A DNA stretch of 64,000 nt. Origin: Zhengitettix transpicula (taxonomy: Eukaryota; Arthropoda; Insecta; Orthoptera; Tetrigidae). Numbering within the stretch: the stretch's first letter is position 1; every line of letters begins with the position of its first letter. The stretch lies in assembly GCA_037074705.1 (NCBI GenBank), contig CM073593.1, forward strand, positions 14,265,001 to 14,329,000, read 5' to 3'. This document shows, in pieces, positions 1 through 64,000 of this stretch. The notes beneath the pieces are model-generated. The model was not told where the DNA came from and did not search any database. It was given only the letters and a program-made list of their open reading frames with translations. The position numbers were made by a program, and so were the translations under genes.

Positions 1-245
1 GAAACTTAGCGACTTTCATAACTTCGGATTCGACACAATTTTTTTTCCCGACTATTTTTATGTAATGCCTCTCCGTGCCGCAAAGGGTGGAAATTGTACT
101 CAAATAAGACGGGCAGTAACACTCTCAATCTTATTGAGCCCGAAATATAATTATTCGACGCAAAGATTGGCCTCTTTTCAATGTTATAAAAGTTTCACCA
201 CCGTCTAATCCTGCCTCTATGGGTGGTAGTCTTAGGAATGTTTTT
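1..245 (+). repeat. RTE-like LINE 3' UTR fragment, cut by the window edge
   Basis: The text resembles the repeat at 5344-6120: a 'cgactttcataac' start, 'gattcgacacaatttt', a stretch near 'tgtaatgcctctcc', and a later 'cgaaatataattattcgacgcaaagattggcc'-like step in the same order. The left end is missing, so boundaries are unknown. It is noncoding, and the short frame at 223-411 is chance. Confidence 0.5.
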
Positions 246-1430
246 CTCCGTAAATCACGTTTTGTTGCAGTTTGTGCACGCGTTAAATGATAATAAAGAA
301 TATACAAATTTCCTTTTATTATATAGAGTTATAGTTATTCCAAGTGCTTTGGTGACTTCCGGTGGCAGCGTTACATTGCTTATTCTACTTAATGGTAAAC
401 TTAACTATTGATATAATAATATATACCAGAAATATAATATACTAAATTTTCTGTTGAAATTTATTATTTGGTTTATTTACCTCTCAAAAATATGGACACT
501 TGTAGAATACGTCTACACATTCAGTCAAACAATTCCAAATATTAATCGTTTTATTTATAAATGAAAATTTACTGTGGTCATTTCTTTTACTATCGGTCCA
601 AGTTCTCTATGCTTTTATGTCCCTCCAAGACGGTCAGCCCCTGAATTCTTTGGAAAGCAAGGTAATAAAGGTCAGGTTTCCAATTCGAAATCTTTTCAGT
701 GCTCTAGTCCAACAGTATCGTTTGATCGTCAACCGAAACGCAGTCTACAATGTACCACATTTATAATTTATAAATATGGACCCCGTTCAAGTGTCTGTTC
801 TCGAAATTCCTAATGAAATTAAATTTGTTGGAAGTTTGCATTTGCCAGAAAAATTCTATTGGCGTCATTTGTGAATCCAGTTTGAGCATTGCCTCGCCAG
901 GAAGAGTTTGTACAACCCTTCCTGCCAGCAGTTAAAATGCGGTGAGCGGCGCCTCTAACGATCAGGTATTCGCCACCTGGTAGCACAGTTCATTAGCTTC
1001 GCGGCTATCAATAGGCAGCCTCTGTTAATATGTATTTATTTTAATTTTGAAACTCTGAATCCAGATACACCTGGCATGGTGCGAGAAATGAATGTTTATG
1101 ATACTTAAATCGAAGTACAACACCTAGAAATTCGGTAAAGAAATGATGTTGGAAAACTCTACGTCTAACATGCCACTAATCTTAATTACTTTGACTTAGT
1201 TTTTAACAACATGAACTTACCTGTAGAGAGCTTAAGAACATAACACGCGTTTTGATAACCTACGCATTAATAAATACTGTTATTATTATCGGTTTTCAGT
1301 TTTTATTATCAGAAAGGACGAGATGAAGATAGTTATATGAGATTCAGCAGTCCAATTGCAGATAAAAATTGAGATTATTTTGTTACGAACCTTCCGGACA
1401 TTCAAATTTCAGATTTAGTGTTAAGAAAGT
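246..1430. other. Unassigned AT-rich DNA
   Basis: No coding signature, RNA gene or repeat was recognised here. A slightly GC-richer patch lies at about 890-1025. The open frames are short and low-complexity. Confidence 0.5.
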
Positions 1431-1445
1431 ACTTCTGAGCCGACC

Positions 1446-1610
1446 TTCTGTGGTGTAGCGACCAGCATCATCGCCTCTCATCACAGATGTCCCGTGTTGG
1501 AATCTCGGCATGGACATGCGTGTTTGTGGCCAGGAAAACGGGGGTTACGGAATGTGTCATGTAAGATAAGTCTGACATCCGTCCTAGTAAGTCTCAAAGG
1601 GCTACAGATC
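1446..1610 (+). repeat. tRNA-derived SINE
   Basis: A Pol III-type box A-like word (tgtagcgaccagc, about 1454-1466) is followed about 30 bases later by a box B-like word (gttggaatctc, 1495-1505), the spacing of a tRNA. A non-tRNA body follows to about 1600. The head (gccgaccttctgtggtg, from 1439) recurs in opposite orientation at about 4755-4770, so this is a dispersed family. It is degenerate and unlikely to be a functional tRNA. The right boundary is approximate. Confidence 0.55.
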
Positions 1611-1883
1611 CAAGGCGAAAGAAAAATAATGTGCTACTAAAGCCAAAAAAGAAAAGTCAATACTCAGCTAGTGATTTCCTGAGCTCCTAATCGCCAACGG
1701 ATTGAAATGAAGACGTCATATTCATTTACTGGGAAACTTAGTTCAGATCATTATCCAGCCAGGTCCATAATGTAGTAATTTCATTCAATCGTCTGTTATG
1801 ATCATGCAAACTAGGATTCCTGCTCCAGAAATTTAAATATTTAAGCAGGAAAAAAGTTATTATTATAATATTATTATAATTTA

Positions 1884-2399
1884 AGGTTATTCAAAATGAA
1901 GGAGCATATTTCAAACATTTACTTCTTCCAAACTACAAATGATAGAAATATAATTCCAACATTCCTCGACTGAGAAAAGTTCAAAATTTTAATAGTCTGG
2001 GTAGGAGTTCCAGTCAAGACGCAATGGCACTGTTTCTTGACTGTAGAAAAATGGCGGTGACACCACAGGAACACTCATTTGCTGCATTTAGCAAAATTAG
2101 AGTCCATTGTTGTAGTGCATCGTGCATTTCGCCGCCAGCTTAAGATATAACCGCCTCATCATAAGCCGATTTACCAGTGGCATCGAATTGCTGAAGGTGT
2201 GAATCCGATAACTACGGACCAGCTGATTCGTGTGTAGCAAGAAATAAGCCACCGTTTTGATATTTGTCGTGTGATCGTATTGAGAGCATAAAATTTCAAC
2301 TTGTCCCTGTGCAGAAACGTTTAAATTATGTTTCTATCGTTTGTAGTTTGGAAGAAATAAATGTTTGAAACCTGATCCTTCTTTTTGAATAACCCTGTA
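1884..2399 (+). mobile_element. Deletion derivative of an IS630/Tc1-mariner-type transposon with about 110-bp inverted ends
   Basis: The left end (ggttattcaaaatgaagga, 1885-1903) is the inverse of the right end (tccttctttttgaataacc, 2376-2394). The match continues inward for roughly 110 bases with few mismatches, through the words 'tttcaaacattta', 'cttccaaactacaaa' and 'gatagaaa'. Between the ends lie two short transposase remnants, described separately. The middle of the gene, including any catalytic triad, is gone, so the copy is non-autonomous. The right flank continues CCTGTA, a common end word in arthropod Tc1-like elements. Confidence 0.75.
2050..2290 (+). pseudogene. Transposase remnant: N-terminal helix-turn-helix (DUF4817-like) joined to a short C-terminal piece
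   Basis: From about 2052 the reading begins MAVTPQEHSF. After a frameshift it reads KLESIVVVHRAFRRQLKI, a stop, then PPHHKPIYQWH (about 2094-2195). This is the pattern of the DNA-binding head of DUF4817-type transposases found in many arthropod genomes, where an RAFRR..K..PP..K.IYRW motif is typical. Further on, about 2238-2275, the reading QEISHRFDICRV matches the usual C-terminal end of the same proteins. About 250 residues that would lie between them, with the catalytic acidic residues, are deleted. One stop and at least one frameshift are visible, so it cannot make a working enzyme. It sits inside the inverted repeats of 1884-2399, which supports the call. Confidence 0.7.
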
Positions 2400-3240
2400 C
2401 TTTAGTGTATTTGTAGATCAGGTTGTGCTCCAAAAATATGCAACTACTAAGTCTAGTCTAGTGAATATATTCATAATATTTTAAAGTTGGTATAACAGAA
2501 TAATTTGTTACAAACAATGGAGAAATTGATAAATATGCGACCAGTAACCCCTTAGGTTTAAGATCGAGCAAACTATCTAACCATAAAAGAATAATTATGG
2601 TATTGGCCTTAGTACAACTATTACTAGAACAGTTTGGCGTATTCATAACTGATTTTACCCTGATGGTACCGTCACGGTATTTTGTAACACTTGATTCCAC
2701 ATGTCTTCACGTTAGTACTTCGTGACTTGCAGTGGTGAATTCTCACAGGGTTGCCAACCCTCGCTCGGGCGTTCAGACGGAATAACGCTTACCCGGGCTT
2801 CCCGAACGGATATCCGATAAAATTTATATTTAAAGCGTATTCGAGCTGCAGCGGGAGGGACTATTCCCTAGGCACTTCGCGTAACTCGATCAGCGCGCCG
2901 AACTAGGCAGTTGCCACTGTCTCGCAGATTCGGGGAATCTTTGAAGATCTCCGCGCTACGACCTAGATAAGGGGGGGAGCCCGTGGTCTCATGGGGTCCG
3001 AGGTCCAATCCTTCGCGACATCGGTTGCGCCGAGGAAATGGAATCGAAAACGGAATAATGCGACCAGTTGTATGAAAGGTCGAATGTCGGCGACTTAAAT
3101 CCGTATATTACTGCTTCAGCGTCATTGAAAATCGAGTTCGTGCCTTGTCGCAGATGGACCGTTTTATAATTGATTACCGGTCATTAGTGTCAAGTACTTA
3201 TTATTGAATAACACGAATGATCAGCTACACAGGTTCGACT
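2400..3240. other. Unassigned DNA with a GC-richer block at 2740-3080
   Basis: No gene is recognised. The block at about 2740-3080 is richer in CpG than its surroundings. A weak tRNA-like box B word (gaggtccaatcc, 3000-3011) occurs downstream of 'gcccgtggtctc', possibly another decayed SINE head, but too weak to call. Confidence 0.35.
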
Positions 3241-3296
3241 TTACAATACCGATGTTAGGGATAATATATAAGTGACATTAGGGAATACACGGAAAC

Positions 3297-4008
3297 ATGC
3301 TTCAGTTTATAAGAAACTTTACTGAAATTCGTACTATCAAAACAAGAATTAATGGTCACATTTCAAATCCTTATCAAATAGAAAACGGAGTTCCTCAAGG
3401 CTCAGTACTCAGCCCCATTTTATTCGTACTAGCAATAGACGATGCGAATTTTGCCATATTCTGCCCCCCCCCCACACACACTAGTAGTTCGCAAATTCGC
3501 GGACGTCATCGTAATATTATGAAAGGGAAAAAATAAAGATGATATTGAAGTCAACATGCAACAAGCCTTAAATCACCTCTATGAGTGGTCACAAAAAACA
3601 GGATTTAAATTCTCTGCACCGAAGACCAATGTCATATATATCTCAAATAAACATAAATCAGAAATTATCCCACTATAAGTAAACGATATACCTATCCTTA
3701 GAGTAAACTCCATCAAAATACTGGGCACCATCTTTGAACCGAAACTAACCTTTTCCTATCATATAAACTATTTAGCACAGGACTGCAAAAAAGTCTGAAT
3801 ATATTAAAGTCCCTAGCATGCAATAACTGGGGTGCAAATATGCATCTTCTACTAACAACGTACAAAGTTCTACTTAGATCAAGGATGGACTATGCCTGCA
3901 TACTATATCAATCAGCAAACAAAAAGACGCTTCATAAACTGGACACGATTCACTGTGCCATGGACCTCATAAAATTGATTAAGGAAGCAAACCTAACTGA
4001 ACAAATAT
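3297..4008 (+). pseudogene. Jockey-like non-LTR retrotransposon, reverse-transcriptase fragment (degenerate)
   Basis: The first 46 codons read MLQFIRNFTEIRT, then INGHISNPYQIENG, then VPQGSVLSPILF (3390-3425). The last is the conserved B block of LINE reverse transcriptases, and the style is Jockey-clade. After a frameshift near a C-run (about 3464-3474), a second frame gives KFADVIVIL (3492-3518). This corresponds to the catalytic F-A-D-D box with the second Asp replaced by Val. It continues with DDIEVNMQQALNHLYEWSQKTGFKFS and, after further shifts and stops (tga at 3519-3521, taa near 3676), LGTIFEPKLTFSYHI and LLRSRMDYACILYQSA to about 4008. This matches the palm-to-thumb region and beyond. 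The endonuclease and the RT start are missing (5' truncation is usual for LINEs). The lost Asp, at least two frameshifts and two stops make it dead. Confidence 0.85.
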
Positions 4009-4429
4009 AGAAACCAAATCGCTAATAATTTTGAGAATATCGATGTTTGCAAATCTATGTAATCTATTGTAAAGAACATAATTGTCGCCAAAGACCAGGA
4101 TGTAGACGTGACCATTATAAACCTCAGTAAATAAATAATAATAATAATACCTGGTTCGTAGCACTCGCACTGGCCTATCACTTAATACAATTGACTGCGG
4201 AAAAGTCAAATTCTTATGAAGAATTTGGATGGAAAATGTGGAAATTAGTTATACTATTTATGTGAGGAAGGCAAGCTTCATTCACCATCGCGCGGATGCT
4301 CTAGGTTACGCCTAATAATTTATTTTAGGAAACTATGATTTATATACTAGACTTACTCAGGTTTTCTTCCGAAACAAATATATTTTTTATCATATTTCAC
4401 GCAACAATTTACCTATTATAATACTTACT

Positions 4430-5050
4430 ACAATAAAATTTGTCTTAGATAATCTTTAAAACTGCTTATCTTACTACGGACGATAATTTGTTAAAATATT
4501 GTACCAAAATTATTTATAACTGAGCCAGTTCCATGTTTCAGTAGGAAATTTCTCTATTATTAATTTCTTGGTCCTCTGAGAATCTCAGCCTCTGAGACGT
4601 CTGTATTCTGGATTTTTGAAATAGCGTGAGGTCAGCGTCTTGATTCTCCTGTATGAATACTAGTAAATACTGACATCCATGTCATTGCCGTTAATCAAAC
4701 CAGGGAGTTCTGTGATGCGAGGCATTGATACATGCCACTAGAGCACCGAAGGTCGGCTTCTATTGCTTTAAGTTGTATTATTTCCGGATGTAGCACTGAT
4801 TACAATAAAAATTGAGTTAGCTAATCTGTTAAAGTATTTATTTTGCAACGGACGATAATTATGTGTTAAAATATTATACTTAAATTTTTAATTGCTGAAC
4901 CAATTACATGTGTCAGTAGGAAAGTTCTTAATTAATATTCCTTGGTCCTCTGAGGGCCTCAGCCTCCAAGACGACTGCATTCTGGATTTTTGTAATGGCG
5001 CGTGGTCAGGGCGCCGATTCTCCTCCGGTAAATACTGACATCCGTGATTT
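4430..5050 (-). repeat. Direct duplication of a 255-bp SINE-like unit, with a tRNA-like head between the copies
   Basis: Units at about 4430-4685 and 4802-5046 align throughout. Shared words include 'acggacgataatt', 'gttaaaatatt', 'cagtaggaaa', 'ttggtcctctgag', 'ctcagcctc', 'attctggatttttg' and 'taaatactgacatcc'. The period is about 370. On the minus strand the left unit is preceded (4770 to 4690) by a tRNA-like head: 'gccgaccttcggtgctctag' and a box B-like 'ggtttgattaac'. The same head opens the SINE at 1446. Read on the minus strand this is one or two SINE copies, the second with a truncated head. Confidence 0.6.
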
Positions 5051-5343
5051 GACGGAGTGATACTCCTTTAAGTTATTTTTTTACTCGTTTTTTTATTCGA
5101 TTGAGTCTCAGATTTCCGTCTGTAGTACTTCTCGGCAGACTCTCACCATCTTGATTCTTCAAATAATAAGTTCAGGATTCGTTGACGGCTGCAGAATCCG
5201 TTTAATAAATGAGGGTAGTTAGCATCAGGCATAAATTTCTTTTTTCATGCTAAAATTGAAAAAAAAAGAATTTCATAACCATAATTATCTAGCAGAACGG
5301 AACAATTACCATCGAAATGAGTCTATGTCTTTATATTATTACT

Positions 5344-6120
5344 AGCTGGGTGCCCGGCGTTGCCCGAGATGTCATTTATCTATAACCCCCGATATGACTC
5401 CAATTTCGACTGTTTTTGCGCAATTTTTATGTAACGCTACTCGAACCCTAATCATTATAATTAACTATGAAAAATATTTCTTCAACGCAAATATCTGCCG
5501 TGTTTGCATGTTCCAAAATTTGCGCCCCGCTACCCCTGCATCTGAGGGGTAAATGCAAATTTGAATGTCGTAACTAAACACAGTGACTTCCATAACCTTT
5601 GATTTGACTCCAATCTCGGTTGTATTCGCGTTATTTTACTGTAAAGCATCTCCACCCCAAACCCAAAGGGTGTCCTTTTCACAGGGCGTAGGGGATGAAA
5701 ATTGTATTCAGACAACATTGGTAGAAACACTACCAATATCTTTGACCCCTAAAAATATTTATCCGACTCAAATATCGGCTGTTTTAGTATGTTTAAATAT
5801 TTCCAACCCCGTTTCTAGGGGTGGAAGACGCGTCTCACCCCGACAGTGTTTGTTTCCTGGTCGCAAAGAACACGTGTACGAAATTTGGTGAAAATTGCTC
5901 GACTGGTGTAGATTTGTATATTATTTAGAAAACGTTTGTATGGGAAATAGAAAAGGGCTGGTTTTAGGGTTTTCCCGGAAATTATTCGATTTTTCTCGCC
6001 TTTTAAACCTTCCCTAGACCTCCACCAACATTTCAAGACTAAGATAAGATAAATCCGTTCAGACGTTCTCGAGTTTTAGTGAGACTAACGAACAGCAATT
6101 CATTTTTATATTTATAGATG
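5344..6120 (+). repeat. RTE-like LINE 3' UTR with internal tandem repeats
   Basis: It opens with 'actagctgggtgcccggcg', the characteristic start of a widespread arthropod RTE-type 3' region. It closes near 6110 with 'aaatccgttcagacg' ... 'tatatttatagatg', typical of the extreme 3' end of such LINEs. Internally a roughly 190-300-bp module repeats: 'cataacctttgatttgactccaat' resembles the earlier 'ctataacccccgatatgactccaat', and 'atatttatccgactcaaatatcggctgtttt' resembles 'atatttcttcaacgcaaatatctgccgtgttt'. No reverse-transcriptase coding is attached. Overlapping open frames here (5530-5891, both strands) are chance. Confidence 0.7.
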
Positions 6121-6419
6121 AGAATATGTTTTGTATTCCAATAACATGCTTTCTACACTCTAAAGCGGTACTAAAAATATCTTTAAGAACAATGTAAATT
6201 GTCTCTTGGTGCGCTTCAGACACGCTGAATAAGGCAGCGAAATAAAAATGAACCTTATTAATTCAGTAGGACTTCCTCTTTTATAGGGAATGTTGATGTT
6301 ATTAAGGGGTTTTGTCCGAAGATGTAGAGCTAGATGATGAAGCTGAGGAAATTGGAGATACTCCATTCTTTTCCCCCATCCCTCCCCCCCACTTTCTCTT
6401 CTGCAAATCTACAGCAGTT

Positions 6420-6790
6420 ATTTAAAGCCTCATCGCTCATTCTGTTCCTCCGAGGCGCAGCGGTTCGGGTCATACCCGGCTCCTATTAGGATGCGGCGCC
6501 ACAGCGTGTATTATCAGACAGTGGATTTTCGGTTCACTGACATTAGACAGTGTCTTAGCACGTGTCCTGGCTGCCAATCAGATCCCCTCCCTCTCCTCAT
6601 TTTCTTTTTCGCCCTCGTTTTTTTTCCCTCCCCCATCTCTCGTGGCTCCTTCAAGTTTTCGGGGCGTCAAGTTTCTTTTGCTTCTCGCCGCTTGGCTCAT
6701 TTTCTGCGTTCGGTATTCATCCCCGTGGAGATAATGAGCTCCGGAGAGAGGCACTACTCCCGGCGAAAAAGTTAAGTGAAAACGATGCGT
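6420..6790. other. GC-richer island with a pyrimidine tract
   Basis: It stands out from the AT-rich surroundings and contains a strongly pyrimidine-rich stretch at about 6583-6650. The frames at 6491-6900 come from this bias and resemble no protein family. It may be a conserved noncoding element, which is inference only. Confidence 0.3.
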
Positions 6791-6799
6791 CTCTAAAGG

Positions 6800-8380
6800 C
6801 CGAACCATCGTATAAACAATGGATACCTGATTTGATCTCAATTATAAAATTTTACATCACAGTTATAATTCATTTAAGAAAAAGAATTAGACAGTACTAG
6901 AGAGATCTTTAAGTATGCTTATAATATTTTATTATGATTAACGTGGATAAACCATCAATAAAACGAAAATTGTACATGATAGACCAGAAATACAAATATT
7001 TATGGCCAAATAATTTTATATTTAATTTGGTACATTTTTTAGTGCTTGATGTTTTATATTTTTTAAAGCTACATTCTTAAGATGTATTTTTGTGAAAACA
7101 ATACTGTAAAAATAAGTTTAAAAATATGGTCAAAATTTTTATATTATTTATTTAATAATATTTTCATAATATTATTTGTTATTATTTTTTATTATTGTTT
7201 AAAATATGCAAAATCATGTACATGTAGATTATAAATATGAATGGTCATTAATCTGTACCTTCAAGTTTTTAAGTTTTTTATATTTGTAAATAAAATTTTG
7301 CTACAGTAAAATTAATTTAAAGGATAAGAAATAAAAATTTCTTTATTAAAAGATAGTCGAAAATATAACGTTTTAATTAAATTAACCAAAATTTTCATCA
7401 ATATTAAAATTTTTAAATAATTACATCTCTATTTATGTATATGCAATTTTCATGGAACTAATATCTGATCGATCATTAATTCAAATTACACCAAAAATTA
7501 TAATCTTATTGTAATTTTAGAATACCTCGAGAATAACGCTTAAATTTTCTTTTTTGAAAAAACATTAAAAAACCACACAGAAAATAAAGTTGAAAGGCGA
7601 GCAGAAGAATGTGGTTGAGCGGTTGACTCACAGAAAGCTAGGACAGGCTACGGATGCCAAGAATTTCACATATCCTTAAGTGCATGTTGTTTCATATCTG
7701 CATCACAATTTCTCTCTCATAGAAACCAACAGACGACTCTGATATTTTTCATAAATTAACATTAATTTATTTGTCCTATATGAAGACCATAGAAAACTAA
7801 TCGCCTTCTAGGTGATTGCCATAGAGTTGAATTACATGACACATTAAGGAATATTTATGGGGCACAAAATGTTACTTCACATTGTAACACATTTATAACC
7901 ATTACTTTTTGGCAAATACAATAAATATTCTCTGATAAAAAATTAATTTTGAGTACAGTACTGAGAATAAATGTTTTAAAATAATTATAGAAAATCATTG
8001 GCTAATTTTTTGTAATAAATGTTTGTTAATAATTTAACTATTGTCTACTATATTTGATTTAAGCATTTTTAATCATTTTTTGTTTCATTTTAATCTTAAC
8101 AACCCACCAAAAGTTTTTTTACCGGGCGATATGTCGCGGGTTCGATTCTCACCCTCCCCCTGATACTTTAATTCAATTTAATTTCATAGCTTCTATACCT
8201 TCCTTGAGTTTTTGAAAACTATTCTTGAATAAAAAAATTCAATATCACTTTATCAACATTCATATAAAATCCGTTTTTCATTTGAGGTCCTAAAATTTAG
8301 GTCATGTAAGAATTGTGATTTGGTAAAGAAAAATTGTAGGAGTGCCTGATTCAGGTGTAATGGAGGGATTTCGTACAGGA
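6800..8380. other. AT-rich stretch, nothing recognised
   Basis: Very AT-rich with short A/T runs. The box B-like words near 8136-8148 (gcgggttcgattc) and the A box-like text near 7610 are isolated and do not form a clear SINE. Confidence 0.5.
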
Positions 8381-8391
8381 TCTGAAGTTGA

Positions 8392-8455
8392 CACGGGTAG
8401 CACATTTGGTAAATCTTCTGCCCGGTAACCGGAGGTCCAAGGTTCGATATTTTTC
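8392..8455 (+). repeat. tRNA-like SINE head
   Basis: 'gggtagcacatttggtaaat' (box A region) is followed by 'tgcccggtaaccggaggtcc' (anticodon-arm-like) and 'aaggttcgata' (box B, about 8440-8450). The order and spacing are tRNA-like, but the acceptor stem does not close. It is therefore called a SINE head or tRNA relic and not a gene. Confidence 0.45.
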
Positions 8456-8459
8456 CATT

Positions 8460-10136
8460 TAATAATAATGATTAAAATTAAAAACGAAAAATATGTGTAG
8501 GGTTATGGACGTTGACAAACAGTCAAAATGGTATTCAGTTAAATATGTAATATATGTTTAATAGTTGTAACAAAAATTGAGAGCCCCTTCCTCAATGTAA
8601 CACGCAACACACATTTGAGTCTGTTTATTTATTCGACCATGATTCGCTTTAAAAGAAAATCGCTTTACATATTACAAGGTGTATAAGAAATATGCTACTT
8701 AACTCAACTCGAAATTTTGCATGTTCATATTGTATTAATACCCAGTGTACGGATAATTCCAAAATAATATATTACAAAACAGCGACTTCAATGACACTAA
8801 CTTGTTCAGTAAGAGGTACAATAGTCCTTAGAAGGGATACATTTACCATAGTTAAAAAAAACACTCCAATAGCCTGTCTTTTCGTTCATCTGTAATAACT
8901 CTTTTACTAATAATATCATGGTAAATATTTAAAACCTGGTCAGTCATGATATCATCTTCCTTCCAGCTTGCAACTGTTTTAATCAGTACTTGTTTCTGTA
9001 AGTCTCAATTAGTGTTCCAACGCTGTTATTTGGGAGCAACTTTTTCTACCATTTTCTCTGTTTGACAGAAGAGGCGCAAAACTGATTAGCCCGTTGGCTC
9101 CCTCCCTCACCCACCGGCATAAATATGTTAATTGTGTCAGCATGGGCTGCACCAGTAATGCGTTTGATTGAGTACCCTCTGATTGACTGGTCAACGCACT
9201 CCACCGGTAAAATGTTGTGACAAAACTAGATTAATGGTTGAGCACATTTTTCTGCCTGACTAGATTCAATTACGCCCCCTAAAAGGGTTTAACTTTTAAA
9301 GGGATCCATAACAAGCTTTACTATTGCTTTTCGCTGTTGTAATTAAGTCGATTTTTGCCCATGTCGGGTCGTATTTCCATTTGGAGTCTGGTTGATAGAC
9401 AAGAACTTCGAAAAGTTTCTCCAACACTCGTTTCTACTATAAACGTGTGTTAAAAACGCTCCGGAATGATTTATATTATTTTTTTTAATTTACCGGCATG
9501 CAATTTTTTCTATTAGCTTCTTGTTAAGTGAAATGCGTCGGTACAAAAACAAATTATCGAAAAAATTAAAGCAAGAATGATATGCGTTCTAATTAAGTTA
9601 TGCCGTTTGAATCACTAATTTTCATTTATCGTCCTTAATTGGATTATAATTGTGCTTCGATAAGCTGGATTTTCAAGTTAATTTTTCCAATCTGTTCGCA
9701 TTTATAAATATTGGGTAATTTTTCCATTTTGTACACAAATACTTTTAATTGTAAGAATATTCATGTTTGAGGTGGAAGTTGGACTGGAAATTATTTAATA
9801 TTGTGAAAATAAGACCAATATTGAAAACATTGAAAGAGATGAAGGAATTATAAAACTTTATTATGTTTCACCTTAAATAATTTCATCAACCTCTTGCAAC
9901 CTTTTTTTGTTGTTACGAATTTCCTTTTTTTCTTTGTACAGATAAACAACAGAAAACATGTGCGTCATTCATTTAAAAAAATCAACATTTTTAATTATCT
10001 TAAATACATTTATTTCTTCAAGCCTAATTACTTGTAGATAATATATTCTGAAACGTTTTCCAAAGTCAAAATGCAGAATACTATCTTCTTTTGCCTTTGA
10101 TAATATTTTATTTTATAGTTACGGTTGAATTAATCA
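8460..10136. other. AT-rich stretch with a mixed-composition patch at 9005-9260
   Basis: No gene or repeat family was recognised. The patch at 9005-9260 is less AT-rich and includes a proline/leucine-like minus-strand frame (9009-9194) without family resemblance. Confidence 0.4.
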
Positions 10137-10420
10137 TGAATATGTTTATTTTTTTTTTGGGGGGGGGGGTAACAGGCTACATGAGGGTGATCCACATTGG
10201 GCAACTCCCCTTTAATAGCATAGGAAGGGATTAGAAAGGGGGGATGCGGAAGGGTAGAGGAAGGTAGCCAAGGGTTAATAGGGCCCCCGGGCTATGGTTT
10301 AAGGATAGGTAGCCCCTTCGTATCTCTCCTAAAAGGTTCTGCCTGCGAGAGAACATCCCTCGCAGGTTACCTGCGAGCGAATCCTCTCGCGGGCTTTCTT
10401 TTTTTTCTGAATATGTTTAT
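10137..10420 (-). mobile_element. Hairpin-headed retroposon, internally deleted copy, with 13-bp target-site duplication
   Basis: Perfect direct repeats 'tgaatatgtttat' at 10137-10149 and 10408-10420 flank the insertion. On the minus strand it runs from the hairpin head (10395 to 10310; 'cctgcgagggatgttctctc', 'gcaggcagaacc') directly into the 3' part (10290 to 10170; 'ggctaccttcctctaccctt', 'ctcatgtagcctgttac'). About 300 internal bases are missing compared with 10449-11012. The 3' end carries a C-run then A-run, seen here as T then G at 10149-10170. A variable-length duplication with an A-rich 3' tail points to target-primed reverse transcription. Confidence 0.8.
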
Positions 10421-10436
10421 ATGCAAGAATGAGATT

Positions 10437-11024
10437 TTAATATTTCATGATGTCATTGAGGCCTGCGAGAGGATTCTCTCGCAGGTAACCTGCGAGGGAT
10501 GTTCTCTCGCAGGCAGAACCTTTTAGGAGAGATACGAAGGGGCTACCTTTGGGTATGCCTTTTCCTCTCCGTTTTTGAACTAAGGTTCCCACAAGCCGAG
10601 GCACCTCGGCCTGTTTTAAGAGGTGTATGTTACGGGGTCACAGACCTTGGGCATACGGTAAGAGTTGTTCACTATTCCCATTGGAATAGTCGGCCAGCTG
10701 CCTCCTAAACTGGTCGGGCATGGAGAAAGGAATGCTGCGTCCCCACAGCAAACTCCTCTCCCGCTATCGGAAGGGCGTGGGACAAGTACCCAATGCCCGA
10801 CCTACCCGATGCAGGTTTTTCTAAGGTTTTCCCTGCATTTATTTAGGCGAATGCCGGGTAGGATCCTTAAAATAAAGCCCAGGGGCCCTAGTTAACCCTT
10901 GGCTACCTTCTTCTACCCTTCCGCATCCCTCCTTTCAAATCCCTTCCTATGCTCTTAAAGGGGAGTTGCCCAATGTGGATCACCCTCATGTAACCGGTTG
11001 CCCTAAAAAAAATTAATATTTCAT
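10437..11024 (+). mobile_element. Hairpin-headed retroposon, fullest copy (564 bp), with 12-bp target-site duplication
   Basis: Direct repeats 'ttaatatttcat' lie at 10437-10448 and 11013-11024. The insert (10449-11012) starts with two hairpins: 'cctgcgagag'/'ctctcgcagg' with a GATT loop at 10462-10485, then 'acctgcgag' paired with 'ctcgcagg' at 10488-10514. It continues through a body shared with copies at 54607, 58113, 58500, 60985 and, inverted, 21893, 10160 and 60737. It ends 'ccctaaaaaaaa'. No protein is shared between copies: the open frames at 10499-10708 and 10665-10895 are not conserved. No clear Pol III A/B boxes were found, so the class (SINE or other non-autonomous retroposon) is open. 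Confidence 0.8.
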
Positions 11025-11224
11025 AAGTTTTCATATAACACCATAATTTGCAATTCGTTATGTTATACATTGTTTTGAAATTATTTAACGAAAAATAAAT
11101 TAGTTTTACATCGGAGATTGTGTATTTGTTCCTGAAATCTTTTTAATTAATTTTATTTATGATTCTGTGCAATATTTATTTTTAAAAATTAACAGAATTA
11201 CCATATAAAGTTCTGCTTGTTTAT

Positions 11225-11460
11225 AAATGTTTATTACTGAATGGTATAAATAGACCTTACACTTTGTTCATTAGCTTTCGACTTTTTTAGCCATTTTCAA
11301 CTGTTTTCTACGTATGTTGAATGAATATTTCTATGTGATTTTATTAGTAAAATTAGGACTATACATAGAAGACAGTTGAAAACTGCTACAATGACCGAAA
11401 ACTACTGAACGAAGAGTAAGATCTATTGATATGTTTTAGCAATGAATATTTCTACGGTAA
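11225..11460. repeat. Foldback (inverted-repeat) element, about 80-bp arms
   Basis: The left arm (about 11243-11322) contains 'aatagaccttacactttg', 'ttcattag' and 'tttcaactgttttctacgta'. The right arm (about 11358-11440) contains the inverse: 'catagaagacagttgaaaa', then 'gaacgaagagtaagatctatt'. The loop is about 40 bp. It is a MITE-like noncoding palindrome with no second copy seen in the window. Confidence 0.6.
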
Positions 11461-11984
11461 TGATTACTCTTATTAATTTTATATATAGTGTCACATCAAC
11501 TGCTAAGGTGAATGAAACTTTGCTGAGTTAAAAGAAACGAAATATTGTAAACCGGTATAGCTTTAAGTATGTAATATTAACATATTAAAAAACTCGTTCC
11601 CCCTCTGTTAATAAAACAAGTTATAGTAAACTAAAATCAAGAAAAAATTATTTATTTCTTCTATTCATATGTTTACTTTTATAATTTCTATGTGAAAGCG
11701 TAATAAAATTATTAATTGTGCGTGACTTTGATTTTAAGGCTACTCATTAATTAGGCTTTTTCATATGTTTATTCAAAAATATCGCAGTTAAAATTTCCTG
11801 TGTTGAGAAAATATTTTCCAGAGTTGGTAACGTAAAATTCAAAATTTTAAACTTTTAAATTCTTACTTTCTGTTATCTAGGCTCTCAAATTAATTTTTCG
11901 TGCAGTTAAACATAGCTCCCTTATAGAAAATAACGAAAATTGTAGTCTTGCTACCATTTGCAAGAGGAATGTAATTAATTAGTT

Positions 11985-12370
11985 AGGATGAAAAGTTTGC
12001 CGAGAACTTGTTCTGTATGCCCAGATCCTGCGGATTGCTGAAAGCTGACAGTCGAGTTCATTGGGCGAACACTGTATTTCTAAACAACAGCCTTTGTTCA
12101 CAGACACGAGACAGCATGGGCAAGGACAAAACGGCCACGTGAAAGTTACCGCAAACACACAGGAACGCACGTGTGTTGTACACGCCGTAATAATGTGGAC
12201 GCCTACATTAATTAAGCAAGTAGCATAAGCTACGGCGCCGTTGATACTCGGGAGTAGCTAGAGAGTTCCATTACGTCGGCGAGACCACTACGCTGTCACC
12301 TTTTATTCGGGCTTATCTTATTTCCCCCGCAACGCAGCTTCTCTAACGATGTTCACTGGAATAGTCCAAG
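11985..12370. other. GC-richer island, candidate conserved noncoding element
   Basis: It is less AT-rich than both flanks. It holds an inverted pair of Sox/HMG-type words (AACAA 12083-12087 and TTTGTT 12093-12098), a CACGTG E-box (about 12137-12142) and a TTAATTAA-type homeodomain word near 12210. The minus-strand frame 11979-12170 resembles no known protein. The regulatory role is inferred from composition and words only. Confidence 0.3.
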
Positions 12371-12785
12371 CCACTAACTAAACTATCACAGTCGGATTAA
12401 TACCTCGACAAAGTATCAATTAACTCAGAATACGAAACCTATTACATACAATTTCTTACTATCTTTCAAAAATCTATCTATTAAAATATCTAGTAAAACG
12501 TTGAATACATTGCGTTCTAAAATGTAAAAAATCCCTGTCTCCTTAATGACTGTAATCTTTATAAATTAACTAATTGTAAAGCATACTCTCCCTGTCACGT
12601 TTTCATCGTTACCTTATTCACAAGAATAACGTGAAACTATTTTTAGTTGCTTTAGAAATGGAAAGGAAGATGACAGAACAATTGTCGGAAGACCAGTTTT
12701 GGTCTAGAAATGGTGTCTGAACAAGAGAAACGATTTGAGCAATGAGTCAAATAACAGACAAATTAAATACGTTAACATTTATTTG

Positions 12786-13272
12786 TTTTAATAAAATTTG
12801 ATGTCCATTACTCCAGAAATTGAATTAAAGAAATTAATTATACAATTAATAAGAAAATGATTAATTTTTTTAAAAAATTATTAAAACGCTTGATTTTTGC
12901 ATTAGGATATCTTCAGTTATGGAAATGTTAATCAAGAACATGTTTAATCAAATCAAAACATAATTAAAACTGCCAGCGACCAAGGACCGAACTTGAATTC
13001 ATTATCAAATTCGGACCTTGGTGGCTGGCGGTCAACCGTATTTTAATGTCATGAATATTTTAAATCATAAAAGAAGAAACTTTATTGTTTTAATGATGTT
13101 TTGGTTTGTATAAACATGTTCTTGATTGAAATTTCCAAAACTTAAGGGTTACTAATCCAAGGTCGAAACGTCTTAATAAAGTTGTTTTTTCAAAAAGTAA
13201 TGTTTTCTTATGAATTTTCTTATTAATTTAAACGACTTTATTTCTCACTTAACGGCCATCAAATTTTATTCT
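12786..13272. mobile_element. 487-bp foldback element with hammerhead-like words in its arms
   Basis: The outer ends 'ataaaatttgatgtccatta' (12787-12806) and 'taacggccatcaaattttat' (about 13251-13270) are inverse copies. Inner arms also pair: 'aatcaagaacatgttta' (about 12930) with 'taaacatgttcttgatt' (about 13112), and near the centre 'gccagcgaccaaggaccgaa' (12971-12990) with 'ttcggaccttggtggctggc' (about 13009-13028). The right arm carries 'cttaagg', 'ccaaggtcgaaacgtc' (13141-13172), like the motif in the Penelope-style foldbacks below. It is noncoding. Confidence 0.7.
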
Positions 13273-13307
13273 GTTTGTATTAGAGGTCAGATAGTTTTTA
13301 TAATTTA

Positions 13308-13620
13308 TTTTGTGATCTGGGAAAGGCGTTTGATAACGTAAAGTGGAAAATCTTGTTCAATATCCTATTACGGACTGATTTGGCCCACAAGGACAGAAGA
13401 ATTATTTGCAATATCTATAAATATTAAATTGAAATCATTCGAGGAAGGAAGAAGGACGTAGGAGTACGAATAAAGGAAGGGGTGAGACAGGGGTTTCTCA
13501 CTATCCCCGTAGTTATTGATCTGGTCTTTACAAAATGCTATGGAGAGAAAAAAATCAAAGTAGTGATAAAGATCGAAGGAGAAATTGAAAATGTGGATAT
13601 TTCGGAAATATTTTCATAAT
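13308..13620 (+). pseudogene. LINE reverse-transcriptase fragment
   Basis: The reading FCDLGKAFDNVKW (from about 13308) fits the A block of LINE RTs, with D followed by AFD.V.W. It continues LLRTDLAHKDRRIICNIY, then a stop in place of a conserved position. The B block follows as EGVRQGFLTIPVV (about 13476-13514), where functional enzymes usually have GVRQGC.LSP.LF. It ends with VVIKIEGEIENVDI near 13605. Both ends are missing and the catalytic D-D box lies beyond the preserved part. The sequence style (HKDRRII..LY and KKGVRQG-like) differs from the Jockey-like piece at 3297, so it is a different LINE lineage. It is dead: one in-frame stop, a truncated body and substituted core residues. Confidence 0.75.
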
Positions 13621-14089
13621 CATCTCTACAAAATAGTAAATTAAGTAATTTTCAATTCAACAATAATTTTCTATTTAAAAATTTTTGACCTAACTAGATT
13701 TCCGAACTTATAAATTAATTAATTATTTTTCCTATTAAAATGGCAGCTGGTAAAAACATTCATAAATCGTATATCAGTCATATTCAATTCAAAATTATTG
13801 AAGAAGAGTATATTATTATTATTGATATCAAACAGTATTATATTTTTAAGTTTACCAGGCATGATTTGATGAATTATTTTATTTAAGCCTAAACTTCAGT
13901 CAGTTTGCTATATTAAAATGCCGTAAGACTACAAAAATTTATATTCCTGATATTCTGCATATTCTGTATGCCCTAAAAATTCGTGCTATCGATTTACAAA
14001 TTAAGAGTTTTAGTGAGCAGAAAATTTTATAATTTTTTGGGATACCAATTTATGAAGTACCGTATAATTATGCAACATGTTTCAATGGA

Positions 14090-14350
14090 GGATTTATCGA
14101 CCTCGCCATAGTCCCTCTGGGAATAGCAAGCGGTATATAGGCTTCGTAAATGCGGGGCTCCGGAATTTTTAACCATTAAGGACACTATTTGGTTTCGCTC
14201 ACGTCGGTCTTGTAAATACAACACCATTTGCACCGCGAAATGTAGCGGCTGGTGTTTTATGTTCGCGTCGGGGCTTGTTTGCGTTTTGCTGTTACAAGCC
14301 GCTACACTTGGAAGAGCAGGTGAACGCGACCTGTTGTGTTCGAACATGTG
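14090..14350. other. GC-richer island
   Basis: Mixed composition between AT-rich flanks. The 106-codon minus frame (14027-14347) has no recognisable domain. It is a candidate noncoding conserved block or chance. Confidence 0.25.
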
Positions 14351-14359
14351 TTAGCCTAA

Positions 14360-15030
14360 CACGACTTTTTTCCCCCAATTCAGTGATGTCCGTGTCGTTA
14401 ACTAAAAGTGTAATCATCATCGGCTACATTTGCATTACATCCCGCACTTACTAACGGCAAAATTCATGGCAATATGCGCATGATACACAATGAAAAAGAT
14501 GCTACTGTATTACTGAACAAATTTTCTTATAAATATTTTCTAACTTGTATTTTAAATTAAAATTATTATTTTTTCTCATACATGTTCGCAAGAATTAAAA
14601 AAAAAATCATGAATTTCTTAAAATAGAAATTTCTGTTACTCTTCTTGCTGAAATGAGAAAAAATATGTGGGATCCAAATTATAGGAATGGAAATTTAATA
14701 GCGTACGTAAATGTCATAAAAACACACTTTAAAACAAGGAAAATAAAATTAATTATTTCACTGCAGACCAAAGAACATTTAAAAACTATGTCGTATAATT
14801 TTTTGTAGATATTGGTATTCCTGCAACGTATAGACACATAAATTTTATCTTAGCTAGATAACCATTAAAATTCATGTTTCCCATATCATGGGAAAGTCTT
14901 CAGATGTATATAAGTAGAATAAATGTGTTGCAAATACGGATCACTATTTGACCATTTAATTTAATAAAACCATGAATATTAGACGTGAAAGCACCGATGT
15001 TCAGTTTCATCCCTTCGTTATGAAATAATT
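14360..15030. other. AT-rich stretch, nothing recognised
   Basis: AT-rich, with A/T runs at 14560-14640. No gene or repeat family was seen. Confidence 0.5.
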
Positions 15031-15032
15031 CT

Positions 15033-15488
15033 ATGTTCCCTGATCTGAGAGAATTTTTTTGTGACCAATACAAATGTGCAAATTTTGCCTTTTCTGTCAG
15101 CTATGTATCCAACGCGAATAATCTGTCAGTTATTCTAAGTTTAAAACACGACTTTGTGCCGTTCAATCTTCACAGCCTGATTGCTCTGTGTTTAAAGCGC
15201 GCACAAGTTAACAAACGAGCTCGCGGAAAAGCAAATAAGACTGAAAACCATGAGCAATTGCTGGGCAAGTATTTGACGAGCTCCGAGTTGTGCGATTTGT
15301 CACTAGGTTTTATCAGACAGAGTACACAGGAGTCTGACAAACAGAATTGGTCAAGAGATATGTACGCTACGTTTGAATTCTGTATGACTAACAGGAAATG
15401 GGATCAAACATCACTTTCAGACATTAATTTAAGTGAAGATATCGATTTTGGTTTTCAGTGTGGATTTTATGTTATCAACATTTTATGA
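15033..15488 (+). other. Unexplained 151-codon open frame
   Basis: An open frame begins MFPDLREFFCDQYKCANFAF and stays open to position 15488. It is the longest frame in the window outside the transposase at the right edge, in DNA of moderate GC where stops should be frequent. A second frame (15433-15624) overlaps its end. It shows no signal peptide, membrane segment, repeat or family motif that I recognise. The middle is basic (KRAQVNKRARGKANK, about residues 54-68) and the C-terminal half is acidic and polar. It could be an exon of an unknown gene, a decayed mobile-element gene or chance. No splice or poly(A) signal decides the matter. Confidence 0.2.
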
Positions 15489-15714
15489 AACAACCAAAAG
15501 TATTAGTATAACACCTGAACATCGTATTCCTGTAGAAGTACATTTATTGAAAGATTCTCCAATTAATATACTACGATTCAGGAAATTTTTTGTTTTTACT
15601 TTGTTCTCTCTGCAGTTAAAGTAGCAAAGAACTGTTAAATGAGTAGATACTTTCCTTTATGTAATATCTTCCTCGGTTTACTAAAGTGTTTCTTTCTATA
15701 ATAATCAATATAAC

Positions 15715-15830
15715 AGCCGTTTAGTCAGAATAAAATTTTAAACACGACGTTTCGTCCCTGATTGGGATCGCTTCAAGTGTATGGGTGTCACAATATAATA
15801 ACATTTTTAATTTGACAAAAAATGTAGCGT
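15715..15830 (-). repeat. Penelope-like/foldback arm with hammerhead-like motif
   Basis: On the minus strand 15780 to 15742 reads in order: ACAC; TTGAAGC; a stem strand GATCCC; loop AATCA; stem strand GGGAC; GAAAC; GTC; GTGT. The first and last four bases are complementary. The same block lies in both arms of 34686-34966 and 46436-46750. Only one arm is seen here. Confidence 0.6.
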
Positions 15831-16329
15831 GTGGATTGCAAAAAAATGGACTTTAGTTGGTTACAGATAATGATATAGTACGGATTACATGCAACTGTAT
15901 TACCAACAGCATGCACGGGAATAAAAAGCACGGTCTGATTATAATTTAACTTTGTTTTCCAAAGATGAAGATTCAATTAAAATTTTCGAGGATGTTTAAC
16001 ACAGATGCACCTTGAAAGGAATTTCAGTTATAATCAATGACCTATAACGAATTAAAAATTGAGGATAAAATAAATTAGAGGAACGTAGATCATTACGATG
16101 TCGATTTCCACTACACGCTAATGATCATCACTGGCGGACAAATATTATTTTATTGGTATCAACGTGATCAAACTTCTTTCATGAATTATTTTCAGTTTTT
16201 CAATTTGTATACCCAAGAAAATCCTCAATTATTTGCTACTAGTTCTCATCCCGTTGGCAAGAAGCAATCCGTGTTATTGTTTAAATGATTATTCACGTAA
16301 ATTCTGAGCACAGGAATGATCTCAAGCGT

Positions 16330-16720
16330 AGGCCTTACTTGTTCACATGATGCGGGCGGTCTACTCGCAGTACATGGGGGAATTCTTTTTACGTTCGCTG
16401 CTTGGGCGTCGATTAGCCTGCACAGGAGATAAAAGACACGACTGTGCTGCAGAGAGATGTTTTTGGCGCCAAGCGTCTGAAACAAGGCCAGAAATAGGCG
16501 TCTGTGACACCGGAAGACGCGTGTCGCCATCTCTCGTTAGTGGGTGGGAAACGAAGCGATAACGGAGATGCCAATATCGACGAATAACGGTTATTCTGCT
16601 CCACGAGCGCAAAAGGACCTTCCTATATTGTTCTGTTCTATTCTCGTGACGTCGGTCGCAAGGCGCTCAGCTTTCGCTTTTCTACCCTTCTTCCTTCTAC
16701 GGTTTATACCTAGAGAAGAA
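16330..16720. other. GC-richer island
   Basis: A clear compositional island ('gtgtctcgcc'-like, many CpG). Overlapping frames on both strands (16246-16810) are by-products of the composition and resemble no protein. Confidence 0.3.
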
Positions 16721-16841
16721 GAAATTTACTTGGATTGCACGATCCAAGTCGAACCGCCGCTAACTGTAAACATAAATTATTTTCTTAATATCGTTTGCAG
16801 AAATATGTGATATTATTTATTAAAATTATTAAATGAAATGT

Positions 16842-16842
<1 letters not shown>

Positions 16843-16909
<67 letters not shown>
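16843..16909. repeat. Compound microsatellite (CA)n(TA)n
   Basis: An uninterrupted CA run to about 16878 is followed by a TA run to 16909. It abuts 'cagggtgaccgattt', a word resembling the end of several arthropod mobile elements. Confidence 0.95.
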
Positions 16910-16911
<2 letters not shown>

Positions 16912-18330
16912 GGTGACCGATTTATCCGAAGACATTGACATATTTACAAAACTACCCATCTTATCAAAAAAGTTTGTAATGAATTTTGATCTTATCAAAG
17001 CGGAACGTCCAATGGCACCAACCTAGAATGTCTATAAGGACCTCTTTGGGATGGGGATATAAAATACTTTAAACTTTAAGACACAATTTTTAAGTTGACG
17101 TAACCGACTTAAACAAAAAAAACCTTCTTTTACGCAATTTTACAAAATTCCCTATTTTTTAATACACATATGGTTCTTTTAAAATGTAAGCCGATTTGAC
17201 CTTGAAGCTCTTCTTTGTGCCGTCGACTCAAATACGTCCAACGTTACCCACTCGGCTGCAATGATGGTTTCTTGTCATTCATGATTTGATGATGTGGCAA
17301 CGTTTGTCTCATTCTTTGTTGTCTTCCGCTGACAGCCAGAACAGCTTCCATATGAGAAATACGAACAGTGTCCAGCCAGCATATATTATAGTAGTACATT
17401 TACCTCATTTTGCCTATTTTTCGATTGAATATTTTCGCTAGCAAATCATTCGCAACAGTAGGAGTCGTACGCACCAAATCTCTATAGCTCCCTAATTCAC
17501 AACCGTGCCCTATGGAATCAATCCGTACTTGGTTGTTACGCTGATGACGTTTCTCTTCCAAATCTTGTTCGTCATCATTGTGTTTCAGCCCAAAATTATT
17601 TGACGATTTACTTCGATCTGCAACCTATCATTTCGGTCAATCCGCAGTCCAGGGAAGGTGCAATTCTGCATTCACTCAAACTCTTCATTATCAATTATCT
17701 TTAAATCGCCATTCAGGAAGCGGACGAAATTTTCTCTTTCAACTTTGATCTGTTTTATGAGATACCGCATGAGAGAGAAAAGTTGTGATATCAGCGTATA
17801 GGGTGTTGTGAGTAATATTTTCGCCAATTTTTTCTCCATTTTTTCATGGGAACCGGTAAACTCTAGCTTCGTGGTCTGCGCATTGAAATCTCATCAACGT
17901 GGATCAGACGATATGAAACTCTGAGAACTTGCAGGGTTAAATACAATTAGTGGCTTTTTTGTAGTCGGTAAAACACGCTAAACTGCTTTTGGATTTTTTA
18001 AATTAACTAACGAGGTTTTTTGTATGTGCTTGCTTATGCGTGAACCACTGCTGAAGGCACCTTGGACCACGGGTAATTCCTTCTCTATGATTGGATTGGG
18101 GCGTCCTACGAACTTGTGTAGAACGTTGCTCGCGTTAAATCTGGAGGCCATTTTAGCACTCTTCTGAATCCTCCATTTTTGATATTGAAATAAAAACTGA
18201 AGGTTTCTTTCGTTCCGTTTTGCCAATTCTCCTGTCATACTTGCTGTCTGTATGTCATTTCGGCTGGTATTCTATCGATATCTGGAGATGCCATGCATCT
18301 TATACATAGAAAGTGAGAAGTTCTAATGAC
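16910..18330 (-). other. 1.4-kb segment between two identical-type microsatellites, possible old mobile element
   Basis: The segment begins at the left with 'cagggtgaccgatttatcc'. Read on the minus strand this is a 3' end followed by a TA/CA tail, the usual arrangement of a LINE-like end with a simple-repeat tail. On the minus strand an 86-codon frame (18238-17978) reads MTGELAKRNERNLQFLFQYQ and is open, but I do not recognise it. No RT or transposase motif was found downstream in the other frames. The element class is unresolved. Confidence 0.3.
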
Positions 18331-18331
18331 T

Positions 18332-18402
<71 letters not shown>
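18331..18402. repeat. Compound microsatellite (CA)n(TA)n
   Basis: A CA run is followed by a TA run, in the same order and strand as at 16843-16909, 1.49 kb away. Confidence 0.95.
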
Positions 18403-18405
<3 letters not shown>

Positions 18406-18612
18406 AGTAATTGGTAATTAAGACCTTGTGCTAATTGGAAAGTTGGATTGTAGAGGACTCATTATATAGTAGATATAGAGTGGACGCCGCAACAAGGCGG
18501 CGAAGCAAAGAAAACATTGTTGAGCAGTTGAGAGAATTTTACGCGCTCAAAAATTTACGAGACGAGGAAGTTCAGTTCGGCAGCGGACAGCGAACAGTTC
18601 GAAAGCAATCTT

Positions 18613-18740
18613 CAGTCAGGCAATGAATGGCGAGGCATAAGGACCAGCAAAGTTTTTGTACAAAAGTTTTAGAGTCAGGCATAGAACAGCGAGGTGTAAA
18701 GACCAGAAAATTCATATTATAAAAAGTTTTGCAGTCGGGA
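18613..18740 (+). repeat. 60-bp tandem repeat, about two copies, in possibly retroelement-derived DNA
   Basis: The words 'cagtcaggcaatgaatggcg', 'agagtcaggcatagaacagc' and 'cagtcgggaaggagagag' start at 18613, 18672 and 18732. Each of the first two is followed by 'gaggcataaggaccag' or 'gaggtgtaaagaccag' and 'aaaagtttt'. The surrounding stretch 18435-18780 is less AT-rich and resembles the leader of an LTR-type element, but no gag or pol reading was found. Confidence 0.55.
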
Positions 18741-18799
18741 AGGAGAGAGTGAAACTAATGTTGTAATCGGTGGCTGAGCATAAATTCAACCTGCTGGCC

Positions 18800-21180
18800 A
18801 TAGACAAACCAAGGAAGTACATTTCCAACTACACGAGATCTGCAAATCCAGGTTGCAGCAAAGCATCGAGAATCTACTAATTTGTGTTAGACCAACTAAC
18901 AAAACTACGCCAATTAGAATTTGTTGACATTTAGAATCTGTGAGTATTAGAATCAGTGATATCCCCAAATTTTGTGCACGAAAAACCTAAAATGAGACCT
19001 GGGTGGCCGTAAGTAGAAAAACTTTAAAATCATATTGTAAACCACTTTTAAAAGATAAAAGTCAGATCGTTCTTTAATTTTAATTATTTAATTATTACAT
19101 TTAAATTCAATCTGTAGTGTTATTTCTTCCACAACAAAGTTCATCTATGTTTCAGACGCATTAACTTCCATAAAAGGTAAATATAATTTGATTGTATAAA
19201 TTCACCCATTTATCAAACCCAGTTTAAGACCCTGAGATCCCAAATATTATTGTGTAGTTAAAATTGTTAATAAATTTGTTTAATTGTTTTCCCTTGATAA
19301 TCTTTTTATTTTAAAAGTCACCTTTTTATTTAAATTATTACAATATATATTGTAATTAACTAAATAATCAATCATCAATGAAAGTTAAAGCCCCACGTTA
19401 AAGAGCCAAATTATGAAATATACACAAAAATACAATAATAAAATGCCAGGACGTCGTGGCGCAAAATTACGTAATATTCCAATTAAATAAAACACAGGAA
19501 GGAAGTTTACAGAAGTTTACGTGGAAATTAAACAAAAATTTCAACAAATGATTTATTTAATTTACAATTTTGATTTACGTTGAATTCTTTACAATTTATG
19601 GTTTTACACAAATTCCTCATCTTTCATGCGAATCTGAATTTCAGGGCTGCTTATAGGGTCTGTAAATAAGTCAGTTATTTGCAATTTTCACCAGGGTTAC
19701 AGAAGAAAAATATGAATTTCATTTACAATATCAAAATTTCATACAAAGAATCTAACAACAACAAAAACTATAGAAATATGTAAGATTCTGACAAAGTTAT
19801 AGAAATATCAGACAAAGTTATAGAAATCTGACGGTAAACGATATTTACGTAATGGTTTAAATATTTACTGTTTTTTACATACCTTTTCGTTCGGAGCTAC
19901 TATGGTTTATGTAGTCGTGGTTATTTTAATTTCTAATTGAACAATATTTTATTGGCAGGCCATGACACAGACTTTAGGACACTTTCGGTGTCTTTATACT
20001 TTACTGTCGTACGTATCATCACACTCGGTTTTGCTGTGGAAAATCCTTCTAATACATAAGCTGATATATTTAGCTTATACTTTGCTGAATTCGGCCACCA
20101 TTGGCCGGTTTGCCACAACACACTGCTCCAGATCCCAGAACACACATGACTGCTGATAAACTGACTGTCTTTCTGACTCCTCTCGTCAGGCCCTCCAAAC
20201 ACACACTGACTTTTCCGTCAAAGTTCTGCGTACGTACGCTTTTCGACAATAATCAGTAGCAACCATTATAGACTCTGCTTTCTTGTGCCAAATAATGCTG
20301 TTATTTACAACGCTCCGACCGCCAATAATTAAAAGAAAAAATTTAAGTTTAATGTACAATTCAAATTGTTTATCTCTACAATTTATATACTAGTGCGTGT
20401 AAGTATATTTTGTTGTATATTTTAGTGGACATATGTTGAAACAATCGGGGGGACGTAAGATCTAAATAAAGATTAGGTTGTCAAAAATATGGTAACCATG
20501 AAGATTAAAAAGTGAAGCATATTCATGACTTTTGGCAAGGTGAGGATTTTAATTCACGGCTTCTTAGGAGGTATGCTGTGTCTTTTATTTTCGAGGTGAC
20601 TTAAAGAGAGAATAAATATTCCAACTGTTGATAACGCAAGTTGAAATTAACAGTTATTCATCACGTATTAATTCCGAGTGTACTATCTCTTATAGTTTTG
20701 TTGTATTTGGGGTTTAATTTATATCCTAACACATCTCTCCCAGCCACTCAATGAGCTCTAAAATTGGCCATTATTGGTAGTTGTCTGACCCGATCGTGAT
20801 TAGTTTAAACCGTGACTCAAATTGTATTAGCTGTTTAATATTTTTCTCACTTTTTTAGCGACATATAAAACCTCTTACGTTGTTTTCAATACCAATCCAG
20901 TACAGATTAACAGATTCAGAATTAATACCGCCGTTACGAGTTAATAATGTACAGTAATGAAGTAGATTTATTCAAATTAATACAAAATTCGCAAATACTG
21001 CAATTAATATTTACGTTTGACGACTAGTTGAAGAGCATCAATTTCATTAGAATATATTTAAGGTCCCTAGCCTTTGTTATATTAATGCGACCTTTCACAG
21101 CAATTGGAGCGAGTATTAAGCATAGTTAAAATTAATGGTGAAGCTTCTTCAGTCACGCAATATGAAAGCAACTTAGAAAT
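18800..21180. other. AT-rich DNA with minor internal repeats
   Basis: No gene was recognised. At about 19786-19832 the phrase 'tctgacaaagttatagaaat' is repeated with slight change. A mixed block at 19960-20330 has open frames on both strands without family resemblance. Confidence 0.4.
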
Positions 21181-21189
21181 TTTTTATCA

Positions 21190-21690
21190 CTAGCGCCGGA
21201 ACCCCTACGCTCTCGAAGCACGCCTGAACGGCCGGCGGCTTTAGCATTCTCGTAATCTGTATATATGGCTCGCTCGCGAATATCGCCATCTGAGCGAAAA
21301 CTGTAAAATTACAGGGACTATGGTGCGTGGCGGAGGGGAGAGCAGTCGAGTGTCTTACGTGATGTATGGCGCGTGTGAGCGCGCACGGCAGATCTTTTAT
21401 CCGGGATCAGGATGGCGGCTGATGTTAATTCACCCTCTGCACCGTGGCTAATGATATTAATGTTGTGCTCTCATCGAGCCGTCATTGAGCGATGCTCGTA
21501 GAATCGAGGTGCATTTGGCTGTGACGAGAAGGCTGCTAGTTTGCTTAACCCCCTACTGAATAATTTAGCCCATCGCGGTGTTCAGGGAATGCGCTAAATG
21601 GTACGTGTTATAGATGGACTGCGGGATAATCAGACAGCAATGCATGAGCGATCATCCGAAAGTAAAATTCGCTCAGATACTTTCGGGATC
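21190..21690. other. GC-rich island, candidate conserved noncoding element
   Basis: It is among the strongest compositional contrasts in the window, with many CpG (about 21190-21400). It is followed by homeodomain-type TAAT words ('gctaatgatattaatg', 21445-21460) in a mixed-composition setting. No coding frame of note. Confidence 0.35.
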
Positions 21691-21892
21691 GGAGAACCAA
21701 AGTAAGTTGGTGTCCACTTTAGACTTTCACAAGTAGATTTCCAATACTAAACTAAAAACCTAACCTCCTTTCCACGTATTGCGGTATACGTCACTTTGAG
21801 GCTTAATCATTTCCACGCAGCAAACAATAATTCCCAGAAAAAAAATTGGATTCCTAAACAAAATAGAAGAAAGAAATCTTAAACTAATTTTT

Positions 21893-22125
21893 TTTGGGGA
21901 GGGGCAGTAGTGACGGGATACATGAGGATAATCCACGTGGTGGAAACTCACCATTCATACTATAGGAAGGGATTGCAAAAAGGGTATGAGAAAGGTAGCC
22001 AAGTTTTAACTGAGGCCCTCAGTCTATAGTTTAAGGATCGTACCCGGCATTCACCTAAAAGTCATACTGAACAAACCATAGAAAACCTGAATCAGATAAG
22101 CCGAGCACTTGAGTACTTATAAATT
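21893..22125 (-). repeat. Hairpin-headed retroposon, old diverged 3' fragment
   Basis: The minus-strand 3' end 'ctcatgtatcccgtcactac' and tail (seen as T then G runs at 21890-21905) match 10970-11012. Next come 'aatcccttcctatagtatg' and 'ggctacctttctcat', then the 'gaatgccgggtacgatcctt' region. Divergence is much higher than in the copies at 58-61 kb, so the family has been active over a long time. Confidence 0.7.
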
Positions 22126-22166
22126 TAATTTTAAACAAAAGCTTCATTTTTTCAAATTATTTACTA

Positions 22167-22620
22167 CTAGCTGGGTGCATGGCATTGCCCGCGTTGTCAT
22201 AATTACACTCAGCGACATCCGTAACACCAGATTTGACTCGAATCTTGGTTGCTTTTACCTTATTTTAATGTAACCACTCCACTCCCACCCCTAAGGGTGA
22301 TCCCTTCCCATGCCAAAAGCGGTTTAAATTATACTTTTCTCAGCTTTTTCAACATTTTCATATAAGCCGAGCTATGTGGGAATGAATGGTGGAGTTGAAA
22401 ATATGAATCGAACATTGGCTACGAAAACATCTCTTTGACCCCGAAAAGTATTTATACGACGAAAGTATCGGCCGTTTGAGCATGATTGAAAATTTCCACT
22501 CCCGTCCATCCCCTCCTCTGAGGGTGATAGACGTGTCTTACCCCTACAGTGTTTGTTTCAGATTCGAAAAGGTGTGTGTGTGGAACATACATACACACAA
22601 ACCCACTATTTTACTTATTA
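22167..22620 (+). repeat. RTE-like LINE 3' UTR copy
   Basis: It opens 'actagctgggtgcatggcat', as at 5344, and carries the same modules ('agatttgactcgaatcttgg', 'aagtatttatacgacgaaag'). It ends near the 'gtgtgtgtgtggaacataca' stretch. It includes an about 80-bp piece (22340-22425) also present at 23246-23335. Confidence 0.65.
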
Positions 22621-23109
22621 GATTTTTGTTATATGAGCATTTTATGGTCAACTGAACAACCATAGGAGAGTGTGCTGATTAAATCACTCACTATTCACCA
22701 ATTTCCCTGCTGATCTTGTCACAAAGAAAAGATTTGTTGGGTAATCTGTCGTCGAAAGGGAATTCCCCTCTAGCCAAACATGCAGGTAGGAAACAAATTC
22801 ACACTTTGTTGACCTACAAAGGGCCGGGAGAGCAGCGCCGTAATCCCATCCACTGTGAACTATAATGGATAAGCAGTATCGAATGTCTATCGGTAATCTT
22901 AGATCTCCCTGTCGGCAGCTTGTTTGGCGTGACACTGCTCACCAAGCCACTTCCATTCCCCACAAACTTGTGCAGATGCAATTGCTCAGCTTTCCTACAC
23001 GTTATTTATTTTCTCTTTTTCTTTTGAAGATTTTTTTTTACCGCCCATATTTTCCACAGCAGCGGGATTCTTTTCCTTCTGAAGATCTTCAGTGATACGC
23101 ACATACGTA

Positions 23110-23340
23110 GATATATTTATATTTTATATGGCCTGGTGCCACATTCTTAAAAGGGATACGACGTCCCCTCTTCTTCTGAGGAAAGAATTGTGTGTGTCAC
23201 GCAAGGGAAATATTGAATCCAAGTTTGCTCTCCTCTCAAGCTTTCCATGTGGCCGCTTTTTCAATATTTTAATACAAGCCGAAGTATGTGGGAGAGAATG
23301 GTGGAGTTGAAAAGTCGGAATCAAACTTCGGCTACGATTT
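23110..23340 (+). repeat. Fragment sharing a module with the repeat at 22167
   Basis: 'ctttttcaatattttaatac', 'aagccgaagtatgtgggaga' and 'gaatggtggagttgaaaa' repeat the order of 22350-22410 with about 15% change. Frames here are chance. Confidence 0.5.
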
Positions 23341-25060
23341 GAGGTTGTATTGCATGCCTTTCATTCTCGAAACATTTATGTATGTTTACGTCATAACTCC
23401 ACGATTGTAATTTCACTCGAAATATTTTCATTTCACTGTTTTATTAAATACATTTAGACTTGTTAATTAACTGTATGATTTTTGTTTGCCTGAAAGTGAT
23501 AAATTTTGCATTCGTAAATGTGGTGTGAATCGGAAAATTTCTAACGTTTCGTGGTTCAATTCAAATACATTCCGTTTCAATGCAAAATTTTCACTTGGAT
23601 AACTTTAGTGGCCCCTGTTGCCGCATTATTGGTAAATTTTATTAATGTTGTGAGTTATTTTTCACAACTTGCGTCTGAATCAATGAATTCTTCATTTATT
23701 TCTCAACACCTTTTTTTCTATAATATAATTGAGGAGATCTGTTCCGTTATTTATATGGAAATCGGGAGACAAATAACTTAAAATTATTATTATAATATTA
23801 ATAGTAGCTCATGACAACTGAGTTGAAGTTTAAGACTCCGTCTCAGGGATTACCATAGTCCTGATTCCAATTATTGTGTCAGTTCTCGCCGTGGTAGGGC
23901 CTTCGTAACGGAGCCTACGTTGTGTCCGTGGAACAGAAAAGCAAACTTGAGGTTCTTGGACATTGCATTAGTTACCCTTTCAAATGAGACATTTTCACCA
24001 ACTATACTTACAAGTCTCTGGAGGCAATGGCGTGACCCCGAGGCCTCTCTTTCTGTCAGTGAACCCTGGTCGGTACTTACGTCCCTGAGGAATCACCCAC
24101 CCTTATTGTGATCGAACAAGGCAAGTTGTCACCCCCCTACAGTGCTAGCGAGAAGTTACGTCGCTGATGAACGCTGAGATAGCGGGAACGGGGAAGGAAT
24201 GTCGGTGTTTAGAGCTTGTCTATTTCTTCTGCCTTGTTTATAGATTACTAAGACTTAGATTCGCATCAGAGTCTGCAGAAATTGTATTTTAAAAAAAATA
24301 TTGTTATGGGAGTGATACTTATTCCATTGGAAGTGGTACAAACTGAACGAATTATTAAAAATCAACTACCAGAAATGCACACGCAAGAATTACTAATTTT
24401 TAATTCTTAAATTTCCACCATTTTTCAGAATTACTTTAGATACACAAAACTGAAAATAATATATCTTCAATTAAACCTGAAATAGATCAGAAATCCCGTA
24501 AGATCATGCGTTGTCTACTATTAACTACTACCTCATTTAATAAAGTCGCAATACGGCTGAAGATAGAATTTATCACACAATTTAACCAAAAATGATTTAA
24601 CAATTTCATTGCGAAATTTCAAGAACAGCGAAATAAACAGACATAATAGTGCTGATACATTTTCAGGAAGGAAATACGTAGCGATCTGAACCATGAATTT
24701 GAATCCGTTCATCGTACAACGTTTTTTCATTGGTGAAAAATGTTCCTCTCAAATCGTAACGAAACCATAAATCACGCCAGAGTGCTATGTAAGTGATGCT
24801 AGTAAAGTGCGTTAATGACTTGCGAAAAATATGAATGTAAAATTAATGTATTCAAGACGATGAGAGCATTCGCTCTCTTTTTTTTCGGTTGTTTTATTTC
24901 AATCCAATAGACTTGTTTCCTTCCTCTGCCCGGAGGGGAAAAAATGTATATATTAAAAGGGGTCTGTATATAAGAATGCATTTTTTTTTCCAGTTAATGA
25001 TAGATTGCTCCTGAAAGACAAATAGCTCAAAGTTCTTGATTAATTATAGCGGCGATAAAA
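23341..25060. other. Unassigned DNA; mixed block at 23870-24240
   Basis: AT-rich except for a mixed-composition block at 23870-24240. The short hydrophobic frame at 23551-23781 has no support as a gene. Confidence 0.4.
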
Positions 25061-25069
25061 ATATGCGAG

Positions 25070-25650
25070 GGGGAGAAAATAGGAGCAAAGTCTGGTGAGT
25101 GAGATCAGGGGAAGTTGAGGGTCTCAGATCACAAACAAAGGCTTTTCACATTATTAATCGCATCATCAACGTCAATGAAGTGAAAGAGGGTCGCTGCTGA
25201 CTATTTTCATCACTAGACTACGGGATCGCAGGAGGTTATGCGCAGCCTTTGTGTATTGCTCTTATTTATCAGAGCCCTTTCACGGAAAAGTCGATAAAAT
25301 CTGGGTTCTGGTGTTCGGGACAAATGCTGGGTCTTTTGAAGCGGCCATCGCGCCGGCCTTTAGTTGTGCTCACTTTCACCACGGCTGTAGACACACGCTC
25401 CCCCTTCTTCACCAACCGACATTATGAAGGCGAGCGCTCAGCAAGGAAGGTATATTGATAGAAGAAAAGACGGCGAATATTGGGGAGATAGGGAAGCGCT
25501 CAGTAGGGCTTTGTGAAGGGAAAGTGAGGCGAGATTAGCGTCTCACCTCGAATACATTAGGCCTCGCGGTGTTATCCTGCTCCTATTCATTGCTTCCTCC
25601 GACGTACTCCATCACCTCTTGTCGATGGATCCACTTATAATCTTGCTCGT
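25070..25650. other. GC-richer island, candidate conserved noncoding element
   Basis: Contains 'aacaaaggc' (Sox/HMG-type, about 25133), 'attattaatcgcatc' (25152-25166) and a CpG-richer part (25330-25560). No coding frame is recognised. Confidence 0.3.
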
Positions 25651-25744
25651 TCCCAGAGATGTAACGCGATTTTAAAATTTCTATTTTTTATACTAGACAA
25701 AATTGTCTACCATTGATATGAAATCAGTTTCCATAGGACTTCTG

Positions 25745-25865
25745 GAAGAACTGTGTCGCTTCTGGGTCCCGCGTCTTTCCCAATCAACTGACGAATAGGA
25801 CAAGGATCCCAGAAACGTGTGGTATTTACATCATCACTTAATTTTGTCTGTATTGGGCTACGTCA
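25745..25865 (+). repeat. MITE family A, right part
   Basis: The text 'aggacaaggatcccagaaac', 'gtgtggtattta' and 'catcatcacttaattttgtc' matches the right arms of the elements at 62030-62250 and 44330-44440. The left arm is weak or lost. Confidence 0.6.
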
Positions 25866-26929
25866 TATAATTAAAAATTAAATATATTATAGCACTCCTT
25901 TACTTGCCAGTTAGCCCGTTGTAAACTCTCACACCTAGGTTAACCACGTAGTAATAAAAACAAATTAGGAACGTTTGTATTTTATGTACATTAGTAAGAC
26001 TACAAGTAATATTACAAGAACGGGTTTGATTGATTTATATGCTGTATACGTTGCTTCTGCTCCTGTCGGAGAATATTTTTCAGCATATCATCGTACGTAA
26101 ACCTCGCTAATGTTGATCGTCGTTCTAAATTAGATACACCAATAAAAATTATTAAAAATAATCGATTTTATAATCCACGAAATCTTTTTTTTCCAATAAT
26201 ATCCAAATATCGTCAAAAATATCAGCTCACAAAAAAAAACCAACGGTTAAACGCATTGATGCAATACATCTTGCTATTATACAGTTTTTGCTTCGCCACT
26301 ACAGTATTAAAATTTTACCCGTATGATAAGCTGTAGAAGTATGCTTATCATGCCTTTATTGAGGCCTAGAAAGTATAAACTTTTAGCGTATATAGTACTT
26401 GTATGGCGTGACAATTGAGAAAAATTCATTCTGAGATGATTTAACATTGTATTAAAAAAGTTATTAAACATACGCCAGAGCCTGGACTCTTTCCAAGTAA
26501 ACAGAGATAACAGACAAATCGAAGCTGATTTCGGTCTCGGTGTCAACAGCTGTGGTCCAGAGTTATCTTCACCAAACGAGACTCTCAGGCACCATCATGA
26601 AGCTATCTCCATCTCGTACAGGATTATCATTCTTGACTATTGTAGGTAGATTGGCATAAATTAATTAATTTAACTGCGCGATTAAGTTATTCATTTGCAC
26701 CTCAAAGCGAAGCAGTTTCTATACATATCTCTGTTTACCAAACCCTAGCCATAAACGTAAGGTGTTATAAGAAGTGCTGGAATTATATGGCGCATCTGAA
26801 ATTGGTGTACGGTACGGAAAAATTTGGCCACCCCTGCTCTACAGACACTGTAAAGGCACAAGCACAAGCGCATATTTTTGTCTGTAATCAGAGACAGCAA
26901 GAACTTCAGAAAAATATTCCGTTCGCCTT

Positions 26930-27675
26930 GTGTTGAAATTTTGACTATCGTTACCGAGGAAATAAAAATAACGCAAAAGCAACCGAAATTCGAGTCAAAT
27001 CCGGGGTTATAAATGTTGCTGAAGTTGTTTATGCCAATCTAGGCTAACGCAGGGGTGGGCGGCGTTGGAGAGGCTAGGCGGGAGGTGTCCGAGTTGAAAT
27101 TTTCAACATATTAAACGGCCTATATTTGCGTGGAATAAATACTTCTCGGGGTCGATGACATTGATAGCTTTTCTACCGATGTTGTGTGTATCAAATTTAA
27201 CCCCTTTCAAAAACGGTACGGGAGCACGCTTATGAGTGGTGGTGGTGGAGAGTTAAAAGAAAATAACGCGAAAACATCCGAGATTCGAGTCAAATCGTGT
27301 TTATGGGTGTCGCTGAGTTTATTTATAACAGTCTGGCCAAATCGCTGGCGTGGAATATGGTGGGAGGGGCTTGGCGAAGGCGGACAGTTTAGAATATGTT
27401 AACTGGCCGATATTTGCGTCGAATAATTATTTTTCGGCGTCAATGAAATTTATAATATTTTTTACACATCTTTGTTTAATTTCAACCCCTAACGCATCGG
27501 AGGGGAGTACGTTTAGGTGTGGGGATTGGTGGTGCGTTTCATAAAAATAACGCGAATACGGCAGAGATTTGAGTCAAATCCGGGGATATGGATGTTGCTG
27601 AGTATAATTACGTTAATAAACTTGGGGTTATGTATATATGACAACCAGGGCAATGCCGCGCATCCAGCTAGTTTT
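26930..27675 (-). repeat. RTE-like LINE 3' UTR with three tandem modules of about 290 bp
   Basis: The right end reads, on the minus strand, 'actagctggatgcgcggca', the standard opening. The module boundary phrase 'gattcgagtcaaatc' or 'gatttgagtcaaatcc' occurs at about 26989, 27284 and 27567, spacing 295 and 283. Each is followed by 'gttgctga' or 'gtcgctgag'. The frames at 27184-27711 are by-products. Confidence 0.75.
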
Positions 27676-27859
27676 AAAATAAAACAGAGAAATTCGCTTG
27701 CCACAAAATGACGTCACTAGTAATCAATCTGTCATTTCTCCAAAACCTTGAGTCATCTGTTTGTAAATCAGTTTTGTTACACAAAGTTGGTTGAAGACCC
27801 AGTTTGAAGCTCGGTCAGATGATCAGTCTATTCGTAATGTTTGATGACGCGGCAGTGGT

Positions 27860-28345
27860 GTATTTTTGAGTGAGTGGTTTCCTCGTTTAGCCACCACGGG
27901 AGCACGCCATTACTTACTAATGCCAGGCCGTCGCCGAGCCGCGTTGGTGGGTGTGAAGTGGTCAGACCCGGGCTTAGAGCCGGCGATCAGCCAACCAGCG
28001 CCCTCCACAGCGCGAGGCGCACCATGCATTTTTCATCGCGGCCGCTTAACATAATCAACGCGCCCTAACTAGTTTACGAAACCTTAAATTAACCAGATGA
28101 ATTTGCATATGTCGGAGTGTAATCCGGATTCAATTAAGGCGCGAAGCGTCGGTGTAATTACCATCCGCTGTGGCGCGAGAAACCGGATCATTCGAGTGTC
28201 GAAAATTGCGTAATTGGCTGTGTTTTCTTCTTCCTCTGCCTTTGTCTTGGTCAAATTAATTACAACAGCTATTATTACCTTCAACTTTAATGAGAAAGCA
28301 TTCACCACAAGAATTTGGAATGAGAAGAATGGATTGCAGATCACG
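27860..28345. other. CpG-rich island followed by homeodomain/POU-type words
   Basis: 27880-28050 is strongly CpG-rich. The next 280 bases hold ATTTGCATAT (28101-28110), 'taatccggatt' (28120-28130, an inverted Otx/Bicoid-type word), 'cgtaattgg' and 'caaattaattac'. This mixture resembles a developmental enhancer. No coding frame is recognised. Confidence 0.35.
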
Positions 28346-28349
28346 AGGT

Positions 28350-30780
28350 CGCCATTACCATAAATTTAGAAATTTTGTGCGAAAAGTCTTAAAATGTCTT
28401 TTAATGTCAATATATTTGATTAATTTAACTCTTAAGTAGATGTTGCTCGTAGATATTTTGGTTTCATGCAGACATCAAATCTTATAAATTATCTCACGTT
28501 CAATAATATACATTATTCATCACTGCGTTATTCGTAAATTCGTATTGCTGACTTTAAATAGGACTATTTTTTTAAATATATAGATAATAATAATAATAAC
28601 CGTATAGTCTCCATATGAATTACTGTTTATTATTCCCGAAACTTTCGACAATATACCACTATATTATTATAAATATACTTCAGCTACCTGTCTTCCGAGA
28701 AGATTTATTCACGGAGTATCTATTTTTTTCCTCAAAAATGTTAATTATTTTGGTTAAATAATTAATTAAAATATATTTTTTGCGCTCTGTTGTTGGCTGC
28801 AAGCCTAGTGCCGTCGCGTGCAAGTAAATATTGGCATACACGTCCTAAAATATTTTACAGTCGTGGCAAGAATGATAACAATTGCAAAGTGTACATTCAA
28901 AATGATTTTTTAAAACACGTCTTACAGTTGTAACAACTATAAATATTTCGTAGTTAATTTTTTGCTTCATCACATTATTAATATGTATAGGTATTCGCTA
29001 AGTTTAATAGTACGATAAATTTCCAAAATAATTGAAAACAATTTTTTTTTCCAACCTTTAAAATAAATCGCTGGGGGTTTCTCGTGTAGCTCTTCGTTAA
29101 ATGCTGGGAATCTATGGGAAATTTTGATGTACCCAAATTCGCCATGGTTGAGCCTCAATCGGCGTTCTTCGCTTTCCAGGTACTAGCATACGTTCTACAT
29201 CTTTTTTAGCCTTTTATTATTTTCCTCCATTTTGCGCCCTGTTTTCATCTTAACTGATCTACGGGAAAACTGCCCCGAGAAAAGTGCGAGTAGGACCCAG
29301 TTCACATAAAATATATAATTTTTAGGGAACCCGCGTTATGAACGAGACGAGAGTTCACTAGACGGTGAAAGCAGCACATTGGCGTCGGATGACGGTGTCT
29401 CCGTTGCTCACGTACCTTCCTAACCCTGTTGTAATGATTTTACGTTAGTTTTCTTTTATGTGGCTTAATAGTGAAGCAACGCGGCTGGGACAGCGGAATT
29501 CACGTGCCACGAATAAGCAGATTCTTCAACTCAATAAACAGTACCGTATGTCATAAAAACCTTAAATAATCCACAGTACGAATAATATTTATTTATGGTA
29601 CACTTTTCTTACGCTATTATCGATAATTTTACTGTTCCTACGTAATCTCTTTAACGCGAGGCTTTGGAATCGTGTTACGTTAGTTGAAACTCGAGCATCT
29701 ACAGAGATGCTTTACCGCTCACGATATATCGATTAATACTTGAGATGAGCGCATTGCAAGGTGTTAATTTAGATAGCAATCTTAATTCGTAGCAAGAATT
29801 GTATACATAATGATGAAGATACACTAATAAAAATGACCGAAACGTTGTGCTTCAGCCCAATATATCAAAATAAAATATTTAATTAAGAAATTACAATATC
29901 GTCATAGACAAAGGCGACGTTTACTTCAATTTTTTGGAGTATTCGTTTGAATGCAGCCCAGAAATATATATTTTTTAATTTATTTCAATTTTGGTTTTTA
30001 TTTATGAATGGTGAAGCAGTAATTGCCAAAAATTGGACGCAAATTTTATATTTTCATGGTCTGATAAATAATACGCGACGAGTTGCTATTTTAAGGACGG
30101 AAATTTAGACTTAATCAGAACTCTCTAGAGAATATAGGGTAGTGTAGTGAATTGTATTGAAGTGAAGTGATAGTGCTTCGTTAATTAAACAGACTCAAAT
30201 AAACTAAAGTAAAATGGTTACATTTATTGTCTCCTTAGATAGTTAAATAGTTAGTTAATTTCTATTTTCATATATATTTCCAGTGTTCTCCATTTCACGA
30301 TATTAATTTTTTCATTAACTTTTTCAAAATAAAATTGTGGTGTGTAGGTCAGAAAATAACGTGGTTACGACGACAGTTGATTTATTTCTTAACGGCGACA
30401 CTAAATCAGCAATCTTACGGCACATTAACAGACGTGATGGATCTATAAATGAATAAGTAACAAGAACAAGCATTCAGCAAAATCTTTAGGGATAGTGTTA
30501 ATTATAATAGAAGTAATTCCTTCGTTTTATGTGAAGTAGAAATTAGTTTTGCTATAATACTTTTGGATCTTTAGTATTGGTAAGTCAAATTGTATAACGT
30601 ATTTACAACGAATTGTTGTCTACCTTTAAATCAGTAGTCGTTAATTTGATTGACGTTTCCCGACATTTGCTTCCTCACTGACATGTTCATATGCTTTTCT
30701 TGAATGTATATTTGCAATTTAATTTGACCGAAATTGAGTGTAATTTCCTATAGAAGTCGTCAAATCAATACTAGCCCTTT
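28350..30780. other. AT-rich stretch, nothing recognised
   Basis: AT-rich with short A/T and ATA runs (28585-28600). No repeat family or gene was identified. Confidence 0.5.
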
Positions 30781-30784
30781 GCTG

Positions 30785-31430
30785 ACGTTACGTTGACTTT
30801 CCGATGCGCGCGGAAGTGAAAAGACTGGTTCAGCAAGCCATTTTCGTGTCGAGTAAACATAACCGCCGTCACTGTCGTAGAGAATGGGTTGTGGGGAAAG
30901 GGGGGAAGTTAAGTGCTGAAGAATTTAAAAGCGACCAAAGCCAACAAAAAATTAACCCTGCGAGAAAGGCGTGACCACCCCTAATACCAGACTCCCCTTG
31001 AAGCACGGAAGTGGTCCGTGCCCTTTTCCCTCAGCTGGAGCAAAAACCCAAAGAGGAGAGACGAAGGTGGCGCCGCGCCGTGGCGGCGATTTAATGAGCA
31101 ACGCGGCGTGGCGTTGCGTTGAGACGATATTCGATCGGGCGGGCGCCTTGAGAGGGCGCAAGCTAAAGAAAACATCCATTGAGCGACACCCCCCCCCTCC
31201 CCCTGATCTGGTCCACCAGGGGCATGTTACAATTCAGACTGACTGTCTTTGTCGCTTGCCCTGATCCTCCTCTACCCGCTTGCAGCGTCGTCTTTTGTAC
31301 GACAAACTAGTCCCGCCCTTTCTCCAGCTATATCTGGTTGTTGCCCCCCTGTTTTGTATTGTTGCCTGAGGAATTCTGGGTCCCGTATTCTCGGGTTTCA
31401 AGGTCTCCAGACCCTTCCGAGACACCGTGG
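30785..31430. other. GC-rich island
   Basis: A sharp rise in GC and CpG, strongest at 31040-31160 ('ggcgccgcgccgtggcggcg', 31069-31088). Open frames on both strands (30952-31264 and 31249-31632) reflect composition and do not resemble a protein family. It could be a promoter-type CpG-rich block or a conserved noncoding element. Confidence 0.35.
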
Positions 31431-31639
31431 CATCGGTTTAACTATTCTAACGCTTTCCAAATATAATAGCCCAGTAGCTATATCCAAGAAAAGGCCTCCG
31501 CGAGAAAAAAGGTCCGGTATGTTTTTAAATTTATTTGTTGTATCCTTTAGCGAAAAACTAAGTTTTCCAATTCAAACGGCCTCAAAAAAGTTTCTGTGGC
31601 TTAAAAACTACGAAATTTTTCACCTCTTTTAAGTTTTTT

Positions 31640-34600
31640 GCTAATAGCATAACTATGAAGCATTCTATCAAAAATAATGTTCAGTAATCAATTGTATAAC
31701 ATAAAATTCTGCATCGAATGGTATATTCTATTACGAAATTCGGTCGAAAGAAGTGGTAGAAATCGTTAGTGAAATTTACGATATTTTATGTCATTTTCGA
31801 AGAGAATGCAGTGTGTTATATTTCTAGTGCTGATATCTCCAAAATGGTTGGCAGTAAACTAATTTGTCACATAATAAATGTTTTACAGAATTTAATTCTA
31901 TTTCCAACGCATGGTCTCATTTTAAAAATATATTGAGAACGGCCGAATATAAACCAAATTTTCTGGCTGCATACCGTTAATATTAAGGCGCTGAGGATAG
32001 AAGTGACGATTACCGACGTGAAGGTGAAACTTATATTTTTCAGATGGTATAAAAATGTTTTAAGTGTATTGCTTTTCGAACAGAAAGAAAGAGTATCTGT
32101 ATATTTTTGCAAAGAAGAAAGAATAGCAATCGGAACTGGGGACTTGATATAACGAATAAAACTTCCAAACAATAGCCTACACAACCTTTGACCTCAAAAT
32201 TCCAAAGAAAAAAAAACAAAAAAATTATGGAAAAAATAAATTTGATTGCCCTGTCATACTCGTAACAATGTGACAAATATTGTGTTGGTACCTGAATGGC
32301 AAGGTAGTGCGAAATAAACTCGATTAGAATAGGCGAACGTAACTTATGGTATTCTCTAAAAGAACATTTACAACTACGTAAACATCACCTCTAATAGATA
32401 CAGTTGTTTATTAAACTACTATTGTAAACACAGCTATTAACATGAGAATTGTAAATTTAAGTTAAATGTAAAACAAACTCAAATATAATAAAAATTATGG
32501 AAATTAATGTAAATATTCAGTGAAATTAATTAACTGGAAAGTAAACACGTAATTTAAATCTTTTTAATATTCAGAATATCAACATTGGAGCTTGGTTTCG
32601 TGGAACGATTTATGATAAATGACAGATGTAATACGTAGGCCCTATAAAAATAATCAACATTTAACGCAATCGGATAAAAACTATAGAATTTTGCAGATGC
32701 AAGAATAACAAAAAAGGCGAAATATTCATAAAAGTTCGTGTTGATAGGCAAAAAAGTATACGTTTGAAAAATAAAACACGCTTTAACGTTACTTAATGAA
32801 TTAAAAAATTTTGAATTTATTTCACGAATCGGTACTTTATAGAAAAAACATCGTATTTAAAAAACACGACAATATTCGAGAAGACAATAATCGGTCTGAT
32901 TGTTATTACCAATTACGCTACTTATAATTACATAATACTGATTTTTTAGAGCAGCCTTGGCAACTTATTTTTATAACCTATTACTATGGTACATAATTTC
33001 TCATTCAATATTCATACCTTGCCTGTCCATATTGTAACATGTAATTGATGTGGTACTACTCGTAAATCATATTTACTTACATACACCTTAAATTTGATAC
33101 TTTTACTTCATAAAGATATATTTAATGGGGTTTATTAAACTACAGCTTAACGTTTTTACATTGTAACAGTAAAAAACTACCGGCTTTTATAAACGTTTCA
33201 ACCATTGTGATAAGTGACTGCTTGCTTCAGTCCCGATATTTTCTGTATTTCGTATACATTTAAAATTTATTTTTGCAATATTTGTCGGACACACAAAATT
33301 AACATATATATTAGTATGCTGGGCTATATTTCGAAAATATTTGTTTTTACGAAATGAAATACCGGAATAAATTGCCATGGTGGTTCAATGTAATAGAAGT
33401 CCTTACGTGAGTCGTAGAGAAAGAAATTCACCGTATATGTTAAAAACGTATTTGTCTTATTCTTCCTTTCTGGTCATATCTTCTTATTCATACTATTATA
33501 TATTTTCCATTATTTCACAGTTAAAATTAGACCATTTAAGGACGATACACGAACTCTATTAACAATCACCAGCAACATATTTGTCATGCAAATGTCCATA
33601 ATCGGTCTATTCATTTGATTATCTCATATTTCAGTAATGCTTTAATTGCAATTGATTTACCAGAAAATTAATTAATAATTTCTCTATTAGATTAATGTTC
33701 ATAGTGCAAAACTGAAATTATTCCGAACAATTTACGTCAATATCGTGCAATAGCTACTGCTAATATTATAATACATCAGGGTGAAATCGGATGGAATCAT
33801 TTATGCTTATGCTTGTCAAACAAATTTAACATTTTTTAAAATATGTGAAATAGAATTTACAAGCTATTCATACATAAAAATCTTGTTATAAAACGAACAT
33901 TTTATAACAAGAATATATCTCTCAACATTCTTGACATTACGCTATATAAGAAACACAATGTGTGGGAAATAATATATTGTGAGTTCTTATGTTAAGAGAT
34001 TCTGATCCCTTCAACTAATTACATATCGGTGACAGATATAGTCAAACATTGTGATCATTACTATTTTTATTCTTCAAGATTATTTTTTAAATTATGAGTG
34101 ATATTTATTATATTATGTTAATATTCCTACCCAAATGGTTTTTACAGTTGCCTTTTCTTTTAAAAAAATATTTATCATATTTATTAAAGTCCGTTTAGTT
34201 AATAATTGAATAATTGAGAATATGGTCTTATACAGACAGAAAAAAGTAAAAATAATGAAACCTTAGAAACACAACGTATCATCTAAAATTGCAGAACTGT
34301 TCGAGGAGTCACATTAGAACGTCTGCAAAGTAAGATGTTTCGATTTTTTCTAAGTTTAAATAATATTTACTTTGTTATGTCTATATATGAACAATAATCT
34401 CAATAGTTTATAATTATTTTTTTTCAGCAATTTGTCACAAGGATCTATTGTAATAAAACATATATAAGACTTACACACTTACATCGGATTACTATTAGTA
34501 ATGTGCATAATAATTCATTTTCTGAGGCTATACCTTTTAAATATAACACTAAAATTTAATTTTTTAAAAGGACGAACCAATGAAGTATTTATTCAAGTGC

Positions 34601-34680
34601 TTCATTAGTTAACGTATGTTAACATTATTAACAATTTTAATAATATGATTTATTTTTAAATAAATGTTAAGAACGCCGTC
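31640..34680. other. AT-rich desert with one perfect small hairpin
   Basis: The long stretch is AT-rich without a gene. At 33881-33912 'tcttgttataaaa' and 'ttttataacaaga' form a perfect 13-bp stem around a 6-base loop (cgaaca). Confidence 0.5.
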
Positions 34681-34685
34681 CTATT

Positions 34686-34966
34686 AGTCAGAAAAATGTT
34701 ACTATCAAATTTAAAACATAATATATATATTTTTTAAACAATGTTTCATCCCTGATTGGGACCTTTTCAGGAGTAGTTACAATTAAATTCAGTTATCTAA
34801 AGAATTTAAAAAAATTGAATTAAATATTATCATGTATGAAAGACTTTGTTTTCTTCAAATTTTTTAGATATTTTAATTTAATTGTACACCTGAAGAACGT
34901 CCCAATCAGACATGAAACGTGCTTTTTAAAAATATTATGTTTTTAATTTGATAAAAAAATCTCTCT
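34686..34966. mobile_element. Foldback element with Penelope-style hammerhead-like motif in both arms
   Basis: The left arm (34686-34800) and right arm (34855-34966) are inverse copies: 'tatcaaatttaaaacataat' pairs with 'attatgtttttaatttgata'. Next come 'ccctgattgggacc' against 'cgtcccaatcag' and 'aattaaattcag' against 'tttaatttaatt'. Each arm holds the motif: the right arm on the plus strand (34886-34924) has ACAC, CTGAAGA and a GTCCC stem, loop AATCA, then a decayed return stem and GAAACGT. The left arm on the minus strand (34775-34740) has CTGAAAA, GGTCCC, AATCA, GGGAT and GAAAC. It is noncoding; the arms diverge by perhaps 15%, so it is an old copy. Confidence 0.7.
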
Positions 34967-35524
34967 AATATGCCGATGTTTTAAACACACATGATTCAGA
35001 TAGGTCAAAGCACACATTTTAATATTTCCCATAAACATAGACAAATATAGTTATATTTTTTTTATAATATAGAATATTAATATCATAAAGTCACATTTTA
35101 ACCCTTTTTTATGATGTTAGAGTAATGTCCAATTGCCTTCGGCAATTTATCAAGGATTTGTTGTTAGACTTATATCTAAATATTCAATAAGAAAATACAA
35201 AAAAAAAACAATTTATTTTTAATCGACTAATGAAACCGTGTAATTGAGCTTTTAATGTGACATTGGTCTAAAAAATGTACATATATATTTTAATTCCATT
35301 TTTAATACTAATTATCCCTAATTATCTAGTTTTATTGAACAATTTGGTAATTACTGAAGTCCAGTTTCTCTGCAAGGTCTATGGGATATATAGTAATACA
35401 ATAAATGCTTCAACATTAGTGTTAAGAATTTCTGTTATATTTTATTTGTACTCGTTCAGATAATAATCTACCTTTACATATATGACAGGAGTTGTCTGAC
35501 ACAGAATTTATTTAGCTTAAATTG

Positions 35525-35930
35525 ATGTCCCCCCCCCCCCCAATCAGAAGTCTCTCTTGTCACAGAATCAAGAAAGACTGCGGAACGTCCGACCAAATCT
35601 GACACCGGATCGATTTGTTATTGGATTAAAGAAAACATGAAATTGGATTGGAGGGAGAGCAGGGTAATCCGTTCCGGCGGGGGTAATTTGGCTTTTAAGG
35701 ACACCGTCGTGGAATTCTGGCAGTGCGACACGTGCTCTCGTAGGGAGAAGCCCCCCTGCCCCTGGCCGCTGATTGGTCGAGGCCTCGTGCAAGGGAGCGT
35801 CGTGGAGGGGGAAGCGTCATGGCTAGTTCTTCCAGTTGTGTTTCGACCTTCGTCGGTGCTGTAGCTGAGCAGCTGCTGTGCTCTCCGCAAAAGTCTCCAC
35901 TCTACGGGATCTTACGCCCGACTCCCGATA
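35525..35930. other. GC-rich island after a C-run
   Basis: A poly-C run at about 35528-35541 is followed by a CpG-richer block with 'ggattaaag' and 'gggtaatccg' (Otx/Bicoid-type words) and 'gctgattgg' (CCAAT-type). Frames on both strands (35568-35890) have no family resemblance. Confidence 0.3.
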
Positions 35931-35934
35931 ATGT

Positions 35935-37135
35935 GCGCAAGTTAACACCTATCCGTGTGACGAAACACTAATCGTAGGAAGTGTTGAAAAACTCTCTACG
36001 ATTTCCCGAGGAAGCCTGTGGTTTATAACAAATTGATAGTGATCGTTTCGTGGAGTTCGATATCTGTGGTGACAGGTGAAAGAAATGAGTGCATCACGGT
36101 ATGGAGAATTTTGATAGTACAACGCAGCTCGCAATGGAGATGATATGCCAAGGTAACTTTTACTTGCATCAGCTGATAGTTTATTCGCTGTATTGTGGAT
36201 GTCTTTTATCAAAATGATAATATAAACTTCGTTTTCAGAGCAGGAATGTTCGTAATGATGAATGATAAATTTATTAAATGAAACTTGAAATAAACAGACA
36301 CGAACTTCAATTCAAACTGCATGAAAAATTTGTGGAAGCGGAGAAAATGACGGCTGTAAAAATAAAACGATCATCACGTCACGTACGAGTCCTAAATATT
36401 AAAATTTCATTCGAAATCATGAACGGTGGTGTATGAATTGATTAAATGCAACAATGAAGATTCACAGCGGTGCGTTGCGTATCGCCGGAAATGGTCCAAA
36501 AAAATACGCACAGATCCTCTAGAATTTAGGATTATTTTTTATATTAAATAAACGTTGTGATTAGGAACAAATAAACGAAATAAGTGATAGATTTTCGCAT
36601 TTCATTTACTCCTGAAATTCCTTGTTACATTTATGTCGGTACACATTTTCAACACGCGTTAGGTTGTGACGTCATGAAATTCTGAAACTTTAAGTGCTTA
36701 TAATTCCTAAACTAAGAGAGAGCAGAGGCAAAAGTCTTTCAAACGGGGTCTTAGAATTTCGTATAGTATCTAGAAAACACGCGAAATTTTTTTTCCCAAG
36801 AAGTTCCAGACAGTAAAGATTAGCCCACGCGTTATTCACCTAGAAAATTGTTACGATGAACTCATCTATGCGAAACACATAAAATTATATATGGAGGGGG
36901 ATTTTTGATTTGGATTCTATATATAAACCAAAAAAGAAACGCGAAACTATGGGCGTGTTTACAGACGTTTTTTTTTACAGATAAAACGTAGTTTTCTTCT
37001 GAGGAGAATGAATTATTTCACGAGTGTGGTGTCGAAAATGGAATTTATAAAATTCATAACATCATTTCAATTAAACATTAGTATTGAGACGTATAAATGT
37101 GCAACGTTACGGGCATTTATTCAGTTTATTTCCGA
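35935..37135. other. Unassigned DNA
   Basis: Mixed to AT-rich DNA in which I recognised nothing. Confidence 0.45.
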
Positions 37136-37139
37136 GTTG

Positions 37140-37625
37140 ATTGTGTCTGGTTCCCAGGGACGTTCGCCTGTCCTATAATTCGAGCGACCATCTTAGTGCA
37201 GCTCCAATTGCGAGCTCGTTGGGCTCGCTGATGACATAAAGGCCACCGACCGGAGAGCGCATCTCGCAGCGCAGCATCCGGCCGGAGCTCACTTTGATCT
37301 GGAGAACAATCGTGTTTGAGATTTTAATTAGGATGAATTTCTCGATAGAAGCGCTAATTGCTCGGATATCCGGAGGTGGTGCTCCCGCTCTTTGACCTAA
37401 GCCAACCCGGCGCCCATGCGGCAATAATAAATTGTTGTCGTGTGCAGCTTTGCGACGCGACGTGGGGGCTGTTTTTAATATTGCAGTGAGCCAGCCACCG
37501 GGTCTGGCGTGTCCGTACGCAGCTGGGCAAGGCACACACACTCAGGCTGAAGCTGAGGGTGATACGGTGATGCATTTTAGTCTGGCCTGACAGCTGCTAC
37601 ATTTTCCCCAATTCGCGGCGCATCA
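37140..37625. other. GC-rich island, candidate conserved noncoding element
   Basis: CpG-rich sequence encloses a core with repeated homeodomain-type words: 'ttttaattaggatg' (37322-37335), 'gcgctaattgctc' (37350-37362) and 'ggcaataataaattgttg'. An E-box CAGCTG lies at about 37591. The 122-codon minus frame (37173-37541) has low-complexity Ala/Arg/Pro content and matches no family I know, so a noncoding role is preferred. Confidence 0.35.
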
Positions 37626-37687
37626 GTTTGTCCTGCCGTCAGTTTCGAAATTTGAAATTTTTTCCCGAGAAGTTTCTTTCTTGGTCT

Positions 37688-37760
37688 TAATACCACAGGT
37701 GCAGTAGATAACACGGATAACTGCAGAGTTGAAGATTCCAAGTTCAAATCCTGGAAAAGT
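37688..37760 (+). repeat. tRNA-like relic or SINE head
   Basis: 'caggtgcagtagataac' (box A-like) is followed by 'ggataactgcagagttgaag' and 'caagttcaaatcctgg' (box B-like, about 37740-37755) at tRNA spacing. The acceptor stem does not pair well, so it is not called a tRNA gene. Confidence 0.4.
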
Positions 37761-37959
37761 AGACCTTAAAATAAAATTTTGGAAAGCAATTATTATTTTT
37801 TAATCAACATTTCACAGTTATATCACTTCACTGACGACAATTTAAAGTACTGCGTTATTAAATTAGGTCGCGATTAATTTAGAAAAAATAAAACTGGATA
37901 TGAAATAAATAATATAATGGTTAAACAATCAGAAGAGGTTACCTAACTGAATGTAATTA

Positions 37960-38020
37960 GAAAAATATAACACTACGTTTCGTCCGTAATTTGGCACTTA
38001 ATCGGGTGAACAATAAAAAA
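37960..38020 (-). repeat. Hammerhead-like motif, second family
   Basis: Minus strand 38008 to 37971 reads: CAC; CCGATTA; AGTGCC; loop AAATTAC; GGAC; GAAAC; GTA; GTG. Closing CAC/GTG and GTCC/GGAC-type stems are present. The core differs from the canonical CTGANGA at two positions. Confidence 0.45.
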
Positions 38021-38204
38021 ATGAGTCATCTTCAAAGATCTGGAAAGATACTGAAATACGACAAAAACATCTTTAAGCACGTGTTGAAAAAAATTTCTTC
38101 CTGAAATTATATGGAACAAATTCATACATACTACTTGATTTCAAACGTTTTATTTTTACGACTGTTTAATAAGAAAATGACCAGTTCCAGGCATTTTATC
38201 TAAA

Positions 38205-38400
38205 TAACTTTAAAAAAACGTCTCGGTACGTTTTTATACCTTCTTTAGGTCTTTGCTAATTATCACAAAAAATATAAATATAGTGTCAAATAGCTTTCAA
38301 AATTTAGTGATAATGTGAAAAGACCTGAAAAAGTGCAAAATCGTAAATTTTAAATATGGTGTCAAAGACCAGAAGAAGGTACAGAAGTGTTGTCATCAGC
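38205..38400. repeat. Foldback element with a related motif
   Basis: 'ggtacgtttttatacc' and 'ttctttaggtctttg' (38225-38256) are mirrored by 'caaagaccagaagaaggtac' (38362-38381). On the minus strand the left arm gives CTAAAGA, then a GGTA/TACC stem and GAGACGT (38249 to 38218), a damaged form of the same layout. Confidence 0.5.
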
Positions 38401-41400
38401 TGCATCATATATTACTCGATTGTATACACTCCGAAGCTTTCGAATAATCAGGCTACAAAAATTTGTTTGATATTATATCAAACAATTTAGAATAAATTTA
38501 AGAAACATGATTTTAAAAATTGAATCCACATTCAGGAAAGTAGAGCTTTTAGAGATCTATATTTAAATATTAACGTCCCATTTCCTCAAATAAAAGCAAA
38601 ATGTTGGCTTAATTTATCGAATTATATTAGTTTTATCCACAGAATATATTTTGAGGAAAGATGCCCCTATATTTTTGGTTACAAAGGAATTAAAATCCTA
38701 TTCATCCTCTTCGTAGAGATTCCTTTCTTCATGTCATTTGTAAACGGAACGGAATATCCACAAATATTTGTTAGCACGAAACATTTTAAAATTCTTTATT
38801 ATTCACAAGCAACAAGTGATGACGTATCGTGTATCTGTAAATAATAATCGAAGCAACTAGTTTCTAGTCATCCGTTTGTATATTTTCATAAACACTCTTA
38901 CCAGAATTATAAAATTCTGACGAATTATAGAGTAAATGTCAGGTGAATACACTTTAGCCCCTCGATATGCCAATCCAAAGGATTTTTTTTTCACACTCTA
39001 GCCAAAAGGTACTATCACTGTATTACAAGCGTATGACTGAAAAACTACTTTTTAGCTAAATTTATTATTGATTTCAGTCAATGTACGTCAAGTATAAAGT
39101 AGTCGTCGTTCATTTCATCACATTTGAACATAAAAATTTTGATATAATATATGTACATGTTTAATTGTGATAAATAACCTTAAAACGCGCATGAGTAATA
39201 GAGTTTGTTTTACAAAATATTCATTTTCTGGATCGTAGAATCACTGTCATAAAATTAATTAATTGCTGTACGAGTTACCTTGAAATATACGTAGTAATTT
39301 ATGTTACGATTCGTGTGTCTCCTGTCATGTTAGACTTCCCTGCGTTTCATAAATACCTGTCCGTTGCGTTATGAAACACTTCGATATATTCGATTTTTCT
39401 CTTGCGGAAAACCTATATTTAAGTGATGCCTGTTTCTTAATTTGAGAAACTATTTAACGTTTTTTTGTGTTATTGGATAATGTTTCATTGGAGTTTGTCA
39501 GTTTTGCCACATAATGATTCATTATTAATAAATAACATTTTTCTGCCTAATTGTGCATTAAATGTGAATCATTTCTAAATCCATGATTATTTGCAATACG
39601 GAACCGTGAATTTATTTCTAATGCTATTAATTCGGACAAATATTGGAATTTGAAGTTTGGGACAGATTTCCTGTATATATATATAACGTGGTTCTGGCTC
39701 CAGCCCCTCATCTGCTTAATACTGCAGCAGGGACAGAGTTTATGATGAGTGCAGTTCCTTGTAACGTGTCTCTCAATGGAGTATAAAACGAATACTTAAT
39801 TTGTTAATTGCCGCAACGTAACAGATTGATGGCAGTGAGGTCTGAGTAGATGAATCCTTCCTGTAACGCCAACCTCTGGGAACCTAAATGGGAAAGGAAA
39901 TACGTCCATATGGGCACTGCCCATGGCAACTTCCTGATTCACTAGCCTTTCTGTTTCAATCAGCGCTACGTCAGGCTCGTTTGTAGGATATACTTTTAAT
40001 GTTTGTTCCACACGTCATCCGTTCATAATATGTTTTCCTTCACGATCAATAATGTGGGGGGGTATCCTGCTTTTTAATCAGTGCAACGGCGATCAATATG
40101 AACCTAACGAAAGATAAATTAGTTTCCCTGATACATTTATTTCACTTTGCATTAGTTTACGATTTAATACAATAAACACTGTCTGGAGTAGATGGCGAAA
40201 TAAACATACATATGCAGGATTAAAATAAATAAATAAATCATTGGTCACGTAGTGAAACCAACAGGAGCACGCTTTGCTGGAATTCACTAAAATTGAGCAT
40301 TCAAAATACGGAATTTCTGAAAGTAACCAGTTAGTAACCAGGACAGTGATACATACCATAAACTTCCGAAAAGCTAAAACCAAAATTTATATTCTGCTCG
40401 GGTTTTCTACTAACGAGAAAGTTGATAAAAGCAACTAAGTAGCTGGATGCGTAAATTCAACGTTAAAATTAACAGATAGAATTTTTTATATCTTTCAACT
40501 GATTTATTAAAGGATCCTAGGACAATTAACAGACAATCTTAATATATTTATTTCAATCCTCATTGTGAACCCTCATAAATATAAAATAACGAAGATCGTA
40601 ACATCAGGTCAATACAAAATTATAGGTTACAAGCGAAGAACAGGTTAAAAAATGTGCTTGTAAGAACTAGTAAAATTTACTCATGGCGTCAATAAATAGA
40701 TTTAAAGATTAATTACATTACAGAGGTCTACGTTTGGACTGAAAAATGTTCTGTCATTTTATTTAAAAAATGATTATTGGCAATGCTTAAATTACTAATA
40801 TTAACGGCTTTGTTTATAAAAAAAATAATGTTCCATTGACGTACTTTTCATTGTATCTCATGCAAACCATTTCAATCGAGAGAACTCAGCTCTACCTGAA
40901 AAAATTAAAATGCATTTCAATATTTTATTAACTAACCTCACAATTTCGCTCTTAAGTCTAATCATGTTTCGTTGAACAATAGCTTTGGTTTGGCACCTCA
41001 TACTTATTTTCAAAGTAGCCTCGGAGTCGCTAGGATTCCCGTTCTTTGTGACATTAGTGATTCCCGAGCCGTTGTCTCAATATCCGGTGAATCGTCGCAA
41101 TCTGCATGCTGATTGTTCATGGCGGGTGGATACGTCACTCATGCAGCTGCGACCGTTTCACCATTCGCCTTTACTTACGAGATTGCTTGTGAGATATGAA
41201 GCGAACAAAGCTCTATCGAAGTTCAGTTCCAGGGACACGTGGTTGGGCAACGAGATCTTCATATAGAGGCTGGTTTAGAAATCTTAGTCCGCACTACATT
41301 CTATTCCATACTGGACTGTAATGTCTCCTCATCCTTAATCGGCCAAACTGTGGAAATAGAAACGGGTATTTAACGGAATTCCCATCCTCTGTAAACGTAT

Positions 41401-41855
41401 TGACGACGAATCTTTTGCCGTGTGCACATCTTCATTCCCGTCAGTCCAATCAGGGACAAATAAGGACTGTAGTAATATTCGCAAATTTTCGTTAAGAGGT
41501 ATGTGAACTTTTTACAGTAAATTTTATTTAGAAGGACCAAGGTTATCAAATAGTAATAGATCAATGTCTATGAAATACTCTTGAGTTTTATGATTTCTTT
41601 TTAATAATTATTACGTGTTTGTAACAAGTTCGCAGCGTTCACTAAACAGTTAAAACATTCAAATTTAATATAGAGTATATTATACTTTGTAGTACCTAAA
41701 ATTTATACATTTACTCTCATAATTATGAAAAATGCTTCTTTGGAGTTTACCCTATATGTAATTCAATTCTTCAGTAAATTGTGACTGAATTCAACTTTAG
41801 TGAAATTCAAAGTGTTAGATTTATTAACAGCCATTGAGTACTTCATAAAGATGTA
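38401..41855. other. AT-rich stretch, small GC-richer patch at 41010-41240
   Basis: No gene or repeat family was recognised. The frame at 40985-41266 falls in the GC-richer patch and has no domain. Confidence 0.45.
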
Positions 41856-41861
41856 ATGAGT

Positions 41862-41928
41862 AATATATATATATATATATATCCATTTGAGAATTCCTCA
41901 TTTTGATGAAGAAGACTGAAATAAGTTA

Positions 41929-41978
<50 letters not shown>

Positions 41979-42001
41979 GAAAACTAACTGATTTCACTCT
42001 T

Positions 42002-42044
<43 letters not shown>
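41862..42044. repeat. Three (TA)n tracts around a 25-bp palindrome
   Basis: TA tracts lie at 41862-41881, 41936-41976 and 42004-42044. The text between them pairs: 'aagaagactgaaataagtta' (41909-41928) with 'taactgatttcactcttctt' (41985-42004), with the middle TA tract as the loop. Confidence 0.85.
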
Positions 42045-42045
<1 letters not shown>

Positions 42046-42975
42046 CCGAATGTTTAACGAGTATTTGTCTGAATTATGCTCAAAAAATATGTATCTCTTA
42101 GTATTTTCGTGAAAAATTACTTTGATATAAAATGTAAGCTTTCAGTCGAAGATTTACGACTCATCGCCACTAACAGAACATTTTAGCTATACTTTCAAAA
42201 AAAAATTCTGTAAAACAGTACGCTTAAAATTATGAATGAATATGAAATATAAACAATTCAGACAAAAAAGTGATAATATAAATACCACACAAAGTTTCTG
42301 GGATCCTTGTCCCTGTCCTCAGGTGCGAAGAAGTGCCTAGAGAGACACAACTACACTTTTGAGTTTTGTCATCTGAAAAGTGCAGTTTTGTCGCTCTAGG
42401 CTCTTCTTTGCTCCTATCACTTTTTTTGTCTGAATTGGCTATCTTTCTTATTCAGTATTTTCAATCAGACGTAATTTTAAAATTATGAATGTTCATGATA
42501 AAAATTAACAAAATACCTCGAATGATTATTCTGCTCGAAATAAGAAACTTTAATGTCAATTGCCGTGATAAAAATGCGACGTTTAAATGTGAATATCTTC
42601 AGAAGAGTCTTTAGGAATCAAAACAAAATATTATCAGAGAAATATTCCGATTCGATTACGAATTTCAGTCAATAAACTATCTTTTCTACTTTCATTTTAG
42701 AATATCTTTTATTGATAAAGAAGGCCAAAAAAGTTGAAACTGACCGATTTATATCACGATAATTGAAAGTATTCTAAACATAGTTTTACAGTTTTTTTTA
42801 AAAAAAGAATAGCCTATATGTTCTGTTCTTTGCTATGAGTCATAAATCTTTGCCTGAAGGGTTACATTTTATGCAAATGTAATTTCTCACAAAAATACTT
42901 ATATTTATATATATGCGGAATAATAAGTTTTATTTTGAGAGCACAATTCAGACCAAAATACCCGTACAGTATTAG
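42043..42975. mobile_element. Long foldback element (arms about 170 bp) carrying a nested MITE
   Basis: The left arm (42043-42210) and right arm (42783-42970) are inverse: 'aaattactttgatataaaat', 'cgaagatttacgactcat' and 'aacagaacattttagc' on the left against 'atgttctgttctttgc', 'atgagtcataaatctttg' and 'cattttatgcaaatgtaatt' on the right. The pairing extends to 'gcacaattcagaccaaaata' (42941-42960). A separate insert with its own duplication lies between them (42224-42491). It is noncoding. Confidence 0.7.
42224..42491. mobile_element. MITE family A copy nested in a foldback, with 15-bp flanking direct repeats
   Basis: 'ttaaaattatgaatg' occurs at 42224-42238 and 42477-42491. Inside, the inverted ends 'aattcagacaaaaaagtgat' (42256-42275) and 'atcactttttttgtctgaatt' (42417-42436) enclose a palindromic core built on 'ttttgtca' and 'tgcagttttgtcg'. 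The same ends occur at 48476-48600 and 62038-62232. Confidence 0.7.
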
Positions 42976-43254
42976 GCTGGAAGATTTATATTAAGAGCAG
43001 CCTACATATGTCTTGTACGAATTCTATTTTAGAAGAACCAGTAATATAGAAGCAGTCAGTTGTATTAGTAACTCCACTTTAAATATTATTGCAAAAGTTT
43101 AATGCAAGAGAGCGTGACAACCCTCAGTCTATTGACGTAAATCAAAGCAGATTCCGTGTTTCTATTCTCTATATTAAGACTCTTTTCTTTCGGGGAGCGA
43201 CATGGCAGGATGTATAAGGTTATGAAATGCGCCGAACATATTTAGCGACAGCAT

Positions 43255-43485
43255 TCAAAGTTTTGCGGAGGAGTTATTTCAAAGCAAGCCAATCATTAAG
43301 GTTCGTTTGATTGATGATTTCCCTTTCGTGACGCAGAGCAATTTCGCGTTGACGTATTTTCCCCGGGATGTGTTTTTGCACATTCGCCTTTCCGCATTTG
43401 CTCGCGCTCAACAAATAGAAAGAAACGAGCATTTCTTCCAAATGTAGTCGTAATGTACTGGCAGCTTTCATGTTGGGAGTCCGGA
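43255..43485. other. Candidate conserved noncoding element
   Basis: A mixed-composition island with TGATTGATGAT (43308-43318, an Exd/Pbx-type word), 'aatcattaag' and 'gcatttgctcgcgc'. No coding frame of note. Confidence 0.3.
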
Positions 43486-44329
43486 ACTTCGTGTATGTAA
43501 ATGAGTTACATATGTCATTGCAAGAATGTGACTTAGGGGAGGAAAAATAAGAAATGGACTACGTAAGAAATGGCAATGTTAGAAGCTATATGAGGAATAG
43601 CGGCTTACCATGTGATGTTTTGTGAACTACATTATGAATATAATATATTCAAACGTTATTTCTAGACGGCTATTACTAAATCGTTCGCATTTTGAAATAA
43701 TGACACACTACATGAACGTTAACGTATTTAAATCAACACAAATTGTAACCTTTATTCTACATTTAGAAGACTAGTGATCAATAATTGCAGAACTTTGAGA
43801 ATTTAATCTGTATAAATATTGGAAGTTAAACTCGAAGAGAAACTGATTTATGCAACTGTACTATAATCGTCTACATAAGAATGAATAATTTCAATTCTTA
43901 CAATTTACAAATTGCCTTCTTGAATATAAAATGTTGTTTTGTAGTTACAGGTCTTATACATATCAAAACAATTATTCTGAAAAGTGTTTTATGTAAACCA
44001 TGGTGATAGATTTAAGGAGTGATATAATAGCTTGTGAAGCTCAATACAGAGAACGTAAGTTTATAAATAAAAATAAATACCAGAGTACGTGCAGACTTTG
44101 TTGGAAATATAAATATCTGAAGAACTAGAGAAAGTTAGCGCGTACTGTGGTATTTATTTTAACTTCTTTTTTTTTTTGGGGGGGGGGGGCATTTCAGTAT
44201 TTAAGTGTTCATTTTAAACTAATACAGATAGAATAATGTAAGTTAGAAATGTGTCTTGATAATGGCCAGGACAAGGCGTTTTGATATTTTACTCATCCAC
44301 CAACCTTTATTACTAAGAAAAATAGACGA

Positions 44330-44440
44330 CTCTTGTGTTTTTTTAATTTTTTTAACACTTGGAAAAAGGAACAAGGTTTCCAGAAACTTTGTGTGGTGTT
44401 TATATCATCACTTCTTTAGTCTGTATTTGACTATTTGTCT
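44330..44440 (+). repeat. MITE family A, right part
   Basis: 'ggaacaaggtttccagaaac', 'tttgtgtggtgtttatatca', 'tcacttctttagtctgtatt' and 'gactatttgtcttatt' match the right arm of the family. The run of T then G at 44166-44190 upstream is not part of it. Confidence 0.65.
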
Positions 44441-44589
44441 TATTCACCATTATTCTTTTCTTTAAATACATCTTCATGAGTAATAACTCCTATTTTTTCT
44501 CTTTTATTTTTCAAGACATTGAAATGAAATTTACACAGCATAAACCCACAACATTAATGATTGAATTTTAACTTTTTAATAGTCTCCAT

Positions 44590-45015
44590 CATTTTCCATA
44601 GTTTTTGTTCACCTTTGAACAAGGGCATCGCGGTGGAGTCACTGCAGTAACCGGCCTACCGCTTCGCTTTTCATCAGTCAACGATGTTATCCCTTCAGCT
44701 TTGTTACATCGACGAATCCATTCTTACATCCACTGTTTCGTCACCACACATAATTTTCAACCTTTCATGAATGCGAACGGGCGTTTCACCTTCCGCATTT
44801 AGGAATTCAATCAATTGAAGCTTTTTAATACGAACGTCAATGTCAGTCATTTGGCAAGAGAGTGCAGTGCTGCCACCAGTTGACTTAGGAAGTAGTTACA
44901 GCAGTGGATTGGAGAATAATGTTTTAGGAATCGAACCAAATTCAAAATTATCACATAATTAACTTATTTAAGGAGAGAGAAAAGGGGACATTACTTATTG
45001 AACCACCCTCGTATT
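44590..45015 (-). pseudogene. mariner-type transposase remnant, N-terminal part, with 5' terminal repeat
   Basis: On the minus strand the start codon is at 44850. The reading is MTDIDVRIKKLQLIEFLNAE, then GETPVRIHERLKIMCGDETV, the typical first DNA-binding helix-turn-helix of a mariner-family transposase. After a frameshift it continues EWIRRCNKAEGITSLTDEK and RSGRPVTAVTP (to about 44625), the linker before the catalytic domain. The catalytic D..D34D part is absent. The upstream end at 44985-45015 (minus: 'gagggtggttcaataagtaa') is a plausible terminal inverted repeat, so the 5' end is preserved and the 3' end deleted. At least one frameshift and a premature stop near 44723 make it non-functional. 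Confidence 0.8.
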
Positions 45016-45239
45016 TTAGTTACCAAGTCTTCAACCCCATAATTTCACATTCGTAATAATCGTTTCTCGTCTGCTCCAATGACATAATTTCTTCTAATAT
45101 ATTGTATAGAAAATTGTATTATTGTTTGTTAAAATGCGGCTCATTGGTTTTGCAAGACTCTTGTAATTTCTGCTCTTCAGCTTTAGACTTCTATTTTATA
45201 AACTCCTTAGCTCTTCACTATAGTTAGGCACGACCATAC

Positions 45240-45800
45240 AATAGAGGCTTGGTATGATAATTATGCTGACGATGTCCGTCCCCCAGACGTCGGAAGCGCG
45301 GCGCGGCTTTGCTAATTCCGGGATTCTGCAGCCTAGTACTGGACCAATGCAAATAATGAGGCAGGCCAGACTCAGACTTGCGGGCCAAAATCTTGCGGGC
45401 GCCTACCATAGAGGGAGATTACGTCCCACGTCCGGAAGGGAGATGCAACCAGATAAATTCTAGACACGTCCGAAATAAATTCTTTGCCTCGCCAAGCAGT
45501 TATCGCAATTCATTAAGTGGCGCGGCCGTGTTTGACAATAATCAGCAGCATTTATGCATTGTCACGCCTTCGCCAATATGTCGCCTCTGGTTACGGTTAA
45601 CTTGTGCCGCTTCCAGCGCACGTGATTCACATATCGGCCGTTTGGTGCTGCAATGTATCCAGCCCATTTGTATGAGTTACACGCCGTTGCTGCTTGCCCT
45701 GTTGGCTCCATGAATAAGTGACGTCATCAAGAGTGGTACCGTGCAGGGCTGTCCAATGGTCGGCGACAAGCGTGGCTGTCGATCAATTTCTCCTGTGCCA
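45240..45800. other. GC-rich island, candidate conserved noncoding element
   Basis: Contains ATGCAAAT (45347-45354, a POU octamer), 'gctaattcc', 'attaagtggcg' (NK-type) and 'gacaataatcag'. Frames on both strands (45224-45713) lack family resemblance. Confidence 0.35.
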
Positions 45801-45804
45801 AAGT

Positions 45805-46430
45805 AGAACCTATGCAATACGGCAATTTCCCGGCACTATTTTACACGTTTCAGGACGTCGGAGCGTTTAATGATACAATACAATTGAGAAAAATATTTTT
45901 ACTACATCTGCTGTGAAAGGAAATAACTATAGTACATTTTTCCGCCCAAGAATAATGTTTGCACAAAGAAATAAACATGCTGCAAATATAGTGCACTAGA
46001 ATAACCAATTTAGCAAATGAATATCAAACGCTAAAAAAAATATCCTTTATAATAATCCTGGATTTATCATCTCCGCGTCTTTTAAACAAACTTCAAGCAA
46101 GCATTAACAAATTTTCCAAACTATTTTACACATGATCTCTTTGCTCTTATAATATTGTACCGACTTATGAACAATACTGCATTGAATGTAGAAACCAAAG
46201 AATTAACTCGTTTACTTTTTAACAAGTGCTAGTAAACCGTAACGTTCTGATTGAAATATTAATGTCCTTTCGCATAAAACTTTGAAAAGGATGACAAATT
46301 TCGACAAGAAAACGTCGTTTGGTTTTAGTTGTTTCTCCGTATGAATTTTTTCATTAAGATTTATAACCTCTCGTTATCCATTAAAATAATGTGACTTTTT
46401 TAAATTTAATGTAAAAAACACCTGCCTATT
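45805..46430. other. AT-rich stretch, nothing recognised
   Basis: No gene, RNA gene or repeat family was seen. Confidence 0.5.
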
Positions 46431-46435
46431 CATCA

Positions 46436-46750
46436 GAAAAATTTTATATCAAATTTATAACATAATATTTAACAGACAGAACGTTTTATCTCTGATTGGT
46501 ACCTCTTTAGGTGTACAATAATAATTAAATATAGTTAGCTAAAAGAAGATGATCAAGGTTTCTTATAATAAATTGTATGTAACTGTATAAATTGGATTTA
46601 TACATTAAAAATTACGATTTATGTGACACTTCGTTAAATGCTTTTTAGACAATTGAATTGAATTATTATTGTTCACCTGAAGAGGTCACAATCAGGTCTA
46701 AAACGTCATGTTTGTTAAATATTATGTTTTAAATATTACTAAAAATGTCA
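46436..46750. mobile_element. Foldback element with Penelope-style hammerhead-like motif in both arms
   Basis: It belongs to the same family as 34686-34966: 'ataacataatatttaacaga' (left) against 'gttaaatattatgtttt' (right), and 'gtgtacaataataatt' against 'aattattattgttcac'. The right arm (46673-46712, plus) has CAC, CTGAAGA, GGTCAC, AATCA, GGTCT, AAAAC and GTC. The left arm (46514-46474, minus) has ACAC, CTAAAGA, GGTACC, AATCA, GAGAT, AAAAC and GTT. The damage in each arm differs, so all four arms of the two elements together recover the intact form. Confidence 0.7.
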
Positions 46751-47029
46751 TGTCATTTTTTTAAGCAGTAACCACATTAATTGAAAAATAGTTCTTTATT
46801 GGTCTTCAAATTAAGTCTATGTTGTGATGAAGTAATAGCACGTATTTGACGCTGGTATAATTATCCTATCTCAAATAATATGAAATAGAGGAATATTTTC
46901 TAATAATGCTTGGTACAATAAATGTTTTTACGTAACAGTTTTCTTCGTCTCTTAAGTATAAATTGGAATTTTTGAGTTATAAAATCTGTTTCTTCGTCCA
47001 TACATTTTTATCAATTTATATTATATTTT

Positions 47030-47560
47030 GGAATGACTTTTATCGGCCGACACCATCGTCTTTCATTGCGACCTATTGTATAGAATCCTTCACTCCTTCG
47101 CACAGCCTTGCAGCCTCGATTGTGATCCTAGGGGCTTTTCTCCTTGATGGCACGTTTTAACGTTTGCAGTCTAAAGTAGGGAACACGTTAGAGTGTTAGT
47201 AAGTCTTGAAGCTCAAAGAGCCTAGCATCCTATGTTCATCCCATAGAACAATTTAACCAAAGACGTCCATAATTTGTACTGCAGGCCTGGATTTTCTGCT
47301 TCTTGATCCTCCTTAAATAACTACTACGAGACTACTTCGAAACACGTAATTGGACGATTAGCGGTAATCACGGAGATCCTCCTGGAAACTTTATCTGCGG
47401 CCCCAGGATTTGGGTCGCGACTTGTAAACGTGCAGTAAACGCTTCGAGATCGCTATCCGGAGGACTTTCTGTGATCCCACACGCTGTGTTATCTCAAGTT
47501 GTTTTTGAGCTACACAACTTTGCCAAAAGGAAGCATGTAGCAAGCGTCTAAAGACATCTG
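47030..47560. other. Mixed-composition island
   Basis: GC-richer than its flanks, with 'cacgtaattggacgattagc' (47345-47364) and 'ggtaatcacgg' (homeodomain-type words). No gene is recognised. Confidence 0.3.
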
Positions 47561-48239
47561 ACCTTATTAGTCATAGTGAATCAGACACAGTTTCACCGGT
47601 GTAACATCTTTGTGTAACAGTGTTTGTAAACCTTTGTTTTATAATATTTATTTAAGATTATGTAATGGGAACAAGGTAAACTTACAAAGATGTCCGTAAC
47701 AAACTTTGTTCCTCGTAGATATTAAAAAATAATATTATATGCAAACGGTTTGTTAGAGTAGACGATAATTATTTTAATTAGGTAAAAATGAAATATAATG
47801 GTAGGCATTGTTGAAGTGTTTCATTCTTCTACTACAACAAAAATAGGTTTTCATTGTGTTTGTAGATTGTGTATGTACATATATCTTGAGAAAATTATTT
47901 GGGCTACCTTTTAATTAAATACGGCTAATTTATTTAGGATTTTCTCAAGCCCTTAAATAATACATATCACAAATATGGTTTGAAATATCTCAATACATCT
48001 GAATATAACATTATTTAGGTCCCTATCTCGTCTATTCCTATTTTATTTACTGCCACAAAAATTTAAAAATCAAAGACATGACAAGCTGTACTTCCTTCTG
48101 AAGCCGGAAATAATTGACTTGAAAATTTTATTCTGCTTAATGAATATTATTTAATAATAATGATAAAAAATATCAAACGTCTATAATAATATAAATAAAT
48201 AAATAAACGGCATTGATTTAGAAAATTGTTTATTACAAA

Positions 48240-48300
48240 AAATTAAATATACAGACACTTCGTCCTTTGTCTAGAACGTCTTCAGGATTAATCTACGATT
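48240..48300 (-). repeat. Single arm with hammerhead-like motif
   Basis: The minus strand gives CTGAAGA, CGTTCT, AGACAA, AGGAC, GAAGTGTC and then 'tgtatatttaatttttt', the same ending as the left arm at 50655-50678. GAAAC is mutated to GAAGT. The partner arm was not found. Confidence 0.5.
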
Positions 48301-48424
48301 TAGAAATTAATAACATTATAAAATAATGCTTTTTAAGAATTATTAAAAAATATTTTGTTAAATTTTACTAACAATTTTATATCAATATAATTTCAGTATT
48401 ACAGAATTTCAATCGTGGTGAAAT

Positions 48425-48630
48425 AAAATGAAAAAATTTACGGCATGTTTTTAAATAATGAATAAGAAAGGTAGGCAATTCAGACAAAAAGGGTCGTTGT
48501 GTTTCTCTAGGCATTTCTTAGCACCTGACGAAAGGGACGAGGATCCAAGGAACGTTGTGTGGTATTTGTATTACTTGTATTTTTGTCTGAATTGTCTCTT
48601 TCTTTTTCGTGGTGAAGCAACTTTGAATGC
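48425..48630 (+). mobile_element. MITE family A copy
   Basis: The left end 'aaatgaaaaaatttacggca' and 'ggcaattcagacaaaaaggg' are the inverse of the family's right end. The right part 'acgaggatccaaggaacgtt', 'gtgtggtatttg' and 'tttttgtctgaatt' (to about 48596) is intact. Part of the left arm is deleted. The frame at 48458-48658 is chance. Confidence 0.65.
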
Positions 48631-48739
48631 TTTCAACTGTAAGGCGTATTCAACCTGAGTTAGGCAAATTTAGTAATGGTCTAATTATAGGCAAATATTA
48701 GAAATAGCAAAGGTTTCTATGGTCGCGGCCGGAAAATTA

Positions 48740-50390
48740 TGCGAGTGAGAATATATTCCCTGATGAAAAATATGGAATGGGACTGACAATTCGAGCAAAG
48801 GAAATAGCAGCCTTCATAGCCCAGCGGTGCTTAGATCGAGCACTGGTTAAATTCACTTTTGATGATGGAAATACCTGAAGTCGTCTTACGGAGACCAAAT
48901 TGACAACTCTCATCCGCCTAATTTCCTGGCCGCGACTACAGCACATGTGTATCATACATGCATATTAGACAAAAAAGAGAATCCTCAAGTTTCATTAAAC
49001 AGTGATAGTATATACTATAATTATTTTCTTCCAGAACGTTGAATGTTCACTTCCTCTCAAAAGTGTTTGATGTCTATCCACATCAGCGGTAGTAATGCCC
49101 TCAACTGTTTTTCAAAGCTAATGAAGACTTGAAAGTTGTTTAATTTATGGAATCTTCGTTGGATGACAGTACGAGTCTCTTCTTTGCAGGTCTGACCACC
49201 CTGCACACGCTCTGTTTGATCACACCCCAGTCCCAGTCCCTGCACGCGAGCATTAAAGCCTGCTCCGCTAACCCACAATGGCGTATTTGTTAACAACCCT
49301 GCCCACTCGCTCTGAAAATGATAAATAGTTAATCCGTGATTACATTCAGAGAGGAACAGGGGGCTTACCTTCTCCCCGCCCAAGCAGGGACACAGTGGGT
49401 GGCGAAACTGTCGTAGGGAATTTGTTACCTTGGAATATATGGCGTACGCTACGTGTTTATTTACTTCCTAGTGGAGTATTACGAATGGGTACGTGGGATG
49501 ACTTGATTAATGTGAATACATGCCTACTACAATCTAGAGACTAACTTGTTTCAGTAATGCCTGTTTGACAAGTCTGGATGCTCTTGTTTGTTCACACTGT
49601 ACGTACTCCCAATTATTTTAAATTAGCAGACTTTCAGGATTCTGACGGGTACGTTAGCGATTGATGAAGAAAATTGCTGCTAGTAAAAGTCCCTTACAAA
49701 TTACACGCAAAAAATGTTGCTGCGATGAAAATGTTGAACCTCCTAATTTCTTATTGCAGAAAATTTCAACATTCTAATTATCAATTATTGATGTTTTATC
49801 TGACGTACACTAAAAAAATTTAATGGCCAAGATGTCAGAACAAGTCAGGGACGAAACGTAGATTTTTTCCAGTCTTTATATTTTCATTTATTTCAATGTT
49901 ATTATGGTCATTGACATAGATACAAAACTAGTTTTCCTTTATCGGCAATTATATTTTTTTAAATTGTCAATATGAACCGCACGTATAAAACTCGTAATAT
50001 TTGCGTCCCGATCCAGCCAATAAGTCATATATTTGCAAATGCATCATTTCTAGAATTAATATAAAGTTCGTTGGCTTTAATGATGGACAGAAAATATAAA
50101 ACAAATAAGTTTCCATATACTTTCCTTGTTCTCAAAATATAATCCATAAATTGACTTTTACTCCAGAGACGTAGACCGGAAGTGCTGCTGGCCGTACGTG
50201 AATGCACTTCCGCTGTGCGTGTGACTTCATATGAGCCGTAAGGGAGGGCGACCAAGTCTCTCAAACGTCTCTGTTGCTTCAGTGCAGTCGTAAAGTTATT
50301 TTTAAACGCACGAGGGATCTCAGGTTATACCCTCTTATTAGCAAATGAAGGGAACCCTCCGGTGTGTGTGCTCCAATATCCGCTCCTAGA
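48740..50390. other. Unassigned DNA with GC-richer patches
   Basis: Patches at 48830-48930, 49190-49390 and 50160-50390 are less AT-rich. None contains a recognisable coding or RNA signature. At 49845-49862 'gtcagggacgaaacgtag' is an isolated piece of the hammerhead-like motif. Confidence 0.35.
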
Positions 50391-50635
50391 AGGGGGTTTT
50401 ATTTGTGCAACAGTTGGAACTATTTTCTGCAATATATTCTATTTCTACTTACGAACGACTCTAAGCTTTTCTTGCGTTTTATAACTTCAGAACCGAGCAC
50501 CTGCAGATTGAATTCGACATTCAGCACGTAATTCCATCATGTTATAGTCGTGTATGTAGCTGGTTAGATAATTTATAAAGGTAATTTCCCTCAACTTATA
50601 ATAATGAAGAAACAATTTCTGGCATTTATAAGATT

Positions 50636-50900
50636 ATAAGTCAGGAAATAGTTTACTGAAAAAAAATTAAATATACCGACGTTTCTTCCTTATTTTAGGA
50701 CCTATTGAGGTTTACTAATTACATATATAAATAATAGAAAATAAATTTAGTTCAGTTGCAACAGACAAAGCAACAAAACATTCTCTCTATATTTTTATCT
50801 ATTATTTATATATAACATTAATAAACCTGAAGATTTAATAAAATATGGACGAAACGTCTGAATGTTTGATTTTTTTCTTAATGAGCTCTTTTCTGACTCA
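50636..50900. mobile_element. Foldback element, second motif family
   Basis: The left arm 'aaattaaatataccgacg' with 'tttcttcc' (50665-50690) and the right arm 'ggacgaaacgtctgaatg' (50848-50865) are inverse. Pairing continues through 'attacatatataaataatag' against 'ctattatttatatata'. The right arm has AAAC, CTGAAGA, a weak stem, GGAC, GAAAC and GTC. The left arm (minus) has CTCAATA, GGTCCT, AAAATA, AGGAA, GAAAC and GTC. Confidence 0.65.
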
Positions 50901-50904
50901 AGGT

Positions 50905-52155
50905 CGTGTTTTTATTTACAATTGTTTCCAAATTTGAAAAAAAATTGATAGTAGTGAATACCAGTGTAGTGTAATCAATTTATTACATTCATAAGGGATA
51001 ATAATAATAATAAGGAAGATTTATATCTTTGAATTTGTTTTGTCTTTGTTTTTTTAAATTTCTTTGTTAATGATGAGAGTTGCATAATGAAATTGCTGTA
51101 TTATAGAAAACGGAAATATTTATAAAGCATTGACTGGAGATTGAACCTGATATTTAAAGTGAACGACAATTGAAAGTGTTTATTATAAAAGCTTTAACTG
51201 TTCCACAAATAACGTTTTCAGGATTTTAATCTAATAAAGGTGTTCTTGGAGTTTTTAATTGAAGTAATCCCCCCTCCCCCCGCCCCCGGTAAAGAAACTT
51301 GTAAAATCACAACCAGATTCAATCTTTACCACGCAGTACCACACCACTTTACTGTTTGTCTCGGTTTCACCGAATGATGAAAAAATAGAAATTAGGATCG
51401 AATGTTGAAGTTTATGATTCCTTAATACTCTATCAAGGAATAAAGTATTCTTATAATTGTTAACCAAACAGTATTCTCTGTTTTGAAATGTTGTGTTTTC
51501 TTCTACGCGGTCCGCAAACTGTTTAAAACTATTCTGGCGTTACAATTAATTTTTTTGCCACTGCTTTCCTACGTTTTAAGATACAAAATTATTATACACA
51601 CTCGTACTGTTTAGAAACTCAGATTTTTCCCGCCACTATTCAATATGTTTGTGCATATTGTTAGAGAACTGTCAACAACTCTAAGGATCGAATCTGGGGA
51701 AATATTTGGCTCAACTACAATTACGAAGTGTATTTACGCTCTTATTGCATGCACGAAATATATAAAAACTATCAATATTTTGTTTTTGTAAATGTTTGCA
51801 AGTGTGATTTGAATCAGAACACTTCCACTCACGAAAACTCCTGATTATTGATTGGAGTCGCGATTTTAATGCAAGTATTCGCTAAATATTAACAAATAAA
51901 AGGCAAATAACAGATTTCGACCTTCAAAATGAGTAACCCGTAGGTAACAAGATTCACAGAAAATCTTATATATTTCATCAATCGGAGTTTTTTCGCAACT
52001 AAATAAGTCTGTATGCTTCTTGGGTTAATTTAGTTCCACATAGTGCTGTCTCAGCTATATTTTGAAGACTATCTTATTCGACTCTAGCTTGTCTTTACTC
52101 TATTCCTGTTCGCCAAAGAAGCACGACTCGTGCCTTTACGGATTTCCAGCTGATG
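50905..52155. other. AT-rich stretch
   Basis: AT-rich, with ATA repeats at 50999-51013 and a C-rich run at 51269-51290. No gene was recognised. Confidence 0.45.
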
Positions 52156-52159
52156 AAAT

Positions 52160-52610
52160 TGCGCTTACCTTTGTCTGGATGTATATTTAAGACGTTATTT
52201 CGAGAGTGAGGAAGACAGGAAGCGATCGTGTGTCTGCGCAATGTAGATCCTCAAGGCGCCGTAACCCTATTTCCCCCGACATCTGGAGTTTGTCTTGTGC
52301 AGTATGAAGGGCGCCATCGCAGGCCGCCCGAGCTGGCGGAAATGAGATGACATCTAAAAAGAGAGCGACACGCCCTGCTGACGCTAAATGAGGTGCTCTT
52401 CCCGAGAAATTCACTCTCCCCAGCCACCCCCTCCCCCTCAACCCCCGACCACCACCCACTTTCCCGGCGCGGCGGCGTCAACACAAAGTACGCGGACTCG
52501 AAATTCTCTGTGATATCTGGGCTTAGGTGAAACACCACATCTGGTCCGCACTGAGCTCCGCGAAAATCACGACGTCGGACCGAATTTTACAAGAATCCCT
52601 TGCTGGGATC
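52160..52610 (-). other. GC-rich island with a good minus-strand splice-donor word
   Basis: A CpG-rich block (52200-52560). On the minus strand it is followed by 'cagacaaaggtaagcgc' (about 52178 to 52162), a strong match to a 5' splice site (AAG then GTAAGC). An untranslated first exon with a promoter upstream is conceivable. The minus frames (52187-52538) are Gly/Arg/Ala-rich by composition and match no protein, and no partner exon is visible. Confidence 0.25.
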
Positions 52611-52792
52611 GTCAAACATTTCATTACGCGGTTTCCTCTGCTTGAAATAGGTTTTATTTTTCAATATAATATTGTACTATTAAATAAAAAATTATAAATT
52701 AATACATGATCTAACCTAGAAAAATCCCTCTATTCTTGAGCTATCCTGTCGACTCCAGCGATGTAAGAGTTTCTTTTATCACTTTTGCAAAT

Positions 52793-52813
52793 ACACACAC
52801 ACACACACACACA
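52793..52813. repeat. (CA)n microsatellite
   Basis: An uninterrupted CA run of about 21 bases. Confidence 0.9.
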
Positions 52814-52904
52814 AAATTTATTAGGTATATCTGTAGTAAGAAGACTGACATACAGATACATAGAAAAAAGGTAGAAGAAACTCGTACGTCTATTTTGAAA
52901 ATTA

Positions 52905-53245
52905 ATACTAAAAAATATGGTCGAATACAGACAGAAGAAGTAATTCTATCAATACCACACAACGTTTCTGGAAACCTAGGTCATTTCTTCGGATGCTAAG
53001 AAAATAAAAAACACAAGAGTCTTATGCGAAACAACTGCAATATTCAGTTGACAAAACTCGAGAACTTTTGAGTCTTGTCAACTGAATTTTGGAATATAGA
53101 AAACTAAAAAACCCAACTGCAGAATTCAATTGACAAATGTCGAAGCATTTGAGTTTTTTCAACTGAATTATGCAGTTCTGTGGTACTTATGTCATCACTT
53201 CTTTTGTCCGTATTTGGCTTTTTTTCTTTTTATTAAAATAGTATT
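52905..53245. mobile_element. MITE family A, variant copy with a palindromic core
   Basis: The left arm has 'tacagacagaagaagtaatt' and 'aataccacacaacgtttctg'. The right arm has 'gtggtacttatgtcatcac' and 'ttcttttgtccgtatttggc'. The core repeats 'attcagttgacaaaactc' and its inverse 'ttgtcaactgaat' twice (53041-53088 and 53123-53170). Confidence 0.65.
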
Positions 53246-53654
53246 GCATATAATACGTAAAAATATACATATAGATAAGTTTGATGCTCCGTTACCGAAT
53301 AAACATAAATAGCAACATTAATAGTTCGCCTCAGGACTCGTTTACCATATTTCAAAAAATCCTTTTATTCAGTCAGACAGCTTAAAAAACGGTACGAATA
53401 TGTACAGAAACCTTGTTGTGTTATCAATTACATATTTTATGCTTAATAAAATAAATTTCATACGTTGATTTATTTGATTGCAATGAGAAATCACCGGTTA
53501 TACGAACTGTAAACCAACAAAAGGCATAAAATAAATATGAAAAAGTTACATTATACCTAAAAACCGTTCAAGAATAGAGTCATAGAGGTCAGGGAATTAA
53601 ATGGAATTAAAGTATCAGGATGGAAAAATTTCGACCGGACCAGGAATCGAACAC

Positions 53655-53765
53655 GGAACTTTTTAGTTTTATTAGCACCTGCTGAAAGTAACAAGTTTTC
53701 CAGAAACGGTATTTCTATTATCACTTCGTATGTCTGTATTTGGCTATTTTTCTTCTTATTGAACT
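53655..53765 (+). repeat. MITE family A, right part
   Basis: 'gcacctgctgaaagtaacaa', 'ttttccagaaacggtattt' and 'tatgtctgtatttggctatt' match the right arm. A minus-strand tRNA box B-like word (gttcgattcctgg, about 53655-53643) lies just to the left. Confidence 0.55.
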
Positions 53766-53769
53766 GGTA

Positions 53770-54595
53770 CGCAGAAGGAAATGGCAGGGTATTCCATATA
53801 GTAGAGCCACTGCGCATATAACATCGGTCTCTCGTCTATTTCCGGTTCTATGATACTTTTTCCTTCGTACTTAATTAATTAAATTTCAAAAAGCTTTCAA
53901 GCAGACATTTAAGTCTCCTTGTAATAGTATAATTTTGAAGTCATGGGAAACTGAAATTTCGGCAGTTGTATATGAGAAGATTAGCATGACGATGTAGCAA
54001 CCATCTATTCGAAACCTTGACGGTCTTATATTCAGTTCCCGGTAAAGATTTGTTTTATTTCTTATTTGATCAGCAATAGTGACTCTGCCATTAAGCCAAG
54101 TCTTTTTCAAGACTTACCATTAATTTTCTTCTAAAAAGTCTATCCAGCGTTGTCTTCTAGAAGTTTCTCTTCTGCGTCCCGGTAAAAATATTTTAGCTTA
54201 AAATGTAAATGAAAGTTATGTAATGGAAAATGATCCCTTTATCGACGACCTTGATTATTTCTTCATCCTGCAAAGTTTGATTCTCGTCACAAGTCCTATC
54301 CTACAATTCCACCTTGTAAATCTAGACAATGGGAACCAAACAGTCTTCAGCAGATACGTTGCAATTGATTACAATTCCCGTCACCCTTAAATTTAGTAAT
54401 TTATTCGTGCTGTAGTAAAACAACCAATCCTCCCCTCAGCCTTCAGCAACCCATGTGTTCTATGTTGGTTTTGTGAAACACATTTAGGTACACCCCATGT
54501 GTGACTGTCGTTTGCTTGCCCTTGCCATAAGAAAATAAACACAGTGCCTGCAGCCGCATCTTCGATATCCGCTTCCAACTAGTCATTCACCCGAA
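53770..54595. other. Unassigned DNA with scattered tRNA box B-like words
   Basis: Several weak box B words occur (54037-54050 and about 54278). None has a convincing partner box A. No gene. Confidence 0.35.
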
Positions 54596-54597
54596 CG

Positions 54598-55158
54598 CAT
54601 TGGTATTGCGAGGGCTATTCTCTTGCAGGCAGAACCTGCGAGGGATGTTCTCTCGTAGGCAGAACCTTGTAGGGTAGACGGAAGGGGCTACCTTTGGGGA
54701 TGCCTTTCCTCTCTCCGTTTTTGAACTATGGTTCCCACAAGCCGAGGCACCTCAGCCTGTTTCGAGAGGTGTATGTTCCGGGGTCTCAGACCTTAGGCAT
54801 ACGGTAATAGTTGTTCTCTGTCCCCATTGGAACTGCCTTCTAAACTGGTCGAGGCACGGAGAAGGGAATGTTGCGTCCCCACAGCAAACTCCTCTCTCGC
54901 TATCGGAAGGGCATGGGACAAGTAACCAATGCCCAACCTACCTGATGCAGGTTTTTCTAAGGGTTTGTCCTGCATTACTTTTCGGCGAATGCTAGGTAGG
55001 ATCATTAAAATAAAGCCCGGGGGCCGTAGTTAACCCTTGGCTACCTTCCTCTACCCTTTCAAATCCCTTCCTATTCTATTGAAGGGGAGATGCCGCCATG
55101 TGGATTACCCTCATGTAGCCTGTTACCTAAAAAAAAACAAAAAAAAGGCCATTGGTAT
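54598..55158 (+). mobile_element. Hairpin-headed retroposon copy with 9-bp target-site duplication
   Basis: 'cattggtat' flanks the insert at 54598-54606 and 55150-55158. The insert (54607-55149, about 543 bp) has two head units ('tgcgagggctattctcttgc' and 'cctgcgagggatgttctctc'). The full body follows in the same order as at 10449-11012, but 'ggtcagctgcctcc'-type text is shortened near 54830. The 3' tail is A-rich with a C interruption. Confidence 0.85.
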
Positions 55159-55159
55159 G

Positions 55160-56390
55160 AGTATTACAAAATTGGATGGCCCTTGAATTATTAAAAAAAC
55201 TGGATTCCTGATTTTAAAATCCTAATAGTAGTCGGAAATGTATTAAAACACTTTTTTACAGCCATAAACAAAATAATTTATAATATCAATACATTAAAAG
55301 TAGTCGTTATTTGAAATAAAAAGCTAGCAATTTTTTTTTATCATTTTAATTCGAATAGTCACCATTGTATATTGGTGTATTTGTGATAATTCATCATTTT
55401 ACATAACCCAGTCCCGTACACCTTCCTGTGGTGCAGGTCAGGCACAAGATTATTTTGTTTGTGACTGTAAATTAGGGTTCTAACTGTCTATTCCACTGAT
55501 TTTCAATACTCAGAAATTTTAAATCTCAATTAATGACAATAAATTCACGGTTTGCAGAAGATTTTAATAAAAAATTGTAAAATTGCGAATTAAGAGGCAA
55601 AAATGAACATCGGCGCAACATAAATTCGTATCTACAGAAGGCAAAGGCACTTGTTGTTCTAGGCCCCCCGCCCCCCACAACTTCCTCCCTCGCAACGCTA
55701 CGGCACATTCCTAGGCACAGCTGCAAACACACCGGAACGGATGGACCACCAGAGAAAAACATGCCAGGCTTAAGGAGTCACGAAAGATGGATAGGTTCGC
55801 TGAAAGACTGAGATATCTGGCTTGTTTGGACCGCCCACAATACATCTTACGATCCTCCCTCACTTGTCTGACATTGTTAGCAGCCTGGTGCAGAATCCTA
55901 ATAGGAAAAAAAATAGAGCCATTATTCAAGTGAATTACCAGCCGCACTATTTACCTCACAAACTGTGTCGCTTCGACTGTATTAGAAAGGAACTGTTGGA
56001 ATATCTCAAACAGTTATGAATTACTACGGAAAATCTTGATAAGAACTTATCGAGACGATCGGTAAACTATACACTAATTATACGTCACGAAGTAAAAAAA
56101 CTAGAAGTATGTCAGTAACACGTCCATTCATTACTTTGCAAGGCGTAACAAATAACCCAAATTCCTCTCGTTCGTTACGGTCCGTGTGTTTTGGATAGAC
56201 GATACTAACAAATTAAATGTCACAGTATAAAGAGTTACTATGAACATCTAGAAATTTTACATTTAAAATTATTAACTGAAATCATAATTGTAATTTTGCT
56301 TTAGTTAAACAACATACAGGAATTAGTTCGGTTGTAATCACATAATATTACATTACATATAAATAAAATAGACTTACTTTTGCGTGCGCA
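55160..56390. other. AT-rich to mixed DNA, nothing recognised
   Basis: A mixed patch at 55630-55830 contains a C-run (55663-55677). No gene is recognised on either strand. Confidence 0.4.
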
Positions 56391-56394
56391 TGAA

Positions 56395-56972
56395 AATCTA
56401 CAACTGTGACCCAAATTTCACCAAATTCCGTACACGTGTTCCTTTAGAACCGGAAAACACACTGTGGCGTCTGGGGTAGATCGGAAAGGATGGGGGGGGG
56501 GGGACAGAATTTTCAAACATGATAAAACGGCAGATACTTGCGTCAAATAAATATTTTTCATTGTCAAAAAGATTTATAGTATTTCTACCGATGTCCTTTG
56601 TATATAATTTCATACCCTTTAGTTATTTGAGAGGAGCAGCCATGCGGATGGGGGTGGAAGGGGCGTTACAAGAAAATTAAGCTGAAAAAATCGAGATTGG
56701 AGTCGAATCTCGAGTTGTGGATGTCGTTGAGTTTAATAATGACATTCAACTTGCCTTTAAACTCCCACAGGCGGGGGTGGACGGAGTGGAAATCTTTAAA
56801 CATGTTAAAATGGCTGATACATTCACCGAAAGAACATTTTTCAGGGTCAATGAGACACATTGCGTTTCTCAAGATATTTTTGTGTATAATTTTCGTCATG
56901 GGTGGGGGTTACGGTTGTCGCTGAGTTCTTTATGACCACCCGGAAAATGCCGGGCACACAGCTAATATTACA
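56395..56972 (-). repeat. RTE-like LINE 3' UTR copy
   Basis: The minus-strand opening near 56970 ('agctgtgtgcccggcatttt') and the modules 'gattggagtcgaatctcgag' (56694-56713) and 'gcgtcaaataaatatttttc' match the other RTE-like tails. The G-run at 56490-56502 varies between copies. Open frames on both strands are by-products. Confidence 0.7.
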
Positions 56973-57419
56973 TAAAAAAACCGTAGGCACAAAACAATTA
57001 AAAACTAGAGAAAAGAAGCACTATTTAGAAAGTATAAATTTAAATACACTTTATTCTTCAACCCTATTTTCATATACTAAACGGCTTGCTCCAGCCTGTT
57101 TCCTTCCTTCCCACCTATCAGAAAAAAAATTACATAAAGATGATTCACTAAAATGTTCTTACAAGGAATTTTTAAAATTATTTCTGTTCCTGGAGTAGAG
57201 TAGCTATATAACATTTATTCTACTTTCAAAGAGTACAACTGGACGTTTATTTTAAAAAAGATAACTAATTGTATTCATTCATTTCTGGGGTAACTGAACT
57301 GACGTGAATTATTACGCTGTTTTCCAACCTTTTCTGACGTCATAGATAATCAGAACGGATTCACACATTTGGGTAATGATACATCCATCAAATTGACGAA
57401 AATCTCTATCAAAACAGCA

Positions 57420-57660
57420 AAAAGTAGTCATTCCTCTATTAAATTCCGAGAGTTAGGTTTGTCGACCCGGTAACACCGGCAACACAAGAGTTGACGGAAG
57501 CAGCGATTAAAATCGGTCACATAAATGTTACAACGCTGGTGTGATGACTCGAATTATGACGGGCGAGGGGTCAACTGAAACAATTTCCTTTGATCGTGAT
57601 TGACAGGATCGCAGGGTCCCTGCGCAGTCAGCGACATCAATCGCTTCGGTGGATGATAAA
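57420..57660. other. Mixed-composition island
   Basis: CpG-richer than its surroundings; no gene or repeat is recognised. Confidence 0.25.
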
Positions 57661-57954
57661 TGTTACGGCATTAATCAAACAACTCATTTTCCTAAAAATA
57701 ATATTCGCATAAAATTCCTCGGATGATGGTTACTCGTGTCGTCAGACTGCGGTTGAGAAGAGAAACGTATCGTGATAATTGAAAACTTTAAAAACGGACA
57801 CCAGTGGATATAAGCAGCATTCAAAAGATGAAATTTGATCTATTTAATTCATATTAGGACAAAATGAGTTAATTATAGTCATTTTCCTGATTCTTGGAAT
57901 TCACATAAGTCAACTATATTTATGCTTAAATAAGAATTACCGCAACTATAAAAA

Positions 57955-58020
57955 AATTATCAAACCAAAAATTCGTTGAACACGTTTCTTCCGCAATTTT
58001 GAGACTTCTTCTGGTAATAA
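57955..58020 (-). repeat. Hammerhead-like motif, damaged single arm
   Basis: The minus strand gives CAGAAGA, AGTCTC, AAAATTGC, GGA, then GAAACGTG. The order and spacing are as in the other arms, but the core has one substitution and stem II is poor. Confidence 0.35.
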
Positions 58021-58115
58021 TGTGAAATACAATTTTGAATTTAGACCCATGGACAGCATCCGATGACGGTTGTAGCCGAAAGGAGTTTTTCTGTCCATAG
58101 AACGCTGTCTAAGTG

Positions 58116-58492
58116 CTGCGAGGGCTATTCTCTCGCAGGCAGAACCTTGTAGGAGAGACAGAAGGGGGCTACCTTTGGCTGCCTGTTAAACTGGTCGAGG
58201 CACGGAGAAGGGACTGCTGCGTCCCCACAGTAAACTCCTCTCCCGCTATCGGAAGAGCGTGGGACAAGTACCCAATGCGCGACCTATCTGATGCAGGTTT
58301 TACTAGGGTTTGTCCTGCATTACTTTTAGGCGAATGCCGGGTAGGACCCTTAAAATATAACCCGGGGGCCGTAGTTAACTCTTGGCTACCTTCCTCTACC
58401 CTTCCCCATCCCCCTTTTCAAATCCTTTTCCTATGCTATAAGAGGGAAATTTCCACTATGTGGATTACCCTATACATAGCCTGTCTACACCC
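58116..58492 (+). mobile_element. Hairpin-headed retroposon copy with internal deletion
   Basis: The head 'ctgcgagggctattctctcg', 'caggcagaacc' and 'ggctacctttgg' runs directly into 'taaactggtcgaggcacgg', so about 180 bases of the middle are missing. The rest is standard to the 3' 'tagcctgtctacacccccc' tail (C-run 58489-58500). The long frame at 58113-58535 is not conserved among copies. Confidence 0.75.
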
Positions 58493-58504
58493 CCCCCCCC
58501 CAAA

Positions 58505-58975
58505 ATGCCTTTTACTCTCTCCGTTTTTGAACTAAGGTTCCCATATGCCGAGGTACCTCGGCCGGTTTTGAGAGGTGTAAGTTCCGGGGTCACAGACCTT
58601 GGGCATACGGTAAGAGTTGTCCGCAATTCCTATTGAAATAGTCGGTCAGCTGCCTCCTAAACTGGTCAAGGCACGGCGCGGGAAAGCCGCGACCCCACAG
58701 CTAACTCCTCTCCCGCCATCGGAAGGGCGTGGGACAAGTACCAAATGCCCGACCTACCTGATGCAGGTTATTCTAGGGTTTTCTCTGCATCACTTTTAGG
58801 CGAATTGTCGGGTAGGATCCTTAAACCATAGCCCGGGGGCCCTAGTTAACCCTTGGCTACCTTCCTCTACCCTTTCGCATCCCCCCTTCAAATCCCTTCC
58901 TATGATATTAAAGGGGAGTTGCCACCATGTGGATTACCCTCATGTAGCCCGTTACTCTAAACAAAAAAAATTCAA
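58505..58975 (+). mobile_element. Hairpin-headed retroposon copy, 5'-truncated, directly behind the previous one
   Basis: It starts inside the body ('atgccttttactctctccgt', 'ttttgaactaaggttccc') right after the C-rich tail of the copy at 58116. It runs complete to 'gtagcccgttactctaaac' and an A-rich tail. No head hairpins, so it is 5'-truncated or fused to the first copy. Confidence 0.75.
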
Positions 58976-58979
58976 AATA

Positions 58980-60020
58980 TTACGTGATTATGTGAAGTAG
59001 TATCAGAATTGAGGAAAAATCTTTGTAAACAAACGAATTTTTGGTTTTAATAATTGTTTTCATACTGGCTGTATTGCTTTATTGTAATTGATAATTGGCA
59101 TTATATCATTTATTTTTATGCTTGTTGATTTCCGTTGGACTACATTTATCTTCAATTTTTTTTTTGAATACTTTTTGAGACTCACTTTGAATTTAATTAA
59201 GTTTTGTCATAAAAACACATCAGGTACACTCACATTTTAAATACGGTGTACTTAGTATCTTTATATTAATTTATCTTTACGGTTCACACGAATACCCATC
59301 GTGAAATAGTTTAATGTTTCCAGTATTCGTATAACAGTGACTAAGATATGAAAAGGGTTATAATATAATCCAAAACCATCAATCTTTGTATCAATGACAT
59401 TTCATCGCCGTTAAGCAATCAGGGTTTAGGTTAAGATCTGTATTGCATGTACTCACACACGCGATGTTTCTCATTAACCAGACGGCGACAAATGTCGCGC
59501 CAGTGTTTGCAGGACGTCAGAATGTGGGACCACTTTGATGTTGTTGGTACTGCTGAGTAAACTAATATTTGTTTCCTTTCTTATGACTACTAGTTTAATG
59601 TATGGCGAGTGAGCAAAGATAATATTTGGCTACGGTGTTAGTGTGTGACGGTTGGGAGGAGGTCTCGTCGTTGTGACGTTTCACGCTTTTAGTTACACTG
59701 ATAGTAAGGACGGAATTTGTTTGTGAAACACATTCTAGTTTCAAGAGAAAGTCACATTTAATCCTGTCACTTTACTAGTCTGTATCTGAGATGATACGTT
59801 ATCACGTACTTAGGAAACATAATGTGAAAGACATACATTACACTTCTGGATGTTCTGTATCGTGATTCAGAAACCATACACAAATTTCGATAGACAAGTA
59901 CTAGAGCGCCAACTAGTCACACTCTTGAATCAGTAAAACACGAGTCAAGTGTCTGATGTAGTCACTTTCCAACGTGAAGTTAATAATAATATTTTATTAA
60001 TGAGACCGTGTCTTGTTGCT
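58980..60020. other. AT-rich to mixed DNA
   Basis: No gene or repeat was recognised. A mixed patch lies at 59410-59680. Confidence 0.45.
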
Positions 60021-60023
60021 ACG

Positions 60024-60480
60024 ACAGGGTCATTCGAAAACTGAGACACACTATTTTTATTTAAATTTATTTTTCATTCAACATCATTGCATTTTATGTA
60101 GTTTATTATATACATCCTTCCCGCTCCTGTTCAAATTTATTTCAACCCGATCCTGCGATCGTAGCATCTGTTGAATATGGCTGCTGTACCTGGCATTAGC
60201 GAAAAGCAACGAGCTGTTATAGAATTCCAGTGTTGTGAAACATCCACAAGAGGTTAAAAATGTGTATGGATATTCTGCAGTTGACGACAATACGGTTACA
60301 GTCGGTGGCCATGTAGATTGTGCGGTGAAAGAGGGCACGTCAACATTATGGATACTCCTCTCTCTCTCTCTCTGTGGCAGGCGCACCACGCTGCACTAAC
60401 TCCTGACAATGTGAGGAGAGTTAACAACATGGTTTCGGATTATGAGGAAAAATTAAATTTTGTTCGTAAGGAATGTATCT
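60024..60480 (+). pseudogene. mariner-type transposase remnant with 5' terminal repeat
   Basis: A terminal repeat-like end 'acagggtcattcgaaaactg' (60024-60043) begins the element. The start codon at 60177 opens MAAVPGISEKQRAVIEFQ, the usual first helix of a mariner transposase. It stops after 26 codons. In other frames the text continues with NVYGYSAVDDNTVT-like and ERGHVNIMDTP-like readings, then LTPDNVRRVNNM (to about 60430), the linker between the two DNA-binding motifs and the catalytic part. Several frameshifts, a TC-repeat expansion (60356-60373) and loss of the catalytic half make it dead. The terminal repeat and protein differ from both other mariner pieces, so it is a third lineage. 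The 3' end was not found. Confidence 0.7.
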
Positions 60481-60729
60481 GCACACTGTAAAAGTAAGAA
60501 AGCTGTAGGATCAAATCGTAATATTCAAATGTTACTTTTGGACAGACCTTCGTATGTTTCCTTTTCTCATTTTCCTCTATCAAGAGATAAAATTTCGGAG
60601 TTAATTTTCCATGAACTAACATTTGATATACTTGTATCTAAAATTTACTTCCTGGGTTTGTGTGTGCGTTTATTTATTTAGTATACAAATGGACAGCTTT
60701 CCCGGTGTCAAAACGTAGAATTACAATAA

Positions 60730-61250
60730 GTTTTTTTTTACGGTAACAGGCTACATGAGGGTAATCCACATGGTAGCAACTCCCTTTTAATAGCATAGGA
60801 AGGGATTTGAAAGGGGGGATGCGGAAGGGTAGAGGAAGGTAGCCAAGGGTTAACTAGTTCCCCCAGGCTATGTTTTAAGAATCCTACCCGTCAATTCGCC
60901 TAAAAGTGATGCAGGGAAAACCGTAGAAAAACCTTCATCAGGTAGGTCGGGCATTAGGTACTTGTCCCACGTCCTTGCGATGCACAACTAACTCCTCTCC
61001 CGCTAACGGAAGGGCGCGGGACAAATACCCAATGCCCGACCAGATGCAGGTTTTTCTAGGGTTTGTCCTGCATTACTTTTAGGCGAATGTCGGGTAGGAT
61101 CCTTAAACTATAGCCTGGGGCTCTAGTTAACCCTTGACTATCTTCCTCTACCCTTCCGCATCCCCCCTTTCCAATCCCTTCCTATGCTTTTAAAAAGTGG
61201 AGTTGCCGCCATGTGGATTACCCTCATGTAGCCTGTTACCTAAAAATACT
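60730..61250. mobile_element. Inverted pair of hairpin-headed retroposon 3' halves (arms about 230 bp)
   Basis: A minus-strand 3' half (60737-60966) faces a plus-strand 3' half (61013-61243) across about 46 bp. Both carry 'gtaacaggctacatgagggt' or its inverse, 'aagggatttgaaag' or 'tttccaatccctt', and 'ggttaacta' or 'tagttaacc'. The halves differ at scattered sites, so they are not a perfect recent copy of each other. Neither contains the hairpin head. Confidence 0.8.
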
Positions 61251-61254
61251 AATA

Positions 61255-61995
61255 ATAAAAAAATGAACTGTACATAATAATAAATATGTGTATAAAAAAT
61301 AATAATAATTGTTGAACAATTTTGAAAAGGACCATAAATAAATATAACAATAATATTATTATAGCCTGGAAAAGAAAATAGAGATTAATTATGGTGACTA
61401 AATATATTTTAACACTTCAGTTTCGATTATTTTTTATGGAAATTGATTCTGATTGACGTTAAGTAAGCACTATTCTATGCAATACGCTAGTCTATATTCA
61501 CCAGAGATGTTTCAGATTGGGTCTAAATTTTCTTTCCGCTCCAGGATTTGCTCCTAACAGTCTTTCATGTATTTTTTCAAGTCATTGACCTATTTAGGAA
61601 TGAATATTTACCAACATCCTTTTTTATTTACCTCGCCTTCAATATAGAAAACTATCAGTCTTGTAGTACGAAGTAGGTTCTTTCATTCTATCCCGAATTC
61701 CGTGCCAAAGATTTTGACCAGAAAAGGCTAGGCTAGCTAGATGAATTATACTTCTATGTTTGTGACTATAACGGAAATTTGTAAGTACACCCGATACGCT
61801 GAGACGAAACTCTAATATTAAATGTGTTCCATCGTATTATCTGGAGAGTGGTTCACGCCACATTTTTGTAATAAAGCTTTAATAGAATGCCATATAAAAC
61901 GAGGATTAGTTTCTGTAACGTATTTGCATTCTTTCTCATGAAAATTTATTTATCCATGTTATGTAATATTTTCCCAGTTTTATAATAAAACTGAA
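61255..61995. other. AT-rich stretch
   Basis: ATA/AAT-rich at 61250-61370. Nothing else was recognised. Confidence 0.45.
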
Positions 61996-62019
61996 GTAAT
62001 CGTCAATTTTCTGAAGTAA

Positions 62020-62290
62020 TTAATAAAAAAGATAGCCAATTCGGACAAAATAAGTGATAATGTAAATACCACACAACGTTTCTGAGATCCTTATCCCTTT
62101 CCTCGGGTGCGAAGCAAAGCCTAGAGCGACACAACTGCACTCGTCAGTTGACAAAAGCAGTTTTGAGGAAAGGAACAAGGAACCAATAAACGTTGTGTGG
62201 TATTTATATTCTCTCGTATTTTGTCTGAATTGGCTATCTTTCTTATTAATTATTTTTAATCAGGCGTAAATTTTTTCATTTTAAATTTTT
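62020..62290. mobile_element. MITE family A, best foldback copy (arms about 85 bp)
   Basis: The left arm 'attaataaaaaagatagcc', 'aattcggacaaaataagtga', 'taccacacaacgtttctg' is the inverse of the right arm 'aacgttgtgtggtatttat', 'ttttgtctgaattggctatc', 'tttcttattaat'. The inner text 'ccctttcctc' and 'gaggaaagg' also pairs, with a short loop on 'cagttgacaaaag'. It is noncoding. Confidence 0.75.
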
Positions 62291-62499
62291 GAAGTGTTAT
62301 TCGACGAATTACGTAAGCCAAATATATAATTTACCTTTTTAATGTATCAAAAGATAAGTTGGGCGGCAATTTTAATCATTTTAGATTGGTATCAGCTGTT
62401 TCATTTCAAACTAAAAGTTAACAAGTTATTGAAATCGAGTTTTTAAAACATATTACTTCTCAGACTTATCGCATCAGGAATTTAATTAATAAAATTCAA

Positions 62500-63120
62500 T
62501 TTTTATATCGAGGTGTTAAAGAGCGCAGAGAACCCCGTGGAAGTTATTCCGAAGTCGCGGAACACCAATTTAAAGTATTACGAACGGGACGCGAGCAAAT
62601 CTCTCCGTAAAGATTCTCTCGCAATTAAAATGTTAATGCCTTCGCTCTGAATCAGTTTCATAATACAGTCCTAGCCAAGGGAAATTAAAACCGAGAGTGC
62701 GAAGTAAAAGGTATTTTGCATTTTCTAACTGATTTAAATATCTGGTTATTACTTAACCGGGCCATTTATATGCCACGACGGGGAACCGAAATGCCAATAT
62801 GGAGATGCTCCCCGTTGCAGTTTACCCTGAGACCCCCACAGCTAAGTGGCAAGGAAATGTATTCATTCTCCTATTCAAGCAATTATTTGCATACAAATAG
62901 GTATTTGGACGGGGGTTCCGCTGACCAGAAGATCGACTTAGCCTCGCCGCTGATGTGCCACTGCGCTTCCCTGGGCAAAAAAAGCCAATCCGGATAATGT
63001 GTTTGTCATGTTGCTCAGAGCCCAGAGAATGGAGCATTGGGCATTAATCGCTAAATACGAACCCTAGGCCCGAGAGTGAGGCGATAAACATACGATGCCG
63101 ACGTTACTTTACAGGGTTGC
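62500..63120. other. GC-richer island, candidate conserved noncoding element
   Basis: Contains ATTTGCAT (62885-62892), 'gctaagtggc' (NK-type, about 62841), 'gtctcgcaattaaaatg' and 'gcattaatcgc'. Frames on both strands (62716-63037) have no family resemblance. Confidence 0.35.
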
Positions 63121-63224
63121 AACAGTTCTGAGCAATCAGCAGAATCACATCAGGACAGTTCATTCTCAAACCATCGACAATTTATCAAATCTGGTAATAT
63201 TTAAAAACTTTGCCTTACTCAGAT

Positions 63225-64000
63225 GTACCACTGTGAACAAAAAGTAAGGTGAATTTATTTATAAAATATAAATTCTTTATTTATTCTTCCAAATCAATTT
63301 CATCCCCTTCAAAGTAATCCCCGTCCGATAAAACGCACTTTTTCCAACGATTTTTCCAGTCCTCGAAACAGTCGGAATAGTCTTTTTCCGGTATAGCCTT
63401 CAAGTCCTTCTTCGATTCGGTTTTTATCTCCTCAATCGTGTCAAAACGGCGTCCCCGCATTGGCCTTTTGAGTTTGCTGAATAGCCAGAAGTCGCACGGA
63501 GCCAAATCAGGCGAATACGGTGGTTGCGGAACTAAATGAGTCGAGTTTTTGGCAAAAAAGTCGCGAAGAACCAATGCAGTATGGAATGGTACATTATCGT
63601 GATGAAGGAACGGAGAGTTATTCGCCCATAATTCCGGCCGTTTGAGACGAATAGCTTCACGCAAACGACGCATAACGCTCAAATAATATTCTTTGTTGAC
63701 AGTTTGGCCCGGCGGAAGGAATTCATAGTGCACCACACCACGATAATCAAAGAAAACTGTCAACATGACCTTGATTTTCGACCGACTTTGCCGTGGTCTT
63801 TTCGGTCTTGCATCACCTTTTGCACGATATTCACTGGATTGGTCGGTGGTTTCAGGGTCGTATGCGTAAATCCAAGTCTCGTCTCCAGTAATGATGCATT
63901 TCAAGTGGTCCTGATAGTCAGATAGCAAAGTTTCACACACATCAAAATCCAAAAAATTGAGCGATTTTGGCACCAATCGAGAATTGACGTGCTTGAGACA
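63225..64000 (-). mobile_element. mariner-family transposon, 3' part, running off the right edge
   Basis: The transposase (63281-64000, minus) is followed within about 50 bases by 'ttcaccttactttttgttca' on the minus strand (63252 to 63233). This is a plausible terminal repeat next to a TA at about 63225. The short gap between stop codon and end is normal for mariner. The 5' half lies outside the window. Confidence 0.7.
63281..64000 (-). CDS. mariner transposase, C-terminal 239 residues (partial at the window edge)
   Basis: It cuts and pastes its own element into TA targets and would act in the nucleus. The frame is open to the last base of the window: upstream of 63976 it reads CLKHVNSR, so the protein continues beyond the edge. 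Visible catalytic residues, numbered from the first visible codon: Asp40 in TGDETWIY (codon 63881-63883), Asp135 in HHDNVPFHTA (63596-63598) and Asp170 in YSPDLAPCDFWLF (63491-63493). The last two are separated by 34 residues, the D34D signature of the mariner family. The C-terminus, DGDYFEGDEIDLEE before TAA at 63281, has the usual form. The N-terminal DNA-binding motifs and the WVPHEL-type linker are outside. There is no stop or frameshift in 239 codons, so the copy is young compared with the remnants at 44590 and 60024. Confidence 0.95.
   Translation of the reverse strand, partial: CLKHVNSRLVPKSLNFLDFDVCETLLSDYQDHLKCIITGDETWIYAYDPETTDQSSEYRAKGDARPKRPRQSRSKIKVMLTVFFDYRGVVHYEFLPPGQTVNKEYYLSVMRRLREAIRLKRPELWANNSPFLHHDNVPFHTALVLRDFFAKNSTHLVPQPPYSPDLAPCDFWLFSKLKRPMRGRRFDTIEEIKTESKKDLKAIPEKDYSDCFEDWKNRWKKCVLSDGDYFEGDEIDLEE

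Follow-up and report, generated by a model that had tools for sequence, protein, structure and literature searches.

A 64,000-nucleotide stretch of contig CM073593.1 of Zhengitettix transpicula, called the window here, carries one decayed pLTR arm, which belongs to a Penelope-like element (PLE) and contains the known minimal type I hammerhead. The copy is best explained as one tail-less arm whose partner was lost. With a probability of roughly 93%, the PLE insertions of this genome carry a hammerhead-bearing pLTR 3' of an RT-endonuclease frame, are usually cut at the 5' side, are often joined head to head with a tail on one arm, and are enclosed by a target-site duplication, and the window copy is a tail-less arm of such an insertion. 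The features of the window are listed in Table 1. L-numbers are the labels of sampled loci from the same genome.

Table 1. Hammerhead-bearing features found in the 64,000-nucleotide window
Feature	Position	Strand	Evidence
Decayed minimal hammerhead of type I, with ACAC/GTGT as stem I, TTGAAGC as core, one extra base, both strands of stem II around the loop AATCA, then GAAAC and GTC	15742..15780	-	read + covariance model
pLTR arm of Penelope-like element, tail-less outer end at ~15700	15700..15801	-	alignment to family arm
Inner part of this repeat, reading TTTGACAAAAAATGTAGCGTGTGGATTGC on the plus strand	15802..15840	-	by eye, against L040
Head-to-head pLTR pair, family of the window copy; relics 34736-34774 (-) and 34886-34925 (+)	34690..34966		palindrome search + covariance model
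Head-to-head pLTR pair; relics 46476-46514 (-) and 46673-46711 (+)	46453..46734		palindrome search + covariance model
Head-to-head pLTR pair; relic 50823-50859 (+, E 0.01)	50639..50898		covariance model
Head-to-head family B pair, GTT triplet; relics 62071-62110 (-) and 62157-62198 (+)	62014..62255		palindrome search + covariance model
Family B hammerhead relic	48521..48560	+	covariance model E 2.7e-8; 48488-48586 matches last codons of L267
Family B hammerhead relic	42287..42326	-	covariance model E 4.5e-7; 42386-42261 matches last codons of L267
Single hammerhead relic	37970..38009	-	covariance model E 2e-4

As read directly on the minus strand from 15780 to 15742, the motif consists of ACAC, TTGAAGC, GATCCC, AATCA, GGGAC, GAAAC, GTC, and GTGT, which agrees base for base with the order given in the original prediction. 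The pairing of the two ends at 4 of 4 positions as stem I and the self-complementary ACGT formed by GAAAC and GTC were also read as predicted. The hammerhead consensus contains CTGANGA and GAAA, and the core takes the form CTGAAGA in the family of the window copy. The window copy departs from CTGANGA at the two core bases already named in that prediction (C3 to T and A9 to C), and, again as stated there, A9 is separated from stem II by one base in excess of the standard form. The type I set of CTGANGA, GAAA, and a GTH triplet was found in the family, but not in the window copy itself. The combination of T3 and C9 occurred in no other of the 65 scored rows of the first sample (L009 is the same place as the window copy), and no subfamily sharing the deviant core was seen among these rows; we take the two changes as a likely private decay, not as a subfamily mark. 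Because C3 and A9 are changed, the window copy would be without ribozyme activity, and it is probably a mutated and dead hammerhead relic.

When the window motif was folded alone as RNA, both stems and two further pairs were obtained at -9.6 kcal/mol. However, 30 of 200 shuffles of the motif folded equally well, and the isolated fold therefore proves nothing. Rfam reported no hammerhead for the window copy, either at gathering scores or permissively, when the whole window and positions 13500-17500 were searched. Since the isolated fold is weak evidence and there is no Rfam listing, the case for the window hammerhead rests on its relatives. In a search of the 64-kb window with a covariance model trained on 24 copies, the window copy being excluded, the window motif was the best match (46.7 bits, E 1.5e-11, with E roughly calibrated), and 13 more matches were obtained at E <= 0.03. 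The hammerhead-like fold of the original prediction is thus supported by the model match and by the relatives, although the window copy itself is a decayed ribozyme.

The motif had also been placed in a repeat arm, and this was borne out on two counts. The arm sequence aligned to the family arm with a score of 138, compared to 43 for the best of 100 shuffles of the neighbouring 720 bases, and a 17-mer from one motif end, ACACGACGTTTCGTCCC, had 20,885 matches with at most three mismatches (10,518 + 10,367) in the 993.6-Mb genome, compared to 1,094 (553 + 541) for its reversed control. By eye, the homology of the window arm stops at TTATT, which is the end point of the tail-less arms elsewhere. 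No inverted partner arm of the window copy was found in 15781-16500, where the score was 31 and shuffles gave up to 43.

A sample of the family, here family A, that favours no base of the motif was drawn with a flank 15-mer outside the motif, for which there were 118 places; 90 of these loci were taken (L039-L068 and L196-L255), and 60 of them are only 715 bases long. They were aligned with the motif masked, and the 98 of 130 arms spanning the motif were kept while the 32 non-spanning arms were dropped. The canonical base was the commonest at every hammerhead core column of these 98 arms (C3.58, U4.71, G5.58, A6.68, G8.56, A9.63, G12.49, A13.84, and A14.77), so that the consensus of this sample contains CTGANGA and GAAA, in favour of the original prediction. 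Base-shuffled loci gave no match to the masked arm alignment. The whole core was kept in 7 of the 98 spanning arms and, by a slightly different criterion, in 9 of the 69 arms in which all 11 core columns were readable; in the first sample, for which the 17-mer and resemblance to the window had in part guided the choice of rows, it was kept in 23 of 65. Since so few arms keep the whole core (7/98), the family copies are judged to be old. No selection on the core was seen in individual copies: core conservation (65.1%) was no higher than loop conservation (66.0%), with stem II at 58.2%, so nothing shows present-day selection on the ribozyme.

A structural scan for intact hammerheads gave 16 motifs (14 distinct) in 345,966 bases, which comprised the window and own-genome loci mostly chosen for carrying the repeat, and the same scan gave none in the reversed sequence and none in three shuffles. 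One extra base before stem II was present in 14 of the 16 intact motifs. The extra base of the window copy is therefore a family feature in its presence, but the base found there varies from motif to motif. When viral contigs were screened for the core pattern alone, at least 120 stretches came up; they were taken for chance, and none of them was used.

Covariation was scored over 24 aligned copies, which were drawn from families that differ in stem II and were partly picked for good cores. Standard pairs filled 81.0% of the pair cells compared to 72.5% after shuffling, and 0 of 500 shuffles reached as high. Changes on both sides were found in 7 of the 9 stem pairs, in 13 cells (shuffled mean 4.0; 9 of 500 shuffles reached 7), that is, in 3 of 4 pairs of stem I and 4 of 5 pairs of stem II, so compensatory changes occur in both stems of this partly selected set. 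The double changes in stem I, which the original prediction had named as a check, are thin, with one sequence behind each. When the register was slid by -1, there were 8 double-change pairs in 17 cells at 36.1% pairing, a count no lower than that of the true register; nevertheless, both the pairing and the covariation score of the true register exceeded those of all six slid versions.

The Rfam model RF00163 (Hammerhead_1) matched 2 of the 18 loci tried, namely L026 (29.0 bits, E 0.005) and L031 (25.3 bits, E 0.081). The best relative, L026, thus stayed below the gathering score of 34 bits, as is expected because stem III has no loop. The core and stems of L026 align to the model without a mispair; the differences from RF00163 are the absent stem III loop, the scores below gathering, and the lack of a match in the window copy and in 16 of the 18 loci tried. 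A chance resemblance at one place, for which the unexceptional isolated fold and the silence of Rfam on the window copy could be quoted, is hardly conceivable, since very many relatives have the canonical core and covariation; it is refuted by the masked alignment and the intact-motif scan.

The connection of the hammerhead to a reading frame was seen most fully in family B, a second hammerhead family in which GTT replaces GTC in most copies read. In L050, an endonuclease frame lies roughly 1 kb ahead of a pair of family A arms, and a sense family B hammerhead follows 65 bases past the frame end. The L050 frame matched GIY-YIG at E 0.0041, below the cut-off and with an antitoxin family slightly ahead in Pfam; a protein search with the L050 endonuclease gave no match, and a search of solved structures gave nothing relevant. 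In the own genome, a protein search with the L050 frame had 14,905 first-look candidates; 150 of them were scored, and all 150 matched. A family B sense hammerhead was present in the 3' 800 bases at 10 of the 10 best places after the query (L257-L266; E 4.5e-12 to 1.2e-3).

Because L050 alone was below the GIY-YIG cut-off, L267, picked as the longest open frame in the list of L050 relatives, was taken up for the domain test. As in Penelope-like elements, RT and GIY-YIG domains were found in one frame of 457 codons in this family B locus, the last codons of which are overlapped by a sense hammerhead. The RVT_1 match was exactly at its cut-off (E 7.1e-7, 29.6 bits), and the GIY-YIG match was at 24.8 bits (E 2.7e-5; cut-off 22.6). 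NCBIfam gave only bacterial RT models for L267, far below cut-off. Among 96 relatives of the L267 frame, PF00078 was found in 84, PF26215 in 87, and GIY-YIG in 13. Several of these relatives carry the names of ants, Vollenhovia among them. L032 has the same order. Counting the family B loci whose 3' side is present (L050, L257-L266, L267, and L032), a sense family B hammerhead comes after the endonuclease region in 13 of 13. In L044 the frame match runs to the locus end, and L003 contains an RT piece only, with no sense hammerhead 3' of it. In L256, a recurrent repeat of another kind, which carries long open frames (such as AIGRAWDKY...DAGFS; L256:4058-4243, also at L072:713-1336, L073:7482-8009, and 58113-58535 of the window), sits between two pieces of Penelope-like frame; Pfam gave no meaningful match for the L256 pieces.

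For family A, to which the window copy belongs, a match to the frame or to a frame relative was found in 8 of the 90 flank-anchored loci, but beside or between family A arms in only 3. In L209, an endonuclease C-terminus is followed by a family A sense hammerhead on the same strand. In L202, frame pieces stand beside an inverted family A arm with a hammerhead. In L239, an endonuclease piece lies between two family A arms, in neither of which the model finds a hammerhead. The frame pieces of all three contain stops, so family A is attached to the RT-endonuclease frame by stop-containing fragments only; frames further out would be missed in the 715-base loci. The link to minimal Penelope-type hammerheads, raised as a suggestion in the original prediction, is therefore supported by endonuclease linkage in the family B loci and in L209, L202, and L239, and for family A the support is thinner than for family B.

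The layout of the family A arms was head to head in 43 of the 90 loci, single in 42, and unrecognisable in 5, with direct-only arrangement in none; 47 loci thus had no visible pair. The arm alignments of a pair overlap each other in 5 of the 43, by more than 70 bases in L222 and L235. The tail GAAGTCAGATAGTTATAATTG was carried by one arm in 22 of 30 pairs, by both arms in none, and by neither in 8, where the 30 pairs with both outer ends readable are the 41 simple pairs minus 11 with an unreadable outer end. Over all 41 simple pairs, the tally was 25 for one arm, none for both, and 16 for neither. The tail score threshold was 24, shuffled tails had a 95th percentile of 20 and a maximum of 26, and a few tail scores were equal to this top shuffled score of 26. 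L031, which does not belong to the 30-pair set, shows the tail at either end.

Averaged over the elements scored, target-site duplications are present. In 29 elements, the mean flank match was 16.8, compared to 11.8 (sd 0.56) for mismatched flanks, the top of 200 control means being 13.3; 10 of the 29 scores were 12 or lower, which is about the control mean. The clear duplications are of variable length, approximately 9-14 bases by eye. These insertions fit the pLTR arrangement of Penelope-like elements, in which the pLTRs are direct or inverted head to head, with an optional tail and a short target duplication.

The palindromes had prompted the reading of the repeat as a DNA transposon (MITE or foldback) whose terminal inverted repeats carry the motif by accident, and gene-less palindromic elements of approximately 180-350 bases do occur in great number. 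However, neither the symmetric inverted ends nor the duplication of fixed length of such a transposon was found: the tail is one-sided, the duplications vary in length, and RT and GIY-YIG sequence was found in linkage with the arms. This reading was dropped as exceedingly improbable. A retrozyme, that is, a small circular-RNA retroelement with direct tandem type I hammerheads, was considered in view of two arrays. One is a direct array of four hammerhead units about 305 bases apart at L073:4191-5401, and the other comprises at least six short hammerhead units at L072:3716-4426, about 93-217 bases apart on one strand. The units of the L073 array have related but different stems I and II, in a retrozyme-like layout. 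For family A, however, 0 of 90 loci were direct-only, so that the direct tandem repeats of approximately 150-450 bases with a canonical type I hammerhead known from metazoan retrozymes were not found in this sample; moreover, stem III is loop-less and the related arms are pLTRs of PLEs. The retrozyme reading was dropped for family A as very improbable.

Several further palindromes and relics were observed. In the window pair at 50639..50898, a weaker relic at 50678-50709 on the minus strand was seen only by pattern, and within the family B pair, 62158-62048 matches the end of the L267 frame, in the final codons that overlap the L267 hammerhead. Imperfect palindromes of 512 and 242 bases (83%) with no hammerhead match lie at 60735-61246 and 10307-10548. 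A transposase frame at 63281-64000 on the minus strand, truncated at the edge of the window (Transposase_1 E 3e-18, DDE_3 E 6e-9), is one that we take to be mariner-like. Outside the window, L016:2113-2394 and L016:70-279 represent more palindromic families, with the same hammerhead core and another stem II (AGATACG...CGTATC) or with a decayed motif. Short palindromes of 88-90% identity at L023:668-836 and L053:2562-2714 have their centre inside a hammerhead-like motif.

According to the PLE reading, the pLTR with the hammerhead stands 3' of the RT-endonuclease reading frame, and insertions are usually shortened from the 5' side, leaving little or no frame. Often a second, inverted pLTR is attached head to head; one of the two arms then bears a short tail, and a target-site duplication surrounds the whole. 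Insertion would proceed, as suggested by the layout together with the literature, by target-primed reverse transcription in which the PLE protein cuts and extends both strands. Putative cleavage, if any, would occur after GTC; as stem III consists of two pairs without a loop, it would mainly involve two hammerheads carried by the same RNA. In RNA of a head-to-head element the motif would be buried in a long hairpin, as in the predicted fold of L042, the one element folded (-102.8 kcal/mol, z -18.9).

The frame-less pairs would have arisen by extreme truncation at the 5' side, with an inverted pLTR attached, or by the copying of pairs so formed. Arm identity was 72.5% within elements (38 pairs) and 72.1% between elements, and these near-equal values decide for neither fresh truncation nor copied pairs. 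A separate non-autonomous family, spread from palindromic masters with PLE enzymes as its machinery instead of arising as new 5'-truncated insertions, is a possible but rather unlikely origin of the frame-less pairs. Such masters would account for the 43 frame-less pairs in 90 loci, which far outnumber the 3 loci with frame pieces beside family A arms, and for arms that are no more alike within an element than between elements, although the latter is also expected for old copies from few masters. Moreover, clear arm-specific marks are lacking, as arms with and without a tail share the commonest base at every hammerhead position, and head-to-head junctions, with or without a tail, have been published for PLEs. 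With PLE insertion retained as the preferred reading, we speculated that the frame-less pairs may record two coupled starts of reverse transcription at the tail edges, on both target strands, by a dimeric PLE protein; the transcript of each strand would then contain one ribozyme, sequestered in the hairpin unless it came from a direct array. This proposal is doubtful at present. If it is true, the genome would be a natural data set for the unsettled insertion mechanism of PLEs.

A hammerhead in a Penelope-like element is a known kind, and this genome adds a new and numerous example, whereas the window copy is a fossil of little weight by itself. The genome offers many copies in two families, which differ in stem II and cleavage triplet and share the core, with readable tails and duplications. 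Such a genome permits tests of how inverted-pLTR pairs form and of whether the ribozyme is kept up by selection in active lineages. Among the titles and abstract beginnings found in the open literature, none dealt with palindromic hammerhead elements, and we do not claim that they are absent from print.

Minimal type I hammerheads of Penelope-like elements have reportedly been described by Cervera and de la Pena in 2014 and by Lunse, Weinberg and Breaker in 2017. As far as review descriptions of the published motifs go, the family studied here resembles them in the type I order, in a stem III of two self-complementary pairs without a loop, in the place within pLTRs, and in the thousands of scattered copies; the extra base before stem II is the feature set beside them here. 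A review describes it as unknown which role hammerheads play in Penelope-like elements (PMC7761336).

The closest layout is that of the Adineta vaga Penelope, for which excerpts of the published account describe head-to-head inverted pLTRs, junction palindromes, an optional 31-base tail on one inverted pLTR, and target duplications of 8-10 bases (PMC3846280). The pLTR layout, the tail, and the duplications are the same as here; however, most of the insertions described in those excerpts have a reading frame, whereas frame-less pairs dominate our sample, and the word 'hammerhead' is absent from the main text of that paper (PMC3846280). For Poseidon PAc of Anolis, both target strands are reported to be cut and extended by the Penelope protein, the tail is explained as the segment lying between two start points of reverse transcription, and the hammerhead cleaves only with protein and is dispensable for insertion in vitro (PMC11167929). 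Poseidon PAc and the elements studied here share a frame with RT and GIY-YIG, a hammerhead in the element, a tail attributed to two RT start sites, and AT-rich targets; nevertheless, the hammerhead of Poseidon PAc overlaps the frame start, whereas here it stands 3' of the endonuclease region in the loci read on the 3' side (PMC11167929).
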